In this document: in pieces, positions 1-64,000 of the stretch
Numbering within the stretch: position 1 is the first letter of the stretch
Layout: each line of letters begins with the position of its first letter
From: Rhizobium sophoriradicis
GTDB lineage: Bacteria > Pseudomonadota > Alphaproteobacteria > Rhizobiales > Rhizobiaceae
Assembly (NCBI RefSeq): GCF_003939025.1
Contig: NZ_RQIH01000009.1
Location: 186,001-250,000 of the forward strand
Length of the DNA: 64,000 nt
Direction: 5' to 3'
Translations under genes and position numbers: made by a program
The notes under the pieces: model-generated
What the model saw: the letters and a program-made list of their open reading frames with translations, nothing else
Databases searched by the model: none
What the model was told of the DNA's origin: nothing

Positions 1-285
1 GCATGTCAAAACCGCCGGTGTTGCGATGCGGGCGCCTGTCCTTGCCCGGCATTCCCGCCCAATATCAAAGTCCAATATCAACGCTGTGAGGCGCCACCGG
101 CCGCAAAGGCATGCAGGGCACTCTCAACGCCGATCGTGCGGCCGAGTTGCTAATCACTTCTTATTTCTGTGGAAGGATTGGGAGTGTTTTGCCGGAAATG
201 GTTAGCTCTTTGCTAAGCATTCGGCGGAAAGCCGGCGGCCGTTAACCTGTCGGCGCGCCAGATTAGCGTCAGCTTTCCCGCCGGA
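1..285. other. intergenic, no gene seen
   Basis: No convincing coding frame was found in this edge segment. It lies downstream of the minus-strand lipoprotein that ends at 286. A short TTAGC/GCTAA hairpin lies near 202-216 with no T-run. The gene to the left, outside the window, may have its promoter here, but this cannot be judged. Confidence 0.5.
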
Positions 286-744
286 TCAACTTTCCGGCTG
301 GAAGCTCAGGAGTTGCCAGTTGCCGCCGCCGACGAGGCAGGTCTTGCCGTAGAATTTGGCGATGCCGACATAAGAATGCCGGGTGGTGCGGAACTGCCGG
401 CAGACCTGGCCCGCCTCATTGTTTTCGACGATCGTATCGATGACGCCGGCGCTGCCGGTCGATGCATTCGCCCAGGGAAGCGGCTGGCCTTCGAGCCTGT
501 TCACATCGGCCGAAGTCACGGCGTTGCGCACCGTCATCTCGTCCGAGAGCGTGTCGGTGCTCGGCGGCGTCTGCGGCACCGTGCCTGTTGCCACCGACCG
601 ATCGACCTTGGCTTCGCTCAAGAAATCCATGCCGCCGCCAACGCAACCGGAAAGCGACAGCATTGCGACGCCGAGGATCAGGACGGCGCTGCTGCGTTGC
701 CGCAGACCCTTTGTATGGCGATATGACTTTGCTATGACTTCCAC
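286..744 (-). CDS. surface antigen-type lipoprotein
   Basis: This is a predicted outer-membrane or periplasmic lipoprotein of about 152 residues. A GTG start at 744 is preferred because an AGGA lies about 6 bases upstream; an ATG at 831 would add 29 residues without signal-peptide character. The N-terminus has a basic region, a hydrophobic stretch and a lipobox LSGC at about residues 31-34. The C-terminal half (LEGQPLPWANAST, QVCRQFRTT, KTCLVGGGNWQLL) resembles the RT0821/Lpp0805 surface-antigen family (COG4520), common in rhizobia. It is divergent from pdxH. The role is unknown, and the family assignment rests on remembered motifs. Confidence 0.72.
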   Translation of the reverse strand: MEVIAKSYRHTKGLRQRSSAVLILGVAMLSLSGCVGGGMDFLSEAKVDRSVATGTVPQTPPSTDTLSDEMTVRNAVTSADVNRLEGQPLPWANASTGSAGVIDTIVENNEAGQVCRQFRTTRHSYVGIAKFYGKTCLVGGGNWQLLSFQPES

Positions 745-809
745 CCTGCATCCTGTCCAGTTATGAAAAGCTGGGCGAGTTTTGAACAATCCGGGGCATT
801 TGAACCAAT

Positions 810-1430
810 ATGTCGGCAAACGAGTTAACAACCGGTGACTTTACCGAAAGTGGCGAGCCCTTCAAGCTCTTTGCCGAATGGCTGAAGGAGGCGGAGGCCT
901 CGGAGCCGAACGATCCGAATGCCGTGGCGCTGGCGACGGTAGACGAGGATGGTCTTCCCAATGTCCGCATGGTTCTCCTGAAGGGATTCGATGATGACGG
1001 TTTCGTCTTCTACACCAATTTCGAGAGCCGGAAAGGTCACGAAATCTTGGGTCAGAGGAAAGCCGCCATGTGTTTCCACTGGAAAAGCCTGCGCCGGCAG
1101 GTCAGGCTGCGCGGCCCGGTCGAGATCGTCAGCGACGCCGAGGCCGACGCCTATTTCCAAACACGGGCGCGCGGCAGCCGCATCGGCGCCTGGGCTTCCA
1201 AACAATCCCGCCCGCTCGAAAGCCGATTCGCGCTCGAGAAGGCGGTGGCCGAATATACCGCCCGCTATGCCATCGGCGATATTCCGCGGCCCTCCCACTG
1301 GTCGGGCTTCCGCATTCGGCCGACCTCGATCGAATTCTGGAAGGATCAGGCATTCCGCCTGCACGACCGCATCGAATTCCGCCGACCCACGCCGGTCGGG
1401 GCATGGGAAAAGGTGCGGATGTATCCGTGA
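810..1430 (+). CDS. pdxH: pyridoxamine 5'-phosphate oxidase
   Basis: PdxH is a cytosolic FMN enzyme that oxidises pyridoxamine or pyridoxine 5'-phosphate to pyridoxal 5'-phosphate, the last step of vitamin B6 synthesis and salvage. The 206-residue length is standard. Family motifs are visible: RMVLLKG at 53-59, the FMN-phosphate segment YTNFESRKG at 68-76, [12 protein letters not shown] at 122-133, and the C-terminal substrate segment with FRLHDR at 182-187. The ATG at 810 lacks a strong ribosome site. It is divergent from the lipoprotein gene and convergent with the deacetylase gene, 5 bases away. Confidence 0.95.
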
Positions 1431-1435
1431 TCGGT

Positions 1436-2473
1436 TTACCTGCCCATGAGCTTCAGCGGTATGCCGGAGGCAAGCGCCGAGACGTAGCGTCGCTTCTGGT
1501 AGAAGCCGTTCAGCGACATGCGCGGCAGATAGGCGGTGCTGGCGGCTGCCGGCAGCCCCGGCTGCGTGGTAACGGCGACCGAAAAGCCGAGATCGCCGGC
1601 AATCCGCGCCTCGCGGGCGGTGGCAGCCTGCGGCGTGCCGTAGGGATAGGCGATCGTATCGGGGCGGATGCCGGTCAGCCCCTCGACATAATCGGCCGAA
1701 ACCTGCATCTCTATCCGCGCTTCGGCTGCCGGCAGCCGGGCAAGGGCGCGGTGGCTGATCGTGTGTGCCCCAAGTGCGGCGAGCGGACGTCTGGCAAGCC
1801 ATTGCAGCTCACCGGGTCCCATGACCAGCTCACGCACGATTTCCGTCGGCTCGATGCCGTTTTCCCGCGCCAGGCTGTCGATGGCGGCGACGGCGCGTGC
1901 CTCGTCCGTACGGTGGATGTAAGCGGCAAAGCGATCGAAGGCGTTCCACTGCTGCTGCGGACGGTCGAGCGCCAGGCACTCCCGGCCGCCGCCGAAGTCG
2001 AAACGGATCTCGTTTCGGCTGCGCAGCAGCACGGCGAGCGTCTCCCACCAGATGCTGTGGGAGCCTTCGGCAAAACCCTGGCTGACGAAAACCGTGAACG
2101 GCGCCTGGTGCCGTTCGAATACCGGCAGCGCATGCTCCAGATTGTTGCGGTAACCGTCGTCGAGCGTGAAGGCTGCAAATGGCCTGCCGCCCTCCGGCTC
2201 CGCCAACAGCTCCGGCACCCGATCGAGCGGCACGAAACGATAGCCCTCCCGCGTCAGCCGGCGCAGCGCGGCATCGAGAAAGGCAGGGGTGATTTCCAGA
2301 TGCGCGTTCGGCTCGAAGGCCTGGCTCACATGCGGGCGGACATGGTGAAGCGTGAAGATGACGCCGCGCCCGCGCGCTTGTGGCATCAGCCCGGCAGAGG
2401 CGATCAGCCATGACACCTCGAGCCCGGCGCCGATCGCCACGCGTTTTGCCAGCCGCTTCAATTGTCCCGTCAT
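1436..2473 (-). CDS. polysaccharide deacetylase family protein
   Basis: This 345-residue protein belongs to the NodB/polysaccharide deacetylase (carbohydrate esterase 4) superfamily, which removes acetyl groups from N-acetylated sugars using a metal. The metal-binding Asp-Asp pair is visible in TLDDGY at 103-108 and the His pair in HTISH at 237-241. A late IAYPYG motif matches the family's RPPYG-like position. No clear signal peptide is present, although residues 12-30 are mildly hydrophobic. The natural substrate (lipopolysaccharide, exopolysaccharide or peptidoglycan) cannot be told from sequence. It is divergent from the D,D-carboxypeptidase gene. Confidence 0.85.
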   Translation of the reverse strand: MTGQLKRLAKRVAIGAGLEVSWLIASAGLMPQARGRGVIFTLHHVRPHVSQAFEPNAHLEITPAFLDAALRRLTREGYRFVPLDRVPELLAEPEGGRPFAAFTLDDGYRNNLEHALPVFERHQAPFTVFVSQGFAEGSHSIWWETLAVLLRSRNEIRFDFGGGRECLALDRPQQQWNAFDRFAAYIHRTDEARAVAAIDSLARENGIEPTEIVRELVMGPGELQWLARRPLAALGAHTISHRALARLPAAEARIEMQVSADYVEGLTGIRPDTIAYPYGTPQAATAREARIAGDLGFSVAVTTQPGLPAAASTAYLPRMSLNGFYQKRRYVSALASGIPLKLMGR

Positions 2474-2502
2474 GCCCCGCCCATCGCCTTTTACGGCAAA
2501 CT

Positions 2503-2526
2503 AGCAAGAGCGGCTTAAGCCTTGCT
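2503..2526. promoter_or_regulatory. inverted repeat in divergent promoter region
   Basis: An AGCAAG/CTTGCT inverted repeat encloses an inner GGCTTAAGC(C) palindrome between the divergent deacetylase and D,D-carboxypeptidase genes. It may be a regulator site or a hairpin. The function is inferred only from position and symmetry. Confidence 0.3.
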
Positions 2527-2687
2527 GAATCCCGTTTGCGCACAGCTTCTTTCGTTTTTTGTTAACCAAGACGATGAAAAGGCTAGAAAAATGTTAGGCG
2601 TTGCCGCAAAGTCGCGACAAACTTGCGGCTTCTGTCACATTACGACACAGGCCGGCCTATGAGAGCCAGCGCATCAGGGGGAATTCC

Positions 2688-3971
2688 ATGAGAAAGCTAT
2701 TGGCGGCTGTTTTGACCGTGACGCTGGCCGTTTCGGCACCGCTTGCGGCTCTTGCCGGCAGCGCCTCGCTGATCCTCGATGCCCGCACCGGCAAGGTTCT
2801 TGCCTCCGAAAACGCCGATACGCTGAACCATCCGGCCTCGCTGACGAAGATGATGACGCTCTATCTCACCTTCGAGGCGCTGAAGCGCGGCAAGATCACC
2901 TGGGATACGCCGATCAGAATGTCGAAATACGCGGCCGCGCGGCCGCCGACCAAGCTCGGTGTCAAAGCGGGCGGCACCATCACGGTGCGCGAGGCGGTCT
3001 ATGGCATGATCGTCAAATCCGCTAATGACGCCGCCGCCGCCATGGCCGAGACGCTCGGCGGCTCGGAGAGCGGTTTTGCCCGGATGATGACGGCAAAAGC
3101 CCGCCAGCTCGGCATGAGCCGCACCGTCTTCCTCAACGCATCCGGCCTGCCGAACAGCAGCCAGGTGACGACGGCGCGCGACATGTCGACGCTCGGCGTG
3201 GCGCTGATGAAGAATTATCCGAATGAATACCGCCTGTTTTCGATGGCGAGCTTCAATTTTCGCGGCAAGACCGTGCGCGGCCACAACAATCTCATGTATC
3301 GCTACCAGGGCATGGACGGCATCAAGACCGGTTATACCAACGCCTCGGGCTTCAACCTCGTCAGCGCCGTCAGGGACGGTAACCGCCGCGTCGTCGGCGT
3401 CGTGCTCGGCGGCCGCACCGCCCGCAGCCGCGACGCCAAGATGGCGGCGCTGCTCGACCGCTATCTCGGCCGCGCCTCGTCTTCCGGCGGCGCCAGGCTG
3501 GTGGCGAGCGTCGGCGCCAAGGAGGCCGTCGAAGTCGCTTCCGCCGCCGATGCTTCCGATGTCCCGGTACCGCTCAACGCGCCGCGCCCGGCCGACGACC
3601 TCGCGTCGAAGAGCCTGGCCTATGCCGATGACGCCGTCGTGCCGTTGGACCGTCCGGTCGCGATGGATGAGATCCTGAATGCCGGCAAGACATCGAAGAC
3701 CTCGGCGAAAAAGGCTGATGGAGACTGGCAGATCCAGATCTCGGCCGCCCCGAGCGCCGATGCGGCGCGAGCGCTCCTCGCCCAGGCGCAATCGGAAGGC
3801 GGCGCGCCGCTCGTTTCCGCCTCGCCCTATACCGAGGCGGTCGGGGAGGGCGCCAACAGGATTTATCGCGCCCGCTTCGTCGGTTTTGCCAGCAGGGACG
3901 CCGCCGTTTCGGCTTGCGATGCGCTGAAGCAGCGCTCCTACGACTGCATGCTGCTGCCGGACCACGGCTGA
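2688..3971 (+). CDS. D-alanyl-D-alanine carboxypeptidase with SPOR domain
   Basis: This is a penicillin-binding carboxypeptidase (peptidase S11) that trims the terminal D-Ala from peptidoglycan stem peptides in the periplasm. The ATG at 2688 follows AGGGGG and gives 427 residues with a signal peptide (cleavage near residue 24). All three active-site motifs are present: SLTK at 51-54, SAN at 111-113 and KTG at 213-215. The C-terminal 85 or so residues (WQIQIS onward) form a SPOR domain, which binds denuded glycan strands at the division site. It stands alone, 77 bases before a MazG-like gene. Confidence 0.92.
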   Translation: MRKLLAAVLTVTLAVSAPLAALAGSASLILDARTGKVLASENADTLNHPASLTKMMTLYLTFEALKRGKITWDTPIRMSKYAAARPPTKLGVKAGGTITVREAVYGMIVKSANDAAAAMAETLGGSESGFARMMTAKARQLGMSRTVFLNASGLPNSSQVTTARDMSTLGVALMKNYPNEYRLFSMASFNFRGKTVRGHNNLMYRYQGMDGIKTGYTNASGFNLVSAVRDGNRRVVGVVLGGRTARSRDAKMAALLDRYLGRASSSGGARLVASVGAKEAVEVASAADASDVPVPLNAPRPADDLASKSLAYADDAVVPLDRPVAMDEILNAGKTSKTSAKKADGDWQIQISAAPSADAARALLAQAQSEGGAPLVSASPYTEAVGEGANRIYRARFVGFASRDAAVSACDALKQRSYDCMLLPDHG

Positions 3972-4048
3972 TCGCCGCATCGCTGGCAAGCCGCTCTGGA
4001 CAAGCATCGGGAATCAGCGTCTCCTCCATAAACAAAAGGAGAACGCTG

Positions 4049-4366
4049 ATGTTGCGTCGTCTTGCTGACCAGTTCGAAATCTCATCCGCCGCCCATGTCG
4101 CCGCAAACGGTATCGAACGCGATGCCGATTGGTTTCTCTTGAAGCTGCAGGAAGAAATGGGCGAACTGACACAGGCCTGGAACCGGCTGACCGGCCGGGG
4201 CCGTGCCAAAGGCCGCTCGCCCGAGGAGATGCGGCGCGATCTGGCCGACGAGACCGCCGACCTCCTCGGCCATCTCCTGCTGTTTGCCCGCAGCAACGAT
4301 ATCGATCTTGCCGCGGCGATCGAACGCAAGTGGCTGTTTCAGCCGGCGGAGCTGCCGAAGAGCTGA
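4049..4366 (+). CDS. MazG-like nucleotide pyrophosphohydrolase family protein
   Basis: This 105-residue protein has the all-alpha NTP pyrophosphohydrolase layout. An EEMGEL motif at about 36-41 and an acidic DETADLLGHLLLFA helix later provide the E-x-x-E and E/D-x-x-D metal ligands. The ATG at 4049 is chosen because AAAGGAG lies just upstream; the open frame extends further back without support. It probably hydrolyses non-canonical or stray nucleoside triphosphates, but the substrate is not deducible. It is convergent with the acetyltransferase gene. Confidence 0.75.
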   Translation: MLRRLADQFEISSAAHVAANGIERDADWFLLKLQEEMGELTQAWNRLTGRGRAKGRSPEEMRRDLADETADLLGHLLLFARSNDIDLAAAIERKWLFQPAELPKS

Positions 4367-4385
4367 GGCATATCGGCCGCGTGAA

Positions 4386-4877
4386 TCAGCCGAGCTTGTA
4401 GCGATAGAACTTGTTGTCCACCGCCATCAGCGGGAAGGCGCGGGGCAGGGCGCTCTTGGCAATTTCGGTAAAACCGTTCTTCTCGTAGAAGCGATGGGCA
4501 GCGACAAACTTGTCCGTCGTGCCGAGGAAGATGTCGCTGAGGCCGGCATCCCTCGCATGGGTAAACATGCGCTCGAGCAGCAGCGCCGCGACGCCATGTT
4601 CGCGGCCGCGCACCTCGGCGGCGACGAACATCTTGCGCAGCGCCGCCTGGTTGTTGCCGATATCCTTCAAGCCCAGCGTGCCGACGATCGCGCCGTCCTT
4701 GACCGCGACCCAGAACTGGCCTTTGCCGGACTGGTAGAAATCCGGAATGACCCTCAAATCCGGCTGCGCATCGGCGGTGATGTCGATGCCGAATTCCTCG
4801 CGCTGGATCGGCAGGATCACCGACAGCACGTCGTCGGCGTCGCCTTCGGCAAAAGGTCTGATTTCGATCTCCGCCAT
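4386..4877 (-). CDS. GNAT family N-acetyltransferase
   Basis: This 163-residue GNAT acetyltransferase has the acetyl-CoA-binding loop in KMFVAAEVRGREHGVAALLLE and the C-terminal FYEKNGF motif (motif B) seen in PhnO/ArgA-like members. The ATG at 4877 is chosen over the longer open frame because the protein then begins at the first beta strand (MAEIEIRPF), 14 bases after tldD. Transcription with tldD as an operon is likely. The acceptor substrate is unknown. Confidence 0.82.
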   Translation of the reverse strand: MAEIEIRPFAEGDADDVLSVILPIQREEFGIDITADAQPDLRVIPDFYQSGKGQFWVAVKDGAIVGTLGLKDIGNNQAALRKMFVAAEVRGREHGVAALLLERMFTHARDAGLSDIFLGTTDKFVAAHRFYEKNGFTEIAKSALPRAFPLMAVDNKFYRYKLG

Positions 4878-4891
4878 CAGCTCCTCCCGCC

Positions 4892-6307
4892 TCAGGTCTG
4901 CGTGCCGCCGACGGTGACCTGATCCATGCGCAGATGCGGCTGGCCGACGCCGACCGGAACCCATTGGCCAGCCTTGCCGCAATTGCCGATGCCGGTGTCG
5001 AGCTTCATGTCGTTGCCGATCATCGTGACCCGCTTCATCGCGTCCGGGCCGTTGCCGATCAGCATGGCGCCCTTGATCGGCGCACCGACCTTGCCGTTCT
5101 CGATCAGGTAGGCCTCGGTGCAGCCGAAGACGAATTTGCCGGAGGTGATGTCGACCTGGCCGCCGCCGAAGGAGACGGCATAAATGCCCTTCCTTACCGA
5201 GGCGATGATTTCATCAGGTGTCTTGTCGCCGCCGAGCATGTAGGTGTTGGTCATGCGCGGCATCGGCACATGCGCATAACCCTGGCGGCGGCCGTTGCCG
5301 GTGGCCGCCATGCCCATCAGCCGGGCATTCTGCCGGTCCTGCATATAGCCGACGAGCTTGCCGTTCTCGATCAGCACATTGTAGCCGGATGGCGTGCCCT
5401 CATCGTCGACGGTGATCGAGCCGCGGCGGTTGTCGATCGTGCCGTCGTCGACGACGGTGACACCGGGCGCTGCGACAATCTGGCCGAGAAGGCCTGAGAA
5501 GGCCGACGTCTTCTTGCGGTTGAAATCGCCTTCAAGCCCATGACCGACCGCCTCGTGCAGCATCACGCCCGGCCAGCCGGAGCCGAGAACGACGTCCATC
5601 GTGCCTGCCGGCGCATCGATCGCTTCGAGATTGACGAGCGCCTGGCGCAGCGCCTCGTCGGCGCCGAGCTTCCAGCTTCCCGTCGCGATGAAATCGCCGA
5701 AGCCGATGCGGCCGCCCTGGCCATAGGAGCCGCTTTCCTGCCGGTCGCCATCGCCGACCACGACCGAGATGTTGATACGCGTCATCGGGCGGATGTCCTG
5801 GACGCGATGGCCGTCGGCGCGCAGGATGTCGACCATCTGCCAGCTTGCAGCCACCGAAGCCGTTACCTGTCTCACCTTGTCGTTCTTGTTCCTGAGATAG
5901 GCGTCGATCTCGGTCAGCACCTTCACCTTTTCCTCGAAGCTCGGTGAGCCGATCGGATTTTCGTCGGTATAGAGCTTGCGGTTCGTGCGCTGGGGCGCCG
6001 CTGCATAGCTGCCGGCATAGCCGCGTGTGACCGCACTGACGGCATCGGCCGCCCGTTTCAACGCCGTGACGGAAAGATCGCCCGCATGGGCATAACCCAC
6101 CGCTTCGCCGGCAACGGCGCGAAGGCCGAAACCCTGCTCGGTATTGAAGCTGCCGCCCTTCAGCCGGCCATTGTCGAAGGTCAGCGCTTCGGCCTGCGCA
6201 TGCTCGATGAAGAGCTCGCCGTCATCGGCGCCGGCGAGCGCCTCGGCGACAAGGCCCCGCATCGTGGCTTCGTCGGCATCGAAAAGCGTCAGGAGATCGG
6301 TGGTCAT
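4892..6307 (-). CDS. tldD: metalloprotease TldD
   Basis: TldD pairs with PmbA/TldE to form a zinc protease that degrades unfolded peptides and matures some ribosomal peptides. The protein is 471 residues, the usual size. The zinc motif HEAVGH lies in the segment MLHEAVGHGLEGDF, near residue 255, and the late segment TEAYLIENGKVGAPIKGAML matches the conserved C-terminal region. The start has a GGAGCC ribosome site. No tldE/pmbA partner lies in this window. Confidence 0.94.
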   Translation of the reverse strand: MTTDLLTLFDADEATMRGLVAEALAGADDGELFIEHAQAEALTFDNGRLKGGSFNTEQGFGLRAVAGEAVGYAHAGDLSVTALKRAADAVSAVTRGYAGSYAAAPQRTNRKLYTDENPIGSPSFEEKVKVLTEIDAYLRNKNDKVRQVTASVAASWQMVDILRADGHRVQDIRPMTRINISVVVGDGDRQESGSYGQGGRIGFGDFIATGSWKLGADEALRQALVNLEAIDAPAGTMDVVLGSGWPGVMLHEAVGHGLEGDFNRKKTSAFSGLLGQIVAAPGVTVVDDGTIDNRRGSITVDDEGTPSGYNVLIENGKLVGYMQDRQNARLMGMAATGNGRRQGYAHVPMPRMTNTYMLGGDKTPDEIIASVRKGIYAVSFGGGQVDITSGKFVFGCTEAYLIENGKVGAPIKGAMLIGNGPDAMKRVTMIGNDMKLDTGIGNCGKAGQWVPVGVGQPHLRMDQVTVGGTQT

Positions 6308-6614
6308 GGTCTGGCTCCAATGGGCATGCGGGAATGCGCTTACTCACCTAGATAGGGCTCTACCTGATAAAGAGTGAAGCCCTGCGGCGGAATTATTCTT
6401 TGTTGGGAGAAGGTACTCGGTCTTGTGCGACACTGGCCCGTTCAGCGGATGCTGCCCCTCACCCTAACCCTCTCCCCGTGAACGGGGAGAGGGGACGTGC
6501 CCTGCGAAACGTGGGCGGGGAACCGAGAGGTTGCGGCGATGCCCCTTCGCCCCGCGAGCGGGGAGAAGGTGCCGGCAGGCGGATGAGGGGCGGACCAGGA
6601 GACGGAAATTGCCC
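6308..6614. other. intergenic with RIME-like element
   Basis: This gap lies between the start of tldD and the end of the IalB-like gene, both on the minus strand. Apart from the repeat at 6454-6590 nothing was recognised. The tldD promoter should be in the first 100 bases. Confidence 0.6.
6454..6590 (+). repeat. RIME-like intergenic repeat, copy 1
   Basis: The element begins CCCCTCACCCTAACCCTCTC and ends GGCAGGCGGATGAGGGG, with internal palindromes CTCTCCCCGTgaACGGGGAGAG and CGCCCCGCGagCGGGG. It closely matches copies at 13003, 18869 and 51815 (the last inverted). It resembles the Rhizobium-specific intergenic mosaic elements described in rhizobia. Each arm can form a strong hairpin. Confidence 0.8.
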
Positions 6615-7253
6615 TTACGGCAGCGCGTCAAAACCCTCGGCAAAACCCTTGAGGTCGACGGGGATGCCGATGCCTTCTTCCGGAGTCTGGAAGACGATGA
6701 AGGTTGCCTGAGCGCCGCTGCGGAAGGTCTTCAGCAACTCGTCCTCGAGCACGACTTCGGCATAACAGCCATCGGCGAAGCAGCGGACGAAATAGGCGCG
6801 GCCGATATCCTTGCCGTCGACATTGAGGCCGAGGCCGTTCGGCAGCAGTACACCGAGAGGGGCAAGCACGCGCAGGATCTTCGACTTGCGGTCGGCCGTC
6901 TTCAGGACGACGACGGAAAGCCCGACTTCCGGCCGGTCCTCGGCGATGACGTTCTGCATCAGCGCGCATTGTTCGGCCGAAGCGCCGGCCGGCTTGTCGC
7001 AGACAACGGACCAGGCGCCATGATTGGATTTCACCGTGCCCGGCGCCTGCGGCTGCGTCTGGCCGGGCGTCACCGGTTCGACTTTCGGGCTGGCGGCGTT
7101 CGGCTGCTGCGGGGCAGGCGCCGGGGCGGCCGGTGCTGGTGCGGTGGGCGGGGCCGGGGAGGGAGCGGGTTGCTGTGCGAAAACGGGCGTCGCCGCGGCA
7201 GCCGCGATGCTGACAGTCACGACGAGCGACTGCGCGAGGGAACGGAAACCCAT
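6615..7253 (-). CDS. invasion-associated locus B (IalB) family protein
   Basis: This exported protein has 212 residues. The ATG at 7253 follows AGAGG and opens a typical signal peptide ending AAATPVFAQ. A Pro/Ala-rich linker (about residues 27-70) precedes the IalB domain, with paired cysteines in VVCDKPAG..QCAL and VRCFADGCYAEV. IalB was named in Bartonella for erythrocyte invasion, but the family is widespread in free-living alphaproteobacteria, where its role is unclear. It is divergent from the cytochrome oxidase operon. Confidence 0.85.
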   Translation of the reverse strand: MGFRSLAQSLVVTVSIAAAAATPVFAQQPAPSPAPPTAPAPAAPAPAPQQPNAASPKVEPVTPGQTQPQAPGTVKSNHGAWSVVCDKPAGASAEQCALMQNVIAEDRPEVGLSVVVLKTADRKSKILRVLAPLGVLLPNGLGLNVDGKDIGRAYFVRCFADGCYAEVVLEDELLKTFRSGAQATFIVFQTPEEGIGIPVDLKGFAEGFDALP

Positions 7254-7589
7254 GAAAACCTCTGGATATCGAATCATTGCGGCTATTGTTGAAGCTGCCC
7301 ACCGGAAATGAAAAGCCCCACCCCGTGAAAACCGGGGGACTGCGGCAGAAATTGGACCTTTCGGCAAGAATGTGCGGCGGCCGGATTGGCCGGAAAGGTG
7401 TTTTTTCATATGCTGATGAAAAACTTGTGATGTTTTGCCGTTCGGGCCTGCCTATGCTTTAAGCAAAAATGCCGCATAGACAATTGCTCTGGCCTGTTGC
7501 GGCAAATGCCAAACTGTGGTTTGAAGCGCTGAAGATGGCAAGGATTCTGCATTGGTTTTGCAGGTCAAGCGCTCGAGGGAGATAATAAG
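7254..7589. promoter_or_regulatory. divergent promoter region upstream of ctaC
   Basis: This 336-base spacer must carry the promoters for the IalB-like gene (leftward) and the cta operon (rightward). An AT-rich inverted repeat GTTTTTTCAT/ATGAAAAAC lies at 7400-7424. No FNR/FixK-type TTGAT-N4-ATCAA box was seen. A GAGGGAG ribosome site precedes ctaC. Confidence 0.5.
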
Positions 7590-8477
7590 GTGATGAAGAA
7601 GGCTTATGCAGCTCTGACCGCGCTGGTCTGTCTGCTTTTTGCTTCCGGCACATATGCCGACCAGCCGACGCCGTGGCAGGCGACGCTGCAGCCGGCTGCG
7701 ACGCCGATCATGCGGGAAATCCAGTGGTTCGAACAATATACCCTGTGGTTTATCGTTCCGATCACGCTCTTCGTTCTGATCCTGCTCATTCTCGTCTGCG
7801 TCAAGTTCCGCGCCAGCGCCAATCCGGTGCCCTCGAGAACGAGCCACAACACGCTCATCGAGGTCATCTGGACCGTGGGGCCGGTCCTGGTGCTGCTGCT
7901 TCTTGCCATTCCCTCCTTCAACCTGCTGACGGCGCAGCTGACGCTGCCGGAAAATCCCGACGTCACGGTCAAGGCGACCGCCACCCAGTGGCAGTGGAAT
8001 TATGAATATGAGGGCTCGGGCGAAACGCCGCTGGCCTTCGATTCCTATCTCCTGAAGGATCAGGACCGCGCCGCCGCCGGCAAGGAAGACAAGTCGGTCT
8101 ATCCCCGGCTTCTCGCCGTCGACAACGAGCTTGTCCTGCCGGTCAACAAGACCGTGCGCGTTCTCGTCACTGCCGCGCCGACCGACGTCATCCACGCCTT
8201 CGCGATGCCCTCCTTCGGCGTGAAGATCGACGCGGTTCCCGGCCGCCTGAACGAAACCTGGTTCAAGGCCGAGCGCGAAGGCCTGTTCTACGGCCAGTGT
8301 TCCGAGCTCTGCGGCAAGGACCATGCGTTCATGCCGATCGCCATCCGCGTCGTTTCCGAGGACAAGTACAAGCAGTGGCTGACCACGGCCGCCAGCGACC
8401 TGCCCGGCGCCTATAAGACACTCATGGCCGCAACCGATGGTCCCGCAAAGACCGTCGACGTCGCCGAAGCACAGTAA
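7590..8477 (+). CDS. ctaC: cytochrome c oxidase subunit II
   Basis: CtaC is the CuA-bearing subunit of the aa3-type oxidase and accepts electrons from cytochrome c on the periplasmic face. The order is a signal peptide to about residue 23, two membrane helices (about 50-72 and 92-115) and a cupredoxin domain. The CuA ligands are visible: His202, then C237-S-E-L-C241, His245 and Met248. An aromatic WQWNYEY electron-entry patch lies at 134-140. The start is GTG at 7590 or the adjacent ATG at 7593. It is the first gene of the cta operon. Confidence 0.97.
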   Translation: MMKKAYAALTALVCLLFASGTYADQPTPWQATLQPAATPIMREIQWFEQYTLWFIVPITLFVLILLILVCVKFRASANPVPSRTSHNTLIEVIWTVGPVLVLLLLAIPSFNLLTAQLTLPENPDVTVKATATQWQWNYEYEGSGETPLAFDSYLLKDQDRAAAGKEDKSVYPRLLAVDNELVLPVNKTVRVLVTAAPTDVIHAFAMPSFGVKIDAVPGRLNETWFKAEREGLFYGQCSELCGKDHAFMPIAIRVVSEDKYKQWLTTAASDLPGAYKTLMAATDGPAKTVDVAEAQ

Positions 8478-10196
<1,719 letters not shown>

Positions 10197-10210
10197 ACTG
10201 TGCGGATAAC

Positions 10211-10238
10211 AGGACGCCGCATCTCGATACGGCGTCCT
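10211..10238 (+). promoter_or_regulatory. intercistronic hairpin ctaD-ctaB
   Basis: AGGACGCCG pairs perfectly with CGGCGTCCT across a 10-base loop, between the ctaD stop and the ctaB start. There is no T-run, so it looks more like an mRNA-stabilising or processing element, or a weak attenuator, than a full terminator. It may set a lower level of ctaB than of ctaCD. Confidence 0.55.
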
Positions 10239-10261
10239 GACATTGAGACATTCAGGACGGA

Positions 10262-11215
10262 ATGATGACGGTCATCGACAATCACGAGGCGCTTGCAGAG
10301 GACGGCGAATTGTCGGAAGCCAGCGCACGCGATTACTTCGAACTCTTGAAGCCACGGGTGATGTCGCTCGTGGTCTTCACTGCTTTTGCCGGCCTGGTGC
10401 TGGCGCCGGGCCATATCAATCCGGTCCTCGGCCTGATCGCCATCCTCTGCATCGCCGTCGGCGCCGGCGCCTCCGGTGCGCTCAACATGTGGTACGACGC
10501 CGATATCGACGCCGTCATGAGCCGCACCGCCAAGCGTCCTATCCCGGCCGGCCGCATCGCGCCCTCCGAGGCGCTGGCCTTCGGCCTGGTGCTGTCGGGC
10601 TTTTCGGTCGTCATTCTCGGCCTTGCCGTCAACTGGCTGTCGGCCGGCATCCTCGCCTTCACCATCTTCTTCTACGCCGTCATCTACACCATGTGGCTGA
10701 AGCGCTCGACGCCGCAGAACATCGTCATCGGCGGTGCCGCCGGCGCCTTTCCGCCGATGATCGGCTGGGCCTGCGTGACGAACACGGTGACGATCGAGAG
10801 CACGGTGCTCTTCCTGATCATCTTCCTATGGACGCCGGCGCATTTCTGGGCGCTTGCCCTCTTCAAGATGCGCGATTACGAGGCTGTCGGCGTGCCGATG
10901 CTGCCGAATGTTTCCGGCGAGCGGGTCACCAAACATCAAATCGTCGCTTATGCGGTGCTGACGGCCGTCTGTGCGGTCCTGCCGTCCTTCCTCGGTTTTG
11001 CCAGCTACGGTTACGGCCTCGTCGCCGCCGCCCTCGGGGCGATCTTCGTCTACTGTTCCATCGCGGTCTGGCGCATGCCGGACGGCGATCTGAAGATGAT
11101 CCCGGCAAAGAAGCTCTTCGCCTTCTCGATCTTCTATCTGTTCGCCGTCTTCTCCGCCCTGATGATCGACCGGCTGGCCGCCATGCTGGTTTCGCAAGCG
11201 GGAGGCTTGTTCTGA
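10262..11215 (+). CDS. ctaB: protoheme IX farnesyltransferase
   Basis: CtaB (CyoE/COX10 family) attaches a farnesyl group to heme b to make heme O, the precursor of heme A for the oxidase. The 317-residue protein is a multi-pass membrane UbiA-type prenyltransferase. The first aspartate-rich motif [19 protein letters not shown] (around residue 75-95) binds prenyl diphosphate through magnesium. The ATG at 10262 is followed by a second ATG at 10265, and either could serve. Its stop overlaps the start of the next small gene. Confidence 0.96.
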
Positions 11216-11355
11216 TGGATCTCGTCAAGCTCACCGAAAAGCAGATGAAGTCGCGCCGCAACCGCAACATCGCCCTCGGGCTGGTGCTCGCCGGTCTCGT
11301 CGTTCTCTTCTACGTGATGGCGATCGTGAAGATGGGTGGGGGAGCAGCCGGATGA
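11215..11355 (+). CDS. 46-aa CoxF-like single-pass membrane protein
   Basis: This small gene starts at an ATG that overlaps the ctaB stop (TGATG) and ends overlapping the ctaG start (ATGA), so it is translationally coupled on both sides. It encodes 46 residues: a basic N-terminus ([14 protein letters not shown]) and one hydrophobic helix ([20 protein letters not shown]). Small proteins at this place in rhizobial cta operons are sometimes called CoxF. An assembly or subunit role in the oxidase is inferred only from position. Confidence 0.8.
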
Positions 11356-11960
11356 GCGACAAGGCCGCCGCACCGAGGAAGCAGGGGCGCAACAACGGCG
11401 CCGTCGTCATGATGTGCCTGAGCTTCGTCTTCGGCATGGGGGCGATGAGCTATGCCGCCGTGCCGCTCTACCGTCTCTTCTGCCAGGTGACGGGCTATAA
11501 CGGCACGACCCAGCGCGTCGAGCAGATGTCGAGCGTCGTCCTCGACCGCAAGATGCGGGTGACCTTCGACGCCAATGTTGCGCCGGGCCTGCAATGGAAT
11601 TTCAAGCCGGTCGAGCGCGAGGTCAATCCGAAGATCGGCGAAACCATCCAGGTCAATTTCGTCGCCGAGAATCGCTCGAACGAGATCCAGCGCGGCCAGG
11701 CGGTGTTCAACGTCACGCCGGGCGAAGCGGGCGCCTATTTCAACAAGGTGCAATGTTTCTGCTTTACCGACACGGACCTGAAGCCGGGCGAGAAGCTGGA
11801 AATGCCGGTCGTGTTCTACATCGACCCTGATATCGTCAAGGCGGTGGAATCGAAGGATATCCACACGGTGACGTTGTCATATACGTTCTATCCGAAAGAG
11901 GGTCCGAAGCCTGTCGCTTCGAATGAGGGTGGAGCGGTGAAGATAGAAAAGAAACTTTGA
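11352..11960 (+). CDS. ctaG: cytochrome c oxidase assembly protein CtaG (Cox11)
   Basis: CtaG delivers copper to the CuB site of subunit I. The 202-residue protein has a short cytoplasmic tail, one membrane helix (about residues 15-37) and a periplasmic domain. The copper-binding motif CFCF is seen in [17 protein letters not shown]. Its ATG overlaps the stop of the 46-aa gene, and ctaE follows after 60 bases. The length and gene order match other alphaproteobacteria. Confidence 0.95.
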
Positions 11961-12020
11961 TCAAGGCTCGTTTCCGGCTATGCCGGGAGCGAAGTGAGGA
12001 AGACATCCGGGGATAGCTAC

Positions 12021-12899
12021 ATGGCCGATGCGCACCAGAAGAATCACGACTACCACATCATCGATCCGAGCCCGTGGCCGATTCTCGCCTCGTTCGGCGC
12101 CTTCATCATGGCGATCGGCGGCGTCTGCTACATGCGCTACCTGAACGGCGGCTCGTTCAAGGTTGCCGGCGCCGAGCTCGCCAATCCCTGGCTCTTCTAT
12201 ATCGGCCTCGTGCTGGTTCTCTACGTCATGTACGGCTGGTGGGCCGATACGGTGAAGGAAGCCCATGAGGGCGCCCATACCCGCGTCGTCTCGCTGCACC
12301 TGCGCTACGGCATGATCATGTTCATCGCTTCCGAAGTGATGTTCTTCGTCGCCTGGTTCTGGGCCTATTTCGACGCCAGCCTCTATCCGAACGAGGCAAT
12401 CCAGGCCTCGCGGCTCGCCTATACCGGCGGCGTCTGGCCGCCGAAGGGCATCGAGGTCCTCGATCCCTGGCACCTGCCGATCTACAACACCGTCATCCTG
12501 CTGCTGTCCGGCACGACGGTCACCTGGGCGCACCATGCGCTGCTGCACAATGACCGCAAGGGCCTGATCCAGGGCCTGACGCTGACCGTGCTGCTCGGCA
12601 TATTCTTCTCCACCGTCCAGGCCTATGAATATGCTCATGCGCCTTTCGCCTTCAAGAATTCGATCTACGGCGCGACCTTCTTCATGGCGACCGGTTTCCA
12701 CGGTTTCCACGTCCTCGTCGGCACCATTTTCCTGCTGGTCTGCCTGCTGCGCGCGCTGCGCGGCGACTTCACCCCGAAACAGCATTTCGGCTTCGAGGCG
12801 GCCGCCTGGTACTGGCACTTCGTCGACGTCGTCTGGCTGTTCCTGTTCTTCTGCATCTACGTCTGGGGCGGCTGGGGCGCACCCGTCGCAGCCGGTTGA
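12021..12899 (+). CDS. ctaE: cytochrome c oxidase subunit III
   Basis: Subunit III is a seven-helix membrane protein that stabilises the oxidase and supports proton uptake. The ATG at 12021 follows GGGGATAG and gives 292 residues. Recognisable features are the N-terminal HDYHIIDPSPWP segment, the helix containing SEVMFFVAWFWAYF, and FHGFHVLVGTIFL followed by AAWYWHFVDVVWLFLF near the C-terminus. It is the last gene of the operon, ended by a strong terminator 20 bases downstream. Confidence 0.97.
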   Translation: MADAHQKNHDYHIIDPSPWPILASFGAFIMAIGGVCYMRYLNGGSFKVAGAELANPWLFYIGLVLVLYVMYGWWADTVKEAHEGAHTRVVSLHLRYGMIMFIASEVMFFVAWFWAYFDASLYPNEAIQASRLAYTGGVWPPKGIEVLDPWHLPIYNTVILLLSGTTVTWAHHALLHNDRKGLIQGLTLTVLLGIFFSTVQAYEYAHAPFAFKNSIYGATFFMATGFHGFHVLVGTIFLLVCLLRALRGDFTPKQHFGFEAAAWYWHFVDVVWLFLFFCIYVWGGWGAPVAAG

Positions 12900-12919
12900 T
12901 CGGGAAGATATTGAAACGA

Positions 12920-12946
12920 AAGGCGGGCCTGGTGCCCGCCTTTTTT
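12920..12946 (+). terminator. Rho-independent terminator of the cta operon
   Basis: The GGCGGGC / GCCCGCC stem with loop CTGGT is preceded by AAA and followed by TTTTTT. It lies 20 bases after the ctaE stop. Confidence 0.93.
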
Positions 12947-13332
12947 GTATGGTTCGCTCCATCCTCCGTCATTGCGCGGCTGCCCGGTTCGGAACAATGG
13001 CTGCCCCTCACCCTAACCCTCTCCCCGTAAACGGGGCGAGGGGACGTGCCCTGCGAGAGGTTAGTGGGGAACGGAGAGGTCGCGGCTATCCTCCTTCGCC
13101 CCGTTTACGGGGAGAAGGTGCCGGCAGGCGGATGAGGGGGCCGTCCCCGCGATCTCCTGGGACAAGACGGAGCGCGTGCATGGATGCCGAGCATGACGAA
13201 CAGTGAGGCGTACGATTGGCAGGAGGCGGACACTCATCCATTCTTTGTCATCGATAGAGCATTGGCATGATCCGGGAGAGGTCTTGAGTGCTCCATCTGC
13301 AAAATTCCTGAATTCATAGAGGAGTAGGCAAT
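12947..13332. other. intergenic with RIME-like element
   Basis: This gap lies between the cta terminator and the HIT gene. It holds the repeat at 13003-13139. The remaining 190 bases up to 13332 show no gene and should contain the promoter for the HIT gene. Confidence 0.6.
13003..13139 (+). repeat. RIME-like intergenic repeat, copy 2
   Basis: Same ends and layout as the copy at 6454, with palindromic cores CTCCCCGTAAACGGGG and CGCCCCGTTTACGGGG. Orientation is as in copy 1. Confidence 0.8.
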
Positions 13333-13815
13333 TTGCAGATCCCCGATCGTTTTCATGTTGTCGAGACGGATGGATGGCTGGTGAACCACCGGGTGAATTC
13401 CGCTCTTCCCGGTTATCTCATGATCAGTTCCAAGCTGGACACCAACGATCTTTCCGATCTGTCCGAAGCCGCATTAACGGAGCTTGGTCCATTGCTGGCG
13501 AAAGCTCAGGACGTACTGAAGCGGAAACTGGGAGCGCAACGCATTTATATCGGCCGGTTTGGACACTCTCCCGGCTATCCCATCCATTTTCATGTGATCC
13601 CGATCTATGCTTGGGTGGAGGAACTGTTCTGGAAAGACAGCCGCTATCGCGTGCTTCAGAATTTTGCGGACGGGCCGGGAGAAACCCCGACAGACGGCGC
13701 TGAGCTGACGCTGTTTGTCTGGCGCGAGTTTTGCGAGCGCGCGCTGCCGCCCCAGGTTGAAGGCCGATCCGTCACGCAGACCATTGAATTGCTGCGGGAA
13801 GCAATGCGAGCTTGA
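13333..13815 (+). CDS. HIT family protein
   Basis: This 160-residue protein belongs to the histidine-triad nucleotide-binding superfamily. The start is TTG at 13333, preceded by AGGAGTAGG; no ATG fits. The active-site region reads PIHFHVIP (about residues 85-92) where the family usually has H-x-H-x-H, so the first histidine appears replaced by proline while the two following ones remain. Hydrolysis of a nucleotide phosphoester is plausible but not assured. It opens a patch of three accessory genes beside the cta operon and is convergent with the acetyltransferase. Confidence 0.75.
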   Translation: MQIPDRFHVVETDGWLVNHRVNSALPGYLMISSKLDTNDLSDLSEAALTELGPLLAKAQDVLKRKLGAQRIYIGRFGHSPGYPIHFHVIPIYAWVEELFWKDSRYRVLQNFADGPGETPTDGAELTLFVWREFCERALPPQVEGRSVTQTIELLREAMRA

Positions 13816-13826
13816 TCGCCAAACGC

Positions 13827-14303
13827 CTACCGGCGCGGGAACGACGGATCGTCGCCGGATCCGCTGCCATGACGGGATGACTGAATGTCCTTCGCCATGA
13901 GCGGACTGCTTTTGCCGGCATCGACCATGACCCAGCCAAGCTTTTCGTAGAAAGGCACAGCATCCGGCGCCGCATGGACCTCCAGGCGGCAGAGGCCATG
14001 CCATGCCGACAGCCTCTCGACTTCGGACATCAAAATCCGCCCGAGCCCCTGTCTCTGATATTCCGGCATGATGGCGACAAGTCGCACGACACCGGACTGG
14101 CCGTTCGACAGGTCAAGGCGAACTGTGCCGAGTGCTATGCCATCCTTCCTCAGTAGAAGGGGTATATGGCTCGCGTCATGCTCATCCGGATGTTTGTCGT
14201 CGTAACCATCGAGGCCACGCAGTTCGAACAAGACGTGCCGCCGAATGGCATGATAGGCCAGCCAATCCTCGGCCTCTTTCACGGGCAGAAGTTCTACAGC
14301 CAT
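13827..14303 (-). CDS. GNAT family N-acetyltransferase
   Basis: This 158-residue GNAT protein carries the acetyl-CoA-binding motif VRLVAIMPEYQRQGLGRILM and the later FYEKLGW motif. Its ATG at 14303 overlaps the stop of the upstream CPT-like gene (TGATG), so the two are translationally coupled. The acceptor substrate is unknown; ElaA/PhnO-like small-molecule acetylation is possible. Confidence 0.83.
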   Translation of the reverse strand: MAVELLPVKEAEDWLAYHAIRRHVLFELRGLDGYDDKHPDEHDASHIPLLLRKDGIALGTVRLDLSNGQSGVVRLVAIMPEYQRQGLGRILMSEVERLSAWHGLCRLEVHAAPDAVPFYEKLGWVMVDAGKSSPLMAKDIQSSRHGSGSGDDPSFPRR

Positions 14304-14944
14304 CAGCGCCCGCCAGCGATTCTCTCGAAGGCTGAAGGTTCGGGGATGCCGAGATCGAGCCGGTGGCGGATCGCCTCGGCGCATTCCAGAGCGGTCAGCA
14401 CCGACGTATCGACCTCGATGTCGTAAATGCCGGGCCGGTGCACTTCGTCCTGCCATCGCTGCACCGGTTCGGGGATCGGCACGTCGTCAGTGGCGCGCAG
14501 ATACAGTGTCTCGCGGCCCCCCTCTGCAACCTCCCGCCGCTGCATGATTGTCTCGATCGGACAGCGCACGCCGACGAACAGCACGGAAAATCCTTCAAGG
14601 CGCCGGGCGCAATCGCCGAGAATGCCGAGCGGCTGTGAGTAGCTGTCGTGATGGCCGAGATCGGCGACCACGTTGAGGCCGAGCCCGGCATGGATGGCGA
14701 TCGATTCATAGAGGGCGGCATAGAGGAATGGTATCAGCTCTTCCAACTCCGGCCGCTCGCCGCCGGGTCTGAGGCCGATGCCGGGCAAATAGCGCTTCGG
14801 CGTCATGGCATTGTAGCTGTCGACGCCGAGGTTGATCCACGGTCCCTCGAATTCCTCCTGGATTGCCCGGGCGATGCTGGATTTGCCGCTCCGCGGCGCA
14901 CCGTTCAGGATGATGATCTGCCCGGCATGGCTGTCATGGGTCAT
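14303..14944 (-). CDS. chloramphenicol phosphotransferase-like kinase
   Basis: This 213-residue P-loop protein resembles the CPT family of small-molecule kinases. It has a Walker A GAPRSGKSS at about 15-23, a segment INLGVDSYNAM matching the CPT substrate loop, and VLFVGVRCPIETIMQRRE, which resembles the nucleoside-kinase lid. Chloramphenicol phosphorylation is known in Streptomyces; most homologues have unknown substrates, so resistance should not be assumed. It heads a two-gene unit with the acetyltransferase, a pairing that hints at small-molecule modification. Confidence 0.78.
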   Translation of the reverse strand: MTHDSHAGQIIILNGAPRSGKSSIARAIQEEFEGPWINLGVDSYNAMTPKRYLPGIGLRPGGERPELEELIPFLYAALYESIAIHAGLGLNVVADLGHHDSYSQPLGILGDCARRLEGFSVLFVGVRCPIETIMQRREVAEGGRETLYLRATDDVPIPEPVQRWQDEVHRPGIYDIEVDTSVLTALECAEAIRHRLDLGIPEPSAFERIAGGR

Positions 14945-15085
14945 CGTTCTTCTTCTTCTGTTTGGCGCGAATCGGTGAGGCGAAACCGCGCAGGCCTTTC
15001 CATTCGGGATGCGAATACATTATGGGAGAGTTAAGGCAGCATTGAACAAGCCGCGACCGCGAAGGCAACTGCGGGAAGGAATGGC

Positions 15086-15466
15086 ATGAACGAGGACAGC
15101 GCTCATTTTCCCCCCGTCGATCCTGTTAAAACAGGTATCAAGGGCTGCTGCCCGCGCTGCGGTCAAGGCCAGCTGTTCGATGGCCTGCTCGGGGTAAAGC
15201 CGCGTTGCGCCTCCTGCGGCCTCGATTATTCCTTCGCCGATTCCGGCGACGGTCCTGCTGTCTTCGTCATCCTCATCGTCGGCTTTGTCATCATCGGCAT
15301 GGTGCTCTGGCTGCAGGTGAATTACGGCCCGCCGATCTGGGTGCATATCCTGCTGTTCGGGCCGCTGACGATCATCCTGTCGCTGCTGACGCTGCGCTGG
15401 TTCAAGGGCATCCTGATCGCCATGCAATACCGCCACAATGCCCGCGAGGGACGCCTGAGTGACTGA
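15086..15466 (+). CDS. DUF983 family membrane protein
   Basis: This is a 126-residue protein with an N-terminal zinc-ribbon-like double CxxC (CCPRCGQG and CASCGLDY), two membrane helices (about 55-75 and 80-102), and a basic C-terminus. It is the DUF983 family, regularly found beside cytochrome oxidase assembly genes in alphaproteobacteria. The ATG follows GGGAAGGA. It overlaps surf1 by 8 bases. A role in oxidase assembly is inferred from context. Confidence 0.88.
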   Translation: MNEDSAHFPPVDPVKTGIKGCCPRCGQGQLFDGLLGVKPRCASCGLDYSFADSGDGPAVFVILIVGFVIIGMVLWLQVNYGPPIWVHILLFGPLTIILSLLTLRWFKGILIAMQYRHNAREGRLSD

Positions 15467-16214
15467 TATCGACCGCGCCGCCCCGCGCCGCCGGCTGCCT
15501 GTGATAACAGGCGTGCTGGTGCTGATTGCGCTCGCCATCCTGATCTCGCTCGGCACCTGGCAGGTGGAGCGTCTCCACTGGAAAGAGGGCCTGCTCGCCG
15601 ATATCGCCGCGCGCCAGGCTGCCGCGCCCGTGCCGCTCGCCGATATCGAGGCAATCGCGGCATCCGGCGGCGACATCGAATACCGCAAGGTCACCGCTAC
15701 CGGCCGCTATATCAACAACAAGGAGCGGCATTTCTTCGCCACCTGGCGCGGCCAGGCCGGCTTTTACGTCTACACCCCGCTCGAGCTTGCCGACGGCCGG
15801 GTCCTCTTCGTCAATCGCGGCTTCGTTCCCTATGAGAACAAGGAACCGGAAATGCGCATGCAGGGCCAGTTGACGGATCAGCAGACCGTCACCGGCCTGG
15901 CGCGGGCAAAACTTCCCGGCAAGCCCTCCTCGCTGGTGCCGGACAATGACGTCGCCAAGAACATCTTCTACTGGAAGGACCTCGACGTCATGGCCGACAG
16001 CGTCGGGCTGGAGAAGGGGCGTGTCATCCCCTTTTTCGTCGATGCCGATTCAGCGCCCAATCCGGCCGGCCTGCCGATCGGCGGCGTCACCCAGGTCGAT
16101 CTGCCGAACGACCATCTGCAATATGCCTTCACCTGGTATGGCCTGGCCGCCGTGCTCGTCGTCGTGGTGGCGATCTCCTGGTTCCGCAAGCCGGGCAACA
16201 AACCCTCGCAATAG
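15459..16214 (+). CDS. SURF1 family cytochrome oxidase biogenesis protein
   Basis: SURF1 (Shy1) helps place heme a in subunit I of the aa3 oxidase. The 251-residue protein has the hairpin topology: one N-terminal helix (about 15-32), a large periplasmic domain, and a C-terminal helix (about 218-240). Conserved pieces include LGTWQVERLHWKE, a YRKVTATGRY segment, VNRGFVP and the final NDHLQYAFTWYGLA. It starts with GTG inside the DUF983 gene, which indicates coupling. It is separated from ctaE by the accessory patch. Confidence 0.93.
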   Translation: MTDIDRAAPRRRLPVITGVLVLIALAILISLGTWQVERLHWKEGLLADIAARQAAAPVPLADIEAIAASGGDIEYRKVTATGRYINNKERHFFATWRGQAGFYVYTPLELADGRVLFVNRGFVPYENKEPEMRMQGQLTDQQTVTGLARAKLPGKPSSLVPDNDVAKNIFYWKDLDVMADSVGLEKGRVIPFFVDADSAPNPAGLPIGGVTQVDLPNDHLQYAFTWYGLAAVLVVVVAISWFRKPGNKPSQ

Positions 16215-16352
16215 TATCGCTTCAATTCTCGACTATATTGGGCTAGACGTCGATTACGACCTCGCGGGACGTCGCTGTTGAAGCTGGACCTGGCCACGTT
16301 CTCCCTCATTCCTGTGACAGGTACAGGAATATGAATTCTTGACGGAAAAGAC

Positions 16353-17354
16353 ATGAATATTGCGGCGAAACCTCCCTTGACGATCAGGCTCTGCGGGCCG
16401 CGCGGCTTCTGCGCCGGCGTCGACCGCGCCATCCAGATCGTCGTGCTGGCGCTGAAATCCTATGGCGCTCCGGTCTATGTGCGCCACGAGATCGTCCACA
16501 ATCGTTATGTCGTCGAGGGGCTGGAGGCCAAGGGCGCCGTCTTCGTCGAGGAACTGGACGAGATCCCGGCCGAGCATCGCGCCCAGCCGGTGGTCTTCTC
16601 CGCCCATGGCGTGCCGAAATCCGTGCCGGAGGATGCGGTTAGCCGAAACCTCTTCTATCTCGACGCCACCTGTCCGCTGGTTTCCAAGGTCCACAAGCAG
16701 GCGATGCGCCACAACCGCCTCGGCCGCCATGTCGTCCTGATCGGCCATGCCGGTCATCCTGAGGTGATCGGCACGATGGGACAGCTGCCGGAGGGCTCTG
16801 TCTCGCTGATCGAGACGATCGAGGATGCCGACGCCTACGCGCCCGCCGACCCGGACAATCTCGGCTATGTCACCCAGACGACGCTGTCGGTCGACGATAC
16901 GGCCGGCGTCATCGCCCGCCTGCAGGAGCGTTTTCCCAAGCTCACAGCGCCGGCGGCCGATTCGATCTGTTATGCGACGACCAATCGCCAGGAAGTGGTG
17001 AAGCAGGCGGCCCCCGGCTGCGATCTCTTCATCATCGTCGGCGCGCCGAATTCCTCCAATTCCAAGCGTTTGGTCGAAGTGGCGCTGAGGGCAGGGGCGA
17101 AGAAATCGATCCTGGTGCAACGCGCCGCCGAACTCGACTGGGACGAGATCGGTGCGATCTCGACGCTCGGCCTTTCCGCCGGCGCTTCCGCGCCCGAGGT
17201 CATCGTCAACGAGATCATCGAGGCGTTCCGCGCCCGCTTCGACGCCCGTGTCGAACTGGCCGAAACGGTGCAGGAAACCGAGAATTTCCTGGTCAATCGC
17301 GAGCTGCGCAGCATCGAGCTGACGGCGGCCGACATGGCCTTCGTCAACGGCTAG
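16353..17354 (+). CDS. ispH: 4-hydroxy-3-methylbut-2-enyl diphosphate reductase
   Basis: IspH (LytB) is the last enzyme of the MEP isoprenoid pathway, an iron-sulfur protein that makes IPP and DMAPP. The 333-residue protein has the three cluster cysteines: C20 in [10 protein letters not shown]107 in DATCPLVSK and C206 in [10 protein letters not shown]. The conserved histidine regions HEIVHN, FSAHGVP and GHAGHPE are present. The product could feed the farnesyl group used by CtaB. The start has a GGAAAAG ribosome site. Confidence 0.96.
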
Positions 17355-17408
17355 GCCGAACCGCGGTCCGGCCCATCCACCATCCATAACGCGAAGACGA
17401 GACCTCAC

Positions 17409-18374
17409 TTGGCAGTCTATACCGATATCGCCGAAGACGATCTGAAGTGGTTCCTGACCGACTATGATGCGGGAAGCCTGCTCTCCTACAAGGGCATCGC
17501 CGAAGGTGTGGAAAATTCCAACTTCCTGCTGCACACCTCCAAGGAGCCGCTGATCCTGACGCTTTACGAGAAGCGAGTGGAAAAGGCCGATCTGCCGTTC
17601 TTCCTCGGCCTGATGCAGCATCTTGCCGCCCGCGGCCTGTCCTGCCCGCTGCCGCTGCCGCGCCGCGACGGCGCGCTGCTCGGCTCACTCTCCGGCCGCC
17701 CGGCGGCGCTGATCTCCTTCCTCGAAGGCATGTGGCTGAGAAAGCCGGAGGCAAAGCATTGCCGCGAAGTCGGCCGGGCGCTCGCCCAAATGCATGTGGC
17801 GGGCGAGGGTTTCGAGCTGAAGCGGCCGAACGCGCTGTCGATCGACGGCTGGCGCACACTCTGGGAAAAATCCGCGGCGCGCGCCGACGAGGTCGAGCCC
17901 GGGCTGCAGGATGAAATCCGCAGCGAACTCGATTTCCTCGCCGCCGCCTGGCCAGCCGACCTGCCGGCCGGCGTCATCCATGCCGATCTTTTCCCCGACA
18001 ACGTCTTCTTCCTCGGTGATGAGCTCTCGGGCCTGATCGATTTCTATTTCGCCTGCAACGACCTGCTCGCCTATGACGTCTCGATCTGCCTGAATGCCTG
18101 GTGCTTCGAGAAGGACTGCGCCTACAACATCACCAAGGGCACGGCGATGCTCGAGGGTTACCAGAGCGTGCGCCCCTTGAGCAGCGAAGAGATCGCCGCC
18201 TTGCCGGTGCTGTCGCGCGGTTCGGCGCTGCGCTTCTTCCTGACCCGGCTCTACGATTGGCTGACAACGCCGGAGGGCGCCATGGTCACCAAAAAGGACC
18301 CGCTCGAATATCTGCGCAAACTGCGCTTCCACCGCCAGATCGGCTCGGCCGCCGAATACGGGTTGAGCCTATGA
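17409..18374 (+). CDS. thrB: homoserine kinase
   Basis: ThrB phosphorylates homoserine for threonine synthesis. This is the aminoglycoside-phosphotransferase-fold type used by alphaproteobacteria, not the GHMP type. The 321-residue protein has the ENSNFLL nucleotide-loop region, the catalytic loop [13 protein letters not shown] and the metal aspartate in [11 protein letters not shown]. The start is TTG at 17409 with a weak ribosome site. The stop overlaps the rnhA start. The partner gene thrC lies 25 kb away. Confidence 0.94.
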
Positions 18375-18826
18375 AACACGTCGATATCTTCACCGACGGC
18401 GCATGCTCCGGCAATCCCGGTCCCGGCGGCTGGGGCGCGGTGCTGCGTTACGGCGACGTCGAAAAGGAGCTTTGCGGCGGCGAAGCAGACACGACCAACA
18501 ACCGCATGGAACTCATGGCGGCGATCTCTGCCCTGCAGGCGCTGAAAACCCCTTGCGAGGTCGACCTTTATACCGACAGCGCCTATGTCAAGGACGGCAT
18601 CTCCAAGTGGATTTTCGGCTGGAAGAAAAACGGCTGGAAGACATCGGACAAGAAGCCGGTGAAGAACGCCGAACTCTGGCAGGCGCTGGAAGAAGCCCGC
18701 AACCGCCACAAGGTGACGCTGCACTGGGTCAAGGGCCACGCCGGCCACCCGGAAAACGAACGTGCGGATGAACTTGCCCGCCGGGGCATGGAGCCGTTCA
18801 AGAAGGGTAAGGCGGTTTCGGTTTAG
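18371..18826 (+). CDS. rnhA: ribonuclease HI
   Basis: RnhA cleaves RNA in RNA-DNA hybrids. The 151-residue protein has the catalytic acidic residues D9 ([12 protein letters not shown]), E47 (NNRMELMA), D69 (LYTDSAYV) and the C-terminal Asp in NERADELA. The ATG at 18371 overlaps the thrB stop (ATGA), so it is translationally coupled. Length and order are typical for rhizobia. Confidence 0.96.
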
Positions 18827-18868
18827 GGTGTGGCGGCGATTAGGGGGCTTACACCTGTGCCTGAAGGC

Positions 18869-19042
18869 TGCCCCTCACCCTAACCCTCTCCCCGTAAAAA
18901 CGGGGCGAGGGGACGTGCCATACGAGACCTTGGCGAGGGACGGAGAGGTCGCGGCATATCCCCTTCTCCGCGCCCGCGGGGGTCCGAAGGACGGGTCGAG
19001 ACCCGTGGCTCGACCCCAGTGGGGCCGGCAGGCGGATGAGGG
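18869..19042 (+). repeat. RIME-like intergenic repeat, copy 3 (expanded)
   Basis: The left end matches the other copies, but the right arm carries an extra block of about 45 bases between the CCCCTTCTCCGC segment and the terminal GGCAGGCGGATGAGGG, containing GGGTCGAGACCC. It lies between rnhA and the small ORF at 19065. Confidence 0.75.
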
Positions 19043-19064
19043 TTGTTCTGTTCAGGAGGTGGAT

Positions 19065-19295
19065 GTGTCATCTATTCCCACGACCATCGAATTGAGCTCA
19101 ACGATAGATCGTATGGAGAACGTGTATCGTCGGCAGGACGAGGCAAGAGCACTTTTCGATGTCTATGAAAAGCTCTGTCAGCGTTTCGAACAGGATTTGG
19201 CGGACGAGCGCGATCTGTTACTTAGCAAGGCGGCAGCGCTGATGATGATTAAGTACTCGGTTGAGCAGACAGGGTCGCACCCGTCGCGCGGTTGA
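19065..19295 (+). CDS. small hypothetical protein, 76 aa
   Basis: A GTG start at 19065 is preceded at 5 bases by a perfect AGGAGG, which supports real translation. The 76-residue product is mostly helical and charged (RMENVYRRQDEARALFDVYEK, then RFEQDLADERDLLLSKAAALMM), with a possible short coiled coil. It has no signal peptide or known domain. It sits between two RIME-like repeats, and its last residues run toward the second one. Confidence 0.55.
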   Translation: MSSIPTTIELSSTIDRMENVYRRQDEARALFDVYEKLCQRFEQDLADERDLLLSKAAALMMIKYSVEQTGSHPSRG

Positions 19296-19310
19296 AGCAG
19301 GACACGGCGA

Positions 19311-19366
19311 TGCCACGATTCCCCTTCGCCCAGCGGGGAGAAGATGCCGGCAGGCAGATGAGGGGG
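19311..19366 (+). repeat. partial RIME-like repeat, copy 4
   Basis: Only the right arm is present: CCCCTTCGCCCAGCGGGGAG then GCCGGCAGGCAGATGAGGGGG, with drift from the other copies. It lies between the small ORF and the metallopeptidase gene. Confidence 0.65.
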
Positions 19367-19459
19367 TGAGCGACGACAGGAGCGAGGCACTGAGCGCGAG
19401 CGAAGGGCAATGAATGGTGTGCCGTGCGGCCAGCGAAGTTCGTGCAGCATTTACCCCAC

Positions 19460-20530
19460 CTATTGCCGCGCCACGACGGCGGCCCCCTGGATCAGCCGGT
19501 GCAGATATTCGAGCTTGGCCACAACAGGCGAGGAGAGCACGAAGGGATAGGCGTCGGGCTGGCCCATGCTGCGTTGGATGGCGTTGATCGCCAGGCTGAG
19601 CGGTACCCAGGCGCTGACCAGCTGCTCGGCGCTTTTTGCCCTGTAAGGGATGAAATCGACCTCGCCTGATATTTCCTCGTGGCCGCGCGGATCGATGGCG
19701 ATGCCGAAGGCGCGCGCCGTCTCCAGCGTGTCGACAATATGGAGGTAGTGGGCGAAGCACTCGGCGAAATCTTCCCAGGGGTGGGATGCCGCATAGGCGC
19801 TGATGAAATTGTCCTGCCATCCCAGAGGCGGGCCGCCGGCATAGTGTCTTTGCAGTGCGGCCGCATAATCCTGCCGTTCGTCGCCGAAGACGGCGCGGAA
19901 ATCAGCAAGGCCGTCGCGGTCGCGCACCAGCTTGTTCCAGATGAAGTGGCCCGCCTCGTGGCGGAAATGGCCAAGCAGCGTGCGATAGGGCTCCTTCATC
20001 GAGCTGCGCGCCTGTTCGCGCGTCGCATCGTCGGCTTCCGCGGCGCGGATGGTGATCAGGCCTTCCTCGTGGCCGGTCATGGCTGGCACGACATGGCCGT
20101 CATTCTGCAGCGAATCCTCGAGGAAATCGAAGACCAGACCGCCTTGCGGATCCTCGAGGCGGTCGGGGTGCGGCAGTTTCCAGCGCAGGAGCGAATAGAA
20201 GAGGTGGCGCTGCGCCTGGCCGATCCGCCGCCAGCGGCCAATGCCGTCCTCGGTATCGGTGTTCGGCACCAGCCGGTTATGGCGGCAGGCGGAGCAGAAG
20301 TCGCTGTCGCCCTCCACCAGCCAGTTGCAGATGTCGAGGCCGGCATTGGCGCAGAAGCGCACCTGCCGCTCGGGATCGGCAACAAGCTGCCAGACCGTCT
20401 CGTCGCCCGGCTCCAGCGCATGCATGGCGAGATCGCCGGGCAGAAACCCGAGACGATGGTTGCAGCGCACGCAGTGGCGGTTGTCGAAATGGACCACCTG
20501 ATCGCAATTGTCGCAGGCGAAAAGCTTCAT
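19460..20530 (-). CDS. zinc-binding metallopeptidase-like protein
   Basis: This 356-residue protein resembles the COG4307 family of predicted zinc metallopeptidases. An N-terminal zinc ribbon has CDNC (6-9), CVRC and a second CxxC pair in DFCSACRHN. The central HEAGH motif is a metalloprotease-type zinc site. ATG at 20530 is chosen because the protein then begins with the ribbon (MKLFACDNC). No signal peptide is present. The substrate is unknown. Confidence 0.8.
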   Translation of the reverse strand: MKLFACDNCDQVVHFDNRHCVRCNHRLGFLPGDLAMHALEPGDETVWQLVADPERQVRFCANAGLDICNWLVEGDSDFCSACRHNRLVPNTDTEDGIGRWRRIGQAQRHLFYSLLRWKLPHPDRLEDPQGGLVFDFLEDSLQNDGHVVPAMTGHEEGLITIRAAEADDATREQARSSMKEPYRTLLGHFRHEAGHFIWNKLVRDRDGLADFRAVFGDERQDYAAALQRHYAGGPPLGWQDNFISAYAASHPWEDFAECFAHYLHIVDTLETARAFGIAIDPRGHEEISGEVDFIPYRAKSAEQLVSAWVPLSLAINAIQRSMGQPDAYPFVLSSPVVAKLEYLHRLIQGAAVVARQ

Positions 20531-20621
20531 AGTCTTAATCTCAGCAAAGCAGCGGCGGATTAAAAATGCCCGCCGCGCGAAGGGCGCAGCAGGCATGGTT
20601 CATCAAGGATGCGCTTTCTGG

Positions 20622-20813
20622 TCAGAGCCGGTCGACGGCGCCCTTGAGCTTGCCCTTGACCTTGCCGGTTGCGACCTGCCCCTTGCCCTTGGCTTCCTGG
20701 ACGGCGCCTTTGGCCTGCATGTCGCGATCATCGGCAGCCTTGCCGACCGCCTGCTTCGTCTTGCCGGCGATTTCGTTGGCCTTGCCTGAGATCTTGTCGC
20801 TGGTGCTACCCAT
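20622..20813 (-). CDS. CsbD family stress protein
   Basis: This 63-residue, highly charged protein is rich in Lys, Gly and Ala (SDKISGKANEIAGKTKQAVG), as in the CsbD family of general-stress proteins. It starts with ATG after GGAGATATTAC. The biochemical role of CsbD is not known. It stands alone. Confidence 0.92.
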   Translation of the reverse strand: MGSTSDKISGKANEIAGKTKQAVGKAADDRDMQAKGAVQEAKGKGQVATGKVKGKLKGAVDRL

Positions 20814-20914
20814 GTAATATCTCCTTGTTGGCGTCGGACCTCTCGTCCGCGCGGGAAGGAAACGTCACTTGCAGCTATTCGTTCCAGCGACCGCCAGCCA
20901 CGGCGCCACAGGCG

Positions 20915-21520
20915 TCAGGCGTGGCCGGCCTCGGCCGAAAGCATGGCGGCGGTCACGCCCATGCCGGCGAGCGCCCGCTCGTATTTGTCCTCGAGGCTGC
21001 GGTCGAAGATCAACTCCTCATTGGCCGGGCAAGTGAGCCAGCCATTGTTGGCGACCTCGTTTTCGAGCTGGCCGGCCCCCCAGGAGGAATAGCCGAGCAG
21101 CATCGTCGCGCGCTTCGGCCCGACGCCCTTGGAGATGGCGCGCACGATGTCGAGCGTCGCCGTCAGGCAGATGTCGTCGCTGACCGGGATCGAGGAGTCG
21201 CTGGAATAATCGTCCGAATGCAGCACGAAGCCGCGGCCGCTTTCCACCGGGCCGCCTGTCTGGATCGGGAAGTCACGGGCGCGCTGCGGCAGCACGATCG
21301 GCTCTTCCTGCTTGATCATGTCGAGATGCAGCAGCACGTCGGTGAAGGTGAGGCTCTGCGGCCGGTTGATGACGAAGCCCATGGCGCCTGCATCCGAATG
21401 CGCGCAGATGTAAATCACGGTGCGCGCAAAATTGCGGTCCTCCATGCCGGGCATGGCGATGAGGAACTGGCCATCGAAGAAGCCACGTTCCCGTCTGTTC
21501 TTCAGCGTCGATAAGGACAT
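20915..21520 (-). CDS. YqgE/AlgH family protein (UPF0301)
   Basis: This 201-residue protein matches the AlgH/YqgE family: [21 protein letters not shown] near the start, [23 protein letters not shown] in the middle, and [15 protein letters not shown]. The ATG at 21520 follows a good AGGAGGAACG. The family was linked to alginate regulation in Pseudomonas but its molecular function is unsettled. It is divergent from the DsbD-domain gene. Confidence 0.92.
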
Positions 21521-21661
21521 CGTTCCTCCTGCCGCCAGACCGCAAAAAGGCCCCGACAAGAGAAAGATGGGCCAATGTCACCAATCAATCAACTGAAAAT
21601 GAAGATTATGTGGCCGTCCGCTTCTGGCGACCAAACGACACTTTCTGTAAACCTTTGTTCC

Positions 21662-22504
21662 ATGATGATTATTTGTTTGGCACCCCGCCAGCTTTTCATG
21701 GCGGCCATTTCACTGGCCGCGACCTTCGCCCCCTGTTGTTCCGCCCGGGCGGAGATGAGCGCCTGGGCCGAGGCCGAAGGCGGCCGCATGCGCCTCGTGG
21801 CGCTGGCGCCCGATGCCGGCGGCAAAATCCGCGCCGGCCTGCAGATCGAACCGAAACCCGGCTGGATCACCTATTGGCGCGAGCCCGGCAACAGCGGCAT
21901 TCCGCCTCAAGTCACCATCGCACCGGCAAACGGCGTCACGCTTGAAACCATCGCCTATCCGGTTCCGAAGCATTTCTTCAAAGGCGCCATCGAGGATATC
22001 GCCTATGACGCGCCGGTGACACTGCCGCTGTCGCTGATGGCGGCCGGCAAAGGTCCGGTCGCGATCGACGCGACTGTTTTCATCGGCATCTGCAGGGATA
22101 TCTGCATTCCCTTCCAGGCAAATCTGGCGGTGACGCTCGGTCCCGCCATCCAGTCGCATCCGCAGGAGGAGGCGATCCTTGCGGCCGCCGATGCGGCGCT
22201 GCCGAAGCCGCCTTCGGCCGATTTCAAGGTCACGGCGCATGCGGTCTCGCCGGACAGGAAGACGTTGTCGCTGACGCTCAGGCTGCCGGGCGGGGGAAGC
22301 GGCGGCGTCCCCGATATCATCGTCACCGGCCCGAGCGGCTATGCCTACACCAAGCAGATCGGCGGCAAACGCGACGGCGCCACCTTCAAGACCGACATTG
22401 CAATCGGCAAGCTGCCGAAGGATTATGATCTATCGGGCAAGCGCTGGAGCGTGCTGGTCATCGATGGCGGCAAGGCGATGGAAACCACGCTTGCCTTCGA
22501 CTGA
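21662..22504 (+). CDS. DsbD N-terminal-domain-like exported protein
   Basis: This is a periplasmic protein of about 280 residues resembling the N-terminal (alpha) domain of thiol:disulfide interchange protein DsbD. A hydrophobic segment with FAPCCSARA forms a likely signal peptide. The cysteine pair in IGICRDICIPF fits the redox pair of that domain with shorter spacing. No membrane or thioredoxin domain follows, so it is a stand-alone domain. The start is uncertain: ATG codons at 21575, 21662, 21665 and 21698 are all possible and none has a clear ribosome site. Confidence 0.7.
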   Translation: MMIICLAPRQLFMAAISLAATFAPCCSARAEMSAWAEAEGGRMRLVALAPDAGGKIRAGLQIEPKPGWITYWREPGNSGIPPQVTIAPANGVTLETIAYPVPKHFFKGAIEDIAYDAPVTLPLSLMAAGKGPVAIDATVFIGICRDICIPFQANLAVTLGPAIQSHPQEEAILAAADAALPKPPSADFKVTAHAVSPDRKTLSLTLRLPGGGSGGVPDIIVTGPSGYAYTKQIGGKRDGATFKTDIAIGKLPKDYDLSGKRWSVLVIDGGKAMETTLAFD

Positions 22505-22587
22505 GCGGCACCTATAGTCGCCTGCGATCTTCTCGCGGCGCCCGCCAAGCCGGCATCCGCCGCAAACCAGAACAAAGGAGAAAACCC

Positions 22588-23073
22588 ATGACCATCGCGA
22601 TCGGCGACAAGCTTCCTGCCGCCACCTTCAAGGAAAAGACTGCCGACGGCCCGGTCGAAATCACCACCGATCAGCTCTTTGCCGGTAAGCGCGTCGTGCT
22701 CTTTGCCGTGCCGGGCGCCTTTACGCCCACCTGCTCGCTGAACCATCTGCCGGGTTATCTCGAAAACCGCGACACCATCCTCGGCAAGGGCGTCGACGAC
22801 ATTGCCGTCCTCGCCGTCAATGACTGGCATGTCATGGGCGCCTGGGCGCAATCCTCCGGCGGCCTCGGCAAGATCCACTTCCTCGCCGATTGGGACGCCG
22901 GCTTCACCAAGGCCGTCGGCCTCGAAGCCGATCTCTCCGCCGGCGGCCTCGGCCTTCGCTCCAAGCGCTATTCGATGCTGGTGGAAGATGGCGTCGTGAA
23001 GGCCCTCAACGTCGAGGAAAGCCCCGGCCAGGCCATCGTCTCGGGTGCTGCCGCGATGCTGGAACTGCTTTGA
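22588..23073 (+). CDS. peroxiredoxin (Prx5 type)
   Basis: This cytosolic peroxidase reduces hydrogen peroxide and organic peroxides. The 161-residue protein carries the peroxidatic cysteine C49 in VPGAFTPTCSLNHLPGY, with NDWHVMGAWA and a late LGLRSKRYSMLVEDG, as in the Prx5/AhpE-like group of rhizobia. An AAAGGAG ribosome site precedes the ATG. It is closed by a hairpin shared with the convergent pcaD. Confidence 0.94.
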   Translation: MTIAIGDKLPAATFKEKTADGPVEITTDQLFAGKRVVLFAVPGAFTPTCSLNHLPGYLENRDTILGKGVDDIAVLAVNDWHVMGAWAQSSGGLGKIHFLADWDAGFTKAVGLEADLSAGGLGLRSKRYSMLVEDGVVKALNVEESPGQAIVSGAAAMLELL

Positions 23074-23095
23074 GTTTTCATTGCTGACAGTAAAA

Positions 23096-23119
23096 GGGGC
23101 GGCCGGTCGGCCGCCTTTC
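23096..23119. terminator. bidirectional terminator, peroxiredoxin and pcaD
   Basis: The GGCGGCC / GGCCGCC stem with a four-base loop is preceded by A's and followed by TTTCC. It lies in the 53 bases between the convergent stops. The T-run is short. Confidence 0.7.
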
Positions 23120-23126
23120 CGAGTTG

Positions 23127-23915
23127 TCAATCGTCGAGAAACTCGCTCAGCGCAGCATTGAACGCCGATGCCGACTCGACATTGACGATATGCCGCCCCG
23201 GCAATGACAGATGACGACCCTGCCGCACACGAACGGCGATGCTCTCCAAATCGGACGGCGGACATACCGGATCTTCTTTTCCGGAGACGGCAAGCAGGGG
23301 GTTGGTGATCCGCGTGATTTCTTCCCGCAAATCCGTGGTTGCCAGAGCCGCGCAACCGCCGATATAGCCCTGGACCGTTGTCGCGGTGAAACGATAGAGA
23401 ATGTCTCGCACGATGCCAGGTTGGCCAGCGTTGAACGCCGGCGTGAACCAGCGTTCTGCCGTGGCCGCGGTAAGCCCGCCAAGGCCGTTTTCCTGCACGG
23501 CCTCCATACGCGCGACCCAGCTTTCGGCGGTGCCGATCCTGGCGGAGGTCGCACACACAACGATCTTGCCCAGACGTTGTCCGGCATGAATGCCCAGCCA
23601 TTGCCCGGTCAGGCCGCCGATGGACAGGCCGCAGAAATGCGTCCGCTCTATCTCCAGCGCATCGAGCAGCGAAAGGACATCCTTGCCGAAGTCTGACAGC
23701 GCATAAGGCGGTGGCGGCGCCGACGAGCGACCGTGGCCGCGGCGGTCATAACGCAGCACGCGGTGGTGCTGTGACAATGCGGCTGCCTGTGCATCCCACA
23801 TGTGCAGATCGGTTCCAAGCGAATTGCAGAACATGAGCCACGGCTTGCCGGCCGCACTCCTGTCACCGTCGATGCGATAGTGCAGGCGGTGGCTGGCGAG
23901 ATCGAGATAGGGCAT
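23127..23915 (-). CDS. pcaD: 3-oxoadipate enol-lactonase
   Basis: PcaD hydrolyses beta-ketoadipate enol-lactone to beta-ketoadipate, the point where the catechol and protocatechuate branches join. The 262-residue alpha/beta hydrolase has the oxyanion region FCNSLGTDLHMW, the nucleophile elbow GLSIGG (Ser about residue 100) and a C-terminal GRHIVNVE histidine. The ATG at 23915 is chosen because the open frame before it is not conserved-looking. It is the last gene of the ben-cat cluster, 150 bases after the transporter gene, so it may have its own promoter. Confidence 0.88.
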   Translation of the reverse strand: MPYLDLASHRLHYRIDGDRSAAGKPWLMFCNSLGTDLHMWDAQAAALSQHHRVLRYDRRGHGRSSAPPPPYALSDFGKDVLSLLDALEIERTHFCGLSIGGLTGQWLGIHAGQRLGKIVVCATSARIGTAESWVARMEAVQENGLGGLTAATAERWFTPAFNAGQPGIVRDILYRFTATTVQGYIGGCAALATTDLREEITRITNPLLAVSGKEDPVCPPSDLESIAVRVRQGRHLSLPGRHIVNVESASAFNAALSEFLDD

Positions 23916-24066
23916 GGCTTGACGACTTTCGGTTTTTAGAAGTGTCTGGAGGTAATTTCCCGACGATCCGGCCGAACCTCCTATCCAGGCGTCGGCGCAG
24001 TTGCGACGCGAAGGCGCCGGCGGCCACATCGGGATGGCCGTCGGCGGAAGCATGCGTTCCGCACTC

Positions 24067-25401
24067 TTATGCGGCAGCCAGCACGACGGCGCCGGCGCGG
24101 CGGGCGTTGCTGATCGCGAAGATCAGCATGGCGAGCGCCGAGACCGCCGCGGGGATCGCGAAGATCAGGAAGTTCTGCTGCAGCGGCAGCTGTTGTGCCA
24201 GAAGCACGCCGCCGAGGGTCGGGCCGACGATGGCGCCGATACGGCCCACGCCGGACGCCCAGCCCAGCCCCGTCGAACGGACGGAGAGGTTATAGAGCTG
24301 CGCGACGCTCGCATAAAGCAGGATCTGCGTGCCGATGGTGGTGGCGCCGGCGATGAAGATCGCCAGGAACAGCAGCCCGGCAGGCAGATTGAAACCAATC
24401 AGCGCGATCGACAGGGCCGCCGCCACGAAGAAGCCGACGACGACCTTCGGAAGGCCGAAACGGTCGCCCAGCCAACCGCCGGCGATGGCGCCGACCATGC
24501 CGCCGAAGTTGAGTGAGAAGAGGCTGACAAGGCTCGCTCTTTCGGCATAGCCGGCTTCCTGCAGCACTTTCGGCAGCCAGGACGACAGCAGATAGACAAG
24601 CAGCAGGCAGCAGAAGAAGGCCACCCAGAGCATGAGCGTGCGCAACGTGCGCTGGTGGCGGAACAGTTCGGCGACCGATGCGGACGCGCCCTTGGTTTCG
24701 GTGAAGACCAGCATGTCGTCTTTGCCGAGGCGCGCCGACGGATCGATCTTCGCATAGATCCGTCTGGCTTTCTCCTGCTGGCCCTGGCGGATCAGAAAGC
24801 CAAGGGATTCGGGCAGCTTCCAGAGCACCAGCGGCAGCATCAGCAACGGCAGGGCGGCGACGAAGAACATCGGCTGCCAGCCATATTGCGGGATCATGCC
24901 GATGCCTAGCCCTGCGGCAACAATGCCGCCGACGGAATAACCGGAGAACATCAGCGCCACGATGGTGCTGCGGAGCCGCTTAGGGGCATATTCGTTCATC
25001 AGCGCTACCGCATTGGGCATCAGTCCGCCGCAGCCGAGACCGGCGACGAAGCGAAAGATTTTGAACTGGTCGGGCGAACTGGCAAAACCGGTCAGAAGGG
25101 TGGAAAGGGTGAAAAGCACGAAGCTGATCGCAATGCCCTTCTTGCGTCCGATCCTGTCGGCCAGGGAGCCGAAAGCGAGGGCTCCGAACATCATCCCGAA
25201 CAGCGCCCAGGCCTGCAGCGCACCGGCCTGCGGTTTGGTCAGGCCCCATTCCGCAATCAGCGTCGGCAGCACGGTGCCGGCCACGAAGACGTCATAACCG
25301 TCGACGATCAGCAGCAGCGCGCAGAGCGCCACCACCGACCACTGAAATCTTCCGAATGGATTGTTGTCTATCGCTTCATTCACATCGATCGTGCGCATCA
25401 T
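24067..25401 (-). CDS. benK: MFS transporter, benzoate uptake (BenK type)
   Basis: This 444-residue, 12-helix major facilitator protein belongs to the aromatic acid:H+ symporter family. The family motif DGYDVFVAGTVLP lies in helix 1, and GSLADRIGRKKG in the loop after helix 2. It starts with tandem ATGs after GGGAGGAGCC, 40 bases after benD. Benzoate is the expected substrate because every other gene of the cluster acts on benzoate or its products, but sequence alone does not prove it. Confidence 0.88.
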   Translation of the reverse strand: MMRTIDVNEAIDNNPFGRFQWSVVALCALLLIVDGYDVFVAGTVLPTLIAEWGLTKPQAGALQAWALFGMMFGALAFGSLADRIGRKKGIAISFVLFTLSTLLTGFASSPDQFKIFRFVAGLGCGGLMPNAVALMNEYAPKRLRSTIVALMFSGYSVGGIVAAGLGIGMIPQYGWQPMFFVAALPLLMLPLVLWKLPESLGFLIRQGQQEKARRIYAKIDPSARLGKDDMLVFTETKGASASVAELFRHQRTLRTLMLWVAFFCCLLLVYLLSSWLPKVLQEAGYAERASLVSLFSLNFGGMVGAIAGGWLGDRFGLPKVVVGFFVAAALSIALIGFNLPAGLLFLAIFIAGATTIGTQILLYASVAQLYNLSVRSTGLGWASGVGRIGAIVGPTLGGVLLAQQLPLQQNFLIFAIPAAVSALAMLIFAISNARRAGAVVLAAA

Positions 25402-25440
25402 GGCTCCTCCCTGAGTTTTAACGCAGTCAGTATTGAGATG

Positions 25441-26229
25441 TCAGCCGGTATCGCCCCCGGCCACGGGCAGTACGCTGCCGGTGATGTAGGACGCTTCGTC
25501 CGAGGCGAGGAACGGGATCGGCGCCACCTGTTCCTCGATGGTCGCGTACCGCTTCATGAGACTGGATTGCTTCACCTGGCAGACGACTTCGGCCATCCAG
25601 GCCTTCTCCGCATCCGTATCGCCCGCGCCATTGCGCGGAATCCGACGCGCAGGCGCTTCCGTGCCGCCCGGTGCGGTGGCGACGACGCGGATGTTGCGCT
25701 CAGCCAGTTCCATGGCAAGCGACTGGGTGATGGCGTTCACGCCGCCTTTGGCCGCCGAATAAGGCACGCGATGGATGCCGCGCGTTGCATTCGAGGATAT
25801 GTTGACGATGGTGCCGCCGCCCCGTGCGAAGAGATGCGGCAGGACGGCATGGCAGCAATAGAGCGTCGGCATCAGCGAGCGGCGGATCTCCGCGTCGATC
25901 TGCTGCGCTTCGAATTCCGCGAAGGGGCGCATGCGGATGGCGCCGCCGACATTGTTGATCAGGATATCGATGCCGCCGAAGCGTTGCTCGGCGAAGCGCA
26001 TCGCGGAAACCGCGCCGTCATAGGTCTCCAGATCGGCATTGAAGGCGGCAGTTTCGGCGGCGCCGGCTTCGGCTGCGATCTCCGCCACGAAATCGGCGCG
26101 GTCGACGAACAGCACCTTGCCGCCCTCCTTCGCGGCACGGACGGCCACGGCACGGCCGATGCCCTGCGCGGCGCCGGTAACGACCAGCACCTTGCCGTCA
26201 AACCGACCGGTAACGCGCGGCGCGCTCAT
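25441..26229 (-). CDS. benD: benzoate diol dehydrogenase
   Basis: BenD oxidises 1,6-dihydroxycyclohexa-2,4-diene-1-carboxylate to catechol with loss of CO2, using NAD. The 262-residue short-chain dehydrogenase has the cofactor motif TGAAQGIGRA at 18-27, NNVGG, and the catalytic Ser with YSAAKGG (Tyr and Lys). The ATG overlaps the benC stop, so translation is coupled. The position between benC and the transporter matches known ben operons. Confidence 0.93.
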   Translation of the reverse strand: MSAPRVTGRFDGKVLVVTGAAQGIGRAVAVRAAKEGGKVLFVDRADFVAEIAAEAGAAETAAFNADLETYDGAVSAMRFAEQRFGGIDILINNVGGAIRMRPFAEFEAQQIDAEIRRSLMPTLYCCHAVLPHLFARGGGTIVNISSNATRGIHRVPYSAAKGGVNAITQSLAMELAERNIRVVATAPGGTEAPARRIPRNGAGDTDAEKAWMAEVVCQVKQSSLMKRYATIEEQVAPIPFLASDEASYITGSVLPVAGGDTG

Positions 26230-27251
26230 GCTGCCTCCTTCGCCGCCGCATTGGGCGTGAATTTTTCGTATTGGAAGCTGTTGGGCTTCACGCCGTTGGC
26301 GTCGAAATGTTTGCGCACCGCATCGACCATCGGCGGGGGACCGCAGAGATAGACGTCGATATCGCCGTCATGAAGCAGCTTGGCCGGCATATGTTGCGTA
26401 ACCCATCCCTTACGCGGATGGCTCGAGGCCTCCTCGGCCACCACCGTGGTGAAGCTGAAGTTGGGCAGGCGCGCGGCATAGGCCTCGATCTCGTCGACGA
26501 GAACCAGATCGAGATCGCGCGTCACGCCGTAGATCAAATGGATTTCCTGCTCCGATCCTGCGCGGGCAAGAACCTCGAGCATCGAGAGGAACGGCGCAAG
26601 ACCGGTGCCTCCGGCCAAAAACAGAAGCGGCCGCTCGACAATGCGCAGATAAAAGCTGCCCAGGGGCCCGGTCAGATTGAGCCTGTCACCGGGCTGGGCC
26701 TTGGCAAGCCAGCTGCTCATCAATCCACCCGGGATTTTCTTGATCAGGAAGCCGATGCGTTGCTCGCCCGGCGCTGTGCTGAACGAATAGGAACGGCTCC
26801 GGCCGCTGCCCGGCACGTCGATATTGACATACTGGCCGGGCAGGAAGGAGGGAGCGGCCTCTGCGTCCACATCCAGTTCCAATACGATCGCCGCATCCTT
26901 GTGCGGCACGACAGCCGCCACCGTGGCGGTGAATTTCTGTTGCCCGGTCTTGCAGGCGGTTGATGTCGTCGGCACCGCTATGACGCAGTCGGATGAGGGC
27001 CTCATCTGGCAGGTCAGCACCAGCCCGGCCTCTGCCTCGTCGGCGGTAAGCGCGTCATCGATAAAATCATCGCCGAGATCGTAGGAGCCGCTTTCGGCGC
27101 GACACTTGCAGGTGCCGCAGACGCCGTCGGAACAGTCCATCGGCAGGTTGATCTTGGCGCGATAGGCCGCGTCGAGAACCTTCTCGCCGCTCTTGCACCC
27201 GATGAAACGGGTTACGCCGTCTTCAAAATTCAATGCGATCTTGTAGCACAT
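26226..27251 (-). CDS. benC: benzoate 1,2-dioxygenase reductase
   Basis: BenC passes electrons from NADH through FAD and a plant-type 2Fe-2S cluster to the oxygenase. The 341-residue protein has the ferredoxin domain first (cluster cysteines in CSDGVCGTCKC at about 40-50 and a later Cys in VLTCQM), then the FAD domain (RSYSFSTAP) and the NAD domain (FLAGGTGLAPFLSML). It starts after GAGGAGGAGTC, 37 bases past benB. Confidence 0.95.
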   Translation of the reverse strand: MCYKIALNFEDGVTRFIGCKSGEKVLDAAYRAKINLPMDCSDGVCGTCKCRAESGSYDLGDDFIDDALTADEAEAGLVLTCQMRPSSDCVIAVPTTSTACKTGQQKFTATVAAVVPHKDAAIVLELDVDAEAAPSFLPGQYVNIDVPGSGRSRSYSFSTAPGEQRIGFLIKKIPGGLMSSWLAKAQPGDRLNLTGPLGSFYLRIVERPLLFLAGGTGLAPFLSMLEVLARAGSEQEIHLIYGVTRDLDLVLVDEIEAYAARLPNFSFTTVVAEEASSHPRKGWVTQHMPAKLLHDGDIDVYLCGPPPMVDAVRKHFDANGVKPNSFQYEKFTPNAAAKEAA

Positions 27252-27288
27252 GACTCCTCCTCAAGGTCTCGGCTGCGCGCGCCGGCCT

Positions 27289-27777
27289 TCAGATGTGGTA
27301 GACGTCGATGACCTGGCGGATGTAGTCGTTCTTCAGCACGATTTTCTTCTTTGCGATCAGAAGGTTGTCACCGTGCTTGCGCAGAGTGACGAACATTGTG
27401 CCGAAGAACTGGTCGGTGACCTTGTAGCGGTGGTTCAGCGTGTGGAAGTTGTAGCGCACGTCCACTTCCCCGCTCCGATCCGCCAGTACCTCGACATTGG
27501 TCACGTTGTGGCTGGTTCGAGGCTCGGGGGTCGACGCGCCAGACCGCTCGGTCTTGATCCGAAACACGCGGTCTTCCAGGCCGTCGCGGTTCGGGTAGTA
27601 GATCAGCGAAATCTGCGACTGAGGGTCTTCGGTAATCCGATCGTCGTCATCCCAGGCCGGCATCCAGTAGGTCACGTCGGGTGCATAGCAGGTCAGCCAT
27701 TCGTCCCACTCGCGATCGTCCAGGAGACGCGCTTCCCGATAAAGGAACGCGCAGATGGCGTCATGGGAAATGCTCAT
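27289..27777 (-). CDS. benB: benzoate 1,2-dioxygenase beta subunit
   Basis: BenB is the small structural subunit of the ring-hydroxylating oxygenase. The 162-residue protein has the NTF2-like fold typical of beta subunits, with [21 protein letters not shown] near the start and a basic C-terminal region ending RQVIDVYHI. Its ATG overlaps the benA stop (ATGA), consistent with stoichiometric alpha-beta assembly. Confidence 0.95.
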
Positions 27778-29132
27778 GGGACAACTCCGTTCTTTTCGGC
27801 GGACAGTGCCTGGCGCATCACCCTGGCCCAGTATTCGTGCTGGCGAACGAACAGGCCCTCGTCCTCGCTGCGCTCGCCCGACAGCAGCGGTGCGATGCCC
27901 ATCTGCTTCGCGTTTTCGTCAGGACCATCGATCCAGAGCGGCGCACCCCGCGACAGGTCGTTCCAGAGCGCTGCTGTGCCTGCATATCCGGACTGGCAGG
28001 CGCGGAATTCTTCCAGGTCGTCGGCCGTGCCCATGCCGGACACGTTGAAGAAATCCTCGTATTGGCGGATGCGGAGCCGGCGATCGGCCTCGCTTTCGCC
28101 CTTCGGCGCGAAGCAGAAGATATTGATTTCGGTCTTGTCGACGCTGATCGGGCGGGTCACGCGGATCTGCGTGCTGAACTGGTCCATCAGGAACACATTC
28201 GGGTAGAGGCAGAGGTTGCGGGTCTGGTTGACGATGAAGTTTGCCTTCTCGGCGCCGACGCGGGCTGCGATCTCGTCTTTCTGGTCGTAGATAGGACGCA
28301 CTTCGGGGTTCATCGTGTTGGTCCACAACAGGATGTGGCCGTTCTCGAAACCATAGACGCCGGCAATCGATTTGCTCCAGCTGTTGGCGTCGACCGCCTT
28401 CGTGCCCTCTTCCTTGCGCCGCCCCATTGTTGCGGCGTAGTTCCAGTGCACGGAACTGACGTGATAGCCGTCGCAGCCGTTTTCCATCTGCAGCTTCCAG
28501 TTTCCGTCGTAGATGTAGGACGAATTGCCCCGCAGCACTTCAAGCCCGTCCGGCGCCTGGTCGACGATCTGGTCGATGATGACCTTCGTCTCGCCGAGAT
28601 AGTCCGCGAGCGTCGCGACCTCATCATTCAGGCTGCCGAACAGAAAGCCCCGATAATTCTCGAACCGGGGAACGCGCTTCAGGTCGTGCGAACCGTTCTG
28701 CGCGAACTGAGGCGGATACTGGGTGGTCTTCTCGTCCTTGACCTTGAGCAGCTTGCCGGTGTTGGAAAAGGTCCAGCCGTGGAAGGGGCAGGTGAAGCTG
28801 CCCTTGTTGCCGTGCTTGCGGCGGCACAGCATCGCGCCGCGGTGGGCGCAGGCGTTGATGACCGCGTGCAGCTCGCCGTTTTTGTCGCGAGTGATGACGA
28901 CCGGCTGACGGCCGATATAGGTCGTGTAATAATCGTTGTGTTCCGGAATCTGACTCTCATGGGCCAGATAAACCCAATTGCCTTCGAAGATATGTTTTAT
29001 CTCCAGCTCGAAGAGGTCTTCGTCGGTGAAGATGTCCCGGCGGCAACGGAACAGGCCGGCCTCCTTGTCGTCCTGCACGGCAGTGGCAAGCAGATGATCG
29101 AGGTCTCTTGCTTTGTCGATGATCGCAGACAT
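27774..29132 (-). CDS. benA: benzoate 1,2-dioxygenase alpha subunit
   Basis: BenA carries the Rieske centre and mononuclear iron that dihydroxylate benzoate. The 452-residue protein has Rieske ligands C95-x-H97 (CAHRGAML) and C115-x-x-H118 (CPFHGW). The catalytic iron site is in [15 protein letters not shown], with the two histidines, and a distal Asp is expected near the C-terminal third. It starts after GGGAGAAAAACC. It is 106 bases after catA, with a hairpin in the gap. Confidence 0.96.
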
Positions 29133-29209
29133 GGTTTTTCTCCCGCAAAGTGCGCAATAACCGGCGCAACCTTTGCAACAGTGTCGATGATGACGATGAT
29201 ATGCGGGCT

Positions 29210-29227
29210 GGCGGCTATTCAGCCGCC
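29210..29227 (-). promoter_or_regulatory. hairpin between catA and benA
   Basis: A perfect GGCGGCT / AGCCGCC stem with a four-base loop starts 12 bases after the catA stop. There is no T-run on the transcribed side, so it may be an mRNA processing or stability element, or a weak terminator separating cat and ben expression. Confidence 0.5.
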
Positions 29228-29238
29228 CTCCTTGCCGT

Positions 29239-30177
29239 TTACGCGGCGGCGCGTTTGCGCTGTTCGTTGATCTGGTTGTCGATGCCGTCCACCAGTGCGG
29301 TCAGATGGATGTCGAACGTGATCTCGGCGAATGGGCCGCTCAAACCATTGGCCTTGATGCTGGCCTCGTCGCTGCGCTCGATCAGGGCCGGAACCAGGCC
29401 GTCTCGCGTCGCATAGGCAAAATCGTCGTTGACCAGCGGATCGCCTTCGATGTTGATCTGGGTCGTCAGCTTGCGATGGCCGTCGGCGCTGATGAAGAGA
29501 TGGATATGCGCCGGCCGCTGGCCGTGGCGCCCGAGGGCGGAAAGCAGCTGTTCCGTCGGGCTGCCCGGCGGCACGCCATAGCCGTGCGGCACGATGCTCT
29601 GGAATTTGTAACAGCCCTGTTCGTCAGTCACGATCGTGCGGCGCATGTTGAACGGCGCCTGCTTGCCGGTCGGGTCGAAATGCGAATAGAAACCGCGGGT
29701 GTCGCAATGCCAGACTTCGACAGTCGCACCCGGCTGCGGCTTGCCGTCAGAACCATAGACGGTGCCGTGCATGATCAGTGTGTGACCATTGGCGTCGGTG
29801 CCGTCATCGAGACGGGCAAAGCCGTGACAGACCGGTGCGCCGGCCACATAGAGCGGACCCTCGATCGTGCGCGGCGTCGGATTTTCGATGCCCAGCGCCT
29901 CATCGATCGCATCGAGGCGTTCGTCTAGGAAATGATCGAGACCGAGACCGGGCGAGATCAGGCCGGCCTGGCCGGCGGCGCCGATCTCATTGAGCCAGGC
30001 AATGCCGCTCCAATATTCGTCGGGGGTGATATCGAGATCGTCGATCGCCTTGAACAGGTCGGACATGATCCGATGGACGATCAGTTTGACGCGCGGATTG
30101 CCGCCGTCCTTGTCGAGGCCGCTGAGGACACTCAGAAAGTCCTGAATGTCGGGCCTGCCGAAAATCTTCACGCTCAT
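29239..30177 (-). CDS. catA: catechol 1,2-dioxygenase
   Basis: CatA cleaves catechol between its hydroxyls (intradiol) to cis,cis-muconate using a ferric iron. The 312-residue protein has the N-terminal dimerisation helices, then the catalytic beta domain. Candidate iron ligands are the Tyr in GPLYVAGAP, the Tyr in PHGYGVPP, and the two His in RPAHIHLF. It starts after a strong AGGAGGAAAAA. The stop is followed by a hairpin. Confidence 0.95.
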
Positions 30178-30240
30178 TTTTTCCTCCTCTTGGATTGCTC
30201 AGAAAGTCGATGCGGCTTCCGTCCCGCGCCGAACATGGCG

Positions 30241-30531
30241 CTAGGTGTCGTCCTCGCGGATCGCCGAGGGATGCCGCAGCAGCGGCGTCACTTCGATGTC
30301 CATGAACTTGAACAACGGCAGCCCCGACAGGATCTCGTGCAGCTCCGTATTGTCCGTCACGTCGAAGATGCTGTAGTTCGCGTATTCACCGGCAATGCGC
30401 CAGATATGTCGCCATTTGCGGCTGCGCTGCAGCTCATGCGAATAGGTCTTTTCCCGAGCGATGATCTCCGCCGCCTCCGCCGAGGGTAGATCATGGGGAA
30501 TCTTCACATCCATCCTTACATGGAAAAGCAT
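30241..30531 (-). CDS. catC: muconolactone delta-isomerase
   Basis: CatC isomerises muconolactone to beta-ketoadipate enol-lactone. The gene encodes 96 residues, the family length: MLFHVRMDVKIPHDLP at the start, the EKTYSHELQRSRKWRHIWRI segment, and LSGLPLFKFMDIEVTPL at the end. The second of two adjacent ATGs (30531) is preferred because GGGAGG then lies 5 bases upstream. It lies between catB and catA. Confidence 0.95.
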   Translation of the reverse strand: MLFHVRMDVKIPHDLPSAEAAEIIAREKTYSHELQRSRKWRHIWRIAGEYANYSIFDVTDNTELHEILSGLPLFKFMDIEVTPLLRHPSAIREDDT

Positions 30532-30542
30532 CATCGCCTCCC

Positions 30543-31691
30543 TTATCCGGCAATGCTGATCGTCTTGCGCACTCTGCCCCGAACAAAGAACGCCATGCGA
30601 TCCTCGTCCAGTTCGATCCCCAGTCCCGGTCCGTTGGGAATGGTCAGTTCGAAATCGCTGTAATCCAAAGGCGTGGCGAGGATCTCTTCGGTCAGCAGCA
30701 GCGGGCCGAAAAACTCCGTGCCCCATTGCAGATCCTTCACGCCGGCCATCAACTGCGCAGCAGCGATCGTGCCGATCGGCCCTTCGAGCATGGTGCCGCC
30801 ATAGATGCCGATGCCGGCCGTCTCGGCGATGGCGACGACCTTGGCGGCGGCGAACAAGCCGCCTGCCTGCTCGATCTTGATCGAGAACACGTCGGCTGCG
30901 TGCGCCGTCACCGCTTCGAGTGCGCTTTCGGGACCGACGAGCACTTCATCGGCCATCATGGCGATCGGCGACCCGCGCGTCAGCCGGGCAAGCGGCGCCA
31001 CACCGCACACCGGCTGCTCCACCAAGACGCAGCCCGCATCGGTGAGTGCCGCAATCGCATTGCGCGCCTCGCGTTCCCGCCAGGCCATGTTCACGTCCAC
31101 ACGAACCGAGGCCATGTCCGGCAGCGCCTTGCGGATGGCCGCCACGTGGCGGATATCCTCCTTGATCGACTTGACGCCGATCTTCAGCTTGAAGTCCTTG
31201 TGGCGGCGCCGGTCGAGCAGCGCCTGCGCCTCTTCGATATCCTTTGCGGTATCGCCGGACGCGAGCGTCCAGGCAACCGGCAGTTTCTCGCGACGCCGGC
31301 CGCCGAGCAGCTCCGACATCGACACGCCGAGGCGGCGGGCCTGGCAATCCAGCAACGCGGATTCAACGGCGCATTTGGCAAAGTGATTGCCCTTTACCGC
31401 CTTCCGAACGAGATCCATCGTCGCCTGTACGCGCGTCGGGTCGCGGCCGAGAAGCAGCGGCGCGATATATTCGTCGATGGTGAGCTTCATGCCTTCCGGG
31501 CTCTCCGGCCCGTAGGCGAGACCGCCGATGGTCGTGCCTTCACCGAGGCCATCGATCCCATCGGAGCAGCGAACACGCACGATCGTCATGCTCTGGCGGC
31601 TCATGGTGACCATTGAGAGCGTGTGCGGCCGGATGGTCGGCAGATCGAGTATAGTAGCCTCGATGGAAACGATCCGAATTTCCGCGCGCAC
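30543..31691 (-). CDS. catB: muconate cycloisomerase
   Basis: CatB converts cis,cis-muconate to muconolactone. The 382-residue enolase-superfamily protein has the catalytic KLK in FKLKIG, metal ligands in RVDVNMAW (Asp), VEQPV (Glu) and MADE (Asp), and the late Lys in SIKIEQAGG. The start is GTG at 31691 after GGGAGGAAGTGCA. As the first gene of the minus-strand cluster it faces catR across a 98-base operator region. Confidence 0.94.
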   Translation of the reverse strand: MRAEIRIVSIEATILDLPTIRPHTLSMVTMSRQSMTIVRVRCSDGIDGLGEGTTIGGLAYGPESPEGMKLTIDEYIAPLLLGRDPTRVQATMDLVRKAVKGNHFAKCAVESALLDCQARRLGVSMSELLGGRRREKLPVAWTLASGDTAKDIEEAQALLDRRRHKDFKLKIGVKSIKEDIRHVAAIRKALPDMASVRVDVNMAWREREARNAIAALTDAGCVLVEQPVCGVAPLARLTRGSPIAMMADEVLVGPESALEAVTAHAADVFSIKIEQAGGLFAAAKVVAIAETAGIGIYGGTMLEGPIGTIAAAQLMAGVKDLQWGTEFFGPLLLTEEILATPLDYSDFELTIPNGPGLGIELDEDRMAFFVRGRVRKTISIAG

Positions 31692-31789
31692 TGCACTTCC
31701 TCCCTTAATTTGCAGGAAGGCTAGCCCTCGTTTAGGGTAAGGTCCAAGACTATATAGGTCGAACTCTATACCTGGGAGGTATAATAGGA
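31692..31789. promoter_or_regulatory. catB/catR divergent promoter and operator region
   Basis: A perfect ATAC-N7-GTAT dyad lies at 31768-31782, the consensus known for BenM/CatM. Overlapping it is TATAG-N8-CTATA at 31753-31770. The catR ribosome site GGGAGG (31774-31779) lies inside the operator, 10 bases before the ATG. Autorepression of catR and muconate- or benzoate-dependent activation of catB onward are inferred. Confidence 0.8.
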
Positions 31790-32728
31790 ATGGAGCTGCG
31801 CCAACTCCGCTATTTCGTGGCGGTCGCCACCGAGCGCAATTTCTCGCGCGCCGCGGAAATTCTCCACATCGCCCAGCCGCCGCTCAGCCGGCAGATCCAA
31901 CAGCTGGAGGAGGAGCTCGGCGTAAGCCTGATCGACAGGTCCAGGCGGCCGCTGAGCTTGACGGAGGCGGGACGGTTCTTCTTCGACCAGACCTCGCAGA
32001 TCATCGCTCGGCTCGAGCATATCCGTGATCAGACCCGGAGAATAGGAAAGGATCAGCGCGAACGGTTCGTCATCGGCTGCGTCGGCTCCACCCTCTATGG
32101 AGGCATGCCGGACCTCGTCAGGCGCATGCGGCAGCGCTGGCCCGACCTCGATATCGAGATCCGGGAAATGATGTCGACGGAACAGGTGACTGCGCTCAAG
32201 GAACGACGCATCGATCTGGGTTTCGGCAGGGTGCGTTTCAACGACAGGGAAGTCGAACGGCTGACGCTCCGAGAGGAGCGGCTTGTCGTCGCCTTTCCGA
32301 AGAACCATGCCAAATCCATCGCCAAGGAGCCTATCGCGCTTTCCGAGTTGGAGGGGGAATCCCTGATCATCTATCCCTCGACGCCCCGGCCAAGCTTTGC
32401 GGACGAGACGCTGAACCTGCTTGGCGAGATCAACGTCAATCCCGGACATGTCGAGGAGGTTCGCGAAATCCAGACGGCGCTGGGCATGGTCGCTGCGGGC
32501 GCCGGCCTCTGCATCATCCCCGCGGCCTCGCAGCGCCAGCGGCCGGACGATGTCTGCTATCGCATGATTGCCGACGAGAGAGCGACCTCACCCATCATCA
32601 TGAGCTATCGCCGTGACGAAGCCGGCGGTCGGATCGAATCGATAAAGCTGCTTATCCGCGAAATGTATGCCGACAATCCACCCTGGCTCCAACTCTCCAA
32701 TGTCCATCTGGATGCGCTCGAGAGTTGA
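31790..32728 (+). CDS. catR: LysR-type regulator of benzoate/catechol genes (BenM/CatM type)
   Basis: This 312-residue LysR regulator probably activates the divergent cat-ben cluster in response to cis,cis-muconate, perhaps with benzoate. The N-terminal helix-turn-helix begins MELRQLRYFVAV and includes AEILHIAQPPLSRQIQQLEEELG, nearly the same as in BenM and CatM. The effector domain also tracks them (IDLGFGR, and EIQTALGMVAAGAGLCIIPA). There is only one such gene here, whereas Acinetobacter uses two. The name catR or benM is equally defensible. Confidence 0.9.
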   Translation: MELRQLRYFVAVATERNFSRAAEILHIAQPPLSRQIQQLEEELGVSLIDRSRRPLSLTEAGRFFFDQTSQIIARLEHIRDQTRRIGKDQRERFVIGCVGSTLYGGMPDLVRRMRQRWPDLDIEIREMMSTEQVTALKERRIDLGFGRVRFNDREVERLTLREERLVVAFPKNHAKSIAKEPIALSELEGESLIIYPSTPRPSFADETLNLLGEINVNPGHVEEVREIQTALGMVAAGAGLCIIPAASQRQRPDDVCYRMIADERATSPIIMSYRRDEAGGRIESIKLLIREMYADNPPWLQLSNVHLDALES

Positions 32729-33118
32729 CGCAGGCCCGCCGGATGTGCCTCGTTCGCTCCCTTGAGGATGCATCGCGCTCAGGCTGACCCCGACCGGCAT
32801 CCTAAGTGGAGCGCACGCCCGACGGCGAGTTTGCCAGAAACGCACCCCCAGTCTCCGTCATCCCAGGCCTCCGAGCCTGGGATCCACGCCCAGTCCGATC
32901 GAGGGCAGAGTGGATCCTCGGGTCAAGCCCGAGGAGGACGGAGGGTGGGGTGGCTTACGGAGCAAGACAGCACGGTATGGCAGAATGCACGCGTGCGGCA
33001 CGGCCGCAGCATCATGAACCAAATTCGGCTCTGAAGCGTCCGGCTGTCAAATGGCCGCACCTTGCCGTCCCGCAATATCAAACCCGTCAAGAGGCTCCGC
33101 CTCAATCCCGCCGCAATC
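32729..33118. other. intergenic with two palindromic repeats
   Basis: The gap after catR holds two dispersed palindromes: CCCAGGcctccgaGCCTGGG in the block 32856-32886, and TCGGGtcaaGCCCGA in the block 32911-32940. No gene or terminator was recognised in the rest. Confidence 0.6.
32856..32940. repeat. pair of dispersed CGTCATCCC..GGGATCCAC palindromes
   Basis: Two inverted-repeat units, at 32856-32886 and 32911-32940, lie in opposite orientation. The first has the CGTCATCCCAGG / CCTGGGATCC ends seen at 45126, 56430, 61762, 62153 and 62513. The second is a diverged copy of the GGATCCCAGGGTCAAGCCC form. Confidence 0.75.
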
Positions 33119-33150
33119 GTTATAACATAACAGTAACGTTATTACATTGT
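33119..33150. promoter_or_regulatory. Zur-like boxes upstream of the zinc transporter operon
   Basis: Two adjacent AT-rich dyads occur in a GC-rich context: GTTAT-AAC-ATAAC at 33119-33131 and GTAA-N5-TTAC at 33133-33145. The second contains GTTATTACATT, the core remembered from Agrobacterium Zur boxes. They end 11 bases before the first ORF of the operon, a place suited to repression when zinc is sufficient. Confidence 0.75.
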
Positions 33151-33161
33151 CAGGATGAGCC

Positions 33162-33290
33162 ATGCCCCCGAACCCCGATCGCCCCCCCGTCAGCCTGCTG
33201 GGGCAATCGGCCTTCTCAAGGGTGATCGGCATCTCGCTGGTCATTGCAGCGCTCTGGCTGGCCATTCACTGGGCGGTTCTGCTGCCATGA
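33162..33290 (+). CDS. 42-aa membrane ORF leading the zinc operon
   Basis: An ATG at 33162 preceded by AGGA at 6 bases opens a 42-residue frame whose TGA overlaps the ATG of the ATPase gene. The product has a polar, Pro-rich start (MPPNPDRPPVSLLGQ) and one membrane helix (VIGISLVIAALWLAIHWAVLL) ending in His and Trp. It is either a real small subunit or regulator of the transporter, or a leader ORF that couples translation. No family is recognised. Confidence 0.6.
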   Translation: MPPNPDRPPVSLLGQSAFSRVIGISLVIAALWLAIHWAVLLP

Positions 33291-34036
33291 CGCGATTGAT
33301 CCGGCTTGAAGATCTCACGGTCGCCTATGACAGACACCCCGCCGTCCATCATCTCTCCGGCGCCTTTGCGCCAGGCAGCCTGACGGCGATCGCCGGGCCG
33401 AACGGGGCGGGCAAGTCGACGCTGCTGAAGGCGATCATGGGCGAGCTGCGTCCCGCCGAGGGCAGGGTCGAGCACCGGCTGGGGCGGGCGGAATTCGGCT
33501 ATCTCCCGCAGGCGGCCGAGATCGATCGGCGTTTCCCGATCTCGGTCATCGACACCGTCATGCTCGGCGCCTGGAAGAGCAGGGGAGCCTTCGGGCGTGT
33601 CGCGCCGGCCGATGTGAAAAGGGCGGGCGAGGCGCTTGCCGCCGTCGGTCTCGAAGGCTTCGGCAGACGCCATGTCGGATCGCTCTCGGCCGGCCAGTTC
33701 CAGCGCGTGCTCTTTGCCCGCCTGCTCTTGCAGGATGCCGGCGTCATCCTGCTCGACGAGCCGTTCACGGCAATCGACGCCCGCACGACCAGGGATCTGC
33801 TCGATATCGTCGCCCGCTGGCACGGCGAGGGCCGCACCGTCATTGCCGTGCTGCATGATTTCGAGCTCGTCCGGACGCATTTCCCTCAGACGCTGCTGCT
33901 CGCCCGCGAGCTTGTGGGATGGGGGCCGACCAGCGATGTCATGTCGTCCGCCAATCTACTGAAGGCGCGCGCCATGGCCGAGCGCTGGGATGAGGATGCC
34001 GAGGCCTGCGGCCCGCAAGAGGCGCCGGCGGCATGA
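33287..34036 (+). CDS. aztA: zinc ABC transporter ATP-binding protein
   Basis: This 249-residue ABC ATPase powers metal uptake. It shows Walker A GPNGAGKST (about 37-45), the Q-loop FGYLPQ, the signature LSAGQFQRV and Walker B VILLDEPF. It most resembles the AztA/ZnuC group of the metal-type (TroB/ZnuC) ATPases. The ATG at 33287 overlaps the 42-aa ORF, and the stop overlaps the permease start. The zinc assignment rests on the Zur-like boxes and the solute-binding protein. Confidence 0.88.
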   Translation: MTRLIRLEDLTVAYDRHPAVHHLSGAFAPGSLTAIAGPNGAGKSTLLKAIMGELRPAEGRVEHRLGRAEFGYLPQAAEIDRRFPISVIDTVMLGAWKSRGAFGRVAPADVKRAGEALAAVGLEGFGRRHVGSLSAGQFQRVLFARLLLQDAGVILLDEPFTAIDARTTRDLLDIVARWHGEGRTVIAVLHDFELVRTHFPQTLLLARELVGWGPTSDVMSSANLLKARAMAERWDEDAEACGPQEAPAA

Positions 34037-34905
34037 CGGCTTACGATCTCTTCCTGGCGCCCTTCGCCGATTTCGGGTTTATGCGCCGCGCCCTTGTCGC
34101 CTGCCTCTGCCTCGGGCTCGGCTCCGGGCCCATCGGTGTCTTCCTGATGCTGCGGCGCATGAGCCTGATGGGCGACGCCATGAGCCACGCCGTGCTGCCG
34201 GGGGCGGCGATCGGTTATCTCGTCGCCGGCTCGCTCTCCTTGACAGCGATGGGCCTCGGCGGCCTTGTCGCCGGCTTGTCGGTGGCGCTGCTGTCCGGCG
34301 CCGTCAGCCGCATGACCGTGCTGCGCGAGGATGCAAGCTTTGCCAGCTTCTATCTCGCTTCGCTGGCGCTCGGCGTGCTGATCGTCTCGCTGCGCGGCTC
34401 GAACATCGATCTGCTGCACGTGCTCTTCGGCACCATCCTGGCGATCGATGCGCCCGCCCTTTATCAGATCGGTGCGATCACCTCGCTGACGCTCGTCATT
34501 CTTGCCGCCATCTACCGGCCGCTGGTGGCCGAATGTTTCGACCCCGGTTTCTTGAGAGCCGTCGGCGGGCGCGGGCCGGTCTATCACGTCCTCTTCCTGC
34601 TGCTCGTGGTGTTGAACCTCGTCGCCAGCTTCCAGGCGCTCGGCACGCTGATGGCGGTCGGCCTGATGATGCTGCCGGCGGCAATCGCCCAGCTCTGGTG
34701 GCGCAGTTTGGCCGTGATGATGCTGATTGCGACCGCCAGTGCGGCCGCCTCCGGCTATCTCGGCCTGATCGCTTCCTACCATCTCGAGCTCGCCTCCGGC
34801 CCGACGATCATCATGACGGCGGCGCTGTTTTACGCCTTCTCGATCCTTTTCGCGCCCTCCGGCATCGCCCGGCGCTTCTTTCCCCGCCCGCATCTGAAGG
34901 GCTGA
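34033..34905 (+). CDS. aztB: zinc ABC transporter permease
   Basis: This 290-residue ABC-3 family permease has 8 or so membrane helices. The conserved MLRRMSLMGDAMSHAVLPGAA loop, which contacts the ATPase and lines the metal path, is clear at about residues 38-58. ALGTLMAVGLMMLPAA marks the later conserved helix. It is translationally coupled to the ATPase (ATGA overlap) and is followed by the binding protein after 16 bases. Confidence 0.9.
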   Translation: MTAYDLFLAPFADFGFMRRALVACLCLGLGSGPIGVFLMLRRMSLMGDAMSHAVLPGAAIGYLVAGSLSLTAMGLGGLVAGLSVALLSGAVSRMTVLREDASFASFYLASLALGVLIVSLRGSNIDLLHVLFGTILAIDAPALYQIGAITSLTLVILAAIYRPLVAECFDPGFLRAVGGRGPVYHVLFLLLVVLNLVASFQALGTLMAVGLMMLPAAIAQLWWRSLAVMMLIATASAAASGYLGLIASYHLELASGPTIIMTAALFYAFSILFAPSGIARRFFPRPHLKG

Positions 34906-34921
34906 TTTCAAGGAGACTTCG

Positions 34922-35824
34922 ATGATATCGCGCAGACTGCTTCTCTCCGCCGCCGCACTTCCCGCACTGATAGTGTTCTCGGCCGCACCCGCTTCGGCCG
35001 CAACGCTGAAGGTTGTGGCGTCCTTCACCGTGCTTGCCGATGTCGTGAAACAGGTCGGCGGCGACCATGTTCATGTCACGAGCCTCGTCGGACCGAATGG
35101 CGATCCCCATGAATTCGAGCCGTCGCCGGCCGATGCGAAGAACTTGAAGGCGGCCGAAGTCACCTTCGTCAGCGGCGAAGGGCTGGAAGGCTGGATGGAT
35201 CGGCTGATCACCGCCTCGGGCTACAAGGGCAAGCCGGTGACGGTTTCCGAGGGCATCAACACCCGCACCATGGAGGAGGACGGCAAGACCATCACCGATC
35301 CGCATGTCTGGAACAGCCCTGTGAACGTCAAGGTCTGGGTCGCCAATATCGAAAAGGCGCTGTCATCAGCCGATCCCGCCGACGCCGCCGCCTTCAAGGC
35401 CAATGCCGAGAAATATACCCAGAAGCTCGATGAGCTGAACGCCTATGCCCATTCGAAATTCGATACGATCACCGAGGATCGCCGCAAGGTGCTGACCAGC
35501 CACGACGCCTTCGGCTATTTCGGCCGCGAATACAAGGTGAGCTTCCTCGCGCCGCTCGGTCTCTCCACCGAGAGCGAGGCCTCGGCCGCCGACGTCGCCA
35601 AGCTGATCGAACAGATCAAGAGCGAGCATGTGAAAGCCTATTTCTTCGAAAATTCCAACGATCCGCGGCTGGTCAAGCAGGTCGCCAAGGCAACGGGTGC
35701 GGCACCGGGCGGCGAGCTCTATGTCGAATCGCTCTCCGACGCCAAGGGACCGGCGCCGACCTACGAGAAGATGTTCCGCTACAATGTCGACCAGCTTGCC
35801 GCCGCCATGGCGAAATCGAGCTGA
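34922..35824 (+). CDS. aztC: zinc ABC transporter substrate-binding protein
   Basis: This 300-residue periplasmic cluster A-I (TroA/ZnuA) binding protein has a signal peptide with two arginines (MISRRLLLSAA, ending ASAA). Metal ligands are visible as His in GDPHEFEPS, His in DPHVWN and His in SHDAFGYF, with an acidic site in FFENSNDPRL. Three histidines favour zinc over manganese. The long His-rich loop of ZnuA is absent, as in AztC. A strong AAGGAGACTTCG precedes the ATG. No aztD gene follows. Confidence 0.88.
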   Translation: MISRRLLLSAAALPALIVFSAAPASAATLKVVASFTVLADVVKQVGGDHVHVTSLVGPNGDPHEFEPSPADAKNLKAAEVTFVSGEGLEGWMDRLITASGYKGKPVTVSEGINTRTMEEDGKTITDPHVWNSPVNVKVWVANIEKALSSADPADAAAFKANAEKYTQKLDELNAYAHSKFDTITEDRRKVLTSHDAFGYFGREYKVSFLAPLGLSTESEASAADVAKLIEQIKSEHVKAYFFENSNDPRLVKQVAKATGAAPGGELYVESLSDAKGPAPTYEKMFRYNVDQLAAAMAKSS

Positions 35825-35884
35825 GGGGCGGTCGGATGGTGAAAAGCATGATGCCGGGATTCGCTTCGGCGTCATGCTCCCATG

Positions 35885-36589
35885 TCAAATCGCTTCGCGG
35901 CGTCGCTCGACGCCTTTGGCCGCCAGGACGTCATCCACGGCTGCCGACACCAGAAATTCCGAGAGCTGCCCCGCAGCTTCCGCGTCGCTTGAATCGGCGC
36001 CGATGCCCACGTCAAAGTCGATGTAACTTTGGAGTTCTGCCGGAAACCGGCCGACAAGCATGACCTCGGGGGCAGCAGCGAGAATTGACGTCACGGGGAC
36101 GACGGCCAACTCGGCTTCCCCACGGGCGACGGCCGATGCTGTCTGTCCTCCTGGCGCAGCCACCAGCCGGGGCTTTACCTCATCTGCTATTCCCAGCCGA
36201 TCCAGCAGACTGGAAAAATAGCCGCCGCTGGTTCCGTCACTGGCATAGGCGATCGATTTCGCGTTCTTCAATGCTCGTTTGACCGCTTCTGTCGATCCGA
36301 TGTCGAGTGGTCGGCTGCCGGCCCTGGCCGCCAGCCCCATCCCGATTCTGCCGAACGCCACCTGGCTTCCCGCCTTGACTTTTCCCGAGGCGGTCAGCGC
36401 CTCAACCATATCAGGGTTGATGATGACGAGGTCGAAAGGCTCGCCGGCTTCGATCTGCTTCTTGACCGTGGGATTGACCTCCCACCTGGCGGCAACAGTA
36501 AAACCTGTGACCATCTCGAACCGGGGGATGAGAGCAAGGACGGCGGGTCGGACAGCGATCGCGCCAAAAAGCCGGATTTCCTGATTCAT
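35885..36589 (-). CDS. ModA-like substrate-binding protein without signal peptide
   Basis: This 234-residue protein has the periplasmic-binding fold of the molybdate-binding (ModA-like) group: EIRLFGAIAVRPAVLALIPRFE at the start, EAGEPFDLVIINPDM, and the GGQTASAVARGEAELAVVPVTSI hinge region. It lacks a signal peptide at either possible start (ATG 36589, or TTG 36595), so it would be cytosolic. The Dabb gene lies upstream 24 bases away, probably in one unit. No transporter genes adjoin it. The ligand is unknown. Confidence 0.78.
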   Translation of the reverse strand: MNQEIRLFGAIAVRPAVLALIPRFEMVTGFTVAARWEVNPTVKKQIEAGEPFDLVIINPDMVEALTASGKVKAGSQVAFGRIGMGLAARAGSRPLDIGSTEAVKRALKNAKSIAYASDGTSGGYFSSLLDRLGIADEVKPRLVAAPGGQTASAVARGEAELAVVPVTSILAAAPEVMLVGRFPAELQSYIDFDVGIGADSSDAEAAGQLSEFLVSAAVDDVLAAKGVERRREAI

Positions 36590-36613
36590 GGCCAAGCCGT
36601 CCCAGATGCGCTC

Positions 36614-36922
36614 TTACATATTGAGATCGAAGACCAGAATGCCGGCGAGGCCTCCGTCGGTCGAGGAGACGATGCGCTCGCCGACGACCACATGTTCGGG
36701 ATGGACGAGATAGGCGTCCCGGGCTTCAGGGCTTTCGAAGGTGACGGCAAAGCCGTCGACGAAGCCGCCATGCAGCCCCTCGGGCGAAACATTCGGCCCG
36801 TATTTAATATCCACGATGCCGGGAATGACCTGTTTCAGCGCGACGATCGCGGCAAACAGCGCCTGCTTGTCGTCGATCGTCATCGCGGTCTTCAGCCGCA
36901 GGAACACGCAGTGCAGGATCAT
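36614..36922 (-). CDS. Dabb family stress-responsive alpha/beta-barrel protein
   Basis: This 102-residue protein has the Dabb layout: MILHCVFLRLK at the start, an IVDIKYGPNVSPEG segment, and FAVTFESPEARDAYLVHPEHV near the end. It starts with ATG at 36922 after GGGAGGACC. Dabb proteins are ferredoxin-like dimeric barrels with poorly known roles. It probably shares a transcript with the ModA-like gene downstream. Confidence 0.87.
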   Translation of the reverse strand: MILHCVFLRLKTAMTIDDKQALFAAIVALKQVIPGIVDIKYGPNVSPEGLHGGFVDGFAVTFESPEARDAYLVHPEHVVVGERIVSSTDGGLAGILVFDLNM

Positions 36923-37018
36923 CAGTGGTCCTCCCGATTGTCGTTGCCGGCAGAATAGCGGCGAAAGCCGGGAGGGCAATCAGATTTATCGTCAACCGGA
37001 CGTGGCCGGCAGGCGAGG

Positions 37019-37438
37019 TTACATCTGATCGCTTTCAGCAGGTGCGCGATTGTAGAGCTTGCGGATGAGCTCGCCGGACAAGGCGCGGGCTTCATCCTTC
37101 TGCGCCGGCGTCATCGGCCGGCAGGTATTTCTGAGATTGGAGCGGTCGAGCACCGTCGCAGCGCCCGAATTGACGATGACGAGGTACCAGCTGCAGGAGG
37201 CGACCCTGTCGATGGCGACGGCGCCGTGGCAGCCGGAGTACAGGCAGAAGGCCACGGTCTGCTGGGCGACGTGATCGCCCTTCTGCGCCAGCGCCAGCGA
37301 TCTCTTGAACTCATCGGTCCACCGCTCGCAATGCGGCTTGCCGGGCACGCAGGCCTTGGTGGCGGGATAAAGGTCGGTCGCCTGAACCGGCGAGACGAAC
37401 AGGGTGCTGACCGAAAGGGCGAGCAGAAACTTGAGCAT
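37019..37438 (-). CDS. exported hypothetical protein, 139 aa
   Basis: The ATG at 37438 follows AAGGACA and opens a clear signal peptide (MLKFLLALSVSTLFVSPVQA). The mature part has six cysteines (CVPGKPHCERW, FCLYSGCHG, SCSWY, TCRPM), which probably form disulfides in the periplasm. No domain is recognised. The small, Cys-containing region around ALAQKGDHVAQQTVAFCLYSG slightly recalls a Sel1-like helix pair. Confidence 0.75.
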   Translation of the reverse strand: MLKFLLALSVSTLFVSPVQATDLYPATKACVPGKPHCERWTDEFKRSLALAQKGDHVAQQTVAFCLYSGCHGAVAIDRVASCSWYLVIVNSGAATVLDRSNLRNTCRPMTPAQKDEARALSGELIRKLYNRAPAESDQM

Positions 37439-37553
37439 TGAATTGTCCTTATGCGATGGGAAAGAGGCGCATATCGCCGGTCGTTGGTCAATGACCATTC
37501 ATGGGAGAGGCGCGCTGCGCAGGCGGAAAACCGGTCAGCCCGTTCGCCTGCGT

Positions 37554-40466
37554 TCAAGCCCTTTTCGTCAGCGGAAACCGGTCGCGAAGCAGCCGCAGCA
37601 CCGATTCCGACGGGATCGGCGGCCCGAACAGATAGCTCTGTCCGTAGCTGCAGCCCATCTTGGCGAGCTCGATCGCATCCTCGTTGGATTCGATCCCTTC
37701 GGCCACCACCTTCATTTCCAGCTCGCGCGCCATCGCTATGACCGAGCGGAGCACGGTCGCCTTCTTGTCGCTGCCGTCGCGCACCAGCGCCTTGTCGAGC
37801 TTGATCGTGTCGAAGGGGAAGCGGGTGAGATAGGCAAGCGAGGAATAGCCGGTGCCGAAATCGTCGAGCGCCAGGCCAATGCCGGCCTCCTTCAGCTTCT
37901 GCAGTACCAGGCGCGCCTGCTCCGGATTTTCCATCACCATGGATTCCGTCAGTTCCAGCTTGAGCCGCGAAGGCGCGCAATGCGTCTTGGCGAGAACCGA
38001 ACGCACGTCGTCATAGAGCTCGTTGTTGAGCAGCTGCACGCTCGACAGATTGATCGACACGAAGATCGGCAATTCGCCGGTCTGGGTCTGCCAGCTCATC
38101 AGGTCGTTGGTCGCCTGCTCCAGCGCGAACATGCCGAGCGGGCCGATGAGATCGGAGGCCTCGGCGATGGGGATGAATTCCGAGGGCGGGATATTGCCGC
38201 GTTTGGGATGTTCCCAGCGCATCAGCGCCTCGAAGCCGGCGACCTCGACATCCTCCAGCCGGGCGATCGGCTGGTAAACCATCGACAATTCCCTGCGTTC
38301 GATGGCGCGGCGCAGATCGGTTTCGAGCTGCAGCCGGTCGGTGCCGAAATCGCGGAAGGCCGGCTGGAACGGTTCGACGCGGTTGCCGCCGGCCCGTTTC
38401 GCCCGGTACATGGCAAGCTCGGCATCGCTGAGCAGACCGCTGGCGCTCTCCTGCCGGTCCACCCAGGAGGCGAGCCCGATCGACGCGGTCAGAATGATCT
38501 CGCGGTTGGAGAAGTTGATCGGCACCATGATCGCCTTGCTGATCGCATCGGCAAAATCGGCGACCTTGGCCGGATTGTGCTCGGATACCAGGATCAGGCC
38601 GAACTGGTCGCCGGCAAGCCGCGCCAGCGTGTCCTGCGGCTTCATCAGCCGGCGCAGCCGCCGGGTCAAAGCGATGAGGATATTGTCGCCGGCCGCAACG
38701 CCGAGCGCGTCATTGACCAGCTTGTAGCGGTCGATATCGATCACCATCACGGTGGGCCTGAGCGTGTCGCCGCCCGGCGCCAGCGCCAGCACCGCCTGCA
38801 GCCGGTCGAGGAAGACCTGCCGGTTCGGCAGGCCGGTCAGATTGTCGTGCAGCGCATCCTGCAGCAGCCGCTCGACGGAGTTCTTCTGCTCGGTGACGTC
38901 GACGATCGTGCCGACGCAGCGGATGATCTCGCCGTTGGAGCCGAGCACCGGCCGGGCGCGGATCAGCAGCCAGTGGAAATGCCCGTCCTCGGCGCGGATG
39001 CGGAACTCGTGATTGAGCCGCCCGCGCCGGTGTTCGAGCAGCACGTCCAGCGTGGCGCGGAAGCGGTCGCGGTCATCAGGGTGCAGCCGCGGCAGCCAGT
39101 TGCGCGCCGCCCCGTGCATGGTGCCGGGGGAGAGGCCGAGTTTGACCGAGACATCGGGAATGGTGACGACGCGGTCGCGCGCCACGTCCCAGTCCCACAC
39201 CATGTCGCCGGAGCCGGTCAGCGCCAGCGATTGCCGTTCGAGATCGGAAAACAGCCCCTGCTGGAAAGCGCCGCCGGCAAAGGCGTGCTGCATCACGGTA
39301 AAGCCGATCAAGAGCACGATCAGCACCAGGCCGCCGCCGAGCGCCGGCTGGATGATGTCGTTGTCGAGCCGGCCGGTGACGGTCAGCCACGCCCCGAACA
39401 GCCAGACGAGCGTCAGCGCCCAGGCCGGCACCAGCAGAATGGCGCGGTCGTAGCGGTTGAAGCCGAGATAGATGATCAACAGCAGCCCGGTCGCCGCCGT
39501 CAGCGCGAAGGACAGCCTGGCGATGCCGGCGGCAATCGACGGATCGTAGATCGCCACGCCGAAGAGCAGCGCCAGGCCGAGCACCCAGGCGAGCGTGGCG
39601 TAACCGAGATGCGCATGCCAGCGATTGAGGTTGAGATAGGTGAAGAGGAAGATGACGAAACTCGAGGCGAGCGCCACTTCGGCGCAGGCACGCCATATTC
39701 GCTGGTCGGCCGAGGCGACGCTGATCAGCTTGCCGAGGAAACCGAAGTCGACGCAGATATAGCCGAGCACCGCCCAGGCGAGTGCGGCCGTCGCCGGCAG
39801 CATCGAGGTGCCCTTGACGACGAAGAGGATGGTGAGAAACACCGCCAGCAGGCCGGCAATGCCGAGCACGATGCCGCGATAGAGGGTGAAGGCGTTGATC
39901 GTATCCTTGTAGGCGTTCGGCTCCCAGAGATAGATCTGCGGCAGCTCCGGCGTCGACAGCTCGGCGACGAAGGTGATGACGGCGCCGGGGTTCAGCGTGA
40001 TGCGGAAGACATCGGCCTCGTCGCTCGGCTGCCGGTCCAGCGCAAAACCTTCGCTCGGTGTGATCGCGCTGATGCGCTGCGAGCCGAGATCCGGCCAGAA
40101 CAGCTTGGAATTGACCAAACGGAAATGCGGCGCGACGATGACGCGCTCCAGCTGTTCCTCCGAGACGTTGGCAAGCGCAAACACCGCCCAGTCGCCCTGG
40201 TGATTCTCCGAACTCGCCCGAACCTCGATGCGGCGGCGAATGCCATCGGCGCCGGCCGCCGTCGACACCTGGAAGGCCTCGCCCTGGTTGGCGTAGATCT
40301 CGGTCGTCGCCGTCAGGTCGAGCGCGGTATCGTCACGGGAAATCTTCACCGGTTCGGCCGCCCGGGCAACACCCGCCGCAAGGGCGAAGGCCGCCAGGAA
40401 AAGGGCTGCGATCACCGCGATCACTCGTCCGGACGGTGACTTGGGCAGCATGCGGTCTCTGGTCAT
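37554..40466 (-). CDS. membrane EAL phosphodiesterase with degenerate GGDEF
   Basis: This 970-residue c-di-GMP protein has, in order, a signal peptide (1-37), a periplasmic domain to about 185, about seven to eight membrane helices (190-410, 7TMR-DISM-like), a PAS domain (about 425-535), GGDEF (about 545-700) and EAL (about 710-965). The cyclase signature reads AGDQF instead of GGDEF and lacks the RxxD inhibitory site, so cyclase activity is unlikely. The EAL residues look intact (FEALMRWEHP, INLSS, LTESMV, DDFGTGYSS, VAEGIES). It is co-transcribed with the acetyltransferase upstream (4-base overlap). Confidence 0.92.
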   Translation of the reverse strand: MTRDRMLPKSPSGRVIAVIAALFLAAFALAAGVARAAEPVKISRDDTALDLTATTEIYANQGEAFQVSTAAGADGIRRRIEVRASSENHQGDWAVFALANVSEEQLERVIVAPHFRLVNSKLFWPDLGSQRISAITPSEGFALDRQPSDEADVFRITLNPGAVITFVAELSTPELPQIYLWEPNAYKDTINAFTLYRGIVLGIAGLLAVFLTILFVVKGTSMLPATAALAWAVLGYICVDFGFLGKLISVASADQRIWRACAEVALASSFVIFLFTYLNLNRWHAHLGYATLAWVLGLALLFGVAIYDPSIAAGIARLSFALTAATGLLLIIYLGFNRYDRAILLVPAWALTLVWLFGAWLTVTGRLDNDIIQPALGGGLVLIVLLIGFTVMQHAFAGGAFQQGLFSDLERQSLALTGSGDMVWDWDVARDRVVTIPDVSVKLGLSPGTMHGAARNWLPRLHPDDRDRFRATLDVLLEHRRGRLNHEFRIRAEDGHFHWLLIRARPVLGSNGEIIRCVGTIVDVTEQKNSVERLLQDALHDNLTGLPNRQVFLDRLQAVLALAPGGDTLRPTVMVIDIDRYKLVNDALGVAAGDNILIALTRRLRRLMKPQDTLARLAGDQFGLILVSEHNPAKVADFADAISKAIMVPINFSNREIILTASIGLASWVDRQESASGLLSDAELAMYRAKRAGGNRVEPFQPAFRDFGTDRLQLETDLRRAIERRELSMVYQPIARLEDVEVAGFEALMRWEHPKRGNIPPSEFIPIAEASDLIGPLGMFALEQATNDLMSWQTQTGELPIFVSINLSSVQLLNNELYDDVRSVLAKTHCAPSRLKLELTESMVMENPEQARLVLQKLKEAGIGLALDDFGTGYSSLAYLTRFPFDTIKLDKALVRDGSDKKATVLRSVIAMARELEMKVVAEGIESNEDAIELAKMGCSYGQSYLFGPPIPSESVLRLLRDRFPLTKRA

Positions 40467-41077
40467 CGGCTGTCGGTTATCCTGCCTTTATCCGTATCGG
40501 TGGCGAGCCGTGAAAACATCACATGGTCGTGCCACCGACCGTTGATCTTCAAATATCCGCGCAGATAGCCTTCCCGCTGAAACCCGGCCTTTTCAAGCAG
40601 ACGCATGCTGCGCGCGTTATCTGGAATACAGGCTGCTTCGATACGGTGCAACTCAAGCCCGGTGAAGATGTAAGGAATAACCAATTGCAGAGCGGCGAAC
40701 ATATGCCCCTGGCCGGCATGGCGTTCGCCCATCCAGTAGCCGATCATGCAGCTTTGTGCCGCACCCCGCCTGATATAGCCGATGGTGACGCCGCCGACGA
40801 GGGTGCGTTTTTCCTTGAGGAAAATGAACAGCGGGATCGCCTGGCCGGAAGCATATTCCTGCTTGCCGCGGATGACGCGGGCGCGGTAGGAGCCCTCCGT
40901 CAACTCGTCGCGCCGCCAGGTCGGTTCCCAGGGTTCGAGGAAGTTGCGGCTTTCCGCCCGCAGCCGGTGCCACTGGTTGAAATCCTGGTAGCGCGGCAGG
41001 CGTAGGAGATATTTGTCGTTTTCCAGTTCGACCGCATCCGGCTGCCGCGACAGGAACCGAAACACCGATTTTGGCAT
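40463..41077 (-). CDS. RimJ-type GNAT acetyltransferase
   Basis: This 204-residue protein belongs to the RimJ/RimL branch of GNAT enzymes, which acetylate protein N-termini such as those of ribosomal proteins. Visible motifs are YWMGERHAGQGHMFAALQLVIPYIF (acetyl-CoA site) and the C-terminal LHRIEAACIPDNARSMRLLEKAGFQREGYLRGYLKINGRWHD, shown here in part. It starts after GGGAGTAATCG, lies 28 bases after the M16 peptidase gene and overlaps the EAL gene. Confidence 0.88.
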   Translation of the reverse strand: MPKSVFRFLSRQPDAVELENDKYLLRLPRYQDFNQWHRLRAESRNFLEPWEPTWRRDELTEGSYRARVIRGKQEYASGQAIPLFIFLKEKRTLVGGVTIGYIRRGAAQSCMIGYWMGERHAGQGHMFAALQLVIPYIFTGLELHRIEAACIPDNARSMRLLEKAGFQREGYLRGYLKINGRWHDHVMFSRLATDTDKGRITDSR

Positions 41078-41105
41078 CGATTACTCCCGGCAGACGGATG
41101 TCGGC

Positions 41106-42404
41106 TCAGCGGCCTGCCTGCATCGTCCTCGGCGCCGAGACCGAAAGCGAGGCGGTGATGTCTTCCATCGGTGCGAGCTGTTCGAGCGGCCCGATCGCCG
41201 AAAGCGTCGGCACCGTGTCGTAGAACAGCCGGCCGGCGAGATCGGTCAGCCGCTCGATGGTGATGCCTTCCAGCCGTTCCATCATCTCCGGATTGGAGAT
41301 CGGCCGGCCGTAGAGCATCATCTGCCTTGCGATCTGGCCGGCGCGGGCGGCCGGGCTCTCCTGGCCCATCAGCAGCTGGGCGCGGATCTGGGCGCGGGCG
41401 CGCTCGATTTCCTTCTGGTGGATCTCATTGGCGGATTTGTGCAGTTCGTCGATGATCACGGGCACCAGCTCCGGCAGGTTTTCGCCGCCGGTCGCCGCAT
41501 GAATGCCGAAGATGCCGGTGTCGGAAAAACCCCAATGGAAGGCATAGACGGAATAACAGAGGCCGCGGAATTCGCGCACTTCCTGGAACAGCCGCGAGGA
41601 CATGCCGCCGCCGAGAATATTGGCGAGGATCTGCGAGCAGTAGAAATCGCGGGCATGGTAGGGCTTGCCTTCGAAGCCGAGCAGGATCTGCGCATCCATC
41701 AGGTCGCGCGGTTCGCGCACGCTGCCGCCAACATAACGCGCCGCTTCCATGACCGGCGGGGCGGATGGCGATGTCGGCAGGCTGGCGAAGCGATCCTCGA
41801 CCATGCGCAGGAATTCTTCATGATCGACGGCGCCAGTCGCCACGACGAACATGCGGTCGGTGGTGTAGTTGCGGCCGAGATAGGCGCGGATCTGCTGCGG
41901 CGTGAAGGAGACGACGGTCTGCGGCGTGCCGAGGATCGCCCGTCCGAGCGTCTGGTCGCGATAGGCGGCCTCGGAGAAGCGGTCGAACACCACGTCGTCG
42001 GGCGTATCGTTGGCAGCGTTGATCTCCTGCAGGATCACCTGCTTCTCGCGCTCCAGCTCCTCCTCCTCGAAGGCCGATTCCGTCAGGATGTCGGCGAGGA
42101 TATCGACGGCGAGCGGCACGTGGTCTTTCAGCACGCGGGCATAATAGGAGGTCGTCTCGGTCGAGGTGGCGGCGTTGACCTCGCCGCCGACATCCTCGAT
42201 TTCCTCGGCGATCTCACGGGCCGACCGGCGCGCCGTGCCTTTGAAGGCCATGTGTTCGAGCAGGTGGGCGATGCCGTGCTCGTCTGCCGTCTCGTTACGC
42301 GATCCCGATTTGATCCAGACACCGAGCGCAACGCTTTCAAGGTGCGGCATGGTTTCTGTGACTACTGTCAGCCCGGATTTCAGCCGGGTGCACTCAACTG
42401 TCAT
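41106..42404 (-). CDS. M16 family zinc peptidase (pitrilysin/MPP-like)
   Basis: This 432-residue peptidase resembles the mitochondrial processing peptidase beta subunit. The inverted zinc motif HLLEH (about residue 48-52, HLLEHMAFKG) is followed about 75 residues later by the third ligand Glu in EEELEREKQVILQE. The second, inactive-type half contains ILLGFEGKPY and GGGMSSRLFQEVREFRGLCYSV. It follows thrC after 3 bases, so the two are one transcription unit, an order usual in alphaproteobacteria. The physiological substrate is unknown. Confidence 0.93.
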   Translation of the reverse strand: MTVECTRLKSGLTVVTETMPHLESVALGVWIKSGSRNETADEHGIAHLLEHMAFKGTARRSAREIAEEIEDVGGEVNAATSTETTSYYARVLKDHVPLAVDILADILTESAFEEEELEREKQVILQEINAANDTPDDVVFDRFSEAAYRDQTLGRAILGTPQTVVSFTPQQIRAYLGRNYTTDRMFVVATGAVDHEEFLRMVEDRFASLPTSPSAPPVMEAARYVGGSVREPRDLMDAQILLGFEGKPYHARDFYCSQILANILGGGMSSRLFQEVREFRGLCYSVYAFHWGFSDTGIFGIHAATGGENLPELVPVIIDELHKSANEIHQKEIERARAQIRAQLLMGQESPAARAGQIARQMMLYGRPISNPEMMERLEGITIERLTDLAGRLFYDTVPTLSAIGPLEQLAPMEDITASLSVSAPRTMQAGR

Positions 42405-42407
42405 TGG

Positions 42408-43832
42408 CTATCTTTCTGCGCCTGCCGTCGTCTTGCCGCGGGCGTGTTTGCCGATAAAGGTTTGAACGGCTTTAAGCTCCGGTTCGATGATCTGGAAGCG
42501 CTCCTCCCTGTGCATCAGATCAGCAAGCCACGTCGGAAGCGCCGGGTCAATACCGCTGGCCGATTTTACGGCGGCCGGGAATTTCGCCGGATGTGCGGTC
42601 GAAAGCGTCACCATCGGCGTATTCGGCTTCTCCTTCTTGGCGGCGACGAAGACGCCGATCGCCGAATGCGGATCGAGGAGATAGCCGGTTTCCGCATGGG
42701 TCTTGCGGATCGTCTCGGCGACTTGGCTCTCGCTGGCGCGCCCGGCGCGGAAGTCGCGGCGGATCGCCTTCAGCGCTTGCGGGCCGATCTCGAAGCCAGT
42801 GGATTGCTTGAGGCTTTCCATCGAAGCGCGCACCTTCGAGGCGTCGCGCCCATAGGCTTCGAAGAGCAGCCGCTCGAAATTCGAGGAGATCTGGATGTCC
42901 ATCGACGGCGAAGTCGTCGCCTTGACCGCCTTCATGTCGTAGCGGCCGGTCTTCAGCGTGCGGGTCAGAATGTCGTTTTCGTTGGTGGCGATGACCAGCC
43001 GGTCGATCGGCAGGCCCATGCGCTTGGCGCAGTAGCCGGCGAAGATGTCGCCGAAATTGCCGGTAGGCACCGTGAACGAGATCTTCCGGTCCGGCCCGCC
43101 GAGCGCCACCGCCGTGGTGAAGTAATAGACGATCTGGGCCATGATGCGCGCCCAGTTGATCGAGTTGACGCCCGACAGGCTGACCTTGTCGCGGAACGCC
43201 GCGTCGTTGAACATCGCCTTGACGAGGTTCTGGCAGTCGTCGAAATTGCCTTCGACGGCCAGCGCATGCACATTGGCGGCCGTCGAGGTCGTCATCTGCC
43301 GCTGCTGCACCGGCGAGACCTTGCCGTGCGGGAAGAGAATGAAGATATCGGTGCGCTCACGTTCGGCGAAAGCGTCTATCGCCGCGCCGCCGGTATCACC
43401 CGAGGTGGCGCCGACGATCGTCGCCCGCTCGCCGCGCTTCTCAAGCGCATAATCCATCAGCCGTGCCAGCAGCTGCATCGCCACGTCCTTGAAGGCGAGC
43501 GTCGTGCCGTGGAAAAGCTCCATGACGAAGCTGTTCGGCCCGGTCTGGACGAGCGGCGCGATTGCCGGATGGCGGAAGGTGGCGTAGGCCTCGTCGATCA
43601 TCGCCCGGAACGTCGCCGCGGGGATCTCGCCATTGGTGAAGGGCGACAGGATGGTGAAGGCGATCTCCTGATAGCTCTTGCCCCTCAGCGCGCGGATTTC
43701 TTTCTTCGAAAACTGCGGCCATTCCCGGGGAACATAGAGCCCGCCATCACGCGCCAGCCCGGTCAGCAGGGCGTCGCAAAAGCCGAGGGCAGGGGCCTCG
43801 CCGCGGGTCGAGATATAGTCCACGTTGGTCAT
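42408..43832 (-). CDS. thrC: threonine synthase
   Basis: ThrC makes threonine from O-phosphohomoserine with PLP. The 474-residue protein has STRGEAPALGF at the start, the PLP lysine in FHGTTLAFKDVA, SGDTGGAA for cofactor phosphate, and VPTGNFGDIFAGY. The ATG at 43832 is supported by homology to the family N-terminus, although AAGG lies directly against it. It heads the operon thrC-M16-GNAT-EAL. Its 5' leader contains a GC-rich hairpin. Confidence 0.96.
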   Translation of the reverse strand: MTNVDYISTRGEAPALGFCDALLTGLARDGGLYVPREWPQFSKKEIRALRGKSYQEIAFTILSPFTNGEIPAATFRAMIDEAYATFRHPAIAPLVQTGPNSFVMELFHGTTLAFKDVAMQLLARLMDYALEKRGERATIVGATSGDTGGAAIDAFAERERTDIFILFPHGKVSPVQQRQMTTSTAANVHALAVEGNFDDCQNLVKAMFNDAAFRDKVSLSGVNSINWARIMAQIVYYFTTAVALGGPDRKISFTVPTGNFGDIFAGYCAKRMGLPIDRLVIATNENDILTRTLKTGRYDMKAVKATTSPSMDIQISSNFERLLFEAYGRDASKVRASMESLKQSTGFEIGPQALKAIRRDFRAGRASESQVAETIRKTHAETGYLLDPHSAIGVFVAAKKEKPNTPMVTLSTAHPAKFPAAVKSASGIDPALPTWLADLMHREERFQIIEPELKAVQTFIGKHARGKTTAGAER

Positions 43833-43863
43833 CCTTGATCTATCGCTGGAAGAAATTCGGCCG

Positions 43864-43887
43864 GGCAGAGCCGGGGCCTGCTCTGCC
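43864..43887 (-). promoter_or_regulatory. hairpin in thrC leader
   Basis: A GGCAGAGC / GCTCTGCC stem with an 8-base loop lies 32 bases upstream of the thrC ATG. No T-run and no Thr-rich leader peptide was seen, so a classic attenuator is not supported. Confidence 0.4.
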
Positions 43888-44097
43888 GGAAACCGGCAAG
43901 CGGCTGCCCTCAGGCCATACCATTGCCGTTATCTTGTTGAAGTTGCCCGCATCCGGCGGCGAAAAGTGCATCAAAACGGCGCGTACCCAATCGATTTTTG
44001 TTTGCGCCGCTGATATAGACCATCGCAAACCGTCGTGAAAGGCCTCGCGAAAAAGACTGGGGCCTCCAAGAAACGCTTGTGCAAAGGGTGGAACATA

Positions 44098-44742
44098 GTG
44101 CTCGGCAAGGTCTCGCGTCTTATCATCTCCACGTCTTTCGTTGCCCTGCTTGCCGGCTGCAACTCGCTCGGCATCGGCGGCGACAGCAAGCCGGAGGCGG
44201 CGCCGGCCCAGCCGAACGGCAATGCTCAGATCATGCCGCTGGCGCCGGCCAACCCGTCCTCGAACAACCCCTCGATCGGCACGGCCAAGACGGCGCAGGG
44301 CGCCGTCGCCCCGGTCGTCCAGGGCGCCTGCCCGCAGATTTTCCTGCGTGACCAGGATGCGATCTTCCGCACCTATGCCAAGGGCAAGAAGGACGACCCG
44401 CAGCAGATCGTCTTCCAGGCCTCCTTCGGCGACTACACCCGCCAATGCACGCTGAACGACACGGCCCTGACGATGACCGTGGTCGCCCAGCTGCGGCTGA
44501 TCACCGGCCCGGCCGGCAATCCCGGCCCGGTGACGCTGCCGGTCCGCGTCACCATCCTCGATGGCGAGAACGTGCTCTATTCCGAGGTCACCAAGTTCCC
44601 GACCGAGATCCCCGCCGGCTCCCCGGGCACGCAGGTCATCTTCCGCAAGGAAGGCATCCAGATGCCGGTCGGCGCCGGCGCGCTGGTGCGCGTCAACGTC
44701 GGCTTCGACACCCAGCCGGCGAAGAGCAAGAAGAGCAGCTGA
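44098..44742 (+). CDS. hypothetical lipoprotein
   Basis: This predicted lipoprotein has about 214 residues. A GTG at 44098 with AAAGGG 9 bases upstream gives a compact signal peptide and lipobox LLAGC at about residue 16-20; a GTG at 44035 would add a long basic extension. A Pro/Ala/Asn-rich linker (about 30-65) leads to a folded domain of about 140 residues with two cysteines (GACPQIFLRDQD and TRQCTLNDT) and a basic Ser-rich tail. No family is recognised with confidence. It is divergent from thrC. Confidence 0.72.
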   Translation: MLGKVSRLIISTSFVALLAGCNSLGIGGDSKPEAAPAQPNGNAQIMPLAPANPSSNNPSIGTAKTAQGAVAPVVQGACPQIFLRDQDAIFRTYAKGKKDDPQQIVFQASFGDYTRQCTLNDTALTMTVVAQLRLITGPAGNPGPVTLPVRVTILDGENVLYSEVTKFPTEIPAGSPGTQVIFRKEGIQMPVGAGALVRVNVGFDTQPAKSKKSS

Positions 44743-45333
44743 TTATTTCGGGTAAAGTGCGGTCTGGCCGCCGCGTGAGCCGGCCGGTTCGAGCAACATC
44801 TGGCAGCCTCATCGATCTGTTCCGGGGTCATCGCGCGGACAACGTTTCGCATTGGCTGCTGATGTCGTTTTGACGTGTGACGGAGACGAACGCCGCCCCT
44901 GGGATCCACAGCTCCGCACTCGACTTCTTTAATTTCCCTGGGGTTGGATGCCGTGTCTCTTCACGGGGTGGCAGCCGCATGGATCCCAGGGTCAAGCCCT
45001 GGGATGACGGAGGAGATGTGGTGCCTGGTGACATCGGCTCAGCAGCCGCGAAAGAGCGACGGCAAAAACAGCGCCTCAAAATTGCGCCGGCGGTGCGTCT
45101 GGGCGACGAAGCCAACCCCACACTCCGTCATCCCAGGGCTTGACCCTGGGATCCACAACCTCGCACTTGGCTCGCTAATTTCCTTGCAGATGGATGCCGT
45201 CGCTCTTAACGCAATGCCCGCTGCATAGGCGCCGGATTAAGGCAGAGGACGACGGAGCGAGGGGAGGCCGGAGAGCATCCGGCAGCGGCGGCGGGCGATG
45301 GTCGTAGCCTGCCCGCGCAATGACCGCAGATCC
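44743..45333. other. intergenic with mosaic palindromic repeat
   Basis: No gene was seen in these 590 bases. The middle (44896-45156) holds repeat modules shared with 61.5-62.5 kb. The segment 45160-45333 shows nothing recognised. Confidence 0.65.
44896..45156. repeat. mosaic repeat locus with palindromic ends
   Basis: The block contains GGATCCCAGGGTCAAGCCC-type palindrome at 44981-45010 and its inverse at 45126-45154, plus a half copy near 44896. Between them lie one 25-bp unit (GACGGAGGAGATGTGGTGCC) and a module GGTGCGTCTGGGCGACGAAG. The same modules, in the same order, recur at 61.5-62.5 kb. Confidence 0.8.
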
Positions 45334-46023
45334 CTAAAGCACGCCTTCCCAGGCCGCCAGCGCGGCAACCACGCCCGGCAGGTCGTTCATGCGGGAAATC
45401 ACCGTCTCGGCGCCGGCATCGGTCAGCTTGTCGGCATGGGCAGGGTAGCTGTGCGAGGCGCCGGTAAAGCCGATGACGCGCATGCCGGCGGCGCGCGCCG
45501 CATGCACGCCGTGCACGGAATCTTCGACGACGACGGTCCTGTCGGGCGAGACGCCCATGCGGCTTGCGCCGTGCAGGAAGATATCCGGCTTCGGCTTGAC
45601 GCGGTCGGGACCGAGATCCTTGGCGGAAAAGATGTTGGGTGCAAACAGCGGCTTCAGACCCACCTTGGTGAGCATCATGTCGAGCCGCTTCGTGCTCGAA
45701 TTCGAGCAGATGCAGCGCTTCATCGGCAGCCGGGAGACGGCGAATTCGACGCCCGGTATGGCCTTGACGTCGTTCGCCAGCCTGACGTCGAGCACTTGCT
45801 CCGACTTATCAAGCAGCGAGGCCGAAAGCGGGATGCTCGCCTCGCGCTCGATCTGAAGCAGGATATTGTGCCATGTCATGCCGGCGAAGCGCTCGCCCAT
45901 TTCCTCGGCGCCGATCGGATATCCGGCGTCCGTCAACAGCGCGGATTCCACTTCCGCGGCGATGATTTCGGAATCGACGAGAACGCCGTCGCAGTCGAAG
46001 ATGATGAGGTCGAAGCCGTCCAT
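45334..46023 (-). CDS. HAD-IA family phosphatase
   Basis: This 229-residue haloacid dehalogenase-superfamily hydrolase has motif I DCDGVLVDSE (nucleophile Asp at 10), motif II CSNSS, motif III Lys in KPKPDIFLHGA and motif IV VVVEDSVHGV. It belongs to the beta-phosphoglucomutase/phosphoglycolate phosphatase group. The substrate, probably a sugar phosphate, is not identifiable. It stands alone, 156 bases after the MFS gene. Confidence 0.9.
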   Translation of the reverse strand: MDGFDLIIFDCDGVLVDSEIIAAEVESALLTDAGYPIGAEEMGERFAGMTWHNILLQIEREASIPLSASLLDKSEQVLDVRLANDVKAIPGVEFAVSRLPMKRCICSNSSTKRLDMMLTKVGLKPLFAPNIFSAKDLGPDRVKPKPDIFLHGASRMGVSPDRTVVVEDSVHGVHAARAAGMRVIGFTGASHSYPAHADKLTDAGAETVISRMNDLPGVVAALAAWEGVL

Positions 46024-46179
46024 ATGTTCACGCCTTGCTGAAAGTCTGGTCTGTCCGGGGATGCCGCGGCTTTACACGATGGCTGGCCAAAGCTCAACCT
46101 GATCGCAAGCATGGCTGCGATGCGGCAGGCGACCGGCTCGGTGGAACCACGGTCGCCGGACGCCCATGAAGCGGGCACT

Positions 46180-47568
46180 TCAGGCCGCTGCAGGCTGCCC
46201 CGCCGCTTCGTAACGAGCTCGGCTCAGGCTGACCAGGCCGGCGATCGCCGTGCAGCCGGCTGCAATGGCGACCGCGAAGTCGAGCGCCGCCGACAAGGGC
46301 AGCGTTGCGAAAATGATCGACATCGCGACCCCGCCCAAGGTTTGGCCGAGAAGCCGCGCGGTCCCTTGCATGGCGCCCGCGGCACCGCTTCTGGCTTTCG
46401 GTGCCGAAAGCAGCAGAATTCGGTTGTTGGGAGTCTGGAATAGTCCGAAGCCGAGGCCGGCGATCACCGTGCCGACGAGAAATCCGATACCTCTCGGGTC
46501 CGGCGGCGTGAGACCGGCCACCAGAAGGCCAAGCGCCATAAGCGCGCCGCCGATTGCACAAAGCCATGACGTCTTGAACCGGTTTGCCAGACGTCCCGAG
46601 ATCGGCGCGATGATTGCTGTCGCGGCAGGCCAGGGCATCATGTAGAGACCAGCCAGAACCGGCGTCATGTGCAGCCTGTGTTGGAGGTAGAAGGGCAGGG
46701 CGATGTAGCTCAGCATCTGTCCGCAGAAGCAGGAGATCGAGGCGATCACCGCCATGCGGAATGCCGGCGCCGCTAACAGGTCGGTCGGAATCAGAGGCAG
46801 GTCACTGTTTCGTTCCAGACGCAGCAGGCCGAATAGGCAGGCGAGTGAGGCGGCGATGAGGGCGGCACCGCTGACCGGCGCGGTGGCTATCCGGTCGGCG
46901 CCTGAGAAGAACAGGATGAACATCAGCGTATTGGCCAGCAACGCCTTCGCTTTCAGCTTCCGCTTCGCGCCCTCAACGTGGCCGAGCAGGCCGCCGCCGA
47001 GGAGAACGATGACGCCGAGCGGTATATTGACCGCAAACAGCCAAGGCCAGGTCGTGACGGAGAGGATGGCGCCGGCAATGCCGGGGCCGGCTGCGGAGGA
47101 AATTGCGATGACCATGGCATTGATGCCGATGATCGGACCGAGCATGCGCTGCGGCAAGGCCTGGCGCAGGATCATCATCGCCAGCGCCATGATCGCGCCC
47201 GCGCCAAGGCCCTGGGCGAAACGCGCAAGGATCAGCAAGGGCAGGTCGCCCGCCAAGGCGCAGGCTGCGGAAGCCGCGGTGAACAGCGCGACGCCGATCA
47301 GGAAGACCCGCCGGGCGCCGTAGATCTCTCCGAGCGCCCCGCATGGAAGAATGGCGACGAGCACGGCCAACTGGTAGGCCGAGACGACCCATACGGTGTT
47401 ATCCGCTTCCGCCTGCAGCGAGAGTGCAATCGACGGCAAGGCGACATTGGCGATCGCTCCATCCAATACGACGAGAACAACCGCCAGAAGCAGGAGGGCG
47501 ACCGCCAGATAGCGTCGGGGCGCCGCCAGACCTTCTTGAGAAACCGGTGTGGTGTAGCTTAGAGACAT
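46180..47568 (-). CDS. MFS transporter, drug-efflux (DHA2) type
   Basis: This 462-residue protein has about 14 membrane helices in the layout of the EmrB/QacA family. The helix 1 region has VVLDGAIANVALPSIA, close to the family motif, and GEIYGARRVFLIG marks the helix 2-3 loop. A GAGGATTTCCC ribosome site precedes the ATG. It is divergent from a LysR regulator, whose control is likely. The exported compound is unknown. Confidence 0.88.
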   Translation of the reverse strand: MSLSYTTPVSQEGLAAPRRYLAVALLLLAVVLVVLDGAIANVALPSIALSLQAEADNTVWVVSAYQLAVLVAILPCGALGEIYGARRVFLIGVALFTAASAACALAGDLPLLILARFAQGLGAGAIMALAMMILRQALPQRMLGPIIGINAMVIAISSAAGPGIAGAILSVTTWPWLFAVNIPLGVIVLLGGGLLGHVEGAKRKLKAKALLANTLMFILFFSGADRIATAPVSGAALIAASLACLFGLLRLERNSDLPLIPTDLLAAPAFRMAVIASISCFCGQMLSYIALPFYLQHRLHMTPVLAGLYMMPWPAATAIIAPISGRLANRFKTSWLCAIGGALMALGLLVAGLTPPDPRGIGFLVGTVIAGLGFGLFQTPNNRILLLSAPKARSGAAGAMQGTARLLGQTLGGVAMSIIFATLPLSAALDFAVAIAAGCTAIAGLVSLSRARYEAAGQPAAA

Positions 47569-47620
47569 GGGAAATCCTCGGTGTGCCTGGGATGGTGACT
47601 AGTTACTCCCAGCTCACCCA

Positions 47621-47635
47621 TTGCGCCAGACGCAA
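47621..47635. promoter_or_regulatory. LysR-type operator candidate
   Basis: A perfect TTGCG-N5-CGCAA palindrome (T-N11-A core) lies midway in the 117-base divergent spacer of the MFS and LysR genes. A second TTGCG lies 30 bases downstream. Confidence 0.65.
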
Positions 47636-47685
47636 CGGAAGCAATGGTCAGTTGCGTGTGGCGCCACGTCTGCTAGGATCGCGCC

Positions 47686-48585
47686 ATGTCTGATCTCGAT
47701 TTGAACCTTCTCGTCGCGCTGGACGCTTTGCTGGCCGAACGAAGCGTATCGGCTGCCGCGCGCCGGCTTGGCCTCAGCACGTCCGCCATGAGCCGGACAC
47801 TGTCACGCTTGAGGACTGCGCTCGGTGATCCGATCCTGGTGCCGGCCGGCCGCGGCATGGTTGCGACGCCCCATGCCCTGGCCATTGCCGAAGATGTGCA
47901 TCTGTTAAAAGACGCTGTGAAAGCGGTGCTGAGCCCGCCGTCGACCGTCGACATTCGGGAGGTGCAGCGCCACTTCACGATCCGCGCCAATGAAGCCTTC
48001 GTGCTTCTCTACGCCGCGGATCTGAGCGCCGCAGTGACGAAGGCTGCACCGGGAATAAGGCTTCGTTTTGCGCCGAGATCCGACAAGGACGTTCAGGCAT
48101 TGCGGGAGGCGGCGATAGATCTGGACATCGGTGTGCTCCCGCGCGACAGCGGCGAGCTGCGTTGCCAGAGCCTCTTCGAGGATCGGTACGTCGGCGTCGC
48201 AAGGGTGGGGCATCCGATATTCGATGCAGATCGGATAACGGCCGAGCGTTATGCCGCCTGCGGCCACGTAGTCTTCTCGACGCAGGCGGACTACGCCGGT
48301 CCGGTCGACAGAGCGCTCGCCGAACTGGGCTTGGATCGGGATGTCAGGCTGATCGTGCCAAGTTTCCCGGCGGTGATCGCAGTTGCAGCCTCATCCGATC
48401 TGATCGGTTCAGTTCCGAAGTCCTATTGCAAATCCGCGGCGACGAGAGAGATCAGAACCTTCGACCTGCCGGTCGCGATACCGGGTTTCAACATCGTCCA
48501 GGCCTGGCACCCGCGCATGGACGCAGATCCCGCTCATCGCTGGCTGAGGGCGCTTATCTTCGAGACGTTCCACTCGATGAACTGA
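47686..48585 (+). CDS. LysR family transcriptional regulator
   Basis: This 299-residue protein has an N-terminal winged helix-turn-helix (DLNLLVALDALLAERSVSAAARRLGLSTSAMSRTLSRLR, given here for position 3-41 in outline only) and a substrate-binding effector domain. It belongs to the NodD-like/PcpR-like subgroup that opens with DLNLL. The start has AGGA at a good distance. It probably controls the divergent efflux gene. The effector is unknown. Confidence 0.9.
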   Translation: MSDLDLNLLVALDALLAERSVSAAARRLGLSTSAMSRTLSRLRTALGDPILVPAGRGMVATPHALAIAEDVHLLKDAVKAVLSPPSTVDIREVQRHFTIRANEAFVLLYAADLSAAVTKAAPGIRLRFAPRSDKDVQALREAAIDLDIGVLPRDSGELRCQSLFEDRYVGVARVGHPIFDADRITAERYAACGHVVFSTQADYAGPVDRALAELGLDRDVRLIVPSFPAVIAVAASSDLIGSVPKSYCKSAATREIRTFDLPVAIPGFNIVQAWHPRMDADPAHRWLRALIFETFHSMN

Positions 48586-48704
48586 ACACGGGCCAGTCAG
48601 GGTCCAGCTCTTCACGAAGACGCAGAATGTCAGCAAGCACTTCGGCTCCGGCCCATCGAGGGCCATGGGCTCGCCTCCGTCCGAGTGAAGCGAGCCCTTC
48701 CGAC

Positions 48705-49148
48705 CTACTGCTCCGGCAGGATGATTTTGTTGGTGGTGGTACTTTTGACCGGCTTCTCGCCGGGCACATGCGACATCGTGCGGGTCGTGCTTTGCAGCGA
48801 GTCGCCATCGGTGCTGGTCTTGGTGCGCGACTTGCTGAACGTTCCCTGGTCGACCGCCTGGGCCTTGGTCTGCGCCTTCAGCTTGTCGCCATTGTCGTTG
48901 ATATGCGTCTTGCTTTGCGCCTTGCCGTCGGCTGTGGCCGCACTTCCCCCCGATCCGATCGAGGATGTCGTGCCGCCGTCGGTCTGGCAGGCGCCCGCCG
49001 TTCCCACAGAGCTGGCGGATGTACCGCCGGCCGAAGCGCTTCCAGCCGTTCCGACGGTGCCGGCCGCATTGCATTCTTCCGCAAGGACGGCCGAACTCGA
49101 CGCGAGTAGAGCGATCGAGGCGGCCGCGATAAGATTGATAGGTCTCAT
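48705..49148 (-). CDS. exported Ser/Gly/Thr-rich protein A
   Basis: The ATG at 49148 has AGGAG at 6 bases (an ATG at 49154 is too close). The 147-residue product has a signal peptide ending SSAVLAEE, two cysteines, repeats like AGTVGTAGSASAGG and TSASSVGTAGACQ, and a polar C-terminal half rich in Thr, Lys and Ser (KTHINDNGDKLKAQTKAQA). No family is recognised. It is the last of three adjacent genes with related composition. Base composition follows the repeats, so codon statistics are unreliable. Confidence 0.65.
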   Translation of the reverse strand: MRPINLIAAASIALLASSSAVLAEECNAAGTVGTAGSASAGGTSASSVGTAGACQTDGGTTSSIGSGGSAATADGKAQSKTHINDNGDKLKAQTKAQAVDQGTFSKSRTKTSTDGDSLQSTTRTMSHVPGEKPVKSTTTNKIILPEQ

Positions 49149-49157
49149 TGCCATCTC

Positions 49158-49502
49158 CTATTTCGCAGGTTTCGTTATCGAACAGGTGCCATCAGAACGC
49201 TTGGTGATGACGGTGCCGTCAGGCCGGGTGATGCTTGCGGTGGAAAAGCTGTCGACGCTTCCGGAGCTGGCCGAGGAGCCGGCAGAGGCGGATGACGAGG
49301 ACGAGCCGGCCGACCCGCTCCCTGTTGTGGTCGAGGAAGACACCTGCCCATTGCCAGCCGTCACGGTGGTGGAAGTGTTACCCGCCTGTGACTGAACGAT
49401 CGTGCAGGTCGTTCCGTCGTCGAGCTTGATCTCCTCCGACATGGTTGGGCCGGCGATCAGCGCGAGCGAAGCGGCGAGTGCGATTAAGGAAAACCGGGTC
49501 AT
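49158..49502 (-). CDS. exported Ser-rich protein B
   Basis: The ATG at 49502 follows GGGAGATAAACC. The 114-residue product has a signal peptide (MTRFSLIALAASLALIAGPTMS), then EEIKLDDGTTCTIVQSQ, a central Ser/Gly tract (about 55-80), and a C-terminal ITRPDGTVITKRSDGTCSITK. The Cys-containing DGTTCTI and DGTCSIT motifs at both ends look like a duplicated beta unit that could form a disulfide. It lies 9 bases before gene A. The function is unknown. Confidence 0.65.
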   Translation of the reverse strand: MTRFSLIALAASLALIAGPTMSEEIKLDDGTTCTIVQSQAGNTSTTVTAGNGQVSSSTTTGSGSAGSSSSSASAGSSASSGSVDSFSTASITRPDGTVITKRSDGTCSITKPAK

Positions 49503-49553
49503 TGGTTTATCTCCCAAGGGTTTGGCCGGCGCCCCAAGGGCGCCGGCCCGGGA

Positions 49554-50120
49554 TCATTTGCAGTCCTCGGTGCCGGCGGCATCCTTCTTGACCTGGCCGG
49601 GCGCGCAGCCCTTCTTGCCCTGGTTGTCCTTGGAGCCTGCAGCGCTGCTGCCGGTGCCGACGGTGCTGCCGGTCTTGTCTCCATCAGCCGACGAGGCGCC
49701 GGTGCCGACGCTCGAGGCCGAATTCGCATCGCCCGAGCCTGCGGCGGAGCCGCCCGTGCCGACCGAGCTGCTCGATGTGCCGCCGCCGGCCGAGGAGCCG
49801 CCCGTGCCGAGCGTCGAAGCGGAACCGGAGCCCGATCCTGCGGCCGAGCCGCCGGTACCGACCGAGCTGCTCGACGTGCCGCCGCCAGCCGACGAGCCGC
49901 CTGTGCCGACTGTCGAGGACGAACCGGGGGTGCAGTTGGTCGCGCCGGCAGCGCAGGTGCCCCCGGCAGAGCTGCCACCAGTACCGACCGTGCTGCTCGC
50001 AGTTCCGCCGCCGGCCGACGAACCGCCGGTGCCGACCGTGCTCGAGGATTGGGCGAATCCGGAAGCCGCCGTGCCGGCCAGAAGGGCCGCAGCCAATGCA
50101 AGATGTGTTACCTTCATCAT
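49554..50120 (-). CDS. exported Gly/Ser tandem-repeat protein C
   Basis: The ATG at 50120 has GGAGG 7 bases upstream. The 188-residue product has a signal peptide (VTHLALAAALLAGTAASGFA) and then eight imperfect repeats of about 17 residues built on SSSTVGTGGSSAGGGT. One repeat is interrupted by a Cys pair (GTCAAGATNCTPG), and the tail is KKGCAPGQVKK..TEDCK. It is the first of the three gene set. Repeat number may vary between strains. The function is unknown; a surface or matrix role is a guess. Confidence 0.65.
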   Translation of the reverse strand: MMKVTHLALAAALLAGTAASGFAQSSSTVGTGGSSAGGGTASSTVGTGGSSAGGTCAAGATNCTPGSSSTVGTGGSSAGGGTSSSSVGTGGSAAGSGSGSASTLGTGGSSAGGGTSSSSVGTGGSAAGSGDANSASSVGTGASSADGDKTGSTVGTGSSAAGSKDNQGKKGCAPGQVKKDAAGTEDCK

Positions 50121-50302
50121 GGTATTTTCCTCCATTTGTCGTTGAGCTGCTGTCGCCTTCCAAGAGAATGGACAGCTGCCTGACAAACTTCGGTTACATC
50201 GTGACTGTTCCTATTCTGGGCCCTCAGTCGGATAGGCGCCGGACCTTGGTCTGGTCCCGTCGCCCGCGGGTTGCGGAGCTACGCAAAACTTCGGGTCTCT
50301 AC
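50121..50302. other. intergenic, no feature seen
   Basis: This spacer of 182 bases precedes repeat protein C and follows the end of the ArsR gene. It should hold the promoter for the three repeat-protein genes. No gene or clear terminator was recognised. Confidence 0.5.
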
Positions 50303-50989
50303 TTATGCATCGACCGGAAACAGCTTCAGGAACTGCCGGTCGCCTTCCGGCGAAAAGAGGATCGAGCGGCTTTCGGCGGTGCGCCGTGCCCAGCCCTTGT
50401 CGAGGAAGCTTGACAGCAACGCCTTGCCGAGGCTGCCGGCTAGATGCGCCCGCCTTTCGCTCCAGTCGAGGCAGGAGCGGCAGAGCGGTCGGCGCGACGA
50501 TTTGAGGCTGCCGACATCGATGCCGATGCGCTTGAGGTCGCCTTCACCCTTTTCCGTCAGCGCCAGGCCGTCGCCGACCGCGTCGATCGAACCCGACGCA
50601 ATCAGGCTGTCGAGCATGCGCACGCCGTAATCGCCGGCCAGATGATCGTAGCAGATGCGCGCCTTGCGCAACGCCGGTTCCTTCGGTCCGGGCCGGTGGC
50701 GCAGATGCCCGCGCCCGGCGGCAAAGCCCATCATGCTTTCGATCAGCCGCGCAACGGCCTCGTCGGCCAGCGTGAAATAGCGATGGCGCCCCTGCTTGCG
50801 CTGGGCAAGCAGGCCGCCGGACTCGAGCTTGGCCAGATGCGTGCTCGCCGTCTGCAGCGTGATGCCGCCGACCCCGGCAAGCTCGGTCGCCGTCAGCGCC
50901 CGGCCACCGGTCAGCGCCGCAAGCATGTTGGCGCGGGCGGGATCGCCGATGAGCGCGCCGATCTGCGCAATGTCAGGACCTTCCTTCAT
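50303..50989 (-). CDS. ArsR-type regulator with extended C-terminal domain
   Basis: This 228-residue protein has an ArsR winged-helix domain (about 5-90: RANMLAALTGGRALTATELAG, LQTASTHLAKLESGG, RKQGRHRYFTL). It is followed by a long extension of about 130 residues with KARICYDHLAGDYGVRMLD and the motif PLCRSCLDWSERRAHLAG. Such longer ArsR-like proteins are common in rhizobia. It is divergent from the NIPSNAP gene with a dyad in the spacer, which suggests local control. The inducer is unknown. Confidence 0.85.
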   Translation of the reverse strand: MKEGPDIAQIGALIGDPARANMLAALTGGRALTATELAGVGGITLQTASTHLAKLESGGLLAQRKQGRHRYFTLADEAVARLIESMMGFAAGRGHLRHRPGPKEPALRKARICYDHLAGDYGVRMLDSLIASGSIDAVGDGLALTEKGEGDLKRIGIDVGSLKSSRRPLCRSCLDWSERRAHLAGSLGKALLSSFLDKGWARRTAESRSILFSPEGDRQFLKLFPVDA

Positions 50990-50990
50990 A

Positions 50991-51008
50991 CTTCGATCGT
51001 AACCGAAG
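50991..51008. promoter_or_regulatory. ArsR operator candidate
   Basis: A CTTCG-N8-CGAAG dyad begins 2 bases from the ArsR start codon, in the 70-base divergent spacer. Confidence 0.55.
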
Positions 51009-51059
51009 CATCGCCGTCAGGCAATGTGCGAAAAACGGGGAAGCAACAAGGAGAAACCG

Positions 51060-51389
51060 ATGATCACCTGCTTCATCCGCTATCAGATCGATCCCTTCAA
51101 GAAGGAGGCCTTCGCCGAATATGCCCGCAACTGGGGCCAGGCGATCCCTCGGAACGGCGCCGACCTGATCGGCTATTTCGGCCCGCACGAGGGTTCGGCG
51201 ACGACCGCTTACGGCGTCTACAACATCGAAAACCTCGCCGCCTACGAAGCCTATCGCGCCAGGCTGGCCGCCGACCCGCTCGGCCGCGACAATTACGAAT
51301 TCGCCAGGCGTGAAGGCTTTATCCGCAAGGAGGACCGGATCTTCCTCAAAAACGTCTCCGCCCCTCACGCCAAGCTGGTGCTGCCATGA
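51060..51389 (+). CDS. NIPSNAP family protein
   Basis: This 109-residue protein has the NIPSNAP ferredoxin-like fold pattern: MITCFIRYQIDPFKKEAFAEY, then NGADLIGYFGPHEGSATTAYG and a C-terminal REGFIRKEDRIFLKNV. It starts with ATG after AAGGAGAAACCG and overlaps the following ABM gene by 4 bases. NIPSNAP proteins have no settled bacterial function. The two-gene unit faces the ArsR regulator. Confidence 0.87.
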   Translation: MITCFIRYQIDPFKKEAFAEYARNWGQAIPRNGADLIGYFGPHEGSATTAYGVYNIENLAAYEAYRARLAADPLGRDNYEFARREGFIRKEDRIFLKNVSAPHAKLVLP

Positions 51390-51736
51390 TCGCCGTCATC
51401 TTCGAAGTCATGCCCTATATGGGCGAACGCCACAAATATCTCGATCTCGCCGGCGAGCTCAGATCAGAGCTCGAAAAGATCGACGGCTTCATCTCGATCG
51501 AGCGTTTCGAGAGCCTGACCAACCGCGGCAAGCTGCTGTCGCTCTCCTTCTTCCGCGACGAGGATGCCGTCAAAAAATGGCGCAACCTCGAAGCTCATCG
51601 CGCCGCCCAGCAGGCCGGACGCGGCGGCATCTTCGCCGACTATCGCCTGCGCATCGCCAGCGTCCTGCGCGATTACGGCATGTTCGAACGCGACGAGGCG
51701 CCGGCGGATAGCCGCAAGGTGCATGATGCGGCGTGA
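51386..51736 (+). CDS. antibiotic biosynthesis monooxygenase (ABM) domain protein
   Basis: This 116-residue ABM-fold protein starts MIAVIFEVMPYMGERHKYLDLAGELRSELEKIDGFIS (positions 1-37 in outline), with FESLTNRGKLLSLSFF and a REDAV-like KKWRNLEAHRAAQQAGR helix. ABM proteins include quinone-forming and heme-degrading monooxygenases as well as non-enzymatic members. The ATGA overlap shows coupling with the NIPSNAP gene. Confidence 0.86.
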   Translation: MIAVIFEVMPYMGERHKYLDLAGELRSELEKIDGFISIERFESLTNRGKLLSLSFFRDEDAVKKWRNLEAHRAAQQAGRGGIFADYRLRIASVLRDYGMFERDEAPADSRKVHDAA

Positions 51737-53251
<1,515 letters not shown>

Positions 53252-53317
53252 GCAGCACCTTCGCAAGGTCGAAATACCTTCTTCCGGTTTCCCTCCAGTT
53301 GCGGAAGAAGGCCAAGG

Positions 53318-53352
53318 CGCCCGGAGTTCAAGCTCCGGGCGTCTTCTATTTT
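53318..53352 (+). terminator. Rho-independent terminator of ccrM
   Basis: A 9-bp perfect stem CGCCCGGAG / CTCCGGGCG with a 6-base loop is followed by TCTTCTATTTT. It lies 66 bases past the ccrM stop and reaches the end of the convergent NTF2-like gene. Confidence 0.88.
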
Positions 53353-53717
53353 CAGAAGGTTTTGTAATCGGTGACGTCGACGCGGGTGATGCAGCCTTCG
53401 GCATTGAAGGTGATCGTCTCTTCGCCTTCGCGGATCAGCGGCTTGCCCGTCTTGCTATGGGTGGCGCGAAGCGACCAGACGGCTCGACCGGAAAGCGGCG
53501 TCAGCGTTTCGACCAGCGAATTCTCCGCCGTCTGATCGGGATAGTCGTCGAAATAGTGCCGGAAGGCGGCCATGATCTCTTCGCGGCCGGCAAGACTGCC
53601 GACGCCGTTCGAGACATAGGTCGCGTCCTCGGCGAAATAGCCCTCGATAACAGGGAAATCGAGGGCGTTGATCGCGGCGTGGAAGCGTTCGATTTCCTCG
53701 GCCGGGTCGAAAGCCAT
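53352..53717 (-). CDS. NTF2-like (SnoaL) family protein
   Basis: This 121-residue protein has the cone-shaped NTF2-like fold pattern: EEIERFHAAINALDFPVIEGYFAEDATYV, with GREEIMAAFRHYFDD and the final EGCITRVDVTDYKTF (shown as separate pieces). Members are isomerases, hydrolases or non-enzymatic; none can be assigned here. It follows the HAD gene after 3 bases, so mutY-HAD-NTF2 appear to be one unit. Confidence 0.85.
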   Translation of the reverse strand: MAFDPAEEIERFHAAINALDFPVIEGYFAEDATYVSNGVGSLAGREEIMAAFRHYFDDYPDQTAENSLVETLTPLSGRAVWSLRATHSKTGKPLIREGEETITFNAEGCITRVDVTDYKTF

Positions 53718-53720
53718 GGC

Positions 53721-54335
53721 TCAGACCTTCAATCCGTAGGCGGCAAGATCATTGCGCAGCTTCTCGGCGCCCGAAAACAGCACCGCATTCCAGCCGAAGG
53801 CCTTGGCGCCTTCGACATTGGCGGGGGCATCGTCGATGAAGATCGTCGCCTTTGGATCGAGGTCGAAGCTCTTCGTATGTGTCTCGTAGATCGCGATATC
53901 CGGCTTGATCAGGCCGACATCGCCGGAAACGGTCACGCCGCGCGGCAGCTTGAGGAAGGGAAAACGCTCCTGCGCCTCGCGAAACGTGTCGGAGGCGAAA
54001 TTGGTCAGCATCGTCACGTCCCGTCCTTCGGCGATCAGCCCTTCCAGGATCGCGACGCTGTCGTCATAGGCGTGCGGCACCATCTCGTGCCAATGTTTGC
54101 GGAAGGCGCGGATATGCTCTTCGCGAGCCGGATGTTCAGCAATCAGCAGCGCTTCGGCATCCGCCCAGGTGCGGCCGCGGTCCTGCTCGACGTTCCAGTC
54201 ATGGGTGCAGATATTGGCGAAGAACCAGTTGCGCTCGGTTTCATCAGGAATGAGCCGGCTGAAGGGAAGATGCGGATCGTAGTGAATGAGGACTTTGCCG
54301 ATGTCGAAAACAATATGCTGTATGTCGGTGGTCAT
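53721..54335 (-). CDS. HAD family hydrolase
   Basis: This haloacid dehalogenase-type phosphatase has about 204 residues. Motif I reads DIGKVLIHYD, where the second usual Asp is replaced by K-V-L, as in YihX-like members. Motif II is in MLTNFA, and the C-terminal TIFIDDAPANVEGAKAFG supplies the metal ligands. The ATG at 54335 is preferred over 54341 because AAGG then lies 7 bases upstream. It overlaps the mutY end by a few bases. Confidence 0.88.
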   Translation of the reverse strand: MTTDIQHIVFDIGKVLIHYDPHLPFSRLIPDETERNWFFANICTHDWNVEQDRGRTWADAEALLIAEHPAREEHIRAFRKHWHEMVPHAYDDSVAILEGLIAEGRDVTMLTNFASDTFREAQERFPFLKLPRGVTVSGDVGLIKPDIAIYETHTKSFDLDPKATIFIDDAPANVEGAKAFGWNAVLFSGAEKLRNDLAAYGLKV

Positions 54336-54337
54336 GG

Positions 54338-55429
54338 TCATGCCTTGGATGTTTTGAACGCGAGAGGAATAGCCGCTGCGATCGCTTTTTTCATGACGGT
54401 CGGCAAGGCCTGCGCTTCAAGATTTGTAACCGGCTCCCACCATCCGTCATCCGCTTCCAGCTTCTGAACGATCGCCGCGCGCCAGATCGACAGCCTGAGC
54501 TCGAAATGGGTGAAGACATGGATGACGGTGCCGCAGGCCTGCCAGGCGGCGGCGAAGGGCGCGGCCGCCGCCGAGGTCTCGCCGTCCAGCCGCGCCGTCC
54601 AGGAGGTCGTTGGCACCTCGGTCATGCCGCCGAGCAGACCGCTTTCCGCGCGCCGCCTGAGCAGGATCTCGCCGTCGCCGGTCACCGCTATGAAGGCGGC
54701 ACCCTGCCGCACCGGCTTTTCCTTCTTCGCCGCCTTGACGGGAAAGAACTCGGGATCGGCAAGCTTCAGTGCCTGACACGATCCGCGGAACGGACAGAGC
54801 GAACAGGCCGGCCGCTTCGGCGTGCAGATCGTCGCGCCGAGATCCATCATCGCCTGGGCGAAATCGCCGGGCCGGTTGGCAGGCGTCAACAGCGTCACCT
54901 TGTCCTTCATCACAGGCTTGGCGCCCGGCAGCGGCGCTTCGATCGCGTAAAGCCTGGAGATCACCCGCTCGACATTGCCGTCCATGACGGCCGCCTGCCG
55001 GTTGAAGGCGATGGCGGCGATGGCCGCTGCCGTATAGTCGCCGATGCCGGGCAGCGATTTGAGACCGGTTTCGGTATCGGGAAAGACGCCGCGATGGTCC
55101 TTCGCCACCGCTTCGGCGCATTTCTTCAGGTTGCGGGCGCGGGCGTAATAGCCGAGCCCCGCCCAGGCGGCCATCACCTCGTCGTTCTCGGCGGCGGCAA
55201 GGTCGGTCACCTCAGGCCAGCGCTCGAGAAACTTGGCGAAATAGGGTTTGACCGCCTGCACCGTCGTCTGCTGCAGCATCACCTCCGACAGCCAGACGCG
55301 ATAGGGATCGGGTTTGACGCCGCGTGCCGCCATGCCGGGCGACACCCGCCAGGGCAGGTCGCGGTGATGGCGGTCGTACCAGTCGAGCAGGGGCTTTGCA
55401 GAGAGGCTGTCTAGTGTGGTGATCGTCAT
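54338..55429 (-). CDS. mutY: A/G-specific adenine DNA glycosylase
   Basis: MutY removes adenine mispaired with 8-oxoguanine. The 363-residue protein has the catalytic Glu in WLSEVMLQQT, the helix-hairpin-helix LPGIGDYTAAAI followed by the Asp in MDGNVERV, the 4Fe-4S cysteines in CTPKRPACSLCPFRGSC, and a C-terminal NUDIX-like 8-oxoG domain (about 225-355). It is divergent from dciA and heads a three-gene unit with the HAD and NTF2-like genes. Confidence 0.96.
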   Translation of the reverse strand: MTITTLDSLSAKPLLDWYDRHHRDLPWRVSPGMAARGVKPDPYRVWLSEVMLQQTTVQAVKPYFAKFLERWPEVTDLAAAENDEVMAAWAGLGYYARARNLKKCAEAVAKDHRGVFPDTETGLKSLPGIGDYTAAAIAAIAFNRQAAVMDGNVERVISRLYAIEAPLPGAKPVMKDKVTLLTPANRPGDFAQAMMDLGATICTPKRPACSLCPFRGSCQALKLADPEFFPVKAAKKEKPVRQGAAFIAVTGDGEILLRRRAESGLLGGMTEVPTTSWTARLDGETSAAAAPFAAAWQACGTVIHVFTHFELRLSIWRAAIVQKLEADDGWWEPVTNLEAQALPTVMKKAIAAAIPLAFKTSKA

Positions 55430-55537
55430 GATTTGCCGGGATCAGGGGAAGGCCCTATACTTGGCGAAGCAATGCCGGCGGATCAAGCCGGCGATGCGAA
55501 TTGCCTGCGCGATTGGCAGGGGCGTCCAAGGGTTTCG

Positions 55538-56032
55538 ATGAGTTATCCACGCAAAGATGTAAAGCAGATTTCCGAGCTGGCGAACGGGCTGATCGATCCC
55601 GTCCTGGCGCGCCGCGCCGGTATCAATACGGCGCTGCTCGGCTCGTGGAGCGAAATCGCCGGCGAGGATTTCGCCGATTGCACCCGGCCGGAAAAGATCG
55701 CCTGGGCCCGCGGCGGCGGCGATGACGGCAGCTTCCGCCCCGGCGTGCTGACGATCGCCTGCGAAGGTGCGCGCGCGCTTTTCCTCACCCATGCCCAGGG
55801 CGAACTCATCCAGCGCATCAACAGCTTCTTCGGCTTCGCCGCCGTCCACCAGATCCGCATCGTCCAGAAGCCGGTCTCCCAGGCCGTGCGCCGCTCCCGC
55901 ACCCCGCCGCCGCTGAAGGGCGAAGCCGCCCGCAAGCTGGAAGGCATGATGGAAGGGATAGAGGGCGACAAGCTGCGCCAGGCGATCCAGCGATTGGGTA
56001 CGGCGGTGATGGGGAAGCGGGGTGGGCGTTGA
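55538..56032 (+). CDS. DciA family protein (DUF721)
   Basis: This 164-residue protein belongs to the DUF721/DciA family, whose studied members load or support the replicative helicase DnaB. The ATG at 55538 follows CCAAGGG. Typical segments are ISELANGLIDPVLARRAG, LLGSWSEIAGEDFADCTRPEK, TIACEGARALFLTHAQ and LIQRINSFFGF. The C-terminal part is basic and Pro-rich. Its stop overlaps the start of the small gene at 56032. Confidence 0.85.
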   Translation: MSYPRKDVKQISELANGLIDPVLARRAGINTALLGSWSEIAGEDFADCTRPEKIAWARGGGDDGSFRPGVLTIACEGARALFLTHAQGELIQRINSFFGFAAVHQIRIVQKPVSQAVRRSRTPPPLKGEAARKLEGMMEGIEGDKLRQAIQRLGTAVMGKRGGR

Positions 56033-56229
56033 TGAGCAAGATGCCTGAGTTGGTCCGAAACGCCGAAACTGGCTGTGATCGGCGTAGGGATGCGAGCGAT
56101 GAAATCACGCGTCGACAAATCCGGGAGGCTATAGACGATCCGAGCACGGATATCGATGTCGATGCGGTTTTTGAGCGATTGGAGCGATTGCACGCTGAGC
56201 GGATGAAGGCTGAGGACTCCGTCGCTTAG
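56032..56229 (+). CDS. small hypothetical protein, 65 aa
   Basis: The ATG at 56032 overlaps the dciA stop (TGATG), so it could be translated by coupling. The 65-residue product is acidic and probably helical (EITRRQIREAIDDPSTDIDVDAVFERLERLHAERMKAED). The DID-x-x-x-VFERLE pattern resembles small antitoxin-like proteins of the type II addiction-module kind. No toxin gene follows. Assignment as an orphan antitoxin is tentative. Confidence 0.55.
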   Translation: MSKMPELVRNAETGCDRRRDASDEITRRQIREAIDDPSTDIDVDAVFERLERLHAERMKAEDSVA

Positions 56230-56582
56230 CCCGCGCCGCGCATTCATCAGCGCTATGGATCCCAGGCTCAAGGCCTGGGATGACGAGATCGAGGAGGGCG
56301 ACAGGCTGGAGGCGCCAATGCTGGATGCGCTTCACCCGTCGCGGCAAGAGCGATGTGCGCGAGCGTCGCGGAACTGCTGCACATTTCCAGGCGATAAGGC
56401 GTCCGCCTCTTGCCAATCTCCTCAACCTCCGTCATCCCAGGCCTTGAGCCTGGGATCCACGCGTCAGGGCTCGGCTGCATGGCTGATCCAGCGGTCCTCG
56501 AAAACCACGGACGTCCAAGCGAAGGCCTACTGGCGATGGGAGCTTCTGAGCGCTATACCCAATAGCGGACGGGAGAAAAATC
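56230..56582. other. intergenic with palindromic repeats
   Basis: This gap contains dispersed palindromes at 56257-56283 and 56430-56460 in opposite orientation, separated by about 150 bases without a recognised gene. The promoter for the antitoxin gene should lie near its 3' end. Confidence 0.55.
56257..56460. repeat. inverted pair of dispersed palindromes
   Basis: GGATCCCAGGCTCAAGGCC-type unit at 56257-56283 and CGTCATCCCAGGCCTTGAGC-type unit at 56430-56460. They are inverted relative to each other, as at 44981/45126. Confidence 0.8.
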
Positions 56583-56807
56583 ATGCTGGCCTTGCGGTTG
56601 CCACCTGATATCGAAACGCGGCTCGATGAGCTTGCCAGGCGTACGGGGCGCAACAAAAGCTTTTATGCACGTCAAGCCATCATCGAACATCTTGACGATC
56701 TAGAGGATATCTATCTCGCCGAAAAACGCCTCGACGAGCTTCGCGAGGGCGAGAGCGATAGTGTGCCGCTGGCCGAGCTGGTCGAGTGCCATGGTATGGA
56801 GAATTGA
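56583..56807 (+). CDS. RelB-type antitoxin
   Basis: This 74-residue ribbon-helix-helix antitoxin begins MLALRLPPDIETRLDELARRTGRNKSFYARQAI (outline, positions 1-33), where the LRLPP strand binds DNA. It is followed by EHLDDLEDIYLAEKRLDELR, which would wrap the toxin. It overlaps the toxin start by 17 bases, the usual relBE arrangement. The toxin gene is deleted internally, so this antitoxin is probably an orphan. Confidence 0.88.
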   Translation: MLALRLPPDIETRLDELARRTGRNKSFYARQAIIEHLDDLEDIYLAEKRLDELREGESDSVPLAELVECHGMEN

Positions 56808-56885
56808 CTTTCACCGAGCAGCCGAGGGTGAGCTTGGAAACGTGGGCATGCTCCCATCGGCAACCGCCGCGATGTCTATCGCTAA
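56791..56885 (+). pseudogene. relE toxin remnant with internal deletion
   Basis: The ATG at 56791 encodes MVWRIDFHRAAEGELGN, the usual RelE N-terminus. The segment 56856-56885, in another frame, encodes IGNRRDVYR and a stop, the usual RelE C-terminus. The central 60 or so residues are missing. The surviving frame yields a 41-residue chimera. The toxin should therefore be inactive. Confidence 0.8.
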
Positions 56886-57031
56886 TCAGCAAGCCGACAG
56901 CTCGCATTTCGTCTAGCCGTCCCATCACGGTCACAATTCTTTGAAGGAAGTTGGCGAACCGTGGCTTGTGAGTGGCCGTCAGCCGTTATATCGCACAGTC
57001 ACGCCGTCACTCTCATACCTATGGGGAACCC

Positions 57032-57808
57032 ATGCAGATGTCCGAAATGCAACTGACGAAACGCCGCCTGCTCAGCGGTATCGCCATCGCCGCCGCTGCC
57101 GTAGCGCTTGTCGCCTGCAACGACAGCAAGGACGCTGCCGATGCTTCGTCCTCCGGCAAGACCATGGCCGACGGCACCAATGTCGATACGATGCAGACGG
57201 CCGCGACGTCGGCGACCGACATGCCTCAGTCCGACGGCGATGTCGACATGGCCGAGGTGCTGAAACCCGGCGCGCTGCCGGAAATGGCGCTGGGCAAGGC
57301 CGACGCCCCGGTCAAGATCGTCGAATATATGTCGATGACCTGCCCGCATTGCGCCCATTTCCACAACACCACCTTCGACACGATCAAGCAGAAATACATC
57401 GATACCGGCAAGGTGCAGTTCATCATCCGCGAATTCCCCTTCGATCCGCGCGCCGCCGCCGCCTTCATGCTCGCCCGCTGCAGCGCCGCCAATCCGGGGC
57501 AGATGAGCACGCCGGAGCAGTATTTCGCGATGGTTTCGATGCTCTTCAAGCAGCAGCAGGTCTGGGCCGCCGCCGAGGATGGCCGCGCCGCATTGCTGCA
57601 GATGTCGAAGCTGGCCGGATTTACTGAGGATAGCTTCACGAAATGCTTGACGAACCAGAAGCTTCTGGATGAAGTGAACGCCACGCGGGAAAGGGGATCC
57701 AAGGATTTCGGCGTCGACGCAACGCCAACCTTCCTCATCAATGGCAAGCGCTATTCTGGAGACATGCCGGTTGACACCATGTCGAAGCTCATCGACAGCC
57801 TCATCTGA
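57032..57808 (+). CDS. DsbA-family thioredoxin-fold lipoprotein
   Basis: This envelope thiol:disulfide protein has 258 residues. An N-terminal twin-arginine-like KRRLLSG and lipobox LVAC (about residues 26-29) suggest a lipoprotein. A low-complexity linker (30-75) leads to a thioredoxin domain with the active site CPHC in YMSMTCPHCAHFHN, and the cis-Pro in DATPTFLINGKRY. It belongs to the DsbA/DsbG-like DUF type typical of rhizobia. A GGGGA ribosome site supports ATG 57032. A RIME-like element follows, then smc. Confidence 0.9.
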   Translation: MQMSEMQLTKRRLLSGIAIAAAAVALVACNDSKDAADASSSGKTMADGTNVDTMQTAATSATDMPQSDGDVDMAEVLKPGALPEMALGKADAPVKIVEYMSMTCPHCAHFHNTTFDTIKQKYIDTGKVQFIIREFPFDPRAAAAFMLARCSAANPGQMSTPEQYFAMVSMLFKQQQVWAAAEDGRAALLQMSKLAGFTEDSFTKCLTNQKLLDEVNATRERGSKDFGVDATPTFLINGKRYSGDMPVDTMSKLIDSLI

Positions 57809-57887
57809 ACCGGACCGTTTGACGACGACGGGCGACGGCGAAAGCCGTGCGCCCGTTTTTCGTTTTCAGCGCAGTTTGCGGGGGTGG

Positions 57888-58043
57888 CCCCTTCATCCGC
57901 CTGCCGGCACCTTCTCCCCGAGGGGAGAAGGGGTACGCCGCCTGCCTTTCCTTCCCATTATTCGAGGGAAGATTTGGGCACGGCATCGACCCCGAGTCTC
58001 TTCTCCCCGGCGGGGAGAAGGTGCCGGCAGGCGGATGAGGGGG
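57888..58043. repeat. RIME-like repeat, copy 6, head-to-head palindrome
   Basis: Its left end CTTCATCCGCCTGCCGGCAC and its right end GTGCCGGCAGGCGGATGAGG are near-perfect inverted copies of the RIME right arm, about 29 bp each, with CTTCTCCCC/GGGGAGAAG inside. The middle contains no CCCTAACCCTCTC arm. It ends 23 bases before the smc start codon. Confidence 0.8.
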
Positions 58044-58066
58044 CTTCCTGCCGTGGATTTATCCGC

Positions 58067-61000
58067 ATGAAGTTCAACAAGCTGCGCCTGGTCGGCTTCA
58101 AATCCTTCGTCGAGCCGACGGAATTCATCATTGAGCGGGGGCTGACCGGCGTCGTCGGCCCGAACGGCTGCGGCAAGTCCAATCTCGTCGAAGCGCTGCG
58201 CTGGGTGATGGGCGAGAATTCCTACAAGAACATGCGCGCCTCCGGCATGGACGACGTGATCTTTTCCGGTTCCGGCAACCGCCCGGCCCGCAACACCGCC
58301 GAGGTGGCGCTCTACCTCGACAATGGCGAGCGCACCGCGCCGGCCGCCTTCAACGATGCCGACGAGATCCAGGTCACCCGCCGCATCGAACGCGAGCAGG
58401 GCTCGCTTTATCGCATCAACGGCAAGGAAAGCCGCGCCAAGGACGTGCAGCTGCTGTTTGCCGACGCCTCCACCGGCGCCCGATCGCCCTCGATGGTCGG
58501 CCAGGGCCGCATCGGCGAGCTGATCCAGGCAAAGCCGCAGGCCCGCCGCCAGCTCCTGGAAGAGGCGGCCGGCATATCGGGCCTGCATTCGCGCCGCCAC
58601 GAGGCCGAACTGCGCCTGCGCGCCGCCGAAACCAATCTCGAGCGTCTCGACGACGTCACCTCGCAGCTCGAAAGCCAGATCGAAAGCCTGAAGCGCCAGG
58701 CCCGCCAGGCGAACCGCTTCAAGACGCTGTCGGCCGATATCCGCGGCCGCGAGGCGATGCTGCTGCATATTCGCTGGGTGCAGGCGAAGGAGGCCGAAGC
58801 CGAGGCCGACAGCGCCCTCAACCAGGCAACCGTCATCGTCGCCGAAAAGGCGCAGATGCAGATGGAGGCGGCGAAGAACCAGGGCATCGCCAGCCTGAAG
58901 CTGCCGGAACTGCGCGAGGGCGAGGCGCGCGCCGCCGCCGCGCTGCAGCGTCTGCAGATCGCTCGCAGCCAGCTGGAGGAGGATGCCGGCCGCATTCTGC
59001 GCCGCCGCGACGAGTTGACCCGCCGTCTCGCTCAGCTCGCCGAAGACATCCGCCGCGAGGAGCGGCTGGTCGCCGACAATGCCGTCATCCTCGCCAAGCT
59101 CGACGCCGAAGAGGCCGAGATATCGGAAATCCTCGCCGATTCCGGCCGTTATGCCGAGGAAACCCGCGAGGCCTTCGAGGGCGCGGCGGCAAAGCTTGCC
59201 GACAGCGAACGCGTCTTCACCCAGCTGACCGCCGAGCGCGCCGAGGCTGCGGCCGGCCGCAATCAGCTGGAGCGCGCCATCCGCGATCTCGCCGACCGCC
59301 GCATGCGCCTCGAACGGCAGATGAACGAAGCAAACCAGGAACTTGCGGCGATCGGCGAGAAGATTGCCGACCTGCCCGATCCCGAGGAGAAACGCGCCAT
59401 CGTCGAAGCCGGCGAAATCGCGCTCACCGATGCCGAAGCCGCCGTCCAGGGGATCGAGCAGGCGCTGGCCGCCGCCCGCCAGACCGAAGCGCTGTCTCGC
59501 GCCCCGGTCGATCAGGCCCGCGCCGGCCTCAATGCCATCGAAACCGAGGCCCGCACCATTTCCCGCATGCTCGCCGCCGGTGCGGCCGCCGGCAAGTTTC
59601 CGCCGGTTGCCGACGAGCTGAAGGTCGATCGCGGCTTCGAAACCGCGCTGGGGGCTGCGCTCGGTGACGATCTGGAATCGCCGCTCGATGCCGAAGCGCC
59701 GGCCCATTGGTCGGAGAATGGCGATGGCGCCGGCGATCCCGCGCTTCCCGCCGGCGCCACACCGCTGTTGACCCATGTCCGCGCCCCCGCCGCGCTCACC
59801 CGCCGCTTGCGCCAGATCGGCCTGGTCGACGAGGCCGAAGCGCAAGCGCTGATGGCGGCGCTGAAGCCCGGCCAGCGGCTGGTGACGAGAGAAGGCGCAG
59901 TCTATCGCTGGGATGGCCATGTCGCCGGCGCCGACGCTCCGAGCGCTGCCGCCCTGCGCCTTGCTCAGAAAAACCGCCTGGCCGAGCTCGAGGGCGAAGC
60001 GGCGCTTGCCCGCGACGTGCTCACTGAGGCCGAGGAACGGCAGGCGGCGGCCGCCGAGGCGATCCGGGTGGAAGAACGCAAGCTCACTGAGGCGCGCGAC
60101 ATGAGCCGGCTGTCGGCGCGTCATCTGGCCGAAGCCCGCGATGCGCTTGCCGCGGCCGAACGTGCCTCCGGCGATCTGATCCGCCGCCGCGACGTCGTCA
60201 GCGAGGCTGCCAGCCAGCTCGGCGCGCAGCTGGAGGAGATCGGCATCCAGGAGGAAAATGCCCGAATCGAGCTGGAGGATGCGCCCGATCTGACCGAGAT
60301 CGACGAGCGGCTGCGTTTCCAGCAGGTGGAGGTGGCGACCGATCGCGGCGCGCTCGCCGAAGCCCGCGCCCGCCATGAAAGCCTGGCGAGGGAAAACGAA
60401 GCCCGCCAGCGCCGCATCATGGCGATCGCCCAGGAGCGCGAGACCTGGCGCCAGCGGGCGGCAAGCGGCGAGGATCATGTCGCGACACTGCGCGAGCGCG
60501 AGGAGGAGGCGCGCGAAGAGGCGGCCGATCTGGAAATGGCCCCGGATGAATTCGACGACAAGCGCCGCGCGCTGCTCTCCGAATTGCAGAAGGCCGAGGA
60601 GGCGCGCCGCAATGCCGGCGATCTCCTGGCCGAGGCCGAACGCATCCAGCGCGAGGCCGACCACAAGGCGGCGACCGCACTTTCGGAACTGGCCGAATGC
60701 CGCGAACGCCGCGGCCGCGCCGAGGAGCGCCTGGTCTCGGCCCGCGAAAAGCGTGGGGAAAGCGAAAGCCGCATCCGCGAGGTGCTGAATGTTCCCCCGC
60801 ACGAGGCGCTGCGGCTCACAGGCCTCCAGCCGATGCAGGCGCTGCCCGATCCCCGCGAGGTCGAGCGCGATCTGGAGCGGCTGAAGATGGAGCGCGAGCG
60901 GCTCGGCGCCGTCAACCTGCGCGCCGACGAGGAACAGAAGGAACTGAGTGAAAAGCTAGAAGCGCTGATCAAGGAGCGCGACGACGTCATCGATGCGATC

Positions 61001-61528
61001 CGCAAGCTGCGCGGCGCCATCCAGAGCTTGAACCGAGAGGGCCGCGAGAGGCTGATCGCCGCCTTCGACGTCGTCAACGGCCAGTTCCAGCGGCTCTTCA
61101 CCCATCTCTTCGGCGGCGGCACTGCCGAGCTGCAGCTGATCGAATCCGACGACCCGCTCGAAGCCGGCCTCGAAATCCTGGCCCGGCCGCCCGGCAAGAA
61201 GCCGCAGACCATGACGCTGCTCTCCGGCGGCGAGCAGGCGCTGACGGCAATGGCGCTGATCTTCGCCGTCTTCCTCACCAATCCGGCGCCGATCTGCGTG
61301 CTCGACGAGGTGGACGCGCCGCTCGACGACCACAATGTCGAGCGCTATTGCAACCTGATGGACGAAATGGCGGCCTCCACCGAAACCCGCTTCGTCATCA
61401 TCACCCACAATCCGATCACCATGGCCCGCATGAACCGCCTCTTCGGCGTCACCATGGCCGAACAGGGCGTCTCCACCCTCGTTTCCGTCGACCTGCAAAC
61501 CGCCGAACGCCTGCGCGAGATCGCCTGA
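58067..61528 (+). CDS. smc: chromosome segregation protein SMC
   Basis: SMC is the condensin ATPase that compacts and orients chromosomes. The 1153-residue protein has Walker [10 protein letters not shown] at 31-39, long coiled coils, a hinge (about 500-640, with [18 protein letters not shown]), and a C-terminal head with signature [14 protein letters not shown] and Walker [14 protein letters not shown]. The ATG at 58067 has no clear ribosome site, and the RIME-like repeat directly precedes it. Longer upstream reading lies in the repeat and is rejected. The ScpA/ScpB genes are elsewhere. Confidence 0.96.
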
Positions 61529-61571
61529 GGTTTGCGTGGCGGCTGTGGATCCCAGGCTCAAGGCCGGGGAT

Positions 61572-61650
61572 GACGGCGGAGAGGTGGTGCCTGGATGGCG
61601 GAGGAGAGGTGTTGCCGGGGCGACGGAGGAGAACTGGTACCGACTTGACC
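61572..61650 (+). repeat. 25-bp minisatellite, array 1
   Basis: About three units of GACGGAGGAGAGGTGGTGCC plus five variable bases, directly after the palindrome at 61547. Confidence 0.75.
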
Positions 61651-61885
61651 GGGGAGGGTGGCGAGGCAAATAGGGCGCGCCGGCGCGATCAAGCTACGGC
61701 AGGCGGGGGCGAAGCAAGCTGCATCGCCGGTGCGTCTGGCAACAAAACCAACCACACTCTCCGTCATCCCCGGGCTTGACCCTGGGATCCACGACCAACA
61801 CGCGGACTTCCATTTCTCTGCAGTGGGACGCCTTCGCCGTTCGCCCAGCGCCAGCCGCATGGATCCCAGGGTCAAGCCCTGGGAT

Positions 61886-62060
61886 GACGGAGGAGAGGTG
61901 GTGCCCGGATGGCGGCGGAGAGGTGGTGCCCGGATTGGCTGAGGAGAAGTAGTGCCGGGCTGACGGTGCAAGGGTGGTGCTGGGTTGGCCGTGGAGAAGG
62001 TAGTGCTTGGCTTGCGGTGGAGAAGTATCGGTGGACGGAGCAGAGGTGGTGCCGGGACCA
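61886..62060 (+). repeat. 25-bp minisatellite, array 2
   Basis: Six to seven diverging units of the 25-bp motif; the first two differ at few positions and later ones drift. They follow the palindrome at 61861. Confidence 0.8.
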
Positions 62061-62278
62061 CAAGCTGCGCCGGACGCAATGAAGCGAGCCGCGAGCGCGG
62101 CGAGGCAAACAGCATCGCCAGTGCGTCTGGCGAGAACGCCAACCACACTCTCCGTCATCCCAGGGCTTGACCCTGGGATCCACAACCAAGCACGCGGACT
62201 TCTAATTGCTCTGCAGTGGGGCGCCTTCGCGGTCCACCTAGTGCCAGCCGCATGGATCCCAGGGTCAAGCCCTGGGAT

Positions 62279-62425
62279 GACGGAGGAGAGGTGGTGCCCG
62301 GATGACGGAGGAGAGGTGGTGCCTGGGTGGCGGAGGAGAGGAGGTACCAGATTGACGGCGGAGGTGGTGCTCCGCTCGACCGAGGAGAGAATATCCGAGT
62401 GGACGGAGCAGAGGTGGTGCCAGGA
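62279..62425 (+). repeat. 25-bp minisatellite, array 3
   Basis: Five to six units of the same motif, with the first two (GACGGAGGAGAGGTGGTGCC) nearly the same. They follow the palindrome at 62254. Confidence 0.8.
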
Positions 62426-62597
62426 AACGAGCCGCGCCGGGCGCGATCAACCGAGCGCGGCGGAGAAAGCTGCATCGGCGGTGCGTCTGGCGGCAAAGCC
62501 AACCACACTCTCCGTCATCCCAGGGCTTGACCCTGGGATCCACAACCAAGCCACTCGGCTACCGTGGGACTGTTCGCCGACCCGGCATGATCCCCGA

Positions 62598-63248
62598 TCA
62601 CCCACTCGATGCCGCCTGGAAGACGGCGAGCTGCGCGGCGAAGGCGCGTTGGTAGGCCGGGCGGGCTTCGGCGCGGGCGACATAGGCGGCGAGGTTCGGG
62701 TATTCATCCAGGATGTTCGATGATTTCAGCCGCAGCAGCACCGTGACCATCAAGAGGTCGCCGGCGCTGAAGGCGCCATCGAGCCAGTCGGCATCGCCGA
62801 GGCGGGCGGAAAGGCTGTGCAGCCGCTTGCCGATGCTCTCCTCGAGTGCGCGCAGGCGCTGCTCGTACCAGGGCTGGTCACGTTCGAGGATTCTGGCGAG
62901 GCTGTGATCGAAGACCGGCGGCTCCACGGTGTTGAGCGCGGCAAACATCCATGAAATCGCCCGCGCCCGGGCATTGGTTTCGTCCGGCAGCAGGCCGCCG
63001 TGACGCTCGGCGATATGCAGGACGATCGCGCCGGACTCGAACAGGGTGAGATCGCCTTCCTCATAGGTCGGGATCTGCCCGAAAGGCTGCAGCGCCAGAT
63101 GCGCCGGCTCCGTCATCGCCTTGAAGGAGACGAGACGAACCTCGTAAGGCTGCCCCACTTCCTCGAGCGCCCAGCGAACCCGCATGTCGCGCGCCAGGCC
63201 GCGGCCGCGATCGGGCGAACGTTCAAAGGCGGTAATGGTAATCGTCAT
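62598..63248 (-). CDS. glutathione S-transferase family protein
   Basis: This 216-residue GST has an N-terminal thioredoxin-like domain (MTITITAFERSPDRGRGLARD, with FGQIPTYEEGDLTLFESGAI marking the glutathione site: cis-Pro and the E-S pair) and an all-helical C-terminal domain. The ATG at 63248 is chosen because GGAGG lies 5 bases upstream; the ATG at 63260 has no such site. The substrate is unknown. Confidence 0.9.
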   Translation of the reverse strand: MTITITAFERSPDRGRGLARDMRVRWALEEVGQPYEVRLVSFKAMTEPAHLALQPFGQIPTYEEGDLTLFESGAIVLHIAERHGGLLPDETNARARAISWMFAALNTVEPPVFDHSLARILERDQPWYEQRLRALEESIGKRLHSLSARLGDADWLDGAFSAGDLLMVTVLLRLKSSNILDEYPNLAAYVARAEARPAYQRAFAAQLAVFQAASSG

Positions 63249-63374
63249 CGCTTCCTCCATCGCTGTCTGTCCTGAAGACGTCCGGCCGGACGGGATTCCG
63301 ACATCGATATTCGAGATAGTCCTCGCCGCAGCTTCGCATAGGGCGCAAGCGATGCACGCTACCGGCGCCGAGCG

Positions 63375-63908
63375 TCAGCCTTCTGCCTCGCCGCATTTCG
63401 AGAGGATCTCGTCGACAACGACGGCGAGCGGCGCCGTGGCGTCGATGCGCTGCGCATGCTTCGGGACATCCTCCTTCGTCGCATGCAATCGCATGATCAG
63501 CGCCCGTTCGGCCGGTCGTCCGCCGAACTCGTCTTCGGGCCTTGCGGCAAGTCGCCGCTTCAGCGTGTCGAGATCGACATCGAGCTCGAAGACCGCGTCG
63601 AACCAATCGACGAAGCTTGGAAGATTGCGACAGCCACCGCAGAAGAAGGAGATGAGGCTGCGCCGATCGACGATCATGGCTCTGACCTTCCCGACATCCC
63701 AGATGTGATGCGCGTGCACCCATGCGCTGCGGTCCGCCACGCGCTCGTCGGCAGGCTCGTCCACCGGTTTCCCGGTCGTGGGATCGCCGCGATAGGCAAG
63801 CTCCCGGTCGCCATGGACGACATGGTAACCGCGCCGCTGCAGCTCGTCGGCCACCGCGGTCTTTCCGGCGCCGGAAACGCCTTCGATCAGATAGTTTCTG
63901 ACGCCCAT
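63375..63908 (-). CDS. P-loop kinase-like ATPase
   Basis: This protein of about 177 residues has a Walker A GVSGAGKTA (about 10-18) and the compact layout of small nucleotide or shikimate-type kinases: GYHVVHGDRELAYRG, a middle loop VWAHHIWDVGK-like segment (VHAHHIWDVGKVR) and ELDVDLDTLKRRLAARPEDEFG. The start is uncertain (ATG 63908 or 63938). The substrate is unknown. It may share a transcript with the GST gene, 126 bases away. Confidence 0.78.
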   Translation of the reverse strand: MGVRNYLIEGVSGAGKTAVADELQRRGYHVVHGDRELAYRGDPTTGKPVDEPADERVADRSAWVHAHHIWDVGKVRAMIVDRRSLISFFCGGCRNLPSFVDWFDAVFELDVDLDTLKRRLAARPEDEFGGRPAERALIMRLHATKEDVPKHAQRIDATAPLAVVVDEILSKCGEAEG

Positions 63909-64000
63909 TTCGTTGATCTCTGAAGCAGCCGTCCTCATGCAACGGCGCGATTGACTTAACATGGTTGCCGCCGCTCCGAAACGGCCGGCAGCGCCGGCCG

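Follow-up and report, generated by a model that had tools for sequence, protein, structure and literature searches.

What is the repeated block of palindromes that lies behind smc in Rhizobium sophoriradicis, and what has multiplied it there? The block is found near the end of the 64,000-nt stretch of DNA that we analysed (the window), which is part of the contig that we call C67. At window positions 61546-62542, between the convergent genes smc (a mechanically called frame at 57884-61528, plus strand, whose real start probably lies downstream of its GTG) and a glutathione S-transferase (62598-63260, minus strand), we observed six CGTC-tagged REP palindromes, 25-bp minisatellites and a fixed flank module. 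The palindrome, P, reads CCGTC-ATCCCAGGG-CTTGA-CCCTGGGAT-CCA, or differs from this by 1-3 bases, and its copies start at 61546 (-), 61761 (+), 61860 (-), 62152 (+), 62253 (-) and 62512 (+), in alternating orientation. The coordinates, the module structure and the P+ to P+ periods of 391 and 360 bp that the initial annotation gave for this block all hold.

Read from the smc side, and on the plus strand unless stated, the array opens with a minus-strand REP (61546-61576), a ATCCCCGGC stem variant with one stem mismatch. Three 25-bp minisatellite copies follow (61568-61642), copy 1 overlapping the tag end of the REP, and then the first copy of the 36-bp flank module Q (61722-61757; ...GTGCGTCTGGCAACAAAACCAACCACAC). 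Dimer 1, arranged head-to-head, comprises a left REP with one mismatch to the consensus (61761-61791), a 68-bp spacer (61792-61859) whose ends are similar to those of the nuclease elements described below, and a right REP (61860-61890, minus strand). It is followed by a degenerate minisatellite block in which five copies were found (61882-62054) and by the second Q (62113-62148). Dimer 2 has its left REP at 62152-62182, a 70-bp spacer at 62183-62252 that reads CAACCAAGC...GTGCCAGCCGCA and has ends as in nuclease elements, and its right REP at 62253-62283 (minus strand); four minisatellite copies (block at 62275-62422), the third Q (62473-62508) and the last REP (62512-62542) complete the array. 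Each P- to P+ interval holds minisatellite copies and then the module of about 36 bp, and the first minisatellite copy after each P- overlaps the last bases of that P-. Since the 25-bp repeat starts with the REP's own terminal bases, it was probably born by slippage at the REP edge. The arms of four of the 14 inverted pairs are 100% complementary over 33 bp. The REPs open mechanical frames reading VIPGLDPGIH or similar on both strands (61558-62549), which look like false ORFs. Rfam gave no match within the window at the gathering threshold, and we rejected an RNA-family identity for the array on this ground. Clustered REPs of alternating orientation with mosaic spacers also make up the BIMEs of enterobacteria, from which the array differs in the class of its REPs. 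The RIME elements, reportedly described by Osteras in 1995, are likewise intergenic mosaics in rhizobia.

According to the available text of Di Nocera, De Gregorio and Rocco (2013; PMC3733652), CGTC REPs consist of a tag, a stem, a loop and a CCA tail, predominate in Alphaproteobacteria and occur mainly as head-to-head dimers. The array palindromes share all of these properties: the terminal unpaired tag is CGTC (the class admits CGTC or TGTC/CCTC), P has a stem of 8-9 bp starting with AT, a loop of 4-5 nt and a CCA tail, and head-to-head dimers, here plus-then-minus pairs 68-70 bp apart, predominate. The palindromes at the smc site are CGTC-tagged REPs of this class. In the same text, such REPs are without a dedicated transposase, their enzyme is left unassigned, and grouped elements are rare except in Neisseria and Wolbachia; the REPs described here differ in forming arrays and in bracketing a GIY-YIG gene. 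Other CGTC subfamilies with compensating stem changes (AGGCC, TTCCAGGCC, GCTCGG, CCTCGGG, TTCCTGTG) are scattered over many contigs of the genome.

The subfamily of the array is confined in its distribution. In the 6.66-Mb genome, all 17 copies of the exact 23-bp core lie within about 40 kb (C67:230983-271336). With the array as query, long matches were found in C67 only, those on other contigs being REP-sized, at most 73 bp (40 of the 90 candidate stretches scored). Within the window, one further composite unit (44896-45155, plus strand) consists of a truncated REP, a spacer, a REP- (44980-45010), a minisatellite (45002-45026), a Q-like module and a REP+ (45125-45155). The initial annotation rightly recognised the same module order in it, although its first palindrome is truncated, and took it for the sole other copy, which it is not: a second, larger array, C67:269645-271438, stands in the opposite orientation about 20 kb past the window end, with about 21 kb between the two arrays. 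Unit 2 of the smc site matches this inverted array perfectly over 174 bp (window 62150-62323, plus strand, identical to C67:271170-271343), and a perfect tract common to both arrays shows that copying was recent. A palindrome scan allowing up to nine mismatches, from which we judged the conservation of P, found 13 of the 16 palindromes in the two arrays to be identical, while five dimer spacers, located like the dimer ends and unit identities with patterns that held P nearly fixed, differ by 14% on average. The copying itself is visible as sequence identity, in the 174-bp tract and the 13 identical palindromes. Elsewhere in the window, a 99-bp tandem repeat (also period 48) at 49685-49927 probably lies within a Pro/Glu-rich coding region.

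Near-identical palindromes beside more variable spacers, in an array between convergent genes, could also reflect a host function, in which the REP cluster 3' of smc acts as a bidirectional terminator, an mRNA 3'-end stabiliser or a gyrase/IHF-type site, and P is under selection. We regard this as improbable, as orthologous sites carry other REP subfamilies or none, and the window lacks any Rfam match. We named 80 smc loci, of which 58 were scanned for modules and all 80 entered the gene-order test and the ORF control. R. croatiense has one full P+ to P+ unit at the smc site, the window genome two, and R. bangladeshense and a further genome (G053) three each, plus partial ends. R. esperanzae, R. 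redzepovicii and others carry other REP subfamilies, and in R. aethiopicum the intergenic gap is 41 bp long and contains no REP. Since the occupants vary among relatives, the site is a REP hot spot whose occupants change. The local tandem amplification that the initial annotation proposed is borne out by the variation from one to three full units. It is not a lone case, however, given the smc-site arrays in the three other genomes, and what is amplified is not a normally single-copy dispersed element: it is built on REP dimers arranged head-to-head, and such arrays recur at two sites at least, in several species.

The amplification had also been thought possibly recent, with alignment of the units suggested as a measure of age. 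The two window units share 82% identity. Higher values link unit 2 with units of R. croatiense (92%), R. bangladeshense (91-93%) and G053 (90-92%), so the pair either predates these species splits or unit 1 has been overwritten; the best match of unit 1 (88%) is a unit of the inverted array. These identities do not support a recent duplication of the two units. Recency does apply to other events, namely the 174-bp tract and the three 352-bp units of R. bangladeshense, which are 99-100% identical. As a difference of 18% makes the units resolvable in assembly, and similar arrays occur elsewhere in assemblies of 5-8 contigs (G007, G009, G039), an assembly artefact is unlikely. Overall, the earlier interpretation is partly supported.

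Which enzyme might have copied the dimers? The window genome gave no match to Y1_Tnp (PF01797) at E 0.001, in a search that was positive in five of 14 control genomes. It therefore contains no RAYT, nor does it contain a REP-bracketed Y1 transposase gene of the kind that characterises RAYT/REPtron systems, and we rejected mobilisation of the REPs by a RAYT. The inverted array, outside the window, holds a different gene in the place where a dimer spacer would stand. This gene (C67:270143-270424, minus strand) encodes 94 aa and lies within a head-to-head REP pair, with the REP+ 43 bp before its ATG and the REP- 34 bp past its end; the layout of the element is REP+, about 20 nt, gene, about 35 nt, REP-. 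Its product matches PF01541 with 64.3 bits (cut-off 22.6), and positions Y6, Y17, G19, R27, H31, E64 and N83, which we take to be the catalytic ones, are conserved in 99-100% of 90 sequences. With the domain over its cut-off and the key residues kept, it is a member of the GIY-YIG superfamily. Judged by sequence, the solved structures nearest to it are those of UPF0213 proteins (1zg2, E 0.0003), and NCBIfam yielded a below-cut-off match only, to TIGR01453, a group I intron endonuclease model. Over 23 nuclease copies, dN/dS is 0.047, indicating strong purifying selection; conserved in this way and in its key residues, the nuclease should be useful to itself or to its host.

In the window genome, an aas-like gene (MFS, acyltransferase and AMP-binding domains) precedes the inverted array. 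Of 20 stretches fetched for the nuclease or for its REPs, nine contain the end of this gene, and each of them has the nuclease at 91-97% identity, so the site of the inverted array is an orthologous home of the nuclease. For the second nuclease copy of genome G007 (L258) we make no claim of a position at the smc site, its 3.5-kb stretch having no smc match. Contig C2 of the window genome carries a frameshifted relative next to a REP, and on contig C3 another CGTC REP adjoins a paralogue of 53% identity. The remaining two GIY-YIG matches, one on contig C8 and one within an 801-aa frame on C64, stand in loci of about 3.2 kb that contain no REP. A second REP family of the same genome (ATTCCTGTG/CACAGGAAT) adjoins the paralogue on C3 (L122, L125).

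The association of nuclease and REP extends well beyond this genome. At E 1e-20, 78 of 148 Rhizobium genomes have a nuclease match. Of the 25 copies listed with at least 91% identity, we fetched 21. In 16 of these, a REP+ whose stem has no more than one mismatch lies 43-52 bp before the ATG, the remaining five having a variant or decayed REP at the equivalent start-side place; in 13, a REP- follows 26-50 bp after the stop. At 78-82% identity, a REP lies within 300 bp upstream in nine of ten copies, none of which is bracketed, a point against a role of the nuclease in REP spread. At 53-62%, all 22 loci examined, which are part of the matches listed, have a REP within 350 bp, and in 19 it is of the ATTCCTGTG type.

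When the search was extended to the class, a nuclease match at E 1e-12 was present in 134 of 387 genomes. We examined 89 loci from 66 genomes, consisting of 29 newly fetched ones (one of them, L185, from Rhizobium itself) and the next 60 places in a capped table ranked by similarity to the C67 nuclease (G000:C3, G495:C72 and G338:C16 skipped), and thus the most similar loci rather than a random sample. A REP was found within 260 bp in 64 loci, with a REP+ upstream in 38, a REP- downstream in 46 and bracketing on both sides in 31; the 25 loci with no REP in this range, and the 58 unbracketed ones altogether, again speak against the nuclease. Up to 300 bp from the gene there are 160 REPs in 53,058 bp (3.0/kb), versus 14 in the 182,298 bp beyond (0.08/kb), a 39-fold excess (89 class loci; Fisher p ~1e-85, ancestry uncorrected). 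Such hairpins are rare by chance, given that dinucleotide-shuffled flanks of the nuclease genes contained a mean of 0.2 (20 shuffles) and the 178 real flanks 158. Among 2781 control ORFs (mechanically called, at least 150 aa, from the 80 Rhizobiaceae loci), 10 have a REP+ upstream, 12 a REP- downstream, and none is bracketed.

The REPs also appear to be matched to their genes. Those on either side of the same gene are alike (mean 0.90 versus 0.57 when shuffled) and are identical in 14 of 31 cases. REP distance tracks protein distance weakly (Mantel r 0.22, 53 loci, none of 2000 permutations as high, ancestry uncorrected). A division by loop class (4-nt versus 5-6-nt loops) was set aside, as it gave only a weak separation of the proteins (0.41 versus 0.43). 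Different REPs accompany different nucleases. We also applied the REP finder to nine named records of a plasmid collection, and it was positive in eight, with none in Planktothrix; by its criteria, the gene is bracketed head-to-head in four, CIAT894, Shinella, Aeromonas and Sphingobium. Photobacterium has eight repeated REPs beside the nuclease gene and N. gonorrhoeae ten; the distance in the former (nearest REP 178 bp off) and the orientation in the latter (nearest REPs facing the opposite way) count against the nuclease, as does the negative result in Planktothrix. Throughout the class, and in several bacteria outside it, small GIY-YIG genes of the C67 nuclease family thus often have CGTC REPs on both sides or next to them. 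In Azospirillum lipoferum (AZO_p3 254021-257290; L290), the nuclease gene stands between the suf genes sufB and sufC, flanked on both sides by a REP dimer. On plasmid p1 of Planktothrix agardhii (L289), a related GIY-YIG gene has a type IIL restriction enzyme (MmeI) on one side and DISARM drmA on the other, and is adjoined by GTCATTCTGAG repeats that the REP finder did not score.

In the genomes that allowed distances to be measured, the REP subfamily of the array clusters around the nuclease gene. All nine Rhizobium genomes with at least ten exact REPs carry a nuclease gene of at least 90% identity. Distances were analysed in five of these and in part in three fragmented ones, the ninth genome, G107, being left out. 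In the five genomes, 21 of 23, 13 of 15, 19 of 19, 10 of 10 and 17 of 17 exact REPs (80 of 84 in total) lie within 60 kb of such a gene, where uniform scatter would put 2-4%. The genome G068 is an extreme case, with all ten exact REPs within 1.7 kb of a gene copy, on each of two replicons. In the three fragmented genomes, the nuclease contig carries 11 of 13, 10 of 19 and 5 of 14 exact REPs (26 of 46), none of them farther than 60 kb from the gene, and the remaining 20 are on other contigs. A nuclease of at least 90% identity occurs in 11 of the 18 Rhizobium genomes that have an exact REP, versus 9 of the 130 that have none (Fisher p 3e-7, ancestry uncorrected). Both sets contain exceptions that weaken the case for the nuclease, as 7 of the 18 genomes with exact REPs lack such a copy, and 9 of the 20 genomes with such a copy lack an exact REP, though all nine show another subtype near the gene.

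Short REP dimers have their two internal ends in common with the nuclease element. At the left, most gene-bearing copies read REP-CARCCAAGCACTCTGC....ATG (CAACCAAGCCGGC in the copy of the window genome). At the other end, seven copies differ by no more than one change from GTGCCAGCCGCA-REP, and others have different endings. In short dimers, the usual forms are REP-CARCCAAGCACG... and ...GTGCCAGCCGCA-REP. Another subfamily offers a parallel: the short dimers of G002 end in GTGCTTGCGGCCA or one change off, like the gene-bearing copies in G104 and G076. By their ends, the short REP dimers therefore look like gene-less relatives of the nuclease element.

Descent in either direction is possible, however, and the dimers could have come first. 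A nuclease gene of the homing type might be a parasite that inserts into pre-existing REP dimers of other origin and function. The match to the intron endonuclease model TIGR01453, weak and below its cut-off, would fit this, as would the state of one orthologous chromosomal site, which in G007 and G009 is roughly half a megabase away from the array region. There, the window genome has a broken gene with flanks 91-93% identical to those of G007, G076 has an intact gene with one flank in common, and G007, G009, G018, G003 and G020 have REP dimers without a gene. We nevertheless consider an insertion of this kind rather unlikely. In many copies the REPs on the two sides of the gene are both undamaged, whereas the gene of a DDE transposase in R. 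esperanzae split the REP that it entered, and the ends next to the gene in the nuclease element recur in the short dimers.

We think it probable, instead, that the smc block is a tandem cluster of CGTC-REP dimers that are gene-less relatives of the nuclease element and have been copied locally by way of the nuclease. The GIY-YIG nuclease would recognise and cut its own REP, probably as a single-stranded hairpin, and repair, through gene conversion or template switching, would copy REP dimers into nearby REP sites. Such local copying would let a REP subfamily spread and stay uniform locally. Unequal exchange between dimers would then create tandem units of REP dimer plus flank, and the smc array would be one product. 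Cutting by the nuclease, and its causal role in local copying, are what we infer here. More tentatively, and with appreciable doubt, CGTC REPs in general might be the ends of a transposase-free mobile element, whose single-domain GIY-YIG nuclease would cleave the hairpin of its own REP in single-stranded DNA and so drive the repair-based copying of gene-less dimers into local families and tandem arrays such as that at smc. This would be a second enzyme-based route of REP spread, parallel to RAYT.

Neither a target-site duplication nor a clean empty site, the marks of insertion sequences and classical MITEs, was found at the smc and 44.9-kb sites, which counts against copying by the nuclease; REP-less orthologous sites exist there, but their flanks are too diverged to draw an exact boundary. 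Arrays can, moreover, arise by ordinary slippage or recombination without any nuclease. The REPs might accordingly be passive repeats, subject to slippage and unequal recombination among themselves, with the nuclease gene as an uninvolved neighbour. Hairpin repeats are prone to slippage, the 25-bp minisatellite that begins with REP bases looks slippage-born, and the 352-bp units of R. bangladeshense are a clean duplication. Passive repeats would leave unexplained why REPs of this subfamily cluster close to the nuclease on two replicons alike, and why nuclease genes lie beside or between REPs at preferred distances across the class, and we judge this account unlikely.

The REPs and their nuclease have parallels in known systems. 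RAYT/REPtron and REPIN systems (GTAG REPs) likewise combine REP dimers, a REP-bracketed enzyme gene and short non-coding derivatives; the system described here differs from these in its tag and its enzyme, and in the absence of a Y1_Tnp match in the window genome. Ssn proteins are said to be small single-domain GIY-YIG nucleases that cut single-stranded DNA site-specifically and are paired with the NTS repeat of Neisseria. The study concerned, reportedly in Nature Communications in 2025, is said to stress ssDNA cutting and transformation. A homologue in N. gonorrhoeae that is 56% identical to the C67 nuclease and set among CGTC REPs is, we presume, the published Ssn. The C67 nuclease resembles the Ssn family in being a small single-domain GIY-YIG protein paired with a repeated sequence, and the bracketed element, its short relatives and the local tandem arrays would go beyond it. 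The Ssn study may already contain part of the nuclease-REP association. A literature search, with subscription papers mostly outside its range, found no link of GIY-YIG genes with REPs among the matches listed, as judged from titles, the opening lines of abstracts and term counts. The accessible text of a GIY-YIG survey (Dunin-Horkawicz 2006; PMC1564403) describes stand-alone small nucleases, as found here; it does not contain the string 'palindrom', and reports no GIY-YIG homing endonucleases in Alphaproteobacteria.

The smc array is a side view of a more interesting system of nuclease and REPs. The association provides a possible enzyme partner for REPs that were thought to have none, and a GIY-YIG nuclease with matching REPs would explain both the concentration of a REP subfamily within a few tens of kb and the tandem arrays. 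The association also joins two literatures, on REP biology and on Ssn nucleases.

Other mobile elements were also seen next to REPs. At the smc site of R. esperanzae (L015 13547-14857), the gene that splits a REP is that of a DDE transposase (PF01609), and on the CIAT894 plasmid (L295 1613-2758) an annotated IS4 family transposase gene lies just upstream of the nuclease element. REPs may thus be targets of insertion sequences. Finally, a sequence starting with CATAGGCGCTAACTTAG follows the REP bases CTTGACCC at several contig ends (the ends of L020 and L117, the start of L120, and C67:297787 onward), and has the look of a single insertion sequence for which the REP is the target and at which assemblies break.
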